Source: Diphasiastrum complanatum (lineage: Eukaryota > Streptophyta > Lycopodiopsida > Lycopodiales > Lycopodiaceae). From it: DNA of 64,000 nt. Each line of letters begins with the position of its first letter. The first letter of the stretch is position 1. Made by a program: the position numbers and the translations under genes. Under the pieces are notes generated by a model, which was given only the letters and a program-made list of their open reading frames with translations, was not told the origin of the DNA and made no database searches. Location: contig CM055095.1 of NCBI GenBank assembly GCA_029204225.1, positions 67,481,940-67,545,939 of the forward strand, read 5' to 3'. Positions 1 through 64,000 of this stretch are shown here, piece after piece.

Positions 1-1953
1 CAAAGGGTTTACATGCTATGGGACAAGTAGGTTTTCGCGCTGGCTACTCCATGACTGACCAAATATTCATCCTGAGATGTATTATTGAGGAGGCCAAGTT
101 CATGAAGCAGAGGGTTTATTGTTGCTTTGTGGACTTCCGCAAAGTCTTTGATTATGTTTCGAGACACCTTTTACTCCAGCGCCTGGCATCACTTGGCTTT
201 TCTCTCGGGAGATCATTGCTGCTATCATCACATTGTATGAGAGAGTGTTGGTTTGCTTTCGGGATGGTGATGGATGGTCCTCTTATATTCATAGTACAAT
301 GGATGTCCTTTGTCCCCTACTCTCTTTGCTCTATACATTGACGATTTTGAGCGGATTATTGGGGAAGAGGGTGGAGATGGCTGTCTATTAGCAATTATTG
401 TTATCCCTATTTTACTATATGCGGATGATGTGATACTACTATCGAGATCAGCATTGGGACTTCAGCGGCACCTTGATGCTTTATATACTTTGTGTCAAAC
501 ATGGGGTTTGATGGTGAACATTGGTAAGACTAAGGTCATGGTGTTCAACACCAATCGGCAGAATATGAGAGACACGGTGTTTTATTATGATGGGCAGCCA
601 GTGGAGATAGTAGCCTCTTATACATACCTGGGTGTCCTTTTTACGGGTCCATTGCTCACTTTTAGACCAGCTACATTGACTAGGGTCCGCAAGGGGCACT
701 TTGCTCGTCCAGATGGAGAGATTTTCCTCTATTTACTACGTACATGATCCTGATACGCGCTGTTGCCTATTTTCTATTACTGTCTCTCCAGTTGCTCTAT
801 ATTCAGTGGAGACGTGGTGTCCAGGCTTATCCAGTGATACTATATTTTGGATTATGACATTCATTCATAGAGTCTCAGAGCTTGATTCATCTAGATACAT
901 GGCTACAGCTTTCACATCCTCTCGCACTCTGGCTAGTCAGCAGGCTAAGTCCTCATGCTTTCAGTGTGTTTCTGACCTTTTGAGTAGGTGGGGTTTATCT
1001 ATATCTGATCTCCCAAATGGGACACGCGCGTTTATTCGCCAGCAGATTTACAGGGCTTACATTCACACTGTCTGGTCTCACCCAGATCCATCACAGGTCA
1101 AGCTTCATTTCTACCACACTCATCTTCTTCAGCTTGACCCATTCGTCTGGTTATTTATCTCAGACGTTATCTTTCGGCCTACGCTACCGTATTGGTCAGC
1201 TTAGGGTCTCTTCTCACCAGCTTGCTATTGAGATAGGCAGATACATAGACACACCTCGACCACTACGGATTTGTCAGTGCTGCTCTTTACAGGAGATTGA
1301 GGATGAGTTCCACTTCATTTTCAGATGTCCAGCCTACTATGAGATCAGAGGCAGATACCATTGCTTATACAGAGATACTCCACTTACACTTGGTTTTTTC
1401 CTTGCCTACTCAGATGCGAGATGTGTTGGTTTGCTACTATGAGAGATGTTTACTTTGAGATCTTCTCTTTTATCGGATGCTTCTGATGTGGATCATAGCC
1501 AGTCACACATTACGCGCTTTTCCCAAAAGAGAGATAGAGATGAGATTTTTGACCGTGAGATAGGCATTCCAGTGCGACGACCGAAGCTCCAGCGTCCTCC
1601 TCGCTCCTCCAGATTTAGGGCTCTTCACCAGAGGCCTCACTTGAGGCCAGCACCTGCTTCTCACCATATCACATAGTTTTTTGTGTCCACTTAGCTAGCT
1701 AGTTAACTTATATCAGTCTTCTCTTTCCCTCTGCATAGCTGGTCGTTAAGCTACTGCTATTGTACCCTCGACAGAGCTGGAGGTTAAGCTTTGGTTTTCT
1801 TACTGTTTTTTATCTGGTTTAGCTTATAGGAATAAGTCCTACGTGGACAATGCTCCTGTCTGATGTACTTTTTATTTGTCTTATGTGCCCATGGGCACTT
1901 GATAGACATTAATATAATTCTAATTCTAGTTCTCTCTCTCTCTCTCTATGTCG
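1..1953 (+). mobile_element. LINE copy E, ORF2 3' part plus 3' UTR (cut by window start)
   Basis: This is the 3' part of a non-LTR retrotransposon. Frames at 18-341, 310-747, 701-1204 and 1017-1442 together give one degraded ORF2: RT blocks with FVDFRK (about 130-150), the catalytic YADD (about 418-430), KTKVMVF (about 526-545), and a C-terminal zinc motif C-x2-C-x9-H-x4-C (about 1270-1330). The same order is seen in the copies at 30-41 kb. A QxxIxxF-like motif lies at 1500-1523. The 3' UTR (1677-1930) ends in a perfect palindrome GTGCCCATGGGCAC (1885-1898), then an ATTAAT stretch and a short CT tract. Several frameshifts make it inactive. It belongs to a different subfamily from copies A-D. 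Confidence 0.85.
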
Positions 1954-2300
1954 CATTGATGATTCGGGAGATGTCAGACTTGAGGAGGAGGAGACTAGAT
2001 CCTGATACACACTCCTTGGTACAGTTGAGCATCAGTGAGTGCATATCCCGTTGGAGACAGAGATCCAACGTATCCATAGGCTACGATTCAGATGGAGAGG
2101 CCGAGATTCCAGATTCTTCCATACATCGGCAGAAGAGACCATGTCGACGGCCAGAGAGACAGTCAGCCATTAGGCCCCAGCCCAGATGGACACGGCAGCA
2201 GAGATGACATCGACAACCTACCTGACGGTAGAGGTCCATGGCACACCCAGTGACACCTTCACAGCATACCATCCTGTAATAGATCCTAACATCACAATAG
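1954..2300 (+). mobile_element. LINE copy F, 5'-truncated stub of ORF2 C-terminus
   Basis: Directly after the CT tract of copy E a new LINE piece begins in mid-ORF2. The frame through 1959-2207 starts MIREM, which matches MIREM in copy C (about 37003-37020). It continues with a Q-LS-I-SE-CI segment at the position of the PIP-like motif of other copies, then a short acidic stretch and an Arg-rich tail. The downstream boundary is uncertain because gypsy sequence follows. It is too short to be active. Its position right after CT repeats is part of the head-to-tail pattern in this window. Confidence 0.6.
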
Positions 2301-2331
2301 GGCAAACACTAACTGATCCACCCAACCTTGC

Positions 2332-3410
2332 CTACTCCCTGATATAGAGTAAGCCCCTCCTAGCCCAGTGTGAGGACTGGTAGCATGCAACTGCCAAGTG
2401 TCGGCCACTTGGCACTGACGTGGCCGACTGCAGTTCATGTGGAGGTTGCTGAGGATCCAATGGGAGAACTAGAACACTGTCCCCTACCAGATTTTCTGAT
2501 CTGGTTAAGGCTTTTCGTAACTGACTTACATGAAAGACTGGAAAAACCTTACTACTGTGTGGGAGTTCTAGTTCATAGGTGACCTCGCCTAGTCTCCTAC
2601 TGATGGTAAAGGGACCGCAATACCTAGGAGACAACTTAGCACACACTCCTGATTTGAGGGTTTTAGAGTCAACTGGAACTCTCAAGTAGACTTTCTCACC
2701 AGCGGAGAATGGCACATCCCGTCTGTGTGGATCTGCATAATTCCTGGCTCGATCCTGGGACTGCCTAATGCTACGCTTCTCTAGAAAGTTTCTGGCTGCT
2801 TCAACTTTTTCTTGTTTAAACCCTACAGCTGTGGGTGAGCGTGGTTGAAAACCGTACATCAGCATAAATGGGCTGTATCCCGTAGCTGAATGTTTGGTAC
2901 TGTTGTAAGCAAACTCTAATATCGAGAGATACTCCTCCCAATTAGTCTGCTTCTTGCTGACGTATGCACGAAGCATATCCTCCAGCACCTGATTTACCCT
3001 CTCTGTTTGACCGTCCCTCTGTGGATGGTCGATGGTACTCATATAAAGTTTAGTATGGAGATGATGGAATACCAAAAAATTTCCATTAAACTTATTGTCC
3101 CGGTCGCTGAAGGTAGACCGTACAATTTAAATAGCCCGTCTACAAACAACCTCACTAACTCTGGAGCTCTAACGGTTGTTTTGGTCGGAATAAAATGAGC
3201 CATTTTGGTCAGACGGTCAAGTGTGACCCATATAGCGTCATTACCCTTTTGGGTTTTAGGCAGGCCTACTATAAAATCCATGGAGATACTCTCCCATTTA
3301 CCAGCTGGTATTTCTAAGGGCTGCAACAACCCTCCTGCCTTTAAACGCTCTGCTTTGTTTACTTGACATTTCTGGCAACTGGTTACATACTGTTGGACGT
3401 CCTTTTTCAT
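2332..3410 (-). pseudogene. gypsy-1 integrase
   Basis: Two overlapping minus-strand frames (3410-3039 and 3075-2332) make up the integrase. The zinc-finger end (CQKCQVNKAERLKAGGLLQPL), the start of the DDE core (MDFIVGLPKT, first catalytic Asp about 3280) and the HPQRDGQTERVNQVLEDMLR segment with the catalytic Glu (about 3000-3025) are all recognisable. The C-terminal LSPRYCGPF...FPVFHVSQLRKAL domain is also present. A frameshift near 3050-3075 separates the halves. I could not recognise a chromodomain after it. Confidence 0.88.
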
Positions 3411-3518
3411 ACTGGGCCAGAAAAATTGCCTACGAAGAAGCTCATAGGTCTTCTGTATGCCTGGGTGTCCCGCACTAGGATTGTCATGACATTCATATAG
3501 GACCTGCTGCCTATAATC

Positions 3519-4226
3519 CTATGAATTGGGGACACATACTCTATCTCTATAGAGCAAGTACTCGTCCTGAATGGAATACTGTTTCCATTTGAATCCTTGA
3601 GTCAACTGACCCTCAACCACTGGGGTTTGCTTGGGTACTACAGGCTCAGAATCCTCAACGTCATCTGACGTATACTCGGATTCATCATCATCCTCAACAG
3701 AAGCTGCCATATTCTTGGACGAACTGGCACCAGCCCCGGGAACTGGTTCTGGAGTCTGTAACTGTCTGCTTTGGACTGAGTTCCAGATAGTAGAGAAGAA
3801 TGCATCATGCTGGCACTTCCCTCTCAAGGACTCGAGTAACTCATTACGAATCTGAGTAAAACTCAGCTCGTTTATCATAGGCATTCTGCTAAGGGCATCT
3901 GCTACTGTATTGGATTTCCCCCGTCTATATCTGATAGACATATCAAACTCTTGCATCAACTTTGCCCAACGAGCTTGCCGACCTCTAAGCTCAGGTTGAT
4001 TGCAAAGGTATCTGAGACTTTCATGGTTTGTCAGGACCTCAAAGTTAGCACCATACAAATAATGCCTCCAAGTCTTAAGGGCATGGACTATAGAAAAGAG
4101 TTCCTTTTCATAGGCACTGTACCTAGTCTGAGCTGGCTCGAGTTTTTTACTCTCGAACGCAACTGGTCGTCCACCCTGAGTTAGCACAGCACCAACTGCA
4201 AAGTCGCTAGCATCTGTTTCGACCAC
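3519..4226 (-). pseudogene. gypsy-1 RNase H domain and linker
   Basis: This minus-strand open frame of 235 aa starts with TDASDFAVGAVL, the first acidic motif of Ty3/gypsy RNase H. It continues with AYEKELFSIVHALKTWRHYL and the terminal RRGKSNTVADALSRMP signature, which together define the RNase H of Ty3/gypsy pol. The acidic Ser/Asp/Glu-rich linker after it precedes integrase. An in-frame stop at about 3519 separates it from the zinc-binding integrase N-terminus. Confidence 0.88.
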
Positions 4227-4870
4227 AAATGGCTAACTGGGGTCGACGACTTTAAAACTGGTGCTGTAGCTAAGGCTGTTTTGAGAGCATCAAAGCTCTC
4301 CTGCTGTGCGGACTCCCAAATGAACTCCTTTCCCTTCCCCTTAAGAAGACTTGTCATGGAAACTGCTATCTGAGCATATTCCTTGACAAATCGTTTGTAA
4401 TATCCCGCCAAACCAAGAAAGATCTGTAGTTCCAAAATATTCTGAGGTCTCAGCCAACTGAGTATGGCTTAACCTTATTCGGGTCCATCTTAATCCCATT
4501 TGACGAGATAATGTGACCCAAATATGCTACTTCTTCAACGAAGAATTCACACTTGGATTGTTTAGCATAAAGCTTATCCTTTCTGAGCAGTCGAAACACC
4601 TTTCTGAGGTGTTTTAGATGCTCCTTCCTCGTTTTGCTGTAGACGAGGATGTCATTTAAAAATACGACTACAAACTTACTACGGACTTTATGAGATCCCA
4701 ATCTGAGGTCTACTGAAAAATTTAGCCCCATCGAGCTGATCAAACAACTTGTCTGCCCGAGGCATAGGGTACTTATTCTTTATTGTGACTTTATTGAGGG
4801 CTCTGTAATCTACCTAAAGACGCATAGACCCCTCTTTCTTTTTCACCAATAGGACTGGTGAGGCCTATGG
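4181..4870 (-). pseudogene. gypsy-1 reverse transcriptase, internally deleted
   Basis: The RT is split over frames. The N-terminal block ([17 protein letters not shown], about 4870-4770) joins abruptly near 4740 to the block after the substrate-binding loop. The middle of the RT palm, including the usual FGLTNAPATF region, is missing. The metal-binding motif reads FLNDILVYS (about 4640-4670) instead of FLDD, so a catalytic Asp is changed. The block with AYLGHIIS follows, and the 4435-4181 frame continues with LGLAGYYKRF and the start of the connection/RNase H region. RT activity is lost twice over. Confidence 0.85.
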
Positions 4871-6285
4871 TGAACTACTGGTTTGAATTTGGCCTTTCCC
4901 AAGATAATCTGTTAACTGCCTAGATATTTCTTCATCCTCTGTTCGGCTGACCCGATACGGAGGTTTAGAAACAGGTGCTGTACCTGGTACTAGGTTTATT
5001 ACATGATCTACCTCTTTGCTAGGTGGCAAACCATGTGGCAAATCTTCAGGAAAAACATCTTTAAATCTAGACAATAAAGTTTCTAATTTACTGATTTTCT
5101 GCTGTATAGAACTAGAACTAGAAACTTTAGGAATAAACTGAGAGTCACATAAGAATACCTGATGGTCGTCGTCTCCGATTAGCTGACAGAGCTCTGAATT
5201 GCAGACCATAGGGCTGTTGGGAACATCATGCTCCCCATGCAACTGGATCTCTCGGCCTTTATGCTGAAAGCTGAGGGTGTTCTCCTGATAATTTTTGTGG
5301 AGGGAAGGTCCTAAACTGTAGATCCAATCTCTCCCGAGAACAGAGTCTGTGCGATCCAGGTGCATTATCTGAAAGTTTATTTCATCTTGGTACCCCTGAA
5401 TACCAAGATTCAAGTTACTACTTACCATAGTTTCCCAGATTTTTTTATCTTCACCCTTAGCTAGTGAAACTATGTACCTATGCTGACTAGGTACTTCTGG
5501 TAGTTTAAGTTTTTTAACCAGGGTGTAGTTGATGAAATTATGGGTTGCCCCATCATCAACCATAACTCTTACTGACTGGTTACCAACTTTCCCATGCATA
5601 CGTACTAGGTCATGCGGCCCAAAGCTGAAGGGTCTCGCTAGCATTGCAGAGGTTAGCTGACAACAATGTTCATGATCTTCATGATACACTTTGATCTCGG
5701 AAGCTGCCGAGTCACTGGGGAAACTTACAGTCTGAACAAGATGAACTTGTTTCTTATCTTTTTTATCTTTTTTAGTGAAAGGCCCCTTGGGACACTGTCT
5801 GACTGTGTGTCCCTTGCCCATACACAGAAAGCACAAACGTTCTTGTTTGGCTTTCTCAAAATCTTCTGGTTTTAAGGGCTGTATGAGTGAAGGGCGTTTC
5901 TGAGGAGCTTCACCTTTAAATTTATCTTCTTTCCTTCTTTTTAAAAATTTCTTTTTAAATTGAAAGTCTTTCTGAGGAGGCTGCTCAGAAAGAGGCTGCT
6001 GTCTTGCCCTCTTCCTACCCACTGAATCATCATAGATTTGAGCATATTTGAGAGCTTGCTCAAAGGTAGTAGGCGAGTTTCTCTGGACCTCTACTTTATA
6101 TTCATCTTTGAGGCCTCGGACAAGCCCTCTGATTTTCTAATAATCATCCATATTTTTAATTTTTAAAATTGCCACCACTTCTTCCAGGCTGATAGGCATC
6201 ATGATATTCGATTCTAGGCTGCTGGACCCTGACTGGGCCAACCATCTTTAGGCATTATATTTGCAGTTATTGTTTTATAGATGAT
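4865..6285 (-). pseudogene. gypsy-1 gag C-terminus, protease and start of RT
   Basis: The minus-strand open frame 6022-4865 (385 aa), with an extension toward 6285 interrupted by a stop near 6140, carries gag. It has a Lys-rich segment and a single CCHC zinc knuckle (CFLCMGKGHTVRQC, about 5815-5860) that would bind the RNA genome. Next comes a retropepsin-like aspartic protease segment with DDGATHNFIN (about 5530-5565), where the usual motif is D-S/T-G-A, so the active-site triplet reads DGA. The frame ends in the RT N-terminus (PVSKPPYRVS). Homology to plant Ty3/gypsy gag-pol is clear from motif order; the relic is not expected to be functional. Confidence 0.85.
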
Positions 6286-6867
6286 TGAGCTTTAAGCTCC
6301 TACTCTATGAGAGGGTTTTGGGCTGTTTTCGTCATGGCAGTGGCATTTCTGAGCAGATCTGGAGCACTATTGGGGTTAAGCAGGGATGCTCTCTCTCTCT
6401 CACCAGTTCTCTTTGGATTATATATTGACGAACTAGAGCAGGTCATCTCTCCGTGTGGTGGGGACGGTTGTCGGCTTGGAGACATTCTGATTGCCATCCT
6501 TCTCTATGTGGATGATGTGGTACTAGTCTCCCGTACCAGAGAGGGATTACAGAGACAGTTGGACTGCTTACACACCTTTTGTACTTAGTGGGGTTTAGGG
6601 GTGAACCTCTCGAAGAACAAAGCTATGGTCTTCAATACCTCTCGGGCTTTTATGCAGCGCCAGGAGCTTACCTTTGATGGACAGTCCCTAGAGGTGGTCT
6701 CTTCATACACTTACCTAGGTGTGCTCTTCTCTGGTCCTACCTTCAGTATGAGACAGGCGGCTACTTCTAGTCTTGGGAAGTGACACTCTTCCCTAGTCCA
6801 GCTGGAGAGATTCTGCTTCCGTAAGTCTATTTGAGATGCCCCTTTTGGCATGGAAAAGACTTTAATA

Positions 6868-6902
<35 letters not shown>

Positions 6903-6908
6903 CTTGTG
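6286..6908 (+). mobile_element. LINE copy A, internally deleted: RT core joined to 3' UTR end
   Basis: ORF2 relic frames at 6307-6588 and 6601-6783 encode the RT core: GVKQGCSLSPVLFGLYIDELE (interrupted), LLYVDDVVLVSRTREGL with the metal-binding YVDD (about 6505-6520), and [12 protein letters not shown]. After about 6830 the rest of ORF2 is missing. The sequence jumps straight to the 3'-terminal hairpin (6836-6851), the AATAAA-like stretch and a CT tract (6872-6899). It is inactive, but it keeps the family's 3' end. Confidence 0.85.
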
Positions 6909-7102
6909 TTCAATTTTTGCAGCTATTTTGCTCCCAGTTATGGACAATTGGCACTTTGTAGTTTACAGTTATATTACTCATTTCTCTTCTATGCATAGTT
7001 TTTTCTTGGAGACGTTTATATATGCTCCCATGATTTCCACATCCTTGACATGTACTCCTTTTGGTCTTATATGCCTTTTGGCATGGAAAAGACATTAATA
7101 AA

Positions 7103-7152
<50 letters not shown>
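6909..7152 (+). mobile_element. LINE stub A', 3' UTR only, followed by (CT)n
   Basis: Immediately after the CT tract of copy A lies a second 3' end of the same family. It contains only 3' UTR, closely similar to 41190-41395 of copy D, including TTGGAGACGTTTATATA (about 7005) and the hairpin ATGCC-TTTT-GGCAT (7071-7084). It ends in a (CT)n tract of about 45 bp at 7107-7152. A 5'-truncated copy sitting exactly behind a CT tract suggests insertion into that tract. Confidence 0.8.
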
Positions 7153-8870
7153 GCTCAAAATGAATGTTTCACGGTTCGCTGGAATTTGGCTGCCAAAAGC
7201 TTATGCTTTGTCTCGTGGAAGTTTGAGAAGTCTAATGGACCGCTCGAGACTGTTGGTAAAGCCTCTTGGGGTGCATGCAGAGCAATTTGGTGTTTTTGAG
7301 CACATGCCTCTAGAAAAAGTGCTCCCTCCTACATATTTTTTGCACTCTCTGTACTCACATGTGTAAAGCTTAGGTGGTAGGGTGACATGGCAATCATCTC
7401 AGAAACATGCCTACCCTCTGTAATGTGCTTTACAGCGACCAATTTGGTGCACTGTAGCTCAAGTTATGGCCGTTTGAAGTTTTGCTGTGAGTAAAATTTG
7501 CAAAAAACGCAAATTGTTTTAATGCATGTCTACTTTGTTCCCAACTTTATGGTACTGTGCTTGTGGAAATTGGTTACATGGCGATTATGTGAGTGATCTG
7601 ACATGCATGGTAGATCTACGGTTGTTTTGAGTGGTTACACGCATGTACTTTGACGCTTTTAGCATAGGCCAGTGGAAGTGGCTAATGGATTCTATAAAAA
7701 ATGAGTTTTACATAAAAATTCCATAATGACATTTTGTAACTGATGTCGTATGCTTTGCATGCTAGTCTGACATTGGATTAGTGACATCCAGAATCGAACA
7801 ATATATTGATTTATCGATTTCGATTGCCTTTTATACTAACAAGATTTTTGTCATAATTTTTGAGTTACGTAAAATTATTATTATTATTTCTTTTTGTCAA
7901 GATTTCAGTTTTTCTACTTTATCTATGGAATGAACTTAGATTAGTGAAATGACCATATTGAAGATTTTGTTCAGTTGGATTTGGTTATAGTGTTTTCACT
8001 AAAGTTAAGCTATTTCCCGCTTATAGATGACTCAAAGAAAAGACTGAAGAAACTGCAAATTCTCGCAAATTTGCCAGAACAATGGGTACTGTGATGACAT
8101 TTTAAGTTCTGGAGCCGAATTACTCCCAAATAGAGAATTAGAATGAATTTTTTTTCTTTTTCTATTAAATTTCAAAGTTGGCTAAATTTTGAAGTTAATG
8201 GTTGTTTTTGCTAGGACATTTATAATTGATTTTAATCATTAGAAATGGATCAGGCAAAAGCTTGTCCAAGATACTTGTAAAATCTGAACCTAAAATTGCT
8301 TGATAATATGGAATGGCCAGACAGAGTGAAATTTGAATGAGGATTCGACTCTTTATCTAGACAAATTCTTTTTGTTGGATACGATATAGGGGTTGTTGAA
8401 ATCTAATTTGAGGGGTTTCACATTCATGTAATTTCATATTTAGAGTTTGACAGTTCCTAAATGTAAATGGAGTAATGCCAAGCCGGTTAATGAAAAGGAA
8501 AACGGTCCAATTTTTTGATTGGCAAAGTTTTTAAATGATAGGAATTGTTTAAAGTTAAAAAATTTGTTTCATGAGTTTAATCCTATGGTTGAGTATAGGC
8601 AAAAGTTTAGTTTAGTGCTATTATGCATTTATGTGGATGATTTTTGCGTATTCAACCCAGTTATAGGATAACTTGTTCATGGAAAACAAATGTTTTAGAC
8701 TTTTTTCTACGATAATTCATTTTGCATTTACTATATCTCTTTGAACCTTCTTTGTGCCTTAGACGAATGAGATTTTTAGGGGACTGAAAATTCCAAGGCG
8801 GGAGGTAGTGGGGACATTAGGGATAGTAAGTGGGCTTTGAAAATGTATTTTGTAGCTTAGAAGCCCGTTT
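7153..8870. other. Unrecognised DNA, no gene seen
   Basis: This A+T-rich stretch has no coding frame I can support. A patch at about 7410-7480 resembles 23830-23895 (shared ...GCTTTACAG...CCAATTTGGT...CTGTAGC), so part of it may be leader or LTR sequence of the same retroelement family. No LINE or pol motifs were seen. Confidence 0.35.
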
Positions 8871-8874
8871 TGAC

Positions 8875-9525
8875 CAAATGGGTCGAAACATTCTGTTCCG
8901 TCCGTTCCGGAACGTACTGGGTCGGAACGTTTTTTTAAAGAAAGAAGAACCAGATCAAAATGCCACCTGCTGGACGTGATCTTCAGAACTGGCGATCTTT
9001 CTTCTTGATAATATATAGAGGGACGCTTTATAATGCATTGAGGGACGCTACAGTTCACAAATCGATTTGAAATTGAGGGCTTCTAAGTAAGAAACTATCA
9101 AATCAATTTCTGATCTGTAAGCATTTGCTTTGTTTTGGACAATCCTGAGTCAATCAGTCGTTTGAATTTTGAGGCCCGGCCCAGGAGTTTCTGTATAATC
9201 CTAATGCAATCGAATCAATGCATCAGCATAAATCCGCTAGATATTTGAAACGGGTTTGTTCCTCAATCTGATTATCTGATTACTACGTTTTTCCGCAGAT
9301 TCCCAGCAAAATCCGTATATTGACACCTGCCTCGATGCTCAGTCTTAAACTGTGGTGACACACACCGATTGCCTGTATTTGGTTGCCCGTTGTCTATCAA
9401 CTCTCAGGATATGGTTTTTTTTTTCTTTGTAAAAAAACGTATTTTTTTAATTTTTTTTGGGAGTCCCGTTCCAGATGGGAACGCGTTCTGGAACGGAACG
9501 CATTCTGTTCCGGGCAATTAAGTTT
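8875..9525. repeat. Repeat bounded by palindromic GGAACG/CGTTCC words
   Basis: Two clusters of short inverted words sit about 550 bp apart. At 8890-8930 is CATTCTGTTCCG followed by CGTTCCGGAACG; at 9470-9515 is GGAACGCGTTC...GGAACGGAACG...CATTCTGTTCCG. T- and A-rich runs adjoin both clusters. Similar layouts with different words are at 18376-18575, 44165-44240 and 48380-48430. It could be a small foldback or MITE-like element, or one repeat with two fast-changing ends. No coding capacity was seen. Confidence 0.4.
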
Positions 9526-10129
9526 TGTAGTTGGGGTATTTGGAAAATCACAAAGTCATGTGTTGATCTTGTATATCCATCTGAAAGGCATGCTAGTGAT
9601 CCAAGTGAATGGACTTTCCAATCTTTGGTAGTGAAGGATATCTTCCTACAAGGATTAAAGGACAACTAGATGGATCAATGGATCTCTAGAAAAGTCAGAT
9701 CATGAGGTCAAGGATCTTTTTGGAGGGAAAGTTGATGGTATGGGACATCAATAATCCCAAAGGGGTATTGTTTAGAACAAATACTTGCAGAGTTAACAGA
9801 TCTTTTCATGGGAAATTTATTTGTTAACTTAGAAATGATTTTGATAAGAATCTAAAGTTGTACTAGTACAATTGAGATCTGCACCTGGTCATTTGAGATT
9901 TTTGAATCATTGACAATTAACTTGATTGGTTGGTTACTCATGGATAAAGTTACTTGCTTAAACAAGCAGTGTGAAAATAATTCACCAAAAATTGTTTGTT
10001 TTGATTTATCTTGATTGTAAGACGCATGGTTTGTGAGTCATTTCTCAATCGAGAAATAGATTCAGTTTATTAGTGATTGCATCCCAGAGAGCTCAGTTGG
10101 ATGACGAATCATAATGATTCCAAGAATGA
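9526..10129. other. Unrecognised DNA before the dispersed repeat
   Basis: No supported gene. It may belong to the same unit as the repeat that follows, but the inverted partner copy runs off the window end, so this part cannot be compared. Confidence 0.3.
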
Positions 10130-11300
10130 CAACTGAATTTATATGGAATTCAGTAGAACTTTGGGTATCTAGATTCAATCCTAGATAGTAATCCAAAGTT
10201 TTTGTAGTTGAAGATAGTGATTAGTGCCTTTTTGATTTTCCTTCTGTCTTTAATTAGCTGTTGCATATCGAACTTGGATAACTCGCATTTTTGTTGAGAT
10301 TCCGGGGTGAAGGAATATTCTTAAATCCAATATGTTTTCGTAGTGAAAAAGGTTTTAGAATGATTCTTATATTTCTTGAGTTAGGGTGGACATATACTCC
10401 AGTATCCCTTAATGATTAAGTATCGTCTTCTATTCTAGTGAATTATGATTGACGAATCATAAGGATCTAAATATTTGTGATTGATGAAACATAAATAGGT
10501 ACTTGATTATTATCTGAGGATTATAAGGAAATGTGACGATTCTTATGTATGATGAGTAATTCTCGATCTATTGAGTGAGTCAAGAATTAGATCAGTAATT
10601 TGTAAATCTAAAATTCTATACTTCAGTAACTTGAGAATGTTTGTGTCTCATAGGCATTCTCATAAAGTAAACTGTTTTCACTTGTGGAGAGTTTGTTTAG
10701 TGTTCTGCTACAAATTATAGTCTGTAATTGCTTGTGTATGGTTTCCAAACTAGATCTCCGGTTGTTATAGGGGACAGACAAATCTAATAGGATTAAATGA
10801 TTGCTATTTTGTTGCATGAGATATAGAAACAAGGGCATTTAACTCAAGAGAGTATCTAGGATACTCAGAGTTGAGCTTAAATAATTTTTTTATCTTGATG
10901 GATCTCCTAGAGATTCTAGTTGGGTGAACTATTATACCTTAGAATTTTGGATGCTCTAAGAGTATTTGTACCGAGAAGCATTTATGAATTATCTACAAGA
11001 AATTGTGGATAGTTTCAGATTGTAATTGCTAGTTTTTTTTTTAACTTTGATCTTCCGAGTTAGGTAATATTTCACCCAGTGATTCATGTAAATTGTTTTA
11101 CATGCAGGTGATGTTACTAACTTATAGAGAGCGAAACCCGAAGGAAAAAATTTATCGCTTAGTGTACTTTCCAAATGTACTCTAGAGCAGAGATAAACAT
11201 TTGGAATATTTTTCAATCTTTGAGTACTAGTTTGATATTTGAAGTCAGACTAAGGATAATGATTTTATGGGTGAATATTAAAAGTTAAAGAAATGGTTTT
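10130..11300 (+). repeat. Dispersed repeat, copy 1 (inverted partner at 62.9-64.0 kb)
   Basis: Long stretches of this segment match the reverse complement of 62900-64000. Examples are CATATACTCCAGTATCC (about 10391), AATTATGATTGACGAATCAT (about 10440-10460), GGGGACAGACAA near 10770, and CATTTAACTCAA...GAGTATCTAGGATACTC near 10840. Order is kept and similarity looks like roughly 75-80% by eye. No protein motif was recognised. It may be an LTR or leader of an unidentified retroelement or another repeat family. Confidence 0.65.
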
Positions 11301-12011
11301 TGGTTTTCTTTCCTGTTCTGAGGACAGGACCTGTTCAACGGGAGAAGAATGTTACTTCCACGTTGTGTATATAGAATTCAGCATAATCCTACACTTGGAT
11401 ACACGGTACTCCAGTAGTTGAGATTATTGGTTACACCTGAACCAGGCCAGAAATGTAATTGATAACCTTGTGAGGACCCAGTCACACATCTTATGACATG
11501 TCGAGCTGTTGCATGGGTTAAGACGGCTATTGGAATGGTGTAGAGTATCAATAGTAATGAAAAGCATGTATGGGAATATTTTGGGTTTGCATGGGCACAT
11601 GCACAGGTAAAGTATGGCTATTTTCTCTAGGAGAAACTCGCCCTATTCCCATTCCAGTTATATGATTTCATTGCCAGGATCCTATCTCTACACTTGCATC
11701 CTATCCTATGGCACGGGGGTGAGGTTATTGGAGATCGATCTATATCTTCTCACTGGTTGGGAGGTTTGGCTCCACTATCATTCCTTTGTGTGTGTCTTGT
11801 AAGCAGGATCTTGGAGGTGCTTCTCCTTACAATAAGTAATGCTCGGTCTTAGATCTTCAGCAAAAATTTTGGCACTACCCAAATCCCTATCATCAATAGC
11901 CTGTATGCGACACTGATCAGAAACATCATGAACTCCGTTTGATGTAAACCGGTGCCAGCATTAAACCTACCAATCAATAATTTAGGACCTTACTCTAAAT
12001 AACTAATAATA
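11301..12011. other. Unrecognised DNA
   Basis: No supported coding sequence. Its right part may be decayed ORF2 of the antisense LINE relic that starts at 12012, but I could not align it confidently. Confidence 0.3.
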
Positions 12012-12720
12012 TTAGAGGATGGATTCAAAATCAGCAACCTCAACAAAATAAGATGTCATAGGAGGAAAATAACATGTTGCTATAAAGACATCGGGGACCC
12101 GAGGCACTCTTGTGCCTAGGGAAATTACATATTTCTTTTTGCTGTCAATGAATTTCACTTGTCCATCCATATATACCCTACTTGATTCACAAGCTTCTTG
12201 GAATACTTTCCTCCTTTCTTCAACTTGCAAATATGTGAGGTCATCATCCAGAAAAATAGTTGCTCCCTTTAGTTTAGCTTTAAGGTGTAACATTGATCGT
12301 CTTTCTTCTAATGAGGTGAAGCAGATGATGATGAGGGTGGCATTTTTTTTGTTTGTTTTCCAAGCATGATCCATGCCTTTACTATTGTGACTTGATGTGG
12401 TGAGGCCTTACCATCCTCTGTCGTGAATAATCATGCCCAAGTTCTTTATGTTGATGCAACTCTTGCTCTAGCTCTTGGATTTTCGTGGTGGTGTGCATGG
12501 TGTCCCTTGCACACATAGCTTGCTTAGTTCTTCTTCCAATGTAGAAATCTTGGCTCCCATTGGATCCCTCTCTTCCAACCACGATCTAACATTTGCTTTA
12601 AGTTGCATCATATCACTTTTCCGAAACTCCATTGCTAATTGTTCAAGGTAGGAAGATAGGTACTGCTCATATGCTCTTAAGGGGGTGTAGAGTGTCGGAA
12701 GAGGTAAAATAGAGGCCGAG
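12012..12720 (-). pseudogene. Antisense LINE relic (copy I): ORF1 fused to endonuclease piece
   Basis: The minus-strand frame 12374-12012 matches the ORF1 C-terminal domain of copy C: a FTSLE segment, then FLDDDLTYLQVEERRKVFQ, then YMDGQVKFIDS. It runs directly into VFIATCYFPP of the endonuclease, which in copy C is about 390 bp further on. The ORF1 stop and the endonuclease N-terminus are lost or scrambled, though GC-rich remnants of the junction (CCTCGGGTCCCC) remain at about 12090-12105. Upstream (12720-12375) a broken coiled-coil-like stretch corresponds to the middle of ORF1. It is too divergent to be active. Confidence 0.75.
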
Positions 12721-12840
12721 GGATATGAGGAGTGCCTGCCTTTTTGAAGAGTGTTGGCTACAGATTTACTGGCATCGAAGGGGCTTCCTGTAGATTCACT
12801 GGCATTAAAGGGGCTGCAGGCAACAACGATGGTTGAAAAG

Positions 12841-12952
12841 TTGCTTAATTAATGTCTTTTCCATGACAAAAGGCATCAAAGATGAAAAAAGTACATGTCA
12901 ATTGTGTAGTGTCAGTGGGAGCATATGAAATGTCTTCGAAACAGTATAGAAA
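12841..12952 (-). mobile_element. LINE 3' UTR stub, antisense
   Basis: On the minus strand this is the family's last ~110 bp: a GAAGACATTTCATATGCTCCCA-like start, a spacer, the hairpin region (12863-12876, one arm mutated) and GGAAAAGACATTAATTAAGC. It lies directly upstream, in element orientation, of the ORF1 relic at 12720-12012, again head to tail. Confidence 0.7.
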
Positions 12953-13570
12953 AAATGCATGTAGATCTTAACTACCAATACATAAGCGAAATACAATACA
13001 ATAAATGTCTGGCTACAAAGAGATCATGTATTGTTATAGTGGTTAATGTCATCATGTGACATGTCCCACTGCTCTTGAAGAATGATGTGATTGAGCTGTC
13101 GCTAGAATCAGTTTGGAGATTGCTGCTGTCATCATCATGAAGGCCATTTATGAGATGTGTGTAACCTCAAGGTAGGGCGGGTAGCGCTTAGTGCAACATG
13201 ACGTGGAGTGACGAATCGTCTCTGGCCTTTATGTGAATCTCATTGTCATCATTATTTGATTCTGGATTTGTCTGTAGTCTCCTTCTAGAGAAGAAGGATG
13301 TGATTTAAAGCTGTATATTGGAGTGACTTTGTTGATTCCACTGTACTGAGAACATCTCCCGTATGATGAGAGCAACAGATGCGGGTCGTCATATGCTATG
13401 AGAGAATGCAATGTGACTGATGTTTGCCTGTCAAAGATGAGTTCCTATCGTTACTTGGAAGCTCTAGATGTATCGAAGGGAAGACCATAACCTTGGATCT
13501 TTGTTGAGGTGTATTCTGGTGATGCACTCTTGAACTGGTCCAATTCGTGCTCCACGTAATAATTTTGGAC
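12953..13570. other. Unrecognised DNA
   Basis: No supported gene or element motif. Confidence 0.3.
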
Positions 13571-13830
13571 TGCATATCGTAGAATCACCTCTGAATCATC
13601 CTAGAGCCTGAAGTCATTCTACACACTTCTGAGGCTTGATCAAGAAAATGAAATGTCAGTGCCCAATACCATCAACATCCACCTTGAATCCTAGGATATT
13701 TGCATATTGTAGAATCACCTCTGAATCATCCTAGAGCCTGAAGTTGTTCTACACACTTCTGAGGCTTGATCAAGAAAATGAAATGTCGGTGCCCAATACC
13801 ATCAACATCCACTTTGAATCCTAGGATATT
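13571..13830. repeat. Tandem duplication, two 130-bp units
   Basis: Units 13571-13700 and 13701-13830 are nearly identical (few substitutions, no length change). Both begin TGCATAT and end CTAGGATATTT. No coding signature was seen. It looks like a recent local duplication. Confidence 0.95.
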
Positions 13831-14845
13831 TGGGGATCTTACTCTGGTAGCGCATATGGCAAACCTATCCAAGGATAACATGTGCACACTATCCACTGTA
13901 AAATTATGGATCTAATTCTTCTCACTACCTTCTTGTATGCATTATGGTAGGTGCACTCATCCACATGCACACCAGCCATTCATATGCGCATGCTGTCCAT
14001 GCCATACGATGCATGATGGCTCAACTATCATTATTGCCATATTACTAATCCATTTTCTAGCCTCGGATGGGGACCCTTGGTGAACCTTCACGTACCCAAC
14101 TGGGGCATATGATAACAAAGCTAGATGCCTTTTGTGGGAAATAGTGCTCTGTAAAGGCAAGCAACCATGTTCCATTGATAGATCTGGTCGCACTATAGAA
14201 TACTGAGTTGCAAGTGTGTCCTGAAATTGGAGATAAATCCCTCTCCGCATTCTTATGTTCCTCTTAGAAAATAGATTGTCCCCCAATTGAACTAAATATC
14301 TAAGGCCGCTTGTTGCCAACAAGGACTGTATGGTCTAACTTTGCGAATTCACTCTACACAGAGGATAGATAGGTTTCTTGGGCACTCCCACTGGCCCTAG
14401 AGATGTGGGTTCCTTAGGGTGAGGGGTCTGTGGAAGATTTCTTATGTGAAGGTTCATCTATGAACACTAGTCTCTCATGTCTATGGATTACCCATGTCAC
14501 TATATCTTTTGCATCTCCAAAGGCATGTTGTCTCTTATGTGTGTATATATGTGAGGTCCCCCCTTAGAACTCCTAGAAATAGATGGCGCCCTTGTGTCGG
14601 GGAATGCACCCCACCCTCCTCTTTATCTGAGTAGCTAATTTTAGAATTGGGAATGGCCCTTGTTATTGGCATGATGGGGTGTGGTCACTGATTTATTCAG
14701 CATGTGATGTCTTAGGCAAGTCAAGAGTATGCAAACTAAAAGAATTCTAAATCTAAGAAGTGTAGACATCATAGTTAAGAGAAAAGTGGAGATGTAGTGC
14801 CAATGAAGAAAAAGAAGACAGTATTGAAAGGGAGAAGAAAGAAAG
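13831..14845. other. Unrecognised DNA
   Basis: A minus-strand open frame at 13957-14322 has no motif I know and no neighbour to support it. No other feature was seen. Confidence 0.3.
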
Positions 14846-14946
14846 AAAGCTTTATTAATGTCTTTTCCATGCCAAAAGGCATATAAGACCTATAAATGTA
14901 CATATCAAGTTTGTGGTAACAGTGGGACCGTATGAAACGTCTCCAA

Positions 14947-15003
<57 letters not shown>
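14846..15003 (-). mobile_element. LINE 3' UTR stub 1, antisense, preceded by (CT)n
   Basis: Minus-strand order: (CT)n at 15003-14951, then the 3' UTR stub (14950-14855) with TTTTGGAGACGTTTCATACG, the hairpin ATGCC-TTTT-GGCAT (14882-14869), GGAAAAGACATTAATAAAGC and a TTTC-type tail. Only the last ~100 bp of the element are present, inserted directly behind a CT tract. Confidence 0.85.
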
Positions 15004-15007
<4 letters not shown>

Positions 15008-15100
15008 TTTATTAATTTCTTTTCCATGCCAAAAGGCATATAAGACGAAAAAGATACGTGTCAAGTGTGGTAACAGAGGGAGCGTGTGTAATGACTCCAA

Positions 15101-15169
<69 letters not shown>

Positions 15170-15172
15170 CAA
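15004..15172 (-). mobile_element. LINE 3' UTR stub 2, antisense, preceded by (CT)n
   Basis: Minus-strand order: (CT)n of about 60 bp (15168-15107), a stub with TTGGAGTCATTACACACGCT, the hairpin (15039-15026), GGAAAAGAAATTAATAAAGCG, then the CT tract that precedes stub 1. The two stubs form a CT-stub-CT-stub array ending about 150 bp before a DRP5B exon. Confidence 0.85.
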
Positions 15173-15320
15173 GTCAACCTATGACACTGAACCCCAAGGC
15201 CTTTTAGATGCTATAGATGGAATTAAGCCAACTGATAAGCTAGCCTTGCAATCTCAAGCTAGCCTTGCTAGCTTGTAAGCTAGCCTTCCAATCTCAAGCT
15301 TATATTTTCTTCACATTCAG

Positions 15321-15478
15321 AATGCTGGAATGCGTTTGTATGGAGGAGCTCAGTACCATAGAGCCATGGCAGAATTTCGCTTTGTCGTTGGAGGAATGAA
15401 GTGTCCCTCAATCAGCAGAGAAGAGATTGTAAATGCATGTGGTGTGGAAGACATTCATGATGGAACAAACTACTTCAG
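15321..15478 (+). CDS. DRP5B: DRP5B exon a (first in window)
   Basis: Acceptor TTCACATTCAG at 15320, phase 0, donor GTACCT at 15479. It encodes [18 protein letters not shown] and on to [14 protein letters not shown] very short 82-bp intron follows. The preceding exon was not found in 1-15320. Confidence 0.95.
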
Positions 15479-18400
15479 GTACCTGAACCCAATTTCATTA
15501 TAAAATTAGACTTCTGTTTCGATCAGTGTGAACATAAGAAAGGAGTTGCTTGTATTGCAGAACAGCGTGCGTTATCGCTGTGGCGAAAGCTCGGGACGTG
15601 TTCGAGCCCTTTTTGCATCAGGTGAGATACTTAGGTCCAACTCATTGTAATAAGCTCATGAATCATGATAAGGCACCTTTGCTGGTCCTCCTTAAAAGAG
15701 CGAACACTGTGTCTGCAAAGTGAGTTTTTTAAACTGAACCTCTGCAATGTCCTTGCTCTGGAAATATATTCACCAATACTCTACAGGTTTCAACATTTGG
15801 CAGATGATAGATTTTCACAGTGTCACATTATACCTATTATGATATCTTTGCAGACTGTTAAACTGTGAGTGATGTCTGTTGAGCAGAACATTATCTACCC
15901 AATATTCATGTACTTCAGTTCTGACGAAACTGTTAGTAATTGCTTGTCCACAATCATAGGCTCATATTCTAATTTCTATCTTCATGGGAAATGGGAGACT
16001 TGTTTAGAACAGTTGAAGTAGTGCATATTCAAGCAGGAAGCCTACAACCTCTTGATCTATTGGGCAGTACAAGGCTCATGCTGCATTCTAACAGCTTGAA
16101 GTGGGTTCTTGATAAGCAGAAGGCACAGTGGAAGCCTTCAATAGAATGCGTTTATACTTTTGTTTTGATATGTTTTACCTCAAGAAACTAGTTCCTGAAA
16201 GTAATTGACAGAAGTTCTCTTTGTTGAATCTGTCCTGTAGTTTGAGTGACAAATTTTGATGGGTTTGAAGATGTGCAGGTTCCAAATTATCTTTTTAGGT
16301 TTGGAGCAGTTTCTGAGTAAATGGCGGAGTGAGTGGGAGCTCTTCAAGTCTTTGTTTTGATCACTGTATGAACATGTTCCCATATGATTGCCCACTTAAA
16401 TCCCAAGTGACCTTCTCACCACCGTTCTTCACACTGCAGCCTCATTGGCCTTTCCGTCTAAACCTTTGAATGATAGCCGCTGGCAAGAAAGAGAACTACT
16501 TTGAGTTTGTGGGTAAATCAGCATCAAATGGTTCATCATTGCGAATAGGAGCACACAACAAATCGACTTGGAATATCACAAACCTTTGTAATAAAAGGAA
16601 GCTCTCACTAGTATGTAATGAGACTAAGTTTTGCAATATGCAAAAAGGATCCACTACTCAATGATGCTCAGGTTGTTTCAGATATAGCAGTTGATCAGGA
16701 TATCTATCTTGAGCCATATTGTGAGAGTACTACTCCTTCTGAGTGTTTTTTTGCGTCACCTTGTGAGCCTCCTTCCGTGAGCAAGGTTCAATCTTATTGT
16801 GTGGGAGAGTTACCTGAGTTGCTTGAGATGGTCATTGAGTTACCTGAGTTAGTCATGCACTCCATCACACTCTCTTCAATAGCCTTGGTATGATGCTGAG
16901 CTCACTACCACCCAGTAGGGTGTCCATGCACAGCAGTGTGCTCCCCATGTCCTATGTGATACCAGACACACCTACCCACGTTTACTTCGTAAGAAAAAGC
17001 AGGATTATCAAGAGAGTGAAGGGAGGAGGCTCATCGGCCTCCTCTTTAGCTCCTCTTCAGGTGCTTTCTAGTGAGAGTTCATCCCATGTGCTCCACCTCC
17101 TCTCCTAACAGATTTGCAGGCATGAACCGACTATGCCCCCTCATTATACACCATTCCCACAGACACATCCATCACCATTTTGCCCAGACCTTCTGATTTC
17201 TAGTTCTTCACCTCGAATATGGTACAGATTGCCATTAAGAGGCTGAAGACACACTATGCAAATGACATTGGGGAATTAGAGGCAGATTTCCTCATCCACG
17301 CCGCTAACATACTCTCACCCACCACCCTAGCCACCTTGTTTAACCAAGCAATGGCCTTAGGTTTTCCTCAATCATCCATCCCATCCATAAGAGTGGTGAT
17401 CCCGTGATACCGGATAGTTATTGCATTATCATGATTGGGCATGTTATTGCAAAGAGAGAGTTTGGGGGTTGCACATACTACGAATACGTTCTTCATTAAA
17501 GTCTATCCAATTAACAGAAAACTATTGCATATTGTTCTCCTTAGGGAGAAGCCCTTACCCTAGCTAGCTTAGTTTTTCTTTTAGATACTCTATCCTAAAG
17601 TGTGCTTTTAGACACATTTTTGCTTTTGTGATTGAATGTTGCCCTATCCCAACTCACTTTTGGAGGGAAGTTGAAATAGGCTCTCTTATTCAAATCTCCT
17701 CTAGTTAGGCACTTTAGTTTTGGGTCATCATGCTAAGCACATGTGGAATCTTAATTGCACATCATGCTCTTAAAGGTCCTTTGATTTGACCCAATTAACT
17801 TTCCAGAACTTCACAAGTGCGACAAGATGCAACATCTTTTAGTTATTAAACAATGGTTAGATAGTGACTATGTTCCAATATGTACTCAAATCATTCATTT
17901 GTGGCTAGTTGTGGACCTTGCATGTGCTGCTAGATAGTAGGAGGATGGAGTGCTAGTTATAGATTTGTTTTTTCCACTTGATTGCTTTTGATTGTTGATG
18001 TTAACTTGTATTGCTTTTTGAAGATATATTTAGATCATGCGTGAATTCAGACTTCCATTTATTGCATGGATGCAGTTAGGTTTTCGACTATCTCATATTT
18101 TGAGAAGACTGTTACCTATAGCATTATATTTGCTCCAGGTTAGTTCTTCCTCATGTGCTTATCAATTTTATGATATGTTTTATATTAGTGTTGGACTGTT
18201 CTATCTATAAACCGTGACTTGTTATTTTAGGATAAAATCGACCAGAACGTAAGATGAAATTTGCTATCATGATTTATGCACTTGGGGAAATAATAGCTTG
18301 TTCAACATTTCAACTAGAAGTATAGGGTCTGACAAATTTGCTTGTAGTGTGCTCATAAGTGATTCTTTAGATCATAGTTGCCGCGAATCACGATTCTCAG

Positions 18401-21400
18401 GCAATGGCAGAGAATTGCTGTTCAAACTGTTTTTTTTCCTTATGAGCTGTTTTTTGGCGCATTGTTTCAGCTGTATATTTACCTTAAAATGGATATTACC
18501 CACCAAAATGAATTAAAATATTTTTTTTCCAAAACTTTAACCAAAACCGTGAATCGTGGTTCGAACCGCGATTCAATCTAGAAATACTTATAAACAATAC
18601 ACAAAGGCAATACACAAAGGAAGGAAAGTTTTCAAAGCCACAAATACAAAGCAATTTGACAACGAATGCCATCTACGATGTTGCAAAGGCTAGAGTTTGC
18701 ATTACACATGCATGGTGGAAAATTTAAGCTTTCATTGCTTCAGGACTGCTTTTCCAAGAGAGATGAAGCTCTGGTGCTCTCAGGTTTGATGCAAAATAAC
18801 TGCATGCATTTTTACCAAGCAATAAGCTCTGGGTATTCATGTTCAAAAACCTGTCATATCATAATGCAAAGGCACAAAAAATTATTGGAGTGGTATCTTA
18901 TAAAAAATGTGGTATTATATGGACAGATTATTAGAAGACCAATCAATCTATCTTTGCTACTATGTGAACATTGCAACACTCAATGCATAAAACTAGGCTA
19001 GCACTGCAAAGCAATAGTAAAGGTGCATGGGGTCTTACCGTCTAGCCGTTGGCAGTCTGCATCTTCAGGGAGAATTCAATTTCAATGAGTCCATGCTGGA
19101 GACAGCGAGAGTCGTTACACCATTTGTGCATGTCACTACTTATGCGACAAGGAATCTCGCTACTGTAGGATAGTTAGAGTCACTGCCGCTGTTTACTGGG
19201 ACTTCCATTCAAAGCTTATAACACTTCTCCTTTTACCTTCTAGCTTCGGGCATGTGTCAGACTCTATACATTGTGTTACCACTTAACAAAGTCCTGTGTT
19301 CTAAAATCCTTAAAAAGGATTTTTTAAGGTATTTGTAAACAAACTATGTTCTAATGGGGTACCTATGTACTTCATACTATCTCAATTCGAGGGATAACAA
19401 TGAGACATGCTACACCTCTATTGTGAGGTTTCCTTCTCCTCACCCTTCTTTTTGTGACCATTGCAACCTTGCTCTATGGAGACTTTGTGAAATTGAATAA
19501 GTATGGACGGTAATCCGAACTTGCTTATTGGCTAAGCTCTATAAATTTTTGTTGGCCATATGTTAAGTTATGAACTCATCAATAGTAAGCTAATGTGTTG
19601 CTATCCTAAATTAAAGCTCTGAAGTGAAGATATTAAAATTTCAGAAGGCACACCCAAAATTTTTCGACGGTTTTTAGCTATTATTGGATCGTCTCTATTG
19701 GAGGTTCCTGCTAGCCTTTCAAATGTAGCTTAAAAGATCTTCCTCCAATGACTGGGATGTCAATGACATGCCTCAGGCAGTTTTCCAAAATGATTAAGGA
19801 CAACACCACAAGTTTGATCCGACTAGCAACTTTACAATTTAGTGATATGACCTTGTTGGACAATGGTGTCCTTTACTGTAAATATTGCCTTGTGTAGATC
19901 TAGAAGATCTTGTTGTGGATAGCTTTGGAGCGAAACCACCCAACCAAAGAGAAACTGATCCCTCAACAGCTTCACCCTTGAGCGACAATACAAATTTTCC
20001 CAGACATGGACGAAAAATATCATTTATCATATGTTGAAATATTGCAGGTGCATTTGTTGAACCAGAAGGTAGCACTAAGAATTCCTAATGTTCAAACCTT
20101 GTCTGAAAACCAGTTTTCAGCTCAAACACTTTAATGAATTCTAATCTGATGATATTCGTTTCCGAGGTTAATTTTTGTGAAGTATTTAGCCCCACCTAAC
20201 CGATCAACCAGATCATCCATCCCGGGCAATGAATATTTGTTTCTAATAGGTTACCTTATTTAATCCTTTATAATCCACACACATCGGGAAGCCTTCGTCT
20301 TTATTCACTTTTAGAAGAAGAAGAGCACCCCAATGGCAATTTACTGGGTCTTGTATGTCCCATCTTAAGATAATTTTCAATCTGATTAATAATCTCTATC
20401 TCCTCTTTTTGAGATAGGATGACTTCCGGGTATTAACTCAATTATGTGATCTATTGACCAAGAATTATATTTTGTGCGTGCTAAATCTAAAACATGAAAA
20501 TCATCTAATTCTCTGTAATCTTGAATGACTACTGGGAGCTGCGGTACTTTGACTTCTCAAGTCCCCAACTCTGCACTTGAAGCTAGATATACTTCATATC
20601 TATGATTGCTGTTTCCAGGCAGAGTTTTTGCACAAGACAAGAATTAATAAAATTATGAGTTGATCCATTGTCCTCTAAATTTCGACCTTTTAAGCTCCCA
20701 TATAGTTCCTACAGCCTACTGATCCTGACCATAGCTATTGAGTAACTTCAATTCATCCTAGAGAGCAAGCATGCAAAGTTTGCAACAAGGAAATTGATCC
20801 AATCTATCACTTTTCTAGACTAAAGACCAATATATTTGACTAATTTCAATGGATATTTTTCCCATGCAAGTGAAAGACCTCTACTAACTCAAATTGATGT
20901 CATGCAGGTACTGAACGTTGTGATCCTACTCTACACCAACTCTGCAGCTGAAGCTAGATATTTTTGACTAGTTCAAAATAATCATCCTACTTGTGTGAAT
21001 GAATAACTCAAAGATTATGATCATCAAATATTAAAGAAAGGAATGAACAAGCTGTCACTTTTAGTATCTTAAGCTCATCTTTTAGTCCTTAACACTTAAA
21101 GGCAAATCTTAGAGAGTAGTTCTTAATGGAAACTTCCTGGTATAATTGAAGAATGTCGATGTAGTCTTGTAAGTTGACTTTCTTTTGCCCACTTAACATT
21201 GGGGGATCTGTAATGCTTAAACTTAAGAAGATACTCTCTTGTAACACGCTATTATGATTCTTTCAAGATTTTTGAAGTCCTTACCTGTCTTACTTAGCAG
21301 CTCAAGTTGCTTCTTGTTTCTAATGTTCATCCTATCTTTCATGTTATTCTACTTCGTGCCACTATCTCGTATTCCAATCTTGTTTAGCCACTGAAGAAAA

Positions 21401-24400
21401 TATGTTTCAGTGCATTCCCTAGCTATCATTGCTATTAAATTGTTGAGTTTCAAGTGTAGTGGTATCGCTTTCAAAAGATAGTACACACATGAATCTAAGT
21501 GAGTTTTCCATGATTTTGGGACCAAGCATTTTATTGGAGTGAAAGTTACTTTTTTAGTATGTAGAGTCTCCATCATAACATTCTTTGTTAAAGACCGTAT
21601 CACTCATTTCAATAAAGGAAGATAAGAAACTCGATGAGCGCTTGTGCTTGATTCACCAAGTGCTCTTCTAACTTGATAGTATATTGTGATCTAAAATCTA
21701 AAGATGGCATTGGTCTGCATAACCTTCACTTCAACCTTTGCAAATATGCTTCTTAGATCAAATCAAACATTTCCCCAAAAAAAGTGGAGTGTGTAGAGTG
21801 TGTTATTGTAAGGCCCAGCGGCCATGACATTTTTGCATATAAGCTATCAGTGTAGCAAGAGTGCCGATGGATTGGGACTGGACAGGCCATGCTGGATGTG
21901 GAGCATCGGAGCTATGTTTCTGAGCAAATGCAACATGAGAAGGCTAACACCATGTGTACAGAATAGAACCAAAATTGTAGTGAAAAGTAAAACAATAGCC
22001 AATCCAGTATAGTTGATCCAAAAGATCAAACTTGAAAGAACCGATAAGCTTCTAATCGATAAAAATATATGATTGATACGAATAAAACCAAACATTTTTG
22101 ATTAATATATATTATGGATCTGATTGGAAAATCAAATGTACTTTGGGTGAAGTATATATCTAAATCCAAAGTCCCTTTTCTTGTTGTTTGCCACGTATTT
22201 CAAGCATGATATTGCAACCATTTCTGTTGTTCTTTTGAAGTATTCAAACTGAATGCTATGAGATGAGTGTTTAAAGAAGAACCATGCATAATTCTCTCAA
22301 CCGATTGTCTTGTTATTTGCAGAAAGATGGGGAATATCTTAGTGGCCATAATATGTTCATGAAACGAGTCTCTGCTGCATTCCACAATTTTGTGGAGACT
22401 ACTGAACGAGCATGCCGAGAAAAGTAGGTTCATTTGGTGCATATTGTTTAATTGTAATTTTTGGAAATTTGCCTTGTATGCTTAGAAATGTTGTAAGCAA
22501 ACGTGACGAGTGCATATATGATGTCTATAGCTTAGAGGAGATTTGTCTTGGAATTAGAATATAAGCATGTGTTGCTTGGAGCTTGGTGGGAAATGACTAT
22601 CATTTTCATTGTACTAGGAGGCATTGGTATCATTACTGGTTGTCTTTTTTGCTTTTGAAAAAGAACATGTGGCTTTAGTTTGTCTTGTCTGTCTCAAATG
22701 TATGTCAACATTATAGATAAGATATACTGTATACTGAAGTTTGTCGGTATTGTTCAACTTGGTGTGATTTTAAAAGTAGTCATTAGTAGCTGGTATTGAT
22801 TGATAGGTTATGTGTCTTGTATCTATCAAAGACTCTAGATTAGGAAAATAATCTGTTAACATTATTTAGAATCAATCGTTGAGAGCATTTTCCTTTGAAC
22901 CTTAAAGTCCTTCTAACATAGAAGTATCTGGTTTGATTGGAAGCAAGATCGGTAGATCACAAAATAGAGTTGATTCTAGGTAGTCAAACCATCTTGAGAC
23001 AACCTTATAAGTTTAGTCAAAAGAAAGAGATAGACATTACTATGTAAATAGAGAACTGTGGACACATACAACCGAACTCTCTCTGTACAAGGGAAACATG
23101 TCCCTTCCCAAGTCAAGTTGTAGCAGCCTGCCTCATAGGAAATATAGGACCGCTAAAGAGGACACCTAAGTAAGTGTAGGATGATACAACCTCCAGTATG
23201 AATGCCCTGGATGTATTGAAGACCATAACCTTGGTCTTCGCAATGTTAACTCTCAAACCCCATCTAGTACAAAAAGCTCTCTTAATGGCCGTGTGGATCA
23301 TGTCGGGAGTGAAGAAGGTGAATTCACATGGGCGTGGGGACATAGAGATGGGTGAATCAGTGGGTATAGTGTATAGTGAGGTGGCATATGTGGTCCATGT
23401 CTGGAATTCATCAATAAGGGGAGGTGGAGCATGAGGAATGAACATGTGCCAAAAGGCACCTGTGGAAGACCTTTGTGAAATGGTATACCAAACAATCCTA
23501 ATAACTTCACTACCTGAGAGTATGCAGATTATAAAAATAAAATCAACGATTAATCCATAGGTATATGGCATCATCCAATATCTCTATCTCCTTGGTTTGC
23601 TGCAAATAAAGTATCAACTTGAAAATGGCCTCCACTTGTAGCAGAAGGGGAACATCAAATTCCGCGAACATAACATGATGACGTACAATAGGTTTACCCA
23701 CTAGGTAACATGCCAACTTGAAGATGTGAAAGATAAGCTCAATTTGAGGTAGTAAGCCATGTACACCAAAACTCCAAGACATTCAAAATAGTACAGTCTA
23801 TGGTGGTGTGACAGACATCTTGCGAACGTACTCCCTCTATATTATGCTTTACAGAGTCCAATTTGGTTTTCTGTAGCAAAACTTATGATCATTGAAAGTT
23901 TGGCAATTTCTAGTTCAACGACAAATTTTTGAAATGTTCTGATTGCATGTCGGAAAGTTAAGCAATAGGTTGCATGTCCTCTGTGGAAAAATCATTTTTG
24001 TATGTGTAGGAACATGGCACAACGAGTTACAATAGTTTTCGGGATGAAATTTCATGCATGAGTACAATTTTTGTAAGTAGTTAAAAAGTGATTTTTTAGT
24101 TCAGTTAGGCAGTTTACGTAAAAAAATCGATTTTTTTATAAATCATTGCATGTGAATCTTGTTGCATGCCGGATGTTTCGAGATTATTTCAATTTGGATT
24201 GATAACAGTGAAACTGAGAGTTCGATGAAGAAAATCAATTTCACGGTTTCAGTCCATATCGAACAGAGTTTAAAAATCCCAGTTACGTAAATTTTTGAAA
24301 GAAATGAAATCATTTTGAATTTTATGTAAATCTATTGGTTATTGATTGAAAAGAAATTGGCTTAAAAAGCAAATGGCCTTACTATGATGTAATTAGTCGG

Positions 24401-27400
24401 TTTATGAGGTCACAATTATTCTCACTTATAGTTGAAGATTTTGGGATCCGTCAACTAATTAAAGCAATTTCTTATTTAGGTGATCAATAATGGCCGAAGA
24501 TAATGCAAGTCTAGAAGGAACGGTTCCCATGTTGACCTATCTCCAAATTTGCCAGCAACCGAGTGCGGCACTCAACGAGATGAATAATCGAAACACTTTG
24601 TGGATGGAAGTTCTGGCAAATCAAGTGAAGACTCTATCCTCGCATGATTGAGTTAATTCTAGGTGGTCACCCTATCTCTAGACTCAGAAGGAAGAGGTAG
24701 AAATTATTAATTAAATTGATAATTACTTTAAAATGGGAGGTATAAGACCCCGTAAATCACCTTGGGCTGCTCCTGTTCTTCTGAAAGCGGATATAGATGG
24801 AGGCTTTCGGGTGTGTGGATTACAAGAGGTTATGTCAGACTCCACATCTGAAACTTCACTTAAAACCTAGCTTATCCCGTGCACAACAATCAACAATGGC
24901 GATCCCTGTCGATTTCCCTGCATGTACAAACATCAGAGCACACAAAACATGGTGGAGCTGGCTGCCTTGTCTCCTCCCAACCTTTGCTACATAGATTATG
25001 ATGAGGAATGCCTCTCTCTAGGCTCACTTATGCACAATCCTCAAGCACCCCTTAACCCTGACCTTTCCTAACGACGTCGACACATGGCTAATTCCATGCA
25101 CAGTCGACACTTGCCACTTGGCAGTACCCTGACATATAGGCAAGTGAGTAGGTTGACATGTGTCACTCATACACTGGACCAAGTGTCCCAGTGAGTATGT
25201 GACACGTGTCATGTTTTGACCGGTCAGCCCTGACATGTGTCACTCATTCACTGGACCGAGTGTTCCAGTGAGCATATGACACGTGTCCCGTTGACTACTC
25301 AACTCCTATTTTTAGGAGGTCAGTCCAGCCACTCCTAATAAATGACCCAATACCTCATGCCAAAGCTAAGCACGACTCTTGAGGTCCAATGCCAACTAAT
25401 TACAGTTTATTTACAAATTACATACAAATGTCACCACAGGTCAGTGACTTAACCATTTCAGGAATTACAATAATTACAAAACGTACATGTGTCTCTGAAA
25501 ACTGTAAATAACTGGGATAGGGAGTAAAGGCTCTAATATCCCTTTCCACTCAAAAAGGACATCGTCCGCGATGACCAAACTAGGGTATTGTGCATGCAAA
25601 CTGTGTGCGGTCTCCCAGGTAGCATCTGCAAGAGGTTTCCATGCCAAGCAACTAAATAAATCAAAGATCAAGCGGTTACACAGACATTTCTCCTGCCTAT
25701 CCAATATACTTGTTGGCTCATGGATCTCCTCTACATGCTCCTGAATAGAGTCACAATTGACTCATCTCCGTACACCGAAGTTGTTGACAACAACTGGCCC
25801 AATTCAAGCCTCCTACGATAACCAACATCCCATACTACTGGCGATCGCACTCGGCTCTCACTAGCACCACGATGGCTTGTCTTAAATTTTTTCAAGTAAC
25901 TCAAACATTTCACCCATTGAGTTAGACATCAGCTGTATTAGGCACTTTGAGGAATTCCCACCGTAACAAGACTAGTAGGCCTAAAACCATATTGGACCAC
26001 TAAAAGTTACATAGGATCATCTCATAGGTCCAATCCACACCAGGATGATTAGCACCAGTACTATCATAACATAAATGCAAAATCTCCCTACACGGCCCTT
26101 TACAACTGCAATGGGGAATTTGCCATTTCCTTTAACTATACCATCTGCTATGGTATACTTCAGGCAAGTGTGAGGAAAGAGATCAAAGCTCTCCTTCTGA
26201 GACTCTACTTGGCCAAGATTTACCTCTCTCACAACCTCCTTACAATAAACAATGAGCATCCTCTTGCTGAATCTATTTGATCTCAACAATTAGGTCATGT
26301 TATAAAATTGAGAATAGAGATAGCTAGGATCTTTGAATCAAGGTTTACCAATCTAGGAATCCTTGATGGTCTTCTACAAATCAAAATAGCTCAAAACTAA
26401 CAACATGCATGCAAATATATCAACATGCAAGCAATCTGAAAAATTCAGGAGACATGCATGCAACATGCATGGACTAATACTTGCACATGCAAAAGTAAAT
26501 TGCTAGCAAATTGTAGATTATGCAATGATTGATCATACTTATGAAGTGATTGGATCTGCCCAGCTATGGTGGACAGCGAAGAAGATGAAGAGGATGTGAG
26601 CAGAAAATTACATAATACTCACGAAAGAAACTTGCTGCATAAACTAGAATGATAGTGTATGCTATAGGGTGCATTCTAGCATCATTAATCTATGATATTG
26701 CTCCTTCAATTAGGCCGAATGGATCTCGAATACTTGCTGTCCGCAAACTTTCAACATGAAGAACATTACATTAGCAAGATTACAATGAAAGAAACAAGAT
26801 CCAATAAAATACCAATCTAGAAAACAAATGGATAGCATAACACTAGCATTAATGAGCAAGAAATTTTACCACACAAGAGAGCAAAACACAATAGCATATG
26901 TGAGAAAGTCCTCTCCATCTGAAGTGCGCCCACTAGGAGGAGGAGGGTCTCTTTTATAGATTAGAACAAATGATATGTGATGTGCATGGCTTCCAAGTGT
27001 CAGTGTAGGTGTCCCACATGCTAAGACTCAAGCATGCAAATTCTATGCATGGGTGTTCACATCTCTCTTCATGCAATGATTCTTGGCATTATTTGCCTTG
27101 GTCCACAAATTTCCACAATAGGAAAAATGCGCCCTCTTCTACATGCAAAATTAACAAAGTTCCAACATATAGTTGGTAGCATGTAAAATTCCCTCTAGGG
27201 CCTCATTTCCAAACTTTTTGGGCCTACTAAAGGTTAAAATCTTATCAATAAATTATATTATAATGTTTGACAAACTTGGAAAGCCTATTGAAACTTTGAG
27301 AGAATACAATGTTGCGTGGCGCCAAAATACATGGTGAAATTGATCCAAACTTAAACCATAACAAGTCATTCTCTATGACCACAAAAGACATCTGATACAC

Positions 27401-30400
27401 TATACGAGATAATGCATCAGGCACACGATTTTCAATACCTTTCCTGTATCGAATTTCCATGTGAAATACCTGCCTACCTGTTTAATTGCAGAAATACATA
27501 AAAATGTCATGGTCGGCATATATAGACCCGCACCACACAAATAATGCCTCCATGCTTTCAAAGCATGGACAATGACATACAACGTTTTTGAAGAGGGTTG
27601 AATTTCTCTCTCACAAAGGCCACTGGCCTATCGTCTTGTATCATAATTGTCCCAACGGCGATATCACTTGCATCCGTTACTATGACAAATGGTTTTTGAG
27701 GGTCTACTATCTTTAATGTGACAAAGTCAGCCGCAACTTGTTTCAAAGCGTCGAAACTTCACTGTTGAACTTTTGTCCACTTACTATCCTATAGCATATC
27801 GGTCAAAGGTGTAGCCATGTGTGAACAACCCTTCACACCTTGCAATAAAACCCAAACAATCCAAGAGAGCCTCTCAATACCATCAAGTTTGTAGGTACAG
27901 GCCATGGAAGGAGAACAACTTTCCTTGCATTCGGTTTTATGTCTTCAGCTAACATGATAAAACCCAAATACGCTATTTTTATTATCATTAGCAAAGAAGA
28001 TTTTATCCCTCAGGGTTGACAAACAATTCAAAGGTGAGTTACATGCAGCACGTCACCACAACTGTAAACCAACACGTCATCCATAAATGGTCTGAGTACA
28101 TCGTTCATCAACGTCATACATGTTGCTGGGGCATTCGTCAATCTGAAAGGCGTAACAAAAAGTCAAAGTGACCGAAACAAGTTCTGAAGACAGCCTTATG
28201 CACATGCACTTCATGAACTCTGGGTTAGCGATATCCATTTTTCAAACAACTTTGCTAAAACAGTAGCACCGTACAATACTAGATCATCAATATGCGGAAT
28301 AGGATATCGAGGCTTGACAAACTCCTTGAACATTGGGCGTCCCATACCGTCCTTTGCTCCTGGGGAGTTCAAGCGTCGATAAGCCCACACACATACGCTA
28401 TGACCAATCTGTTGGTCTAGGTTCCTAAGTCAATTTGTTCTAGCGCCATATCTTACTTTTGCAACGAGCGGTAAACATATTAAACAAAAACAAAAGCACA
28501 TATACTTATAGTGAACCCCCACATCATTATGTTGCCATGATCAAAGGTCCTGGAGGCACATCGGGCTCACCTCAAAGTGAATGGATTCTACCATCGCGCT
28601 GGAACTTGCACACATGAGTACCCCAAGCGATGTAGAATTTCCGTACTACGTGCCAAGATATTCCAAGTACCATATCAAAGCACGCCAAACACATTATCAT
28701 ACAACCAAGTTCTTAACTTAACTGTGAATGGTTAATGGCATATCCACAACCCTGAAACCTCCCCCAATTGTACCCTTTCCATCAGCCCTCACGATTGTGT
28801 ACTAGTACAGGGATGGTTGCATGCTCACAGTCAACCTTTCAATCAAAGTCAAGTACGTTATGGGAGAACCTAGTGTCAAATAGAACACACACATTCTTCC
28901 CACACAACTGTCCAGTCATAACAATTAAGAAGTACTTGGAAACTGATACATGTGTTGCGTCATTTTAAACAATTGTGGCAAAAGAAATAACATCAACCTT
29001 ACCTAATCATTGACACGTTCACAAGCTGAAGAGTACTTCCCTAGAGTTCATCTAGCTCCAGCTCTTCAATAGCCATAGGTGTTCGTGCTTGCTTCACTAG
29101 AAAATTGCATGAAGTTTGCAATGGATTCCGTGGACATTCCTTCCACATGCATCCTCCCAAGTAACCAAAGCAAAGAAACGTTCACATTTGGAACACTCTT
29201 GGTCATGCAACAATAGCAACAAAGATCACTAGCCCAAACTGAACATCGGATTGCCCATACAATCGTTGTCCATACAAGCTACAACTACTTGTCGTACTGA
29301 AGGACGTTGACCTCTTTGGACATTATACTGCCCATACAATCCTCTATCCTCGGAAGCCCCTACTCCTTTCAGGTCACCTTGAAACTTGCCTTTGCACAAA
29401 TTGACTCATAAATCTTTTGAGCCTTTTCTTATCCCAAGGCCAAAAAAAAACCACCTGAGGCCAAGGCTCACCACTAACCTTATTACTGTGTTTCAAACAC
29501 AAAGCTATTTGAACTGCTCCTTGAGGCTATGAGTCTGCTTCTTTACAACGAAAGGTTTTGAGACTTCCATGCAAGCCCTCCACAAAATGAAACAATTGAA
29601 CAATCATGCCGCTTCCGGTTCCCGTGAGGATCTTGATGCCTTCAACATTCAAGGATTTGTTGAAAAATCACCTCCATAGCATCCACCTTGGCTGCCACTT
29701 CCTCAATTCTCAGTATCTCGTTGCTAGAACCCTCCAACGGATCCATGTTTACAGTGTTGCAAACCTGTCCACCTGATTAGAGGTCGAAATTTTCAGCAAA
29801 CAAGGGTTTCCGATTCGGCTCCGCAACTGTAGCCTGATTTCAATCCGCAACAACAACCTAGTTCTGATCCGATTTTGAAATCGTAACTTGATTCCGATTC
29901 CGAACTGAAAATCCTGCTCCTGAAATGAAATCTGTTTCTGTTCCGCAGTTGAAATCTAATCCTGCTCCTGAAATCGGAATGTGATCCGCGACGCTGAAAC
30001 CTGAACCTAATTCGCAAGCGAAATCTAAGACTCCACATCTAAAACTTCACTTTAAAACGTAGCTTATCCTGTGCACAACAATCAGCAATGTTGATCCCTG
30101 TCGATTTCCCTGCATGTACAACACAAAACATGGTGGAGCTGGCTGCCTTGTCTCCTCCCAACCTTTGCTGCATAGATTATGATGAGGAATGCCTCTCTCT
30201 AGGCTCACTTATGCACAATCCTCAAGCACCGCTTAACCTTGACCTTTCCTAACATCGACACATGGCCAATTCCGTGCACAGTCGACACTTGCCACTTGGC
30301 AGCTGGTACTACCAGGATTTCTGCTGATGTTGTACTAGATACTTGATTATGATGATATTAGTGTGTATTATGGTGGCTTCCTTCGCTTGATGGCCCAACC

Positions 30401-32531
30401 ACGATATATGGTGAGTATTTTCTTTAGGTAGGACTCGGGAGAGGCACAAGAGCTCGCCATTTTGAATGGCTTATTGAAATGGCCACATTCTAGTGTTTTT
30501 TTCCCAACCTTATAGTGGTGGTCATAGTGTTGTGAATTATTTCATGGGGTCACCATCTCTTAAACCATTCATCTCATATTTTATTGTTTCTCCTTCCACA
30601 TTGGCAGATCATTTCTTTCTCACATTGTCCCATGGCACCATGACATGTCACTCTCCATCCATTCCCCCTACCTTACCGAGAGCACCTAGATATACCTTTG
30701 ACCATGAGTACACACCTATATTGGGATTCTCTCTCCTCTCTACTCCAGTATTTTCCACATGATAGCCCACTTCAGACCCAAGTCGCTTTTCTGACAACTA
30801 TGCTCCATATATCTACTTCCATGGCCTTCTTGTCCAAACATCATCAGCGTCACTCCCCTGCTTGTTCTCGTCAGCCACATAAACCCTAGTATGACGCACT
30901 TTGTAAATATCTCCATCTCCAATTCAAATAAGCCCAAACCCCACATGTCTTACATATACTCAAGCGTTTATATAGTAGGACTTGTTGTTGTAAAAAGCAA
31001 ACTTATGAGAATAGAGATGGGAAGGGACTGACTGACCTTCTCTTTAGTTCATCCTCTGGATCCTTTTGGAGAGAATTCCACCCTCGCGCCCAACCTCCCC
31101 TATTGAATGACTTATATTGTTGGACTGAGTATGCCACTACTCCCTACAATATCCCTACTATTACTCCCATCATCATCTCCCCTTGTCCTTCTACAGTCGA
31201 TATGGTTACTATAGCCATTGAGAAATTGTGTACCTGTCGTGCACGACGATGACTTAGGGGTTGAACTCCTTATTCACTCCTTTAATATTCTTGCACCCAT
31301 TTTGGCCAGTTTACTTAATCAAGCTGTTATATCCAGATATTTTTTGACTTGGTGTACGAATATCATCCATCCAATTTACAAGAGTGGTGACCCTATAAAT
31401 CCTGGAAACTACTACACCATTATGATAGGCCATATTGTGGCAAAACTCTATGGCACCATCCTCCAGATAGCAGTGAGTAGCGAGGCTCTCTCTCTCTTTA
31501 TATATATATACAGATCGAGGCAACTCTCCGGCTCATCACATATATTCAGAGAGTACAAGCATTGCCAGATATGGACAGACGATACACAGATTGCATTGTC
31601 CTCTTCACACTATCTTCCTGATCAGGGCTATAGATTATCGTGGTTCTATCAAGCATCTCACCTCCTACTTGAGTCATTTGGTATCTCCATTACAGAGGTT
31701 CCCTCAGGCACTCATCAGTATATGAGACGATTTCTCTATCGAGCAGACTTGGAGTCGCCAGTTAGGGGTTAAGCCTGATTTCTACCGGACCCACTTTCTT
31801 GAGCTAGACGCAGCAGGGATTCCAGTCCTGCCACGTTACTTGGATTCAAGCCTGTCATATTGCCTTAGATTCACATTGGGCCAGCTCAGGGTGTCTTCGC
31901 ACCAGCTAGCTATCAAGACTGGGACGTTCCACAGTATTCCTAGAGGAGCGGATTTGCGAGTTATGCTCTTTAGGGGAGATGCCCTGCATACTATGAGATC
32001 AGAGGGAGATATCACTTGGTTTCAAGACATGCTCACCACTCTACGATCTCTCATAGCCTATGAGGACTCCCGGTGTGTTGCTCATATGGTACGAGAGATG
32101 TTCATATCGCGGCGAGATCTATGTTAGACATCGCAACATTTTACTCCTCAGCCGCTAATTACTTCTTTCTTCTCTAGGCGGAGATCACGAGACACAGAGC
32201 CTGATGATGACGACGACGACGATGGTGGCAACTTACATGCTCATAGAGATCAAAGATAGTGTACTACTTACTCATCACCACTTTGCTGCTGGGGTCATCA
32301 GACCTCCTATGCAGAGACACATTTCTCATACTCGTAGATCACGTCAACAGACTCCAGAACTTCCTCGTGCTGCAGCTCGCATTACATAATTCTATAGCGT
32401 CAGCACCGACAGGACTTCATGACATTGCTACATCTATTATGCACATACCCTCTTAGTGTCGCATTTGTGTTAGTCCGTATTAGATGTTTTCTTTCTTACA
32501 ACTTTGGAGACGTTTTATATGCTCCCATTGG

Positions 32532-32581
<50 letters not shown>

Positions 32582-35500
32582 CCATGGCCCCTCCTCCTCC
32601 TCGCGCCCCTGCTCGTAGATCAGCACGATCCCCAGCCACCTCCTCACTCACCTCCCTCGCTCACCACTCACCTCCCCTCGCTGCCCCTTCCCCTAACCCC
32701 CTCGCTGCTCCTTCTCCTTCCCTCGCTGCTCCTCCTCCTTCTCCTTCCCTCGCTGCCCCTTCCCGTAACCCCCTCGCTGCCCCTTCTTCCCCCCCCGCTG
32801 CCCCTTCCCTCGATGCTCCTTCTTCCCCCCTCGCTGCCCCTTCCCTCGCTGTTCCTTCCCCTTCCCCCCTCGCTGCTCCATCCCCCCCCCCCCTTGCTGA
32901 CCTCCCTGATCTCCTAGCTGCCACCCCCTCACCCATCCTCCTCGCTGACCCCTCCTTGTCACCCCCCTCACCTCACCCCCTCGTTGATCTCTCACCTCAC
33001 CCCATTGTCATTCCTGCCCCCCCCCTCGCTGCCACTTCACCTCACCCCCTTGATGACCCATCTCCCTCTCCTACTACAACTCTCACCCCCCTCTCTGATG
33101 GCTGCTCCCCTGATTCAGCTCCTCTTCTATCTTCTGACCCTATTCTTCCCACACCGATCATTGCTCACTCTTCCTCCTTCACGGCACCACAGTCTACAGC
33201 CACTATTCCGTATACGCCTTCTAAATCAATTGAACTTTTTTCATCTTGGCAGATTGATCAATTCAAGGCAGATTTCCAATTTTTGCGGTATGAAATTTCA
33301 CAGCTGAAAGGAACGGTTACTTCTTTGATCAACGAGAAGAAGCTATTGCAGTCCAAGGTTGCCTCACTCGAACAATCCATCGGAATCAAACAGGCCGCAG
33401 CTTCGGAATCCACCACCAACATGCTACGGGAGCTAGAAACCAAGATTGAGAAGCAACACGAAGAGGCCCTTTCCTGGGCATCAGTTTTGAAAAAGGGCAC
33501 CAAACCCAGCGCTCCCATCTCCTCAGTTATCTCAGCCACCATCTCGGAAGAGAAATCTCGAGACCAAAAATCCCACAATATTAGAGTTCGTGGAGTTCTA
33601 GATACACAGGATGCATTGGCTGAAGCTAAACGCTTTCTTGACATCACTCTCGGGCATAGGACAGAGGGGTTAGACACCGCATGGAGGACCACTAGAGATG
33701 CAGCCACACTCATTCTTCGTTTCACCTCCCTCGAGAGCCGTCGAGATGCTTTGCGGTGCAGAGCTAAGCTACGTGGTACCACTATCTACATGGACGACGA
33801 CCTCACATATATCCAGGTAGAGGAGAGGCGTAAGGCCTTTCAGGCAGCCCGTGAGTCTGGCAGACGAGTCATTTACCGAGATGGACGAGTGCTTTTTCTT
33901 GACAGCGCACCTAGCAACTCCCAGTGCTAGGGATTTGGGGTCCCCGGGTTCGGGAGTGCTCCGGGGCCCCACCCACACCATCTCCGGAATGGAGTATGGA
34001 ACTGTGATGGTTTACTCTCATCTTCCATTGCTGGCGACTTGATCGATTTCATCACTGACAGGGATTTACTGCTCTTTATGGAGACTCATGAGAGTCAGGA
34101 GAGAGGATTACCTATTTTTCCAGGATACAAATGGGATTCTGTGTACAGACTTGAGACTAGATCAGCTAGCGATCGTGGATCCGGAGGTGTTGCATGTTTA
34201 TACAGAGAGTCTCTTCATCCGAGCATTGAGTTCATCAGACACGACGAGCATGCACGGTATATATGGATTCATATTACTGGGCAGGATATTGGGTTGGACA
34301 GGGACCTCTTTGTGGCGGCCTGTTATTTTCCTCCAGAGTCTTCGTCCTTTGCTGAGGGCACAGGTTCACCCTACCTTGATTTATCGCCTGATATTATCAG
34401 ATTCGCAGAGCGGGGGCATATTCTCCTCACTGGAGATTTTAATGCCCGAACCTCTTCACGACAGTCAGAGTTCTATGACATCACCGACCAGCTCCGCGTT
34501 CATGCCTTTGACAGCGATGATATGGGAGTTACCAGGATTTCAGAGGACAACTTGGGACCTACTACCCCTTACGGTGAGCATTTATTGCAGTTTGGAGAGG
34601 CCCATGAGTTAGCCATTTACAATGGCCTAACTTGTTGGCCAAAATCTGGCAGTTATACTTGTCACCCTCACAGTGGTGGACATAGTGTTGTGGATTATCT
34701 CATGGGATCACCATCTTCCATACCTCTCATCTCTGATTTTCATGTATCTCCCACCACTCTCTCTGATCATTCCTTTCTCTCCTTCGCTATCGGCCGCCTC
34801 CCACCTCCCCAGCCATCCTCACACCCCCTGCTTACACGGGCACCCAAGTATACATTCAGTTCTCTCTTTACACCAGTCTACCAGGAGTTCCTAACCTCAT
34901 TGCTCCATTCCTTCCCTCGCGATAGTACAGTCGAGACTCAAGCTGCCTTTCTTAGCACTTCTCTTCATACCGCTGCTTCCCTTCCTTGTCCATCTAAACC
35001 CCATAAAAGCAGAGGCACCCGCTCCTCATCGATACGACCCCCACACCCCCCGTGGTATGATGCTGAATGTCGCTCTCTTCGTCAGCTTGTCACCCATGCC
35101 CGCACTCACGATCCTCATCTCCTCCACTCCGCCAGGCGCTCTTACCGTCACACACTCCGCCGAAAAAAGCGTATATATGATGACTCCGAAGGAACGCGTC
35201 TTGTTGATCTTCTCTTCAGTTCCTCTTCAGGCGCCTTTTGGCGTGAGTTTATCCCTCGTGCTCCACCACCCCTCCTGGATGACCTTCGCATATGGACCGA
35301 ATACGCTACCGAACTATATACCATACCCACTGACGCACCCATCTCTATCTCCCCACGCCCCTCTGAGTTCACCTTCTTCACATCTGACATGGTACTTATG
35401 GCCATCAAGAGAATGAAGTCCCATAAAGCAAGAGATATCGAAGACCTTGAATCTGAACTCCTAACCCATGCTTCCGACCTCCTTGCTCCCACACTAGCCA

Positions 35501-37742
35501 CTCTCCTCAATTCCGCCGTTGTCTCTGGTTTCCCCTCATCCTGGTGCACCAACATCATCCACCCTATTCATAAAAATGGTGATCCCATGATTCCTGGTAA
35601 TTACCGCACCATCATGATCGGACATGTTCTCACGAAGCTCTATGGTACCATACTCCAGTCTGCAGTGAGTTCAGAGGCGGAAGCTCGGAAATTACATGCA
35701 TTGGGGCAGGCAGGTTTCCGATCTCATTATTCTACCACTGACCATATTTTTACACTTCGAGCCTTGATCGAGGAAGCTAAGTACAGGAAAGAGAGGGTTT
35801 ACTGCTGTTTTGTAGATTTCAGGAAGGCCTTCGATTCTGTACCACGCTCCCTGCTCATTCAGAGACACTGTATCCCCGACCAGAGAGGGTTTGTAGAAGC
35901 AGCTGGATTGTTTACAAGGATTTTGTACCAGATGGGGGTTGGGGGTGAACATTGCGAAGACCAAGGTTATGGTCTTCAACACTTCTCGAGCCTTCATGCA
36001 GCGCCAGGAGCTCATCCTAGATGGACATGCCTTAGAGGTAGTTTCCTCTTATACCTATTTGGGGATACTCCTCTGGTTCTACCTTCAGCATGCGGCAAGC
36101 TGCCACCACCCGACTTGGGAAGGGGCATTCCTCTCTTGTTCAGCTTGAGCGGTTCTGTTTCAGGAAGCTCATCCGAGATGTTCGCAGTAAGTGTAGACTC
36201 TTTGATACTATTGTCACCCCCACAGCCTTATATGCAGCAGAGACATGGTGCACCGACCTCCCTTCATCACATTGGGCCAGCATTTCACGATTGCAGACCA
36301 CCATGTTAGCCCGTATGATTCGGGCGAAGCCCTCGGTTCCACATGAGATCCTTCTTGCAGAGTTTGCCGTTCCACCCATTCAGATATATGCCGCGTTCCA
36401 GCTTATCACATACATTCAGAGAATCCAGGCTCTGCCCGATGAGGATATGAGATATACACAGACAACACTTGTCTCCTCACACTTTCTTCATGACCAAGGT
36501 TATCGACTATCGTGGTTCTCTCAGGCATCCCATTTGCTCCTTGAGTCATTTGGTATCTCCATTACAGAGCTCCCCTCAGGTACTCATCAGTATATCAAGC
36601 GCATCTTATATTGGGCCTATCTCGACCGTGCTTGGGGGCGACAACTTGGGGTTAAACCCGGCTACTACTTGACTCATTTTATTGAGCTTGACATAGCAAG
36701 GTTCCCGGTCTTACCACATTATTTGGACTCGAGACTATCACATTGCCTCAGATTTACATTGGGACAGCTCCGTGTATCATCACATCAGTTGGCTATTGAG
36801 ACTGGTAGATTCCAGGATACCCCGAGAGAGGAGCGGATTTGCCAGTTATGCTCTTTAGAGGAGGTGGAGTCAGAGGAGCACTTTATCTTTAGGTGCCCGG
36901 TATATTACGAGATCAAAGGGAGATACCACTGTTTGTTCCGAGACACGCCTGTCACCTTACGATCGCTCATAGCTTATGAGGATTCCCGATGCGCGGCACT
37001 CATGATACGAGAGATGTTTATACTACGACAGGATTTGTATCAGACAACCCAGCCGAGTCAGGTTTCTCAGCCTCAGATCACTGCTTTCTTCTCCAGGAGG
37101 AGAGGACGTTTTGATGACGGTGACGATGATGATGATGACTTACTTGCCCACAGAGACCAGAGACAGCGTCCCACACATACCCATGTTGCAGCACGAGCTA
37201 CTCGACCTAAAGACCTCTTCATCCTCTCAGACGACGTCAGAGACCACTAGTGGCCCTTCATGCCACAGGCCGTATTACATCCTTCTATATCATCAGCACC
37301 AGCAGGACAGGACTAGATGATAGCGTCATACCTCACTCATGACTGTTAGCAGTATACATGCTCCCACATGTTTCTAATAGCATCACATCTATTTCAGTTT
37401 ATAGCTTTAGCTCTAGATTGCTACTTTTGTTATTGTTTTGGAGACGTTTCATACGCTCTTATGGTTACCACATACTTGACATGTACATTTACTAGTCTTA
37501 TATGCCTTTTGGCATGGAAAAGACATTAATAAAGCTTTCTTTCTTTCTTTCTCTCCTGATCCGCTCCTGGCCTGCTCCTGATCTGCTCCTGGCCTTGCAT
37601 TGTCCGCGTCTGATCCGCTCCTGGCCCAGCGATGGTGGTGATGGCACCTAATCTGTACCTAGCCCACTCCTGATCCGCTCCTGGCCCTGCAATCCACTCT
37701 TGGCCCAGTGATGGTGGTGATGGCACCTGATCCGCCCCGTCC

Positions 37743-37803
<61 letters not shown>

Positions 37804-40800
37804 TATGGCCCCCCTCGCTCCACACGTAGCTCCTCCCGCTCCCCTACCCCTACCGCTGCCATCTCTTCCTCGTTGGCTGCTGCCATCTCCTCCATCTCCT
37901 CCTCGCTGGAATCAGCCCCCCCCTCGCTGTCCGCCCACCCGCTATCCTCGCTGGAACCCCCCCCCCCCCCCCCCCCTGTATTCGCTACTGCCCAACCCCC
38001 TGCCCTCGATGTCCGCCCACCCCTGCCCCCGCTGCTTGTCCAGACCCTGTACTCGCTGCCTACCCACCCCCTGCTGGTCCAGACCAGACCCTGCCTTTGT
38101 TGCCTGTCCATCCCCCCTTGCACTCGCTGCCTCTGATGCAACACCCCCCCCCCTGCCTCTGCTCTTCCTTCCCCTCTTTCATCTTCTTCTTCTTCCACCT
38201 CTTCTACATCTTCATTGATCTCCAATCCTATCAATCTGGCCATTCTTCCTCCTGGGAAGCTGACCAAATGAAAGCGGATTTCTAGCTTTTGAAACAGGAA
38301 TTTTCAAAACTGTAGGGAATAGTGGTCACCTTACTCAAAGAAAAGAACCTGTTGGAATCCAAAGTTGCCTCATTGGAACAAGCGATCAGTACTAAACAAG
38401 TTGCGGCCTCGGAATCGGCTACCACTATGATACGGGAATTTGAAAATAAGATGGAATAACATAAAGAAGAAACCCTCTCATGGGCAATAGTATTGAAGAA
38501 AGGCACCAAGCCTAGCGCTCCCATCTCCTCGGTCATCTCAGCCACCATTTCGGAAAAGCGGTCAAGGGAGCAAAAGGCACATAAAATTAGGGTTCGTGGC
38601 ATACCAGACACACAGGATGCCATTGTCGAGGCTACGAGATTTCTTGAGACCACTCTAGGATATGTGACAGATGGGCTAGATACAGCTTGGAGGACCACCA
38701 GAGATGCAGCTACATTGATCGTTCGCTTCACATCCCTAGACAGCTGCAGAGAAGCTTTACGCTGTAGATCCCAGTTATGTGGCACTACCATATATATGGA
38801 TGACGATCTTACCTACATCCAGGTTGAGGAGAGGCGTAAAGCCTTCTAGGTTGCTCGAGAGACTGGTAGACGGGTTATATATCGAGATGGCCAGATACGA
38901 TTTGTTGCTGGCACCCCTAGGAGTTCCCAGAGCTAGGAATTTGGGGCCCCCGAGATTGGGAGCATCCCGGGGCCCCATCCATACCATCTTCAGATTGGGG
39001 TATGGAACTGTGATGGCATCCACTCATCTTCTACAGTAGGTGATCTGATTGACTTTATCACTGGTCGAGACCTATTGTTTTTCATGGAGACTCACAAGAG
39101 CCAGGTGCGCGGTTTACCCACCTTCCCGGGATACAGATGGGATTCAGTATACAGATCTGAGACTAGATCAGCCAGTGGCCGTGGTTCGGGAGGAGTGGCT
39201 TGTCTATACAGAGAGTCCCTTCATCAGATGTTTGAGTTTGTCAGGCATGATGAACATGCACGATATATTTGGCTTCATATCACAGGACGAGTGATTGGTT
39301 TGGACAGGGATATCTTCATTGCTGCCTGCTATTTTCCTCCAGAGTCCTCCTCCTTTGTTGAGGGTGTTGGCTCACCTTATTTGGACCTTTCAGTGGATAT
39401 TATCAGATTTGCAGAGCGAGGGCATATTCTCCTCACTGAGGATTTTAATGCCCGAACAACTTCATGACAGACAGAGTTCCATGATGCTACAGATACAGTT
39501 TGGTGAGGCACATTAGTTAGCCATTTATAATGGCCTACCTCACTGGCCTAATTCTGGCAGCTATACTTGTCATCCTCACAGTGGCGGTCATAGTGTGGTT
39601 GATTACCTCATGGGGTCACCGTCATCCATCCCTCTCATTCATAGATTCCATATCTCCCCTACCACCCTCTCCAATCATTCGTTTATCTTCGCTATTGACC
39701 ACCTTCCACCATTACAACCTCTACACCAGTCCATCCTTTCCCGTGCAACCAAATACACCTTCCACCCCCTCTCCATCCCACTCTACCAGGAATCTCTCGC
39801 CTCCTTACTTCACTCTTTTCCACACAGTGAACCGCTTGAGTCACAAGCCGCCTTCCTCACCACGTGTCTCCACACTGCTGCTGCTTTCGCTTTCCCTTCT
39901 AAACCTCATAAACACAAACCAGTGCATCCACAATCATCCCGACCTTTCCATCCACCGTGGTATGACGCGGAATGCCGATCCCTTCACCACTCTGTCACAC
40001 ATGCTCGTTTCCACGCCCGCCATCTCCTCCGCTCCTCACGACAATTGTACAATCGTACACTCCATCGCAAAAAATGTGCCTATGATGACACCGAAGGTAA
40101 CCCGTCTTGTGAACTTCCTTCTCAGCTCCTCCTCTGGTGCCTTTTGGCGTGAGTTTATCCCTCGTGCCCCACCCCCTCTACTGGACGATTTACATATCTG
40201 GACCGACTATGCTACCCAGCTTTACACTATACCCACTAATACGCCCATCTCCATCTCTCCTCGACCTTCAGACTTCACCATTTTCACCCCTGACCTGGTT
40301 CGGGCAGCAATCAAAAAGCTGAAAACCCACCGCACCAGGGACATTTAAGACCTTGAATCTGAGCTATTGATTCACGCCTCCGATACTCTTTCCCCTACCT
40401 TATCCACTCTCCTTAACCATGCCGTTGTTGAGGGCTTCCCATCCTCTTGGTGCACCAACATCATACATCCTATCCATAAAAATGGTGACCCCATGGTACT
40501 TGGTAATTAACGCACTATTATGATTGGACATGTTCTCGCGAAGCTATATGGCACCATCCTCCAGTCTGCAGTTAGCTCAGAGCAGAGTCCAGGAGATTAC
40601 ATGCTTTGGGTCAGGCAGGGTTCCGCGCTCATTATTCCACTACATATCACATATTCACACTTCGAGCCCTCATTGAGGAAGCTAGACAGGGTACACCACG
40701 AGAGGAGAGACTATGCCTGCTATGACCCCTTCATGAGATAGAGTCCGAGGAGCATTTCATCTTCAGATGCCCCATATATTATGAGATTAGAGGGAGATAT

Positions 40801-43800
40801 CACTGTCTATTCTGTGACATGCCTACTACACTCAGAGCACTGATTGGTTATGAGGACTCTCGTTGTGTCGCACTTATGCTACGAGAGATGGTCTTGCTGC
40901 GCCAGGATATGTACCAGTCAGCTAACCAGCCACATCCTAGCTCTCAGGCTCAGATTACATCCTTCTTCACCAGGAGACGGACACGGTCTGATGACGATGA
41001 CGATGACATACCACCTCACCGATGTTAGAGACAGTGTATCACTCAATGTTGCAGTTCGCACTTCACGCCATGTTACGAGAGCACACAGTTTTCACCCTCC
41101 TAGACGACGTCAGCGACGGTCCATGTTACCTCATGTTGCAGCTCGTATCATATCTTTCTTCAGCAGCAGCACTACATGATATTACTCTACTCCTGGCAGC
41201 TATATGAACAGTTGGCAATTTGTAGTTTATAATTATGTTGTTCATTTCTCTTTTATGCATAGTTTTTTCTTGGAGACGTTTATATACGTTCCCATGGTTT
41301 TCACATACTTGACATGTACTCCATTTGGTCTTATATGCCTTTTGGCATGGAAAAGACATTAATAAAGCTTTCTTTCTTTTCTTTCTTTCTCTCTACTTCC
41401 ATGTTGACTTGTGTTGCTCCTATCGAGTATATCACAACCTTCAAAAGGGTTCTCTAATAAGAGCAATATACAAAGCTAAGGCTTGGATATTTTGTGATGT
41501 TAGGACATGTAGTTCTCTGGATAGAAGAACACTCTGCTCCTTCTTGCTTCATGCATGTATATTGGACATGCATTACAAACTTCAAAGTTTTGGTTTTGCT
41601 TTCTCTTCTAGTTATGTTGTCTAGGTGCTCATTTATTAGGCCACATGGTTGGTCCTCATGAATGCTGCACTTTGACTGATAGATACTTTGCCTGCTAATT
41701 TCTACCTTAACTGTACTGGATAACTTTGAAGGATATTCTGCTAATCACAGACTTTTTGTGTACTATTTTGCTTTCCTTTGATTAAACTTATAAAATTGAA
41801 AAGCTAAATAGTCTAGTTAACAACAGGTGCCTCATCCATCTCCACAAAAGAGAAGGTTACTAGGGGATCAGCTTTGCTATTGAATTATTTGCAAGCGTGA
41901 TGTGTCATTTGGACTTTTATTTTTCCTACTTCTCAGGTGTATGGAAGATTTACTCAGCACAACTCGTTACGTTACATGGTCTTTACACAATAAGGTATTT
42001 GATCATCACCTCAGACTTTGTTCTTGTAAAATAGCTCTGAATTCTTAATTTATGGTCTGGGTATGTGCAAGCTTTTGCCTTTTTAACCTTGGCAGTAGTT
42101 CCTTTTCGTGGCTGTATTCAACTTTGATTTCTTGTTTTCGTAATGTCAAAGGCATCTTTTGTCAAAATCCCTACACTTCTTGCTGTCTTTTGTCATATAT
42201 TGGAACGTGCTAAGTAAAACGCAATATTCTGTTATTCTTATGTCTGCAGAGTCGAGCGGGTCTGCGGCAATTTCTAGATACAATGTCAAACTGTGAGCAG
42301 ACAACAATATCAGTTCAGGGTGCAGTTGGAGCCATAACTGGGGAAACACCTATTGGAAATGGTAACAAGCTAGATAGCAAGGCTCGCCAAGAAATAAAAG
42401 GCAATGTTAATCCAGCTTTGGCTAATGCTGACGCTCTAAGCGTAAGCCAAACGGCACAGGCACGCCTTGTAGATCTCTTAGAGAACACACTTTGGAATCG
42501 CAAACTTGCGCCATCATCTGAAGAGATTGTCAATGCTTTGGTGGCAAGGATCTTCGAAGGAATCCGCGATCACTTTGTGGCTGCTGCTGAATTGAAAGTA
42601 AGGCATCCTCTTATGGGTCCAGTATGTGTCCTGATTTGACCTCTTGCAGAATGTACTTGGTTCTGCCTTGTTCTTACAACTTCAAATTTCAGATTGCGTC
42701 ATGCAATGTTGTGTTAATATTTATGGTACAGCATGCTGTTCAATCTTTGAAAATTCATATTTTGTTTCCTTCTGGCAGTAAGAAGCGCAGTATGCTTCCT
42801 TCTTCTTCAAAGGTAGGTTCTGTTGATAATGCGTAGAGTCAGGTAACATATGCCTTATGCAGCTTTTCTGCATTGATGTAGCAAATTGAAGGCCTTTTGT
42901 TTCTCATAGTTCTTGACATGCCATTCCCATCTCTTTAAACTGTTCTATTATGCGTAATATTGCATCTTTTCCTATAGCTCCAGCTGAAATATCATGCACG
43001 GGGATATCTACATGGACCATGGATATTTGTAATTTGGACTTTGTGGGACCACCCTTGTAATCCACAAAAAGTTTAATTTATGCTCATCTTCATATGTTTC
43101 CCTGTTTCACTGATAAAACACTCTTCTATTCCTATGCTGCTCATATGCATTGTCCTGATGTTCCTTTGTCATCACATGCGTGTCTTTTTTGTCTGTCATT
43201 ATCTGCACCATTTGTATCTTCATTGGTTAGAGTATTTCCCTTACACACTCGGGCATCCATTTGTCTCCCTGGCACATTCAGTTTGTTCCACATATTATGC
43301 AGTCATATTTTTCATGATCATACATCAACTCCTCATGCACAGTTTGCATTGCCCATTTCAGATTCATTTTATAATCTTACTCCTGCATCCAAAAGCCAAA
43401 ATTAAGATCAACAAATGTGATGGTACTAGTACACCTAAAGACGTGGGTGACTGACTATGGATAATACTTTTCATTGTTTCCTACATGAATTATATAAGAG
43501 CACAGAGCGACTCCTTATCTCATCGGAGTAACTTCCACTTCATGATTGAGATATGTTCAGGTGAGAGATGCAGCTGGCTCATGTAGATTCTACTTGGCAT
43601 ACTCATGATCATCTTCAATTTCAGCATTTGTGACTAGACATGTTCTCCACAAGTAGCAATTCTAGGAAAATTCTGACTCTTTTCTATATGATTAACTTTG
43701 AGAACTTCCCAGGTTTTCATCCATCAAATATGCAGCATGGCATCTCCATTGCTAGTTCCTTATATCCTGCTTCCTGGCTTTTTATATAGACAGTCCTTTT

Positions 43801-46800
43801 CTACTCCTCCATGCCTGTGTCTGTTACCACTCAATGTCTCTCTGATCCTTCCCTGATTACCCATCCTATGTATTAGCTTGTCCTCTTTAACCTTCTATTT
43901 CTACAGCTCTCACCATGTCTGCTTTATGACCTTAAGAATATCCAAGTTAGATTTTAAAATTCTTTGTTTCAAGCATTGGCGTCCAAACCACAGAGAATGA
44001 ACTCTCCCTCCATTTAGCCTTTCCCTAATTACTGCTATGGCTTCCACCCCCTTTTTTCTTAGATTGTCTGTCCTGACATCCATCCTACCATAACAGCTTC
44101 AACAGTTTCAAATTCTGTTTCATTCCCCCCCCCCCGCCCCCCAAAAAATAAAAAATAAAAAAAAAGAACGATTCTCAAAACCCTAACAAAACCTGCGAAT
44201 CGCGGTTCGAACTGCGATTCATGGTTCGCCAGTGCAACTATGGTTCATACAATGATGGCACTAAACATCTGCACATAGGCCATTTTGACCTGAAGCAAAC
44301 TAGTATATGAACTGCCATTCTATCCTTATCATTGCTGAGAATTTTGATCACTTGCATGGGTTTGTTATTTTTCCGAAAACGATCTTTGTTTTTGTTACTA
44401 ACGTAAAAATATTCACCCAAGAGATGAGTATAAGACTTTCACAATTATGAGGGCCGCTAAGTACTCAAAGTTATTCCATCTGGAGTCTGAAACTTATGAA
44501 CCATCTCTTTTTTCATACCATTCTACCAATATATTTCGATGATATTTTGGCATATATATACAACTACCATTTTTGCATCTTATGGTCATTTTCCGACATA
44601 TTTAATAACACCGGCTACTCACTAAAGTATTCTTTGAGTTATTTCAAAATTTTGTATTTAACGTTACTCTTTTTGACTCTGGACATTACTTTTGAACCCT
44701 CCAAACTAGCATCCATATGCAATTGGCCATTCACCGTCTTAGCTAAACATTTTCGTTGACTTAGCTGCTACTACACTCGGCCTTTTCTCCCTTCACCATA
44801 TCTCAATAAAACCTATGACTATTTAGTGTGGAACTCTTAATGCTCGCTCAAGTTTTGCAAATGTTAAATGTGCTCTTACTAGTGCTCTTTTCATATGTCT
44901 TGAATTTTCTTAGCATTTCACTATTGAGATAGATGCAAGTAATGTAGGATTATGAACCAAGTGACGCCAAAAGACTGCCATTGCTAACTAATTCTGTCTG
45001 TTCCATCCTTTGGAAGACAAAACTTCTATCTGATAAGATTTTAGTCGTCACCTTTGCAATTGGTGTCTCTGCCCTTCGATCCCATCCATTATCGACCGTC
45101 ATTCTCTCCGATACCCTTAGTCTTGTACCATTTTCTTCTTAGATTATAGTTAGACAAGTTTTGCTATGAATAGGTGTTGGTGCTTTTACCATATATAGAG
45201 ACATTAACTAGGCAATTGCTTTTAGGCTGCTTTTGCTTTTCGGCATAGACCAAAGTTCATAAGTATGCAGTGCGCCCTACCGCATTTGCAATGGGACATA
45301 GTTGGAGTTTCTCATCACTTGTGTTCGCTCTCCTGTGTTTGGCTATTGTTTCATCACAATAGGATTCTTGTCTTGGGTAACTTGTATGAGCAAGTCGATT
45401 TTCTAACATGGTATCAGAGCATGGTTCAAGATTCGAGAGGTCAAGGAGGTACTCCAACAAACAGAATCAATTCATAAAGGCTTCATCTACAACGGTGGCA
45501 GCTTTGTGAGAAGATCTAGTGCTACAAGGAGATTATGAAATCTGCCTCAAATCTCAGAATGATCAAAATTCGAAAGAAGTTGTTTTGCTGCAGATTGTCA
45601 GAGTTTTCTATTGCATGTAGGATGAAATCAAATCACTGCTGCAGATTTAGTGTTAGAAAAGCTATTGATAGATAGATTGCAGCAAAGATAGCAAGGTCAG
45701 CTTACAGAAGAACTCAGGTGAAGTGCAGTTTTTCTTGAAATTGGATCCATAGTTAAGAACGCTAGACCCACATCAAAGAACCAACAAAGAATAAGGGATC
45801 GTCAAAAGGTGGTGGAGCCTTCAAAGGCCAAATATAAACCTGGTTTGGGTTGCATGCAAGGATGCATGTTATTGGCTGTGGTTAGTTAGAGATTTCTAAG
45901 AGAAATCTGGAGCATAGTCAAGTGGATCATACAAGTTTGATCTTGGAAAGTAATTGGTATACATGCAAGGAAGCATGGACATGCATAGATTGCTAGGATG
46001 CAATGGCTGTGTCTTGTAGTGGCAGATTACTAAGGTTTAGGATGGGAAGAACCTTGATGCATGCTGAAGGAGATCTTAGGAGTCGGGATCAGCTTACGAC
46101 TAGTAGTTGTTTGCAATCAGGATGCAAGGTGGAGAAGGGATCATTGAAGCTACATGTAAGTTGGTTCATGCAGCTGCAAGGTAAAGTGGAAGGGTTAACT
46201 CACAAGAAAAGGAAAAACTATGTGAAACAACAAAGTAAATGGTAGGGGAAGACAATCAATGATCATGGTGTCGCTGAAGCTGCAAAAGCAACTACCAACA
46301 AGCATACTGAAGGAAGGTCAACTGCAAAAGTTCTAAGATTGGACAAGGTTTTGTCGAGGTTGGAATCGAAAGGTGCAAACTCTTAAGAGGGAGTTGTGTG
46401 AGAAGTAGAGACTATAAGTCTATATAGGTAAGTCGATATTCAAGAGGATGCTTCATTGATTCACAGTTTCTTATCATGGTGGCAAATGATAAGTTCATTG
46501 TTACAAGGGGCTGGTGTGGCAAGTTGTGTAGTCATCATTCTACATTGTATCGATTTGGTTTCTATTCAAGTCATAGTAACTTTGTTATGTTGTAGAAACT
46601 TTCTTGTCTATCTGAACTAGTATCACTTGAGATTTATGATCAATAATTCCTGGATACCATCCAAGTCATAGTTGATTGTTCATGTGGTGGTACCAAGGGA
46701 GATCAGTTCTACTACTGTAGTAGATTTTGTTATAAGATTTGGAAGCTAAGGTTGTTGAAAATCAACAATATAGGTTGTTGTTTAGCCTCAAGAAAAACAA

Positions 46801-49800
46801 CAGGGGTCATTTCTATGAATTGACAAGCTATTGTCTTAGAAAATCAAGTGAAGCAGGTTCCTTTAAGGAAGATGGACGTACACCAGTTAGAGTGTTTGCA
46901 TATGACAAAGTGTCAGGACAAATAGATGTCATGATGAGATGCTTTCTAAGTTGGAAAGTTGTTTGGAGCAAGTGACTCTATGTGTGAGATAGAGGTAGGA
47001 GATTTCATGGAAAAGATAATGTGAAGTACTTTGTGTGAGAAGGTATTTGAGGGGGAGTATCAACTACTTTGTGTGAGGAAGTATTGTATACGTTTTATCT
47101 TTCTATTGGGGATGCTCTATTACTTGCATATTTGGTTTGGTTCATGGATGACTTACTATTTGTATCATTGTTGGAGAGTGGTTGGAATGCAAACATGAAG
47201 TGTATGCGGTAACTTATGAGAGTACCAGGAGAATTGAAGTGGATTCGATTCAAGGAAAAGGCACAAGTGGAGCCAACTACTTATGAAGTGCAAGTTTCTA
47301 ATGTGGGTGTTGATGTATGAGATTTGATGTTGATATTTTCTGCTTATGATTGTCATCATGGTGCTATGATAATCAAAGAGGATTACTTTTTCTTTATGGA
47401 TGTTGGGGAGATCCTTACATATTTGTGGTAGCTTGGAAGATGTTCAAAGAGACCAAGGGAGCCAATCTACAAACAAAGTTCTCAAGGTTAAGGAAAAGGT
47501 TATCATGTCTACATTATTTGAATCAGGGGAGTCAAAGTTCTTTGATTAAAGGAAGTCAAGGAATCGGGTGATATGTTGCACTCATGGTGGTCACACATAT
47601 CATACACTAAAGGGACGTGAAGACTAAACCAAGACACTGAGAAGTCATATGAAGCAAGTTAATATGAAAAGGAACGGCATTTAAAGGAATTCTAAATCAT
47701 TATACAGAGGAAGTTCTACACCGAGGAATGAAGACATTGAGATCAAAGTTGATCATGGATTCTACATCAAAATTGAGGATCTGAATTCACTACATGGGCG
47801 TCATGGGGGATACATATGCATACTCGTGCTATGCATAGTTCTTGACAATGTAAACATACATTAGTACCCCTAATATTGTCATTTAGGATTAGGATTATTG
47901 GGCCATGCCTGCATGCTAATTCTAGGGGCCCTTATCTATATTTAGTAGAAGTCAAGTTAGACTATAGTTAGACAAGTTTTGCTATAAATAGGTGTTGGTG
48001 CTTTTACCATATGTAGAGACATTAACTAGGCAATTGCTTTTAGGCTGCTTTTGCTTTTGCTTTTGCTTTTCTCTCTCCTGTGTTTGGCTATTGTTTCATC
48101 ACAATAGGAATCTTGTCTTGGGTAACTTGTATGAGCAAGTCGATTTTCTAACATGCACCTTTCTCTTCTATTCTTTATCGCTACCATCTGTTATAAATAC
48201 CTCCCAAGTTTAGTATGTACCTGTATCCTTCTGTTAGCATTTCAAATTCCCATTCCTGTTTTGTTGGTGGGCAACATGGATTTTATTTTTTTTTCCAATA
48301 TATTATTCTTACATTTTTACTGGCCATGACTCAAAGTCGAGCTTCATAATTATGTCTCTCTGCCAGTTTTGTCTTTGCAATGAATCAGGCAGATCCAGTT
48401 CAGCGATCCAGGTCCGGGACCAGGATTGCTGAAAAAAACTTTTTAAAGTCTTTATTTTTATTTTTTTGGGGCAATAAACACTCAGCCGCTTAAACCCTAA
48501 ACCCCCATATTGTCCCAAAACAGATTTTCAACTAGCCTAATGTGCTGCTCTTAATATCAATTTTATTTCTTTTACATTCCATGAAACCCTACTGGGAAAT
48601 CCCGGATTGTGCAACCCTCCATCAAACATATAAAATATGTCCCAAATTACCACATCACATCAATCATCCACACATCCACACGTGCAAAGCATTGAGGAGT
48701 CAAGGTGGTCCTCCCCCCCTTCCTTTTGGGAATATTCCTATATTTTGCAAATGTCCACCAACAAAAGTTGGTCATATAATCAAATTTTTCAAATAAAATA
48801 ACTTTGTAAATCTTATCTCTCGCTTTTAAAAAAAAAAGACATTCCTTTAGAATATACTAAAAATAGCAAATCATCACCAAACTAGTTTTTCACTAATTTC
48901 CATCAACATGCAACTACCAACTTGAAGCTTTTTAGTAAGAGAGAGGAAAAGAAAAGTATGAAGAGTTTTAGAGAGAAATCAGGTTATGGTAGAGAGAGAA
49001 GTTAGTGAGAGGAAGTGAGTAGAGAGTGGGTTATGAGAGTAGGTGATGTGAGGGAGATCGAGAGGTAAGAGAGAGTGGAACGTGGTAAGAAAGAGTTGTA
49101 GGAGGCCAAGTAGAGAGAGAAAATAGAAAGAGAAAAGCAGGAGAGGGCAGCCATAGAGAAAACACAAGATATGGAAAGCATAAAATATAGAGAGGGTGGA
49201 ATGGAATAAGAAATAGCACTTCCCTTACCAAGGTTGACTCGTAAAGCTTGTGGTCGCCGTCAATTGATGATGAAAGCTCCCCAACTCCAACCAATTTCTC
49301 AACTCGCCACCACCTAGAACGAATGGCAAGAACATCACCTATATAACTTGGTGAAGGAAGGATTCGGTGTATACATGGAATGAGTGCAACTCAAATGGAA
49401 CTCAAGTGGAATGATTTTGCATGTGTCCTATATGGAAAGGATAGTATTTTAAGGACTCAAAAGCTATTCTTGGGCATGCAAGGAGAGCGCCCCTAGTCAA
49501 TGGTCAAAGAGATTCTTTTCTTGAATAGAAAATGGCCTTGGTCAGGAGTTTGATTTCTGGACAAGGATAAGGTATGTGGTTAGGTAGGTGCATGAATTGA
49601 ATCATGAGCCATTTCTTTGCATAATATTTATGTCTACTTTGTGGGAAGGGATATCAAGGTTGCCAACCCCTTGTCAAAATGATGGTAGATCCAAGGGTGA
49701 TAAATCTCCAGGTGTTTTCGTTAATTCATATGGATCTCCATCTTAGTACCTTTTAGCAAGGTTATTGAGGTTGCCAACCTTCCATCGTGATGGTAGATCC

Positions 49801-51607
49801 AGGGTTGATCAATCCCTAGATGTTCCCATCAATTCATATGGATCCCAAATTCATTTTTTTTGGCTCCTTAAAAACCAACACATGCTCAAACCAATTCTTT
49901 CAGCTCCTTAAGAACCGAATTGTGCAGTTCCTAAAAACCAAATCATGTGGTTTTTTAAGAATCAAATCACGCGGTTATTAAAAGACAAGTCATAAGGCAC
50001 CAGTTCCTGGGGTTTATTAAGACCAATCCTTTGTGAGGCATTCCTTAAAGTACGCACGCTCAAAAACGTGTGGTTAATCCTTCCATCCCAACCCAACCCA
50101 AATGCATTGGATCATTGACAAAATCATGAACAAGTCTTGAATTCAAATTCATATTGCTAGAATGAAACTAGCTTCTCCTAATCCCATCTGGTTTTATCAT
50201 TGTTCGAATGGATCTTTGGTACAAAGAGTACCTCTGCACATACGAACATCTTAGTAGCATGTGACCTTGTCAACAATTCATAATCATCAGCAGTGAGTCC
50301 TGATTTCGTAATGAGTCACAAAATCAAATCATGTAAAATCTTGGTTAAATAGAGTTTCATTTCAATTGCATGAGAGAAACAATCATGACTTAGAATCATA
50401 GTTCTTAATCATGAAGAAAAGTCTTTGATCTTATAAGGCCCTAATTAGCCTACCAGTTGGCCAATGGTGCTTCATCTGTGTAGCTGCATGATTGAGAGTA
50501 GAGGTTAGCAATGCTTAGTGAGTTTTTTGTTCTCATTCCTCGATTTCAGCAGTAGATTGCCATTTAGCTTACAATTGATCAGCTGTTTTAATATTTTCAG
50601 CATTCTTGTCACAATAAGGTCGGTCATTTATTATTTGGCATTTGTTAGAGTCATTTGTGAGTCATATGGTCATTATTGGGTTTTCAACCCTAACTCGCAG
50701 ACTCTAGTGCGTCGGAGAGTATAAGTCAACCTATGAGCCTCATTATTGATGATTTATTGATTACAGAGCTGTAAGCTCAGATCAGCCCAGCTTCAGTTTA
50801 GTATCCGTTAGATTGACTTTTTCAGTTTCTTATCTATAGATTCTTCCAGAGATCATTGTGATTTTGTTGATTACAATTTTTCTCTGGTGCTTTATAGTAT
50901 TCACATTTTCTTCTCTATTACGGTTTATTGATGTGATGTTTTGCTCTTGAATCTTATTATGCTCTCTATAATTATTATGAATGTCATAACTGAAGTATGC
51001 CCCTTTTGGACTAGCAAGACCTAGTATGCTAACTTGTTCTTGAACACTTTTGTTCACAGTTCAATTGCTTCTTTCTCATGCCGGTCGTTGATAAGTTTCC
51101 AGCACTATTACGTGAAGATCTAGAAGTTGCTTTTGATAAAGACATAGATAATGTATTTGACGTAACACAAGCAAGGCAGGCTTTAGAACAGCAAAAGTCA
51201 GATCTTGAGCATGAACTTCGACGGGTAAATTCTTTAACCAGGTTTTTTCATTATTTCCTTCTGCATCTTTGGTAAAGGTTAATACTTACTTACGTAACCT
51301 TTGTGAAACGTGGTGGTCTTGGCAATGCATTCTTATCATATTCATGTATCAAGTAGGTCTGCAGACTATCTCTCAACTCCATTTTGACAAATATATCTTC
51401 GTTTGGAAATGTTTCGATGGTATCTTATTGTATGGGTGACTTTGTAAATTGTGTTCTGACTCCATTATCCCCTTGATACAGGTTGAAAGGCTCCAAGAGA
51501 AATTTTCAAGTATTCATCATCAGCTTAGCAGTCTCCAACCAATATCGTTACCCCAGAAAGATTTAGCAAATGAAATGTCGTCGTTCTATTTTCGTGAGAG
51601 ACACTGA
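15321..51607 (+). CDS. DRP5B: Dynamin-related protein 5B (ARC5-like), C-terminal 359 residues; join of 8 exons
   Basis: Join 15321-15478, 15561-15621, 18076-18138, 22323-22423, 41937-41994, 42250-42597, 51060-51224, 51482-51607. The joined exons give 1080 nt (359 codons plus TGA) with no stop, GT-AG borders and phases that fit at every junction. The product follows Arabidopsis ARC5/DRP5B from the [13 protein letters not shown] segment to the C-terminus, including [42 protein letters not shown] and [13 protein letters not shown]. In that family the protein is a large cytosolic GTPase that forms a constricting ring on the outer chloroplast (and peroxisome) envelope during division. The GTPase part is upstream of the window; this part covers the stalk-like middle and GED-like C-terminus. 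Introns measure 82, 2454, 4184, 19513, 255, 8462 and 257 bp. No exon is damaged, so the gene looks intact despite its transposon load. Confidence 0.93.
15561..15621 (+). CDS. DRP5B: DRP5B exon b
   Basis: Acceptor TTGTATTGCAG, donor GTGAGA at 15622. It completes an Arg codon split 2+1 and encodes [20 protein letters not shown], one of the best-conserved blocks of the family. Confidence 0.95.
15622..16374. other. Intron DNA, unrecognised
   Basis: Part of the DRP5B intron between exons b and c. A short open frame at 15991-16191 has no motif I recognise. No element was identified. Confidence 0.35.
16375..17470 (+). mobile_element. LINE copy G: ORF2 middle piece, split by an insert
   Basis: 16375-16450 matches the region between endonuclease and RT of copies B and C (CTGCAGCCTCATTGGCCTTT, compare copy C near 34970). 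The match resumes at about 16890 (ATGATGCTGAG), runs through an SSS-rich block near 17040-17080, and gives [20 protein letters not shown]...[14 protein letters not shown] (17228-17380), then the decayed IIHPI and MIGH blocks. 16455-16888 is unrelated and interrupts the element. Many stops; inactive. Confidence 0.8.
17471..18075. other. Intron DNA, unrecognised
   Basis: No element or gene motif seen up to exon c. Confidence 0.35.
18076..18138 (+). CDS. DRP5B: DRP5B exon c (63-bp micro-exon)
   Basis: Acceptor GGATGCAG, donor GTTAGT at 18139. It encodes 21 residues, [21 protein letters not shown], too short for a simple ORF search but in the right place and phase between exon b and exon d. Confidence 0.92.
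18370..18578. repeat. Short repeat with palindromic GAATCG...CGATTC end
   Basis: The left cluster (18374-18400) holds CGCGAATCACGATTCTC. The right cluster (18548-18575) is a near-perfect palindrome, GAATCGTGGTTCGAACC then GCGATTC. A T-rich run precedes the right cluster. 44165-44240 carries nearly the same end (GAATCGCGGTTCGAACTGCG). It is probably a small non-autonomous element in the intron. Confidence 0.5.
19021..19212 (-). rRNA. Fragment of mitochondrial large-subunit (26S) rRNA, nuclear copy
   Basis: The reverse complement carries domain V landmarks of bacterial-type 23S rRNA in order: AGTAAACAGCGGCAGTGACT, a GTAGCGAGATTCCTTGTCGC segment, TGGTGTAACGACT, GCTGTCTCC, a TGAAATTGAATTCTCC segment, GAAGATGCAGACT, CCAACGGCTAGACGGTAAGA and CCCCATGCACC. 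GTGACTCTAAC and TCGCATAAGTAGTGAC fit plant mitochondrial rather than plastid rRNA. Only about 190 bp are present, inside a DRP5B intron, so this is a mitochondrial insertion (NUMT) and not a working rRNA gene. Confidence 0.85.
19832..21200 (-). mobile_element. Decayed Ty3/gypsy element (gypsy-2)
   Basis: On the minus strand, from high to low coordinates: gag-like sequence (weak), a protease remnant with [10 protein letters not shown] (about 20640-20685), then RT blocks [17 protein letters not shown] and [20 protein letters not shown] (about 20340-20170, with gaps). After these comes [25 protein letters not shown] (about 20070-19980). It ends at the RT palm; RNase H and integrase are not visible. 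It sits in the intron between DRP5B exons c and d. Confidence 0.78.
21201..22322. other. Intron DNA, unrecognised
   Basis: No supported element. A minus-strand frame at 21349-21603 could be gag remnant of gypsy-2 but shows no diagnostic motif. Confidence 0.3.
22323..22423 (+). CDS. DRP5B: DRP5B exon d
   Basis: Acceptor TGTTATTTGCAG, donor GTAGGT at 22424. It encodes [20 protein letters not shown] and on to ERACREK; the last Lys codon is split over the following 19.5-kb intron. Confidence 0.93.
23065..23490 (-). mobile_element. LINE copy H, antisense, internally deleted
   Basis: The minus-strand frame reads [19 protein letters not shown], then [20 protein letters not shown] and the AIKR block. 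It then jumps directly to [32 protein letters not shown] and MRQAATT. The whole RT catalytic core lying between the AIKR and WGL blocks in other copies is missing. Similarity to copies A and C is high over both halves. Confidence 0.85.
23540..23790 (-). mobile_element. LINE copy J, antisense ORF2 thumb-region piece
   Basis: The minus-strand frame 23782-23543 has [30 protein letters not shown], matching [29 protein letters not shown] of copy C (about 36330-36420). The order relative to copy H shows it is a separate insertion. Confidence 0.75.
23815..24832 (+). mobile_element. Ty3/gypsy relic, plus strand (gypsy-5): leader, gag start, RT start
   Basis: A small open frame at 24490-24651 begins [20 protein letters not shown] and could be a gag N-terminus. 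At about 24650 it joins a segment with ILGGHPISR and then [18 protein letters not shown]...GGFRVC (24735-24820), a clear Ty3/gypsy RT N-terminus. The middle of gag-pol is therefore deleted. 23830-23895 shares a patch with about 7410-7480, perhaps an LTR or leader. Confidence 0.7.
24833..25128 (-). repeat. Left long terminal repeat of gypsy-3
   Basis: About 290 bp closely match 30030-30302 in the same orientation, with scattered substitutions and small indels. On the minus strand the repeat begins TGCCAAGTGGCAAGTGTCGA and ends ...GTGGAGTCTGACA, i.e. TG...CA. It lies just beyond the chromodomain-like end of pol, as a 3' LTR should. Confidence 0.8.
25154..25287. repeat. Tandem pair of ~58-bp quasi-palindromes with G-box centre
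   Basis: Units 25154-25211 and 25231-25287 are near copies. Each starts TGACATGTGTCACTCA and ends GTGACACGTGTCA or its variant, so each can fold into a long hairpin with a loop around GGACC(A/G)AGTG. The right arm of unit 1 is the perfect palindrome TGACACGTGTCA, containing the plant bZIP/bHLH core CACGTG. It lies in the 3' untranslated part of gypsy-3, next to the 3' LTR. Confidence 0.85.
25474..25704 (-). pseudogene. gypsy-3 pol C-terminus, chromodomain-like
   Basis: The minus-strand segment [31 protein letters not shown] has the ATWE...YP...L-D-V-F pattern that ends the chromodomain of plant chromoviruses, a module that directs integration into heterochromatin. The upstream half of the domain and the integrase core were not recognisable. 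Confidence 0.65.
27245..27746 (-). pseudogene. gypsy-3 RNase H
   Basis: The minus-strand frames contain [26 protein letters not shown] (about 27700-27625), [11 protein letters not shown] (about 27575-27540) and [20 protein letters not shown] (about 27460-27400). These are the start, middle and end signatures of Ty3/gypsy RNase H, split over three frames. Confidence 0.82.
30030..30302 (-). repeat. Right long terminal repeat of gypsy-3
   Basis: Partner of 24833-25128; shared blocks include ACATGGTGGAGCTGGCTGCC, GCCTCTCTCTAGGCTCACTT and the CACTTGCCACTTGGCA end. In element orientation this is the 5' LTR. No clear primer binding site follows it on the minus strand. Confidence 0.8.
30303..32534 (+). 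mobile_element. LINE copy B (first of three head-to-tail copies), internally deleted
   Basis: 5'-truncated inside the endonuclease. It contains the HSV-type endonuclease end (30510-30640), the linker, the RT N-terminus (31218-31490: [31 protein letters not shown]) and then a deletion to the thumb/C-terminal part (31530 onward: [33 protein letters not shown]). The PIP-like motif QPLITSFF is at 32149-32172. The terminal hairpin is missing: the 3' UTR stops at about 32530, where the CT tract of copy C begins. It lacks YADD and is inactive. Confidence 0.85.
32584..33930 (+). CDS. LINE copy C ORF1 protein (RNA-binding, L1 ORF1p-like)
   Basis: The start ATG sits in a CCACCATGG context just after the CT tract, so it is preferred over the open frame upstream, which only reads through the microsatellite as Ser-Leu. 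The 448-aa product has three parts. Residues about 1-205 are Pro/Ala/Ser/Leu-rich with imperfect LAAPSP repeats. Residues about 220-290 look like a coiled coil ([31 protein letters not shown]). Residues about 330-445 resemble the RRM plus C-terminal domain of L1 ORF1p ([44 protein letters not shown]). In that family ORF1p trimerises and coats the element RNA. The stop is TAG at 33928-33930. Confidence 0.88.
   Translation: MAPPPPRAPARRSARSPATSSLTSLAHHSPPLAAPSPNPLAAPSPSLAAPPPSPSLAAPSRNPLAAPSSPPAAPSLDAPSSPLAAPSLAVPSPSPLAAPSPPPLADLPDLLAATPSPILLADPSLSPPSPHPLVDLSPHPIVIPAPPLAATSPHPLDDPSPSPTTTLTPLSDGCSPDSAPLLSSDPILPTPIIAHSSSFTAPQSTATIPYTPSKSIELFSSWQIDQFKADFQFLRYEISQLKGTVTSLINEKKLLQSKVASLEQSIGIKQAAASESTTNMLRELETKIEKQHEEALSWASVLKKGTKPSAPISSVISATISEEKSRDQKSHNIRVRGVLDTQDALAEAKRFLDITLGHRTEGLDTAWRTTRDAATLILRFTSLESRRDALRCRAKLRGTTIYMDDDLTYIQVEERRKAFQAARESGRRVIYRDGRVLFLDSAPSNSQC
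33922..33970 (+). promoter_or_regulatory. Putative stop-codon readthrough signal between ORF1 and ORF2, copy C
   Basis: CAG-TGC-TAG-GGA-TTT is followed by a strong stem. GGGGTCCC (33937-33944) pairs with GGGGCCCC (33963-33970), including one T-G wobble. After one bulged C, two further G-C pairs close a 13-nt loop. The stem starts 6 nt after the TAG. The layout (UAG followed by a purine, short spacer, GC-rich structure) resembles gammaretrovirus-type readthrough sites. ORF2 is in frame and has no ATG until 34078, downstream of the conserved endonuclease Asn codon at 34000-34002. Confidence 0.6.
33931..37250 (+). pseudogene. LINE copy C ORF2: endonuclease, RT (deleted core), C-terminal zinc motif
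   Basis: In frame with ORF1 after the TAG. Endonuclease: VWNCDGL (33994-34014, Asn ligand), METHES (34078, Glu), GDFNART (34432-34452) and the SDH motif near 34760. The RT N-terminus follows: [47 protein letters not shown] and [13 protein letters not shown] (35812-35850). Near 35867 the sequence jumps to the region after YADD ([17 protein letters not shown]), so the catalytic Asp pair is gone, and a 1-nt loss near 36070 shifts frame. The last frame (36090-37250) has the zinc motif [19 protein letters not shown] (36840-36896), MIREM, the PIP-like QPQITAFF (37068-37091) and a polyacidic stretch. It cannot reverse-transcribe. Confidence 0.88.
37068..37091 (+). other. PIP-box-like motif QPQITAFF in LINE ORF2
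   Basis: It matches the PCNA-interacting consensus Q-x-x-[I/L/M]-x-x-[F/Y]-[F/Y] exactly and is followed by basic SRRRGR and an Asp run. Equivalent sites are copy B 32149-32172 (QPLITSFF), copy D 40945-40968 (QAQITSFF) and, partly decayed, copy E 1500-1523 (QSHITRFS). Confidence 0.7.
37490..37556 (+). promoter_or_regulatory. LINE 3'-terminal hairpin and AATAAA, copy C
   Basis: The stem ATGCC/GGCAT closes a TTTT loop (37502-37515), followed by GGAAAAGACATTAATAAAGC and a TTTC-rich tail. AATAAA matches the poly(A) signal. The same block ends at least six other copies (7071, 41335, 14869, 15026, 12863, 6836). It is likely the recognition end for the element's RT. Confidence 0.75.
37557..37742 (+). 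repeat. GC-rich minisatellite before LINE copy D
   Basis: Irregular repeats of TGATCCGCTCCTGGCC and of CGATGGTGGTGATGGCACCT (37630-37650 and 37706-37727) lie between the tail of copy C and the CT tract of copy D. They may be the 5' UTR of copy D or a local minisatellite; copy C shows no equivalent. Confidence 0.6.
37805..38936 (+). pseudogene. LINE copy D ORF1, broken
   Basis: ATG at 37805 again follows the CT tract. The Pro-rich N-terminus loses frame, probably around a 19-nt C run (37961-37979). The RNA-binding part (38493-38849: [58 protein letters not shown]) is well kept. A TAG at 38848 replaces the Gln codon (CAG) of copy C. The family stop is TAG at 38934-38936. Confidence 0.85.
38928..38976 (+). 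promoter_or_regulatory. Putative stop-codon readthrough signal, copy D
   Basis: CAG-AGC-TAG-GAA-TTT is followed by GGGGCCCC (38943-38950), pairing with GGGGCCCC (38969-38976); the same C bulge and 6-nt spacer as in copy C are kept. The T-G wobble of copy C is a C-G pair here, a change that preserves pairing. Confidence 0.6.
38937..41028 (+). pseudogene. LINE copy D ORF2, broken
   Basis: In frame with ORF1 after the TAG: VWNCDG (Asn codon 39006-39008), first ATG at 39084 (METHKS), then a clean frame to [10 protein letters not shown] (about 39437-39466), where the GDFN Gly is now Glu. A stop and a short deletion follow. The linker and RT N-terminus are split over frames up to 40685. After the internal deletion the end carries MLREM and QAQITSFF, then [12 protein letters not shown]. 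Confidence 0.85.
41937..41994 (+). CDS. DRP5B: DRP5B exon e
   Basis: Acceptor ACTTCTCAG, donor GTATTT at 41995. It completes the split Lys codon and encodes [19 protein letters not shown]. It lies only about 540 bp after the 3' end of LINE copy D. Confidence 0.94.
42250..42597 (+). CDS. DRP5B: DRP5B exon f
   Basis: Acceptor TGTCTGCAG, donor GTAAGG at 42598. It encodes 116 residues from [12 protein letters not shown] to [10 protein letters not shown]. The middle ([13 protein letters not shown] and on) is the poorly conserved linker of the family; the end [18 protein letters not shown] is strongly conserved. Confidence 0.95.
42598..44104. other. Intron DNA, unrecognised
   Basis: First part of the 8.5-kb intron between exons f and g. 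Pyrimidine-rich open frames at 43080-43454 have no supporting motif. Confidence 0.35.
44120..44245. repeat. C/A-run plus palindromic GAATCGCGGTTCGAACTGCG repeat
   Basis: A C run and A-rich run (44125-44165) precede AACGATTCTC and the near-palindrome around 44194-44220. The end matches that of the 18370-18578 repeat, so these are two copies of one short repeat family. Confidence 0.5.
44490..45065 (+). mobile_element. Ty3/gypsy RT relic, plus strand (gypsy-4)
   Basis: The frame 44496-44759 holds [10 protein letters not shown] (a YxDD-type motif, here FDD) and [12 protein letters not shown], matching the Ty3/gypsy RT end. Further on are CYY...[14 protein letters not shown] and [12 protein letters not shown] (about 44915-44950), the start of RNase H. 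Several stops; inactive. Confidence 0.7.
45139..45408 (+). repeat. Left LTR of copia-type non-coding element
   Basis: It matches 47957-48153 over its length, ending CGATTTTCTAACA in both. It carries an extra ~85 bp (about 45241-45328) absent from the right copy. The 5' edge is approximate. Confidence 0.85.
45409..45420 (+). promoter_or_regulatory. Primer binding site for initiator Met tRNA
   Basis: TGGTATCAGAGC directly follows the left LTR and is the standard complement of the 3' end of plant tRNA-iMet, used to prime reverse transcription in Ty1/copia elements. Confidence 0.92.
47957..48153 (+). repeat. Right LTR of copia-type non-coding element
   Basis: It shares GTTAGACAAGTTTTGCTAT, GGCAATTGCTTTTAGGCTGC, TTTGGCTATTGTTTCATCAC and the CTAACA end with the left LTR. 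Few substitutions separate them, suggesting a fairly recent insertion relative to the gypsy relics. Confidence 0.85.
48380..48500. repeat. Palindromic short repeat, GATCCAGGTCCGGGACCAGGAT type
   Basis: GATCCAGGTC and GACCAGGATTG flank a CGG centre (48407-48428), followed by A-, T- and G-rich runs. The layout resembles the 18370 and 44120 repeats with different bases in the palindrome. The relationship is uncertain. Confidence 0.35.
48501..49649. other. Intron DNA, purine-rich, unrecognised
   Basis: 48930-49200 is a GA-rich stretch (irregular GAGAGA). No gene or element motif was found. Confidence 0.35.
49650..49990. repeat. Degenerate tandem repeats
   Basis: Two ~110-bp units (about 49650-49760 and 49761-49855) share GGTTGCCAACC, GATGGTAGATCCA and AATTCATATGGATC. 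They are followed by four ~30-bp degenerate units around CTCCTTAA(G/A)AACC (49860-49990). Confidence 0.75.
49991..51059. other. Intron DNA, unrecognised
   Basis: No supported element before exon g. Confidence 0.35.
51060..51224 (+). CDS. DRP5B: DRP5B exon g
   Basis: Acceptor TGTTCACAG, donor GTAAAT at 51225. It encodes [20 protein letters not shown] followed by an acidic and then coiled-coil-like stretch ending ELRR. It directly continues exon f in the family alignment, so no coding exon is missing in the 8.5-kb intron. Confidence 0.95.
51482..51607 (+). CDS. DRP5B: DRP5B exon h (last coding exon)
   Basis: Acceptor TTGATACAG. It encodes [20 protein letters not shown] and on to a C-terminal FYFRERH followed by TGA at 51605-51607. 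The helical VERLQEKF segment matches the family C-terminus; the last ~20 residues are lineage-specific. Confidence 0.93.
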   Translation, partial: VERLQEKFSSIHHQLSSLQPISLPQKDLANEMSSFYFRERH

Positions 51608-53594
51608 AAGTATATGATGTCACTTGTATAGAAAGATTATTGCTGATTATATTTGAAGATGCCTTTGAGTTTCAGTGTGCCCAAAATGCACCTGCCAATT
51701 TTCAAACTGGATGTGCACTAAGATATTTGATGAGCTCTGATTTTGGGGCCCTTTCATAGTGCAATGTTACCAATTGAATTGAATAGGGTCAACGCCCTAA
51801 GTTTTTGGGCCTCAAAACTGTCTGTTTCTGGATATTGTTTAGCTAAATTAAGACTGATACTCAATGCAGGAAGCCTTGGACTGTTGGACCATTGAAAATA
51901 TGTACATATGACAGTGAGCCCGAGAGTCACAAATAGATAGGTACTGTGTCTGAGTCATATATAGATGAGTTATAAGATTTTCAAGGTAAATGGTGAATCA
52001 ATAGTGCTAATCAAATTTTCTACTCTTAAGCCGCAAAATTCTTAGTGGCCTGCCAGTTTGGAGACATGCATGCCATAAAATAGTCATTGACAAGAATTCT
52101 TTGCAAAGTATGAAGCTGTTTTGGATTTGTTGTTGCCAATTTGCTGTGGCCAATGTTGATTCGTAATTTTCATCAGAGGATTAAAGGCTTCCTAAAATCA
52201 ACATATCTGTGGTCACTGTGCAAATGTGTAAGGTTTGATGAAAAAATCACGAAGAAGAAGAAAACATGATTAGGTATATAAGTCTAATAAGACCGGAGCT
52301 TCTTATACGATGTTTTAGGATGGGTGTGGTTACACTTTTTGACTTCTCAACTCGAATTGATTTGCAATATAATAAAACCATTGAAAACGACATTATTTTT
52401 TCATTTATGCATCATCCATGTGCATTGTTTTGGATCCAATATGCAAAATAAGTAAAGGCAAAAATTATGGAGTAAAGGCAAAAATTATGGAGTTTTCTTT
52501 GATGGATTGATCTTGTTGGATGAAAAGCAGGCATGCCAATGAGATGATGTTGGAACTAAAGCTGAGTTTCTCTGTCAAACATGTGGTGATAAATTCTGCT
52601 GAGTAGAGTTAATGCATGGGGCAACCATGGAAGTGCTATTGCATGCTTGGCTTGTTGCATGTCCCATCTTGTGCTCTCTTGATGTGCTTATGTTTCTATG
52701 ACTAACATTAAGAAATGTAAGAATGATTGAATTTTTCTAATCATTGTAGATACTTAATTCAAACTTGCGAGTTGCATTGGCCAGGTTTTAGCCTAGCTTA
52801 CTAACATATTTTAATTATAATTTCCATGATTCTCTAGATCGTGTAAGATGGAATATCTTGCACTACAAATATTTTTTGTAGAAACTAATTCATCTTAATG
52901 AAGGCCAAACAAGATGTACATAATGTTCACTTACAACATGTTTTCGTTTCTAATTTCTAGTATTGGCCATTATACAAAATGTTACTTCATGGATTCAGAA
53001 GTTCAGGAGAGCATGGATTGAGTGGCAAATCCTATATCTCCAAACCAGATGCCAATGATTTATAGCCTTCAAGAGCCACTTTCTTAGCAGATTATTTGAT
53101 TACTATTGTTTATGATGGGCAGAAATATAAAAGACAATATACATCGGAAAACACAATATTAGCATTGCTTGCAAGAGTGGCTAATGAATATAACTCATAT
53201 AGACACAAAGCGTAGAACTGTGATGAATGTAACTCATATGTACACAAAGCATAGGATTGCTATATACAACATAGCACACAATCTCAATTGTAGCATCACA
53301 TGAGGGGCCTAATTAAACTAATCAAACATCAACTAATCCTCAATATCACAAGTTTGAGTAACTTAATCTTTCTAGATTTTTTTGCAGTTTTTCCTCATGT
53401 CATGGTATACACTTATCACTTTGAAAAATTGGTGTCTTCCATCTTTAACATGATCAAGATTGAATGTCACTTGTTTTGATGGGTTTCTTATAGACAAACT
53501 AGAAAGATGATACCCATGTGTGGAGAGGGTTTCACAAAGTTGTCTTCATGAGGCAATTGATTAATGAGGAGAATATGAACACATTTATTGGAAT
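51608..53594. other. DRP5B 3' UTR and downstream DNA
   Basis: The 3' UTR must start at 51608, but its end is not clear: the nearest AATAAA (52368) is 760 bp away. A 20-bp perfect tandem repeat, AGTAAAGGCAAAAATTATGG, lies at 52451-52490. No other gene was seen. Confidence 0.4.
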
Positions 53595-53833
53595 CTAAGG
53601 ACCATATATACCCCAAGATGGATAAAACAAAAGAGCATCCAAAATTATAGCATTGGGCCCAACACATATTTGCATAGGAGGCACTTCAATGTTAGATTCA
53701 TAGGTACTTGACTCCCCCTCACACCGAAAGTCTTGCACGAAACTAACCAAAAAGCCCTTGATTCTAAAAGGATCCAAAGATAGGCCCAACACATTTTTGC
53801 ATAGGAGGCGCTTCAATGTTAGATTCATAGGTT
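53595..53833 (-). repeat. Unidentified open frame with internal ~50-bp duplication
   Basis: A minus-strand frame of 77 codons. Nucleotides 53655-53706 and 53783-53833 are near copies (GGCCCAACACAT...TTTGCATAGGAGGC...CTTCAATGTTAGATTCATAGG), so the same sequence is read twice in different frames. I do not recognise the product; it may be part of a retroelement with the unclear coding-like segments at 54265-54850. Confidence 0.4.
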
Positions 53834-55505
53834 TTGTTTTAGCAATGTTGAAGGTGTTATTACTCTGAGAAGTAGAAGGCTAAGAGGATGCATTTGAGCA
53901 ATGGTATTAGGTCTTTTAGAAGGAAAGACACAGAGTTGATGCCCAAGCTTCTTATAATAGTAGCAAAAAATATATTACACTCTATGGATGAACATAATGT
54001 GCTAGTCGTTCATCAACTCAGATGAGTGACATTGCAGTATCCACGGGTATATTGTTGAATACATTCTTGCCCAATTAATTATTATTTTCAAGTTTAATTG
54101 GGCAATACAAACTAATGAATAATTTGAAGTTTGGACAAATGGGCAAATCAAACCCTTGATTATGAGGAAATGCAAATTGTTAAATCTAGCAAAGAATGTA
54201 ATGATGTTAGGGAGATGAAGAGCTACATATTTTGCTTAATTCAATGGTGACAAGATTCAGTGCTCTAGATTCTATTCTCTTTTATAACACAAGACTGAAA
54301 AGAAAAAAAGAAGCAAGTAGTTGACCATTGTGGTTGGGTAATGCCAAATTCTATGTACCCCAAACTTTTCCATCCACGACTAGTAGTACAGTAGGGCGGA
54401 CAAAGCATCATTCTCATTTTGTATGGATAACTTTTCTCTTTTGATTCTATGTCCATCTCTTGCATATTTTTCATGATATCTTGAGTTCTAGTGTGTAAAA
54501 TGTGATTTTTCTTGTTGTGATTGAATCCACATGTCTCGCACAAAGTCAATATGCCATTATCTTGACACATGAATGCCAAAGAGATTAGTGTATCGATATC
54601 AATGGGTATGACTACTTTTTAACCAAATGAAATGTCAATTATTCATAGTGAAACTTGGAAATCACAAGCATCAAATGGAAATTTAATTTGCTTATCTCAG
54701 TTTTATCTCGACCTTATGGATGGCATTGACAAATGATTGACCTTTTTGTATCACCGAGGCTTACAATTAAACTTTTCATGTCAAGAAAAGTTTAATTATA
54801 AAACATAAGTCTACCCATACCTTGGGAAATACCAAGATCGGGCTTCAAAGCAAGGGCATGTCAATTTTCAAATCTATACTTACATCTTATTGTTAGTGGA
54901 GGGTAAAAAGTTACCAAATTTTGCTATTAATGAGCTAAGGGACAATACTTCTTTGAAGTCTTGTGATCTAAGTCAAAGAGTCATGTTCATGTCCCAATAA
55001 TCATAGCCAAATACAAACAATAATGCTAAGACTCGGAAAAGTACAATAATATTCACGTTGATGGCACAATGCTATTCAAATGCATTGAATCACAAGCAAA
55101 TGGAATTTTTGTTTTATCAATAATCATGCGAATAGGGAACATGAAACTTAAAATAAAGGGAGATGAAAGAGCTCCATGTATCTTATTGAGCAAATGAGCC
55201 AAAAGATCTCTCCAATGTCTAGAATGGGCTATGTAAATCCAAACCCAAGGATAAACTAGACCTAAACTATCATTGAAAGTTACTGGCTATCAACTATAAC
55301 TAATCAATAGCTTGAAGAGGTCTAAGGAGGGATCCACCTTCATTTATTAAGGTCAAGGGACCTTTTTAAGCCTTGTGAAGCGTCATAAACATTATTTTAG
55401 TTGGATGACCCTCCCTTCATCCTAAAAACTTGATGTACTTTTTCAATAGTCTTCAAAACATCAACTTGTAAATATGTATATTTATAGGACATGTGAGAGA
55501 TTTGA
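53834..55505. other. Unrecognised DNA
   Basis: Coding-like minus-strand stretches (54265-54579) contain CETCGFNHNKKNH but no definable domain. No other features were seen. Confidence 0.3.
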
Positions 55506-55830
55506 ATGAAATCCGATTATAAATTTTTATATGTAGCAATAGAACTATATAACTTACTATTGTGTGCTTGCCATCTTACAATGGCAATGAAAATGCATAG
55601 CTTAGAGCAAGCAAGATATGAGATTCTCAAGTTAGAAGCAAATAATTTATGGTGGACAATGAACAATTTACAACAATCTACTAATGCAACTTACATCTTT
55701 ACAAAAAGCCCTAGAAAAAGCCTTATGTGAAGTTTCTCAACTAGCAACCAACCATTTGATTTCTCATTGCATTGGTAGTGAAACATGACCAGGATGTAGA
55801 TTCGACCTCTATGTTGTAGAGCTCCAAAAC
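55506..55830 (+). pseudogene. Coiled-coil, gag-like relic
   Basis: The frame 55506-55730 has MHSLEQARYEILKLEANNLW. After a frameshift near 55690 a second frame continues with LQKALEKALCEVSQLATNHL, then LQNQVRDIGNS. A helical, gag-like protein is possible; the family was not recognised. Confidence 0.35.
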
Positions 55831-56857
55831 CAAGTTCGAGATATTGGAAACTCTTGAAATATACTTAGAAGGACCTTAAGTAGCCCCCATAAGCAAATAG
55901 TGGAATTGTTTAAACACTAGAGGCAATTGTAGGCCAAAAATATCCAATCAATGCATGCACAAAAACAATCAAAGTTGCAACAACTTACAAATTAAGTAGC
56001 CCTAGCTTCTTATGCACATCACATGAAAATTCAAGTGAATCTTGAAATCTCAAGAGGACAAAATTAAAGGAATTATGACTGATGTAGTCCAACTAAATCA
56101 ACCCACATGAATTGAGATCACCATTGATCATCATAGACTATAAGTAGTAAGAATCAGCTTCATAGTTTGCAATCTACAAGTTCTCTCAAAGCTAGTAAAT
56201 TGATAAGGAAATCTAGGACATTGTTTGCAATCAAATCTTTTCAAATCCATTCCAACTCTAAAGAGATAGAGTCATTGGCCTTTTGGGAGTCCAATAGGGG
56301 TGATTGGATCTGAATTTGGTGTCATTTGATTCAAAGTTGTCGTGCTTTAATTTTGGTGATCAAAGCAAGGCCTAATTTCCAATTGACTAGATTTTGGTGT
56401 GGTGTGATTCCCATGTTTGTGAGCTAGATATTTGGAGATCTTTCTAGCACACTGAATTGTATTCAAATCTAGTTGTTTGGAGGTCACAAAGTCATTATTG
56501 GAGTCCTTTCACACGTGTGTACTTTTTGTACAAGACAAAGTTTTGAGTGGAGATTGATTCTAGGATTTGTCATTGAGATCTTGAGTCGAGATCAAGAACA
56601 ATAGATTGTCTAGACATTTGTTGTACGACAGCACGATTCAAGTGACCAAGTCTACTCACACAATTTTTTAGCCATTAGTACAGTTTTCATCTTAAATTTC
56701 CACAGATGGTAATTGGCTCCATCAAGCTTGTCCATGATAGGACTGGCTTTCCCTTGAGAATCCATGTGGAAGATTAGTCTAGGTGATAGGAAAAACTATC
56801 AGTGCCTTAAGTATGAAAATCTGGTACTGAATTACAGAACAAGAAGACAATTACTCT
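55831..56857. other. Unrecognised DNA
   Basis: No supported gene or element. Confidence 0.3.
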
Positions 56858-56925
56858 ATCGGCTAGTAGAGTCTCGTACTGTGGAAGCTTATCGGCTAGT
56901 AGAGTCTCGTACTGTGGAAGCTTAT
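56858..56925. repeat. Perfect 33-bp tandem duplication
   Basis: Two units starting ATCGGCTAGTAGAGTCTCGT and ending GTGGAAGCTT. Period 33 keeps the reading frame (RLVESRTVEAY twice) of a short open frame at 56764-56994, which has no known relative. Confidence 0.9.
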
Positions 56926-56994
56926 CAGGCTACGAAAATAGCTCTAATTCCATGTTGGAGAAAGAGGGTGTGTGAGTGTGAGAAACTAAAATAG

Positions 56995-58242
56995 CTCGGA
57001 AAGAAACGAACACGAAAAGAAGGCGGATGAAACCGCGTGCTCTACAAAGCTAATCCAATCTATAAAAGGAATGAATCTATTACTGACAATACGAAAGAAT
57101 TAATCTACTACGTCTATCTCTGACAAGCTTCTAATGCTATTATGCTCGTTGCTTGTTTCTCACTCATTTATTTTCTCACTATTGCAGAATACGCAAATGG
57201 TATTCAATATATATACACAATTTTACAGATGTGCAGATGAAGAAAGTACAAAGTGGATGTGTTGTCTGTAGGAGATCGTGGGTGGTCACTGTCGTTGTCA
57301 AATTTGTTGCATTGAATGAGCGTGAAAAGGCTGCGACGTCAGCCTTTGCTGAAATGAACGTTTGTGAAGATGCGAAAAATGCGACACTCTAACAAATGCC
57401 GTAAGATTTGATTTAGAGGGTGCCTTCGGTTTTCTGTAAGGGCACCTTCGGCATGTTGTAAGGTAGTGTTGTCTTTTTCGCTTGTCACAAATCACATGTA
57501 AAAACAAAGTGTCGCGTTTTTCGCCTTTTTCGCCTATGGAAATTTACTTGTATTTACGTAGACACTTGTGTTTTTCGCCTGTCTTATTTTACATGTAGAA
57601 ATGCAGACTGTGCGACATTCATAAGTAAAAATGCAGCATGAATGGAGGCTAATTAAAATGGGATTTAGGAGAGTAAAGGAGATAAATCCAACAAACGACT
57701 CCACTCCATCTTCTTTTTACACTCATCTGCACAAATGTAAATTGTGTATAGATGACCATTGTAATCTAATTAAGTAAGTGGGTCAATTATAGTGATTTAT
57801 AGAGAGACAGACACTATAGATGCTTTCATGCATCAATTTTTTTTTTCAGACTGATTGTCAGTAATAAGCTCATAGCTTTTATAGAGCAGAGTTAGTTTCT
57901 TGAGCACGCGATTTTGTCCATTATTGTCTTGTGCTCATAACATCAAACTAGCTTGTATTTCTATACATTAATCTGAATCAATCATTGTCTTTTATTGCGT
58001 TTAGAGTTCTTGACAGAATTGTATGCGTGGTTACTACGTCTTCCTGTCTGACTTTCTTAACTTTGTATGATTGTCTGCTCTTTTGCTTCCACAAAAAACC
58101 GCGCAATTAAGCTATACTTTACTTTTGTTGTTGTAATGCACGCACCGAGGGAAATCAGTCGACCACTGCCTTCGTGCAGTAGTAGGCTCGTTCCGATCTG
58201 ATTGCTCGACGCCTCCGAGTCTTCGGATCATTTTCCCCGACA
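56995..58242 (+). repeat. Possible copia LTR and flank, ending ...CCGACA
   Basis: The sequence just before the primer-site match at 58243 should be the LTR of a copia-type element. Its 3' end CCGACA fits TG...CA ends, but the 5' boundary and the partner LTR are not visible. The rest has no gene. Confidence 0.4.
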
Positions 58243-58888
58243 TGGTATCAGATCTCATCTGATTCCTTAATTTGATACTTACATCGTATTAGAAACAATT
58301 TTATCTCAATGCTATTTTTATAGCCTGATAAGCTTCCCATATAACCTGATTCTATTAGCCGATAGAATAATTGTTTTCTTGTTCTGTTAATAACATTAGA
58401 TTTTCATTCTTATGTCACTGATAGTTATTATTGTCACTTAGACTAAACTTCTACATGGATTTCCAAGGGAAAGCCAGTCCCATCGTGGACAAGCTCGATG
58501 GAGCGAATTACCATCTATGAAAATATGAAGAACAACAAAATATTTCTGTCTCCAAAGATTTGCTATCTCTCGACTCTCTGCCTACCAAAACCCGAAGAGT
58601 CTACCCATAGGGTGTAACTGCCAACTTAATGGTTTCAGCTGAAGACCTCGAAGACGAAGGTGAAATGTTCGCGGATAGGAGGAGCTCAACCGAAAGGCTG
58701 AAGCTCGGATTGACGAAGGTAAAATAGTCGGGACCAACCCAAAGACCGAATGACGAACGATCGATGTTCAGGACACCCACCCGAAGACCGAATACTTTCG
58801 ATTCTTCACACTCCAAGTATAGGAAAATCAAAGAAGTACCATAAAAGTACAATCTCCTGATCTGATTTTGTGACGTCATCCACAGGAA
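58243..58888 (+). mobile_element. Ty1/copia relic 2: primer site and gag start
   Basis: TGGTATCAGA (58243-58252) matches a tRNA-iMet primer site. From 58454 the frame reads MDFQGKASPIVDKLDGANYHL, the classic start of copia gag (L-x-G-x-N-Y), then a stop where Trp is expected. It is cut at 58888 by the next LTR. Confidence 0.65.
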
Positions 58889-59427
58889 TGTTAGGACGTG
58901 TCTAATCAATTGTTCTTGTAATCTGTAATTAGTTTTAGATTGGTTAATCTATCTATCCAGATGTTATTCTTAATATATGATAATTATGTAGGCACCATGT
59001 TGCCACATGCTAGAAGTCATAAGAAGAAGATGCGAGTAAGTATCAAGTATCAGAGAGAGATCCAAGAAGTCCGCTAGTAAGCAAGACATAGTTCGTGAGA
59101 GACATAGCTTCTCTCATGACGATGCGTTGTGTGGGTTTGTCACGCAGTGCTCAGAAGAAAGATGATCATTAGATGATGTTATAGCTGTTATGCACAAATC
59201 GTTCTAAGTTGTTTGATCTCAAATGCTTCATTGTCTGTTTATTATTTGTGTATCCGATTCAATTGTTTTACCTATTTCGCACTCTGGTTCAATCTTGTTG
59301 AATGTTGAAATAATTTGAATGTAGGTCAGCAGTGTTTGTCTACACTCTGAAGGATTGTAGGTTTGGTATAGCCGGCTAAGACCAGCAGTCAAATCCGAAT
59401 TTCATCCGGGATTCAAAACTCTCAACA
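58889..59427 (+). repeat. Copia-type LTR, 539 bp (element 3)
   Basis: It begins TGTTAGGACG and ends ACTCTCAACA, i.e. TGTT...AACA ends, and is followed after one base by a primer-site-like TGGTATTAGAG. The partner LTR is not in the window. Confidence 0.6.
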
Positions 59428-59940
59428 ATGGTATTAGAGACTCATGCTCTATCAGAGCTTCGGTTTTCAGAGCTTATTATAGCTTGATATAGCTACAAAG
59501 CTATTAGATGCAGGAGGCAAAACATTCAAGACGAGGAACCAGTAACAACTAATGAACACAGTTCACAACAATGGATTCAATAAGCAGTATACAATCAAAG
59601 ATTTGCACAATCCTCGATTCAACCGGGTCTAACTTCCTAGCATGGAAGATCAAGACCTCTCTCATTCTGAAGGGAGAAGGGTTGTGGCCCTGAGTAGATG
59701 GCACAGAAGAAATGCCAACAACTACAGGAAACTACACGAGTGGAGAGAAAGGAACGACAAGGCAGTAACCATGTTGTCATCATCCATCGAAGATAGCCTC
59801 ACATTTGACCTGACGACACTCTCCAAGGCAAGAGAGATGTGGGATACTTTACTCACAAGATTTTAGACGAAATCATGTAGTCAAATCATGTTGTTGGAGG
59901 ATTTGCAGATCCCGAGGCAACCCTAACCCTAGTTAATAAG
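59428..59940 (+). mobile_element. Ty1/copia relic 3: primer site and gag
   Basis: TGGTATTAGAGAC (59429-59441) differs slightly from the usual primer site. At about 59600-59700 a frame reads STGSNFLAWKIKTSLILKGEGLW, matching the copia gag core. After a stop and frameshift, 59750-59866 gives AVTMLSSSIEDSLTFDLTTL, then KAREMWDTLLTRF. Pol is absent. Confidence 0.72.
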
Positions 59941-62899
59941 TGATATAACCCTAGTGAACCCCCAACCTGCTGAAGTTGGTCCATCTTCATCAAGGGCAAG
60001 AGTCTTATTTCAAAAACCTATCAACATACAATTGAGGAGAGTCTCTTGTGTGTTTTTTAGCATCACTATTGCTCGCTGGAGGCAGCAAACCATCACAGCC
60101 CACAGCAGCTGTTCGCTGCACTCTCCTCTGCATGCGTACCTGCACCATCACTGGGAATAACCAAAAATCAGAGATTTGAGGCCTAAACTGCTCGTTGTCT
60201 GGCTACTGCACTGTCAAGCAGTCGCACTCTTTGTGGCAGAAACCAGACACATGTCTATCAGATTCTCAATGCATTTCTACGGCTAATGGATCATTGATTG
60301 CTTGGCAAAGCACCTGGCTCTCTTCACATTCTTGAAGGCATTGTTCGTTGCTGCCAATCACACTTATGTGGAGTTCACTCACATTTCCGAAAAACAAACC
60401 CTCGCACTTCTAAAGCCTCAACTGTTGTGCTTTTGTGACAACATTAAATCGCATCATTGTGGCAGGTAAATCGCACCTCTGTGGCCAGTTGCTCGCTGAT
60501 CTCTGAAGGAGATTTTTTGGAAGATTCAATCACACTTCTAATTGCCAATTAATCGCACTTCTGCTGAGGTGACCATCGCTGTTGTCAGAGAATCATTATT
60601 GGAAAACCATCAAGTCGTGCTGCTTCCAGATTGCTACAGCCAGTACCCCATCACATTTACTTCTAGCCTGTGATCCTGTGGAAGAATACATGTTGTTGAT
60701 AGTACACTTCTATGGTAGTTTTATAGCCATAATCATGAAGAGATAACAATAGCTGCGCTACTGGCAAGTTGGAAGCATTCAATAAAAAATCCAACGGTAG
60801 CGAGACGGTCATTAAACGAGCTGTTTCTGCTCTGCTGCAGCTATGGTTACCTGCAATTACCAAGCAAGATTAGTTCTAGATGAAACTTCCGGTGACATCA
60901 TCAGCCAAGGAGAACATTTAGAATCATGATGCTCAGTCCAACAAGTATACACGACACGACAGATTCTTTGTTTTGATCTGTAAAAATTTAGAAATTCTGA
61001 ACAAATGTTTGTAGTGGTCTGAATCATTCAATAGGAGCTCCACTTGAAAATCGCTGAGAATTGATTACGTCGTCACCACGGACAGAATATTGATTGAGTG
61101 TGAATTTTGTTCTACTGTTCATTCATCGTTGGCAAAGAGCAATTGGATCCAAAGGCTTCTCATTCTTCATCGCTGCCAGTTGCTCTCTATCTTTCCCCTT
61201 GCCTCCATCTCTAGGAGGCTCGGAATTGACAATATCACCGTTTGCCGAAAACTCATGACTTGGGGCTCTTGAGGCATACCGGCTTTTCCTTTCAAGTGAG
61301 GTACTATTTTGTCTTTAATCTAATCATCTTTCTATAAAAGACATTTTGGATTTGGATGCTCTGTTTTGTACCTTGATTTTAGCATTGTTCAAAGTGGTGA
61401 CCCCTATCAATTTTTCCATTACTAAAACACATGTGAACCGTCTTTGATGCTATTGCATAGAATCAAGTCATGATCGAGATTGATCACTGATAGGACATTC
61501 TCATATTGCTCATGGTTTTTTTTGGGTTCACATCCATTTTAAACAATCATTATCAATGCATTGCATGAAGTGTTCGTGACGGGTCGAATTGGTAAACCCG
61601 ACATCTTTGAAATACAAGAGCGGGCAGTCCACCCAACATGGCCGAAATACGCCACCTAGGTTAGGAGTCACTAGTCACACCCACCGTCGGTACTGTCTAG
61701 CGAAATACCTAGACCTAACGGTCGGCACAAATACCAGCACCTATCAAACAAGGCGGTGTGTGTAACTTGCACCCCACGAGCACATCTTAGGCAGTAAATC
61801 GGTTTCAAGCCCATGTAGTATTTTTCCTAGCTGCAAGCCGAATTCAATGGGGAGAGAGATATTAGTGAGATCCTAGTGCGAATTAGCAATCAGAAGTTTT
61901 TACGGGACCGTGACCCTAGAAAGCTCATGAATCATTGCATCGAAAGTACTAGAACCCCCTCCTTACAATCATACTTCTGAGAGCTTGGAAAACTCTCATT
62001 GGCTCGGGAGCACGGACTAACAGAGGAAGTTCCTAGGATTGGATGTGGCAAGACCTCCGTTACTCACGTAGGGCATAACTAGCATCAGTACTGTTGCCCC
62101 TTGACTGTTTTAGGACTTTTTGGCTGGACCAATCCCCTGCCGAAAAAGGCCCTAACAGGCTGATACTATTGGAGGGAGATGATGGTTTAGATGTGGTCCA
62201 CATTCATTGAACCTTATTGAATGAATTAGAACATCAACAATTATAATAGGAATTTATTTCATTCCTTCATATGCTCTAGGAAAGTACTCTTTTGTTCATA
62301 AAAATAGAAAATGGTTTGTACCTTGATCTCTTTTCATATAATTGTATGTAGTGAGCTAGTATTGATATTAAGTGGGATTCTTTGTTTGTATCTTGATTGA
62401 AGTTGATGTATTTCATATTTGGCATAACCTTGACATTTTTCAAATCTTAAAATATTTTTATCTATCTGTTTTTAGTCTAACTTGATCTTGAATGTTAGAT
62501 GTGATCATGTCCTTCATTGTTACGATCTTGGATTTTCAGCTTTCTAAGTTTGAATGTATGTGATCATTGATGTCCATAGCCAATCTTCAGTAAAAATTAC
62601 AAAGAAACTGTAAGAACCCAAAAGGATTGCCTCTAGGATGAGGATAGGAGAACACAATAGGAGAGACTATGGAGCCAAACCACCCAACCAATCCTAGATC
62701 AAAACTGGATCTAGCCCCCAAGCCATGCCATGTGAAGCAAGAGGAGAAGAGAGAACCTGGTAACCTAAACCCAATATGTCGACGAGATAATCTCCACCTC
62801 ATTATATAGAGAGTAGAGTCCTGTGCATGTAACCATGCAATCCCCATGCAGGTCAACTATAAATAGATTATATCTCTTCATGTAGTCCTCCTGCCTATA
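59941..62899. other. Unrecognised downstream DNA
   Basis: Short open frames only (60663-60863, 62587-62856 minus; 61090-61272 plus), none with a motif I can name. It may contain decayed copia or LTR sequence. Confidence 0.3.
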
Positions 62900-64000
62900 T
62901 CCGTCACACAGGCATGAACAGTTCCTTTAACTTTCAATATTAATCTAGGAAATCATTATCCTTGGTTTGCCTTTCATATCAAACAAGTACTTAGAGATAG
63001 TCAATTTTTCAATTATTAATCTATGTTCTGGAGTACGACTCAAGTTTGAAAAAAAAAATACACTAAGCAATAAATTTCTCAACTAGGTTACACTCAACAC
63101 AAGTTAGTAACATCACCTTCATGTAAAACACTTACATAAATCTCTGAGTGAAATATTCCCTAACTTAGGAGATTAAAGTTAAAGAAAAGAAATAATAATT
63201 ACAGTCTGAAATTATCCACAAACTCTGGCAGACAATTTATAAAAACTTCCAAATACAATTATCCTTAGAATTTAATTCTAAGATATGTTAATTCATTTAA
63301 CTAGAATCTGTAGGAGAATCATTAAGATATAGAATGATTAAAACTCAACTCTGAGTATCCTAGATACTCTTTTGAGTTAAATGCTCTTGTTTCTAGCACC
63401 AAATGCAAGAAAATAGCATTCATTCATCTTAATAGACTTGTCTGTCTCCTATGGTAACTGGAGATCCAATCAAAAGAAAAAAATTGTACTCAAGCATCTA
63501 TAGACCATATACTGTAGCAGAATAGCATCCACTAGATAAATTAAATTCTACAAATAAGATAACTTACCTTGTGAGAATATCTGTGAGATCCATAGGCTCT
63601 CAATAATATACTGGAGTAGAGAGATTCAAAACACTGATCTAAATTCTTACTCAAATAATAGATCAAGTATTAATCATCACACTTAAGAATTATCACCATT
63701 CCTTTAAACCCTCCGACAATAATTAAGTATCTATTTATGATCCGTCAATTATAAATATTTAGATTTATATGATTCGTCAATCATAATTTTCTAGAATCCA
63801 AAACCATACTTAATCATTTACAGGATACTGGAGTATATGTTCAACATAACTCATGAAAAGTAAGAATCATTCCAAATTTTTTCCACCAAGAAAATATTAG
63901 ATTTAGGAATATTTTTCAAACAAGATTCTTTAACTAAAGTGCAAGATTCAAGGTTTATTAACCACTGGTAATTAAAGACTGAATTAAATTTAGATACCCA
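62900..64000 (-). repeat. Dispersed repeat, copy 2 (inverted partner of 10.1-11.3 kb)
   Basis: The reverse complement matches 10130-11300 in order, with ACTCCAGTATCC near 63830, ATGATTGACGAATCAT near 63785, GAGTATCTAGGATACTC near 63360 and GGTGATGTTACTAACTTGTG near 63110. It runs off the window end. No coding frame is shared by the two copies. Confidence 0.65.

Follow-up and report, generated by a model that had tools for sequence, protein, structure and literature searches.

The window (the whole 64,000-nt stretch of Diphasiastrum complanatum DNA analysed here) carries two copies of a LINE, C and D, that raise the question of how an ORF2 lacking a usable start codon would be translated. ORF1 ends in TAG, ORF2 continues in the same frame, and the first in-frame ATG of ORF2 lies 3′ of the codon for the Asn of the motif VWNCDG, which we take to be an endonuclease residue with a catalytic role; this arrangement had been noted in a preliminary description of the locus, and the positions given there were right for both copies. 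The ORFs of copy C span 32584–37250, and copy D follows head to tail from 37805 to about 41390. The alignment of the two copies is gapless over 33237 to about 34476 (offset 5006), with TAG, Asn and ATG at homologous places: in copy D the TAG is at 38934–38936, the Asn at 39006 and the first in-frame ATG at 39084. The features that concern us are the following.

32584..33930, plus strand: ORF1 of copy C, from the ATG at 32584 to the TAG; 448 aa.
33928..33930, plus strand: UAG between ORF1 and ORF2 of copy C; the next base is G.
33931..33936, plus strand: 6-nt spacer, GGATTT in copy C; the D group has GAATTT or GAATTC.
33937..33970, plus strand: stem-loop 1 (predicted), with GGGG, a 1-base bulge at 33941, CCCCGGG, a loop and a 3′ arm ending CCGGGGCCCC.
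33978..33999, plus strand: candidate stem-loop 2, from RNAalifold on an 18-sequence alignment.
33931..36309, plus strand: ORF2 of copy C, open directly from the stop and encoding the endonuclease and part of the RT.
34000..34002, plus strand: conserved endonuclease Asn codon (VWNCDG), 5′ of the first in-frame ATG.
34078..34080, plus strand: first in-frame ATG of ORF2, just 5′ of a conserved Glu (METHES).
36042..37250, plus strand: rest of ORF2 of copy C in another frame, ending in TAG; copy C is broken in the RT.
38934..38976, plus strand: candidate readthrough signal of copy D (decayed), with TAG, spacer and stem-loop.

The 6-nt spacer and the GC-rich stem with one bulge are present in both copies, as had been described; the context of the stop, given earlier as (C/A)AG-xGC-TAG-G, has CAG in both (CAG-TGC-TAG-G in C, CAG-AGC-TAG-G in D) and is otherwise kept.

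The ORF1 protein of copy C has a Pro/Ser/Ala-rich N-terminus and a conserved C-terminal part, and gave no significant match to Pfam or PDB. ORF2 of copy C encodes an APE-type endonuclease (PF03372, E 5.3e-10, 39.9 bits, cut-off 24.5) and, 3′ of it, an RT that is broken in this copy (PF00078, E 1.4e-6, 28.6 bits, just below the cut-off of 29.6) and that matches the RT of an R2 retrotransposon (chain 9nl2, E 2.7e-5). Near 36000, within the RT domain, copy C falls out of the ORF2 frame and its C-terminal part continues in a different one; copy D has five other in-frame stops within the part compared. Both copies end in ATTAATAAAGC, then a TTTC-rich tail. Copies B, C and D stand head to tail with TTTC-rich 3′ ends, C beginning within the 3′ region of B, and a long (CT)n run lies just 5′ of the ORF1 ATG in C and D (32533–32586 and 37741–37807); the copies look as if they were inserted into or at CT-rich microsatellites. 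No fully intact copy was seen among the loci surveyed, most of which were covered for 1.5 kb on each side of the junction, and intact copies of the family may exist. At one locus (L021), ORF1 is open for 517 codons from stop to stop and ORF2 for 668 codons past the TAG; the frame breaks in the RT and reopens from codon 787 to 1154, and Ser replaces the Asn.

The family was surveyed in this one genome (1.74 Gb, 5176 contigs) through three sets of 30 loci: one from a 401-nt copy C query (best 40 of 2716 candidates scored), one from a copy D query (best 40 of 2641 candidates scored), and one chosen independently of the stop as the first 30 of 800 matches to the VWNCDG motif (control, 2 matches). 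The 90 loci include C and D, one place that was taken twice (L059 and L084) and several near-duplicates, and are thus not 90 independent cases. The agreement of the two frames first seen in C and D extends to 82 of the 89 alignable loci (83 of 90 counting L072), the seven off-frame loci comprising four single-base indels, a deletion (L071) and one 5-nt insertion common to two loci. Control 66-nt stretches are off frame about as often (7/90 and 4/90), so selection cannot be read from the keeping of frame within individual copies; what matters is the agreement between lineages. The two loci with the 5-nt insertion (L053 and L057), which lies in the loop and takes ORF2 off frame, are 99% identical over 3.1 kb.

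The absence of an upstream start codon likewise holds across the family: in the 82 frame-kept loci, the interval from the TAG to the Asn motif never contains an in-frame ATG, and an AUG start 5′ of the endonuclease motif is rejected on this basis. Initiation at the ATG at 34078 would lose the strand carrying the Asn. A protein search for relatives, in which the best 8000 candidates (those with most shared words) were scored, returned eight distant matches; no relatives were found in the scan of viral contigs. P0005–P0007, which come from this search, are LINE proteins of the two-ORF type with an ORF2 start of their own; they resemble this LINE in the order of endonuclease and RT and in their motifs, at 25–26% identity over 80–82% of the query. 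The Asn motif of copy C aligns with their WN(A/I/V)HG, and these predicted proteins begin with a Met upstream of it (the Asn is at residue 26, 16 and 35, respectively), whereas no Met precedes the Asn here.

Ribosomes might instead terminate at the UAG and restart just 3′ of it at a non-AUG codon, in the manner of the AUG restarts of SART1 and, as proposed, L1, which we hold to be improbable. Such reinitiation is known in LINEs, and SART1 requires a downstream structure for it, according to the accessible text of PMC5972666. Of the 82 frame-kept loci, 80 have the near-start codon AUU at codon +20, 5′ of the Asn, and its retention leaves some room for a non-AUG start; its Ile, however, is explained by the protein, as the relatives read IVSWN or ICCWN at this place, and not one of the 82 loci offers an AUG. 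Reinitiation also needs no frame agreement, yet the distance from TAG to motif is 66 nt, or 69 nt in three related loci (L060, L062, L065) whose 3-nt loop insertion keeps the frame, and the loci that deviate are scattered.

Constraint on the encoded proteins reaches across the stop. Between C and D, dS is 1.49 and dN/dS 0.113 in ORF1 (last 226 comparable codons), dN/dS is 0.084 from the TAG to the first ATG, and dS is 1.29 and dN/dS 0.083 in the endonuclease; from this old divergence, and dN/dS of about 0.1, it follows that both lineages have long been selected on both proteins while the TAG was present. In the same comparison, protein constraint is weaker in the last 16 codons of ORF1 (dN/dS 0.352) and the first 21 codons of ORF2 (0.425). 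Codons +15 to +28, which lie 5′ of the first ATG, have a pN of 0.056, lower than in ORF1 (0.111) or the endonuclease (0.191), and are therefore probably translated.

Beginning 6 nt past the UAG, the RNA is predicted to form a GC-rich stem of 11–12 bp, in which GGGG, a bulge and CCCCGGG pair with the 3′ arm (stem-loop 1 above). This hairpin could be a functionless by-product of a GC-rich linker rich in Gly and Pro, basal leakiness of the UAG being enough to yield ORF2 products; we regard this as unlikely, although plain dinucleotide shuffles give only modest z-scores (−0.92 to −2.69 over six stretches) and the covariation reported below is thin. Against a codon-preserving null, in which the protein is fixed and codons are sampled at copy C usage, all 13 sequences tested give z between −3.05 and −4.62 (−3.49 for copy C, −4.39 for copy D), with 0 to 7 of 2000 samples as good. 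The strongest 48-nt fold among 1123 windows of copy C starts at the TAG, and the strongest among 691 windows lies at the TAG in each of the 17 copies tested, from eight subgroups.

Synonymous sites tell against the same alternative. Across 67 between-lineage pairs of 13 hand-picked sequences from six lineages, sliding 14-codon windows have their lowest pS, 0.24, at codons +4 to +17 (next low values elsewhere, 0.28 and 0.34), and codons +1 to +14 have a pS of 0.22 and a pN of 0.18. With one hand-picked sequence for each of the six lineages and non-overlapping windows (those with too few synonymous sites dropped), the first 13 codons past the TAG, over the stem, have a pS of 0.12 and a pN of 0.17, and rank first of 31 windows (next lowest pS, 0.25); this minimum keeps rank one in all six leave-one-lineage-out runs, being closest without lineage F (0.09 vs 0.13). 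That synonymous sites are held over the stem while amino acids vary points to selection on RNA and not on protein; this suppression and the codon-preserving null lead us to reject the view that the structure is a side effect of the encoded protein.

The bulge base after GGGG is free: among 55 distinct sequences it is T in 28 (Val), C in 21 (Ala), G in 4 (Gly) and A in 2 (Asp), while the adjoining arms are nearly fixed, which again argues against a functionless hairpin. This base had been read in the preliminary description as position 5 of the stem, paired T-G in C and C-G in D; since a pair would not allow all four bases it is better taken as unpaired, and position 5 as a covarying stem pair is rejected. 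Conservation of pairing, which had been proposed as a test together with compensatory change, stood in its first part. In a chosen set of 18 sequences pairing holds in 93.4% of cells, against 91.9% in shuffles (none of 500 reached it), and falls to 33–75% when the partner is slid along; the figure for the 55 distinct sequences is 92.8%. Double-sided changes are rare, at or below the shuffling level: 2 of 16 pairs in the 18 sequences, a count that 95 of 500 shuffles also reach, and in the 55 sequences double changes equal to shuffles (323 of 500 reach the observed count). These alignments do not include the three loci L063, L071 and L072. The covariation, thin as it is, would fit the stem and is not decisive.

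Downstream of stem 1, tandem hairpins or a pseudoknot are possible on these models. RNAalifold places in stem-loop 2 (33978–33999) one pair that is changed from UA to CG in 2 of the 18 sequences; an alternative 4-bp pseudoknot, in which GGAG of loop 1 pairs with CUCC or CUUC, has 98.6% of cells paired and no both-side change, and would compete with stem-loop 2. The gammaretrovirus-type signal has a compact pseudoknot behind a spacer of 8 nt, as against 6 nt here. Rfam, searched with 33700–34300, returned nothing at E ≤ 5. Taken together, the synonymous suppression and the codon-preserving null favour a functional RNA element after the UAG.

The hairpin might also be part of an IRES, with ORF2 initiating independently at a non-AUG codon, or ORF2 might be translated from a separate transcript. 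The strong structure at the start of ORF2 and the conserved AUU would suit such independent initiation, but it leaves unexplained why the frame is shared at 82 of 89 loci, why the stop is nearly always UAG and why AUG is absent, and we consider it very unlikely.

The stop between ORF1 and the in-frame ORF2 is TAG at 87 of the 90 loci, the other three having TAA (L077), a deletion across the stop (L071) or no alignable sequence (L072), and TAG is followed by G at 86 of the 88 loci counted. When the flanks were held exact and any codon was allowed at the stop, TAG occupied 653 of 669 genome sites, a retention beyond chance; a sense codon therefore does not replace TAG in most copies, as the 16 sites that differ show. 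Among 100 such exact-context sites listed, the sense codons found in place of TAG are one CAG and two TAC. The C-type context with up to two mismatches gave 950 sites (control, 0); of the 100 of these that were listed, each with exact flanks, 97 have TAG and 3 TAC. Each lineage in which the junction is present carries TAG (one TAA).

Three copies have TAC in place of TAG within identical flanks (C1:60633118, C3:10713465 and C8:25296550), and may form a small sublineage whose ORF1–ORF2 fusion is constitutive. A search with a diverged ORF1 fragment of the window (12332–12141), in which the best 150 of 8078 candidates were scored, gave a longest open frame of 590 aa, and three places were examined. 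The first (L092), which was chosen for this long frame, has GAG at the stop position, with the ORF1–ORF2 frame continuous over the stretch read; it lies at C5:26446471–26446655, and its closest group includes one TAG copy (L064) and one TAA copy (L077). In the second (L093) ORF1 ends in TAG and the endonuclease motif sits in another frame, and in the third (L094) a TAG follows ORF1 and the endonuclease part is absent. A sense codon at the stop position thus occurs, rarely. Positions 12332–11900 of the window (minus strand) and L093 represent a diverged and decayed relative in which ORF1 is followed by GC-rich inverted repeats that differ in sequence, and it may have its own version of the signal.

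The weakest alternative, that a formerly single ORF1–ORF2 frame decayed and so acquired the TAG (by deamination of a CAG, for instance), can point to the TAGs that copy D gained at 38847 (CAG in C) and 38283 (CAA in C) and to GAG, CAG and TAC at the stop position in a few copies, but is scarcely credible and is rejected, given TAG at 653 of 669 sites and in each lineage with the junction, RNA-level constraint right after it, and a copy C in which 22 CAG codons are left unmutated over 32584–36000 and this TAG is the only in-frame stop.

Reinitiation at the AUU, an IRES, decay and a functionless hairpin each cover only part of the evidence. Programmed UAG readthrough would account together for the common frame, the absent AUG, the near-constant UAG-G, the protein constraint on the leader 5′ of the first AUG and the RNA constraint just 3′ of the UAG, which are features of the copies themselves. 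The best reading is in our judgement a likely one: that the element makes ORF1p and some ORF1–ORF2 fusion by programmed readthrough. The preliminary description had come to the same interpretation, with a small amount of fusion, and the frame, ATG, stop and RNA constraint as tested here lend it support at the sequence level. In this mechanism, the G after the UAG, the short spacer, the bulged GC-rich stem-loop of 11–12 bp and possibly a second hairpin or pseudoknot would disturb termination, so that a near-cognate tRNA could occasionally enter at the UAG; the majority of ribosomes would then yield ORF1p and a minority the ORF1–ORF2 fusion. It is from the patterns above that we infer the occurrence and rate of readthrough, the role of the fusion and the gag-pol-like action of the product. 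Counting against readthrough are the thin covariation, the modest z-scores of the plain shuffles, the fact that the loci surveyed, all from one genome, yielded no fully intact copy, the occasional sense codons, the TAA of L077, the conserved AUU, a spacer of 6 nt and not 8, and the failure of Tca2 described below.

We lean, with less assurance, towards a wider claim: that this LINE family, with hundreds of copies and lineages separated by dS >1, evolved a virus-like type III cassette, in which the RT would be made only as a tail of ORF1p and ORF2p would be bound covalently, and in fixed proportion, to the ORF1p assembly, the gag-pol solution having been reached independently. How bicistronic LINEs come to make a little ORF2p is known for a few elements (AUG restart in SART1, and in L1 as proposed). 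Readthrough, if true, would answer this in another way, one that can be compared directly with gag-pol, and would predict a fused ORF1–ORF2 protein with its stoichiometry built in. In the open-access literature on the ORF1–ORF2 junction, readthrough and recoding, a body that takes in few of the subscription papers, we found no report of a LINE with stop-codon readthrough; the mechanism is known, and is apparently new for LINEs.

The LINE strategies in print, in the accessible parts of the sources, are reinitiation and a 2A-type sequence (PMC5972666) and frameshifting (PMC5009743). SART1 restarts at an AUG and needs a downstream structure, and termination–reinitiation has been proposed for L1 (PMC5972666). 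Like these, the present element is of the non-LTR kind and has both ORFs on a single RNA, and it shares a (here predicted) downstream structure with SART1; SART1 and L1, on the available text, restart at an AUG (an overlapping stop–restart site and the ORF2 AUG are named) and make separate proteins, whereas here there is no AUG and the frame is the same (PMC5972666).

An in-frame stop between coding regions is described for the LTR retrotransposons Tca2, SIRE1 and rice RIRE2 in the accessible portions of PMC2194720 and PMC2754532. Tca2 has a stop, a purine spacer and a putative pseudoknot, yet gave no readthrough in baker's yeast, according to the part of PMC2194720 available. The LINE resembles Tca2, as there portrayed, in its in-frame stop and putative downstream structure, and differs in that Tca2 is an LTR element and uses UGA. 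In SIRE1, the stop stands ahead of the envelope-like gene.

The closest parallel is with type III viral readthrough (gammaretrovirus, epsilonretrovirus, Tombusviridae), for which the accessible text of PMC3542737 gives UAG, a 3′ G or purine-rich octanucleotide, and a structure after about 8 nt. Unlike these, the LINE is not a virus, its spacer is 6 nt as opposed to about 8, its pseudoknot is putative, and its signal is a predicted one. Like them, so far as that text describes them, it has a UAG, a 3′-adjacent G, an RNA structure predicted a few nucleotides downstream and a polymerase that would be made as an extension of the upstream protein; UAG-GGA of the C group fits the UAG-GGR listed there for Tombusviridae (PMC3542737). 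If readthrough is true, a chromosomal element present at hundreds of copies would join a readthrough class described mainly from viruses.
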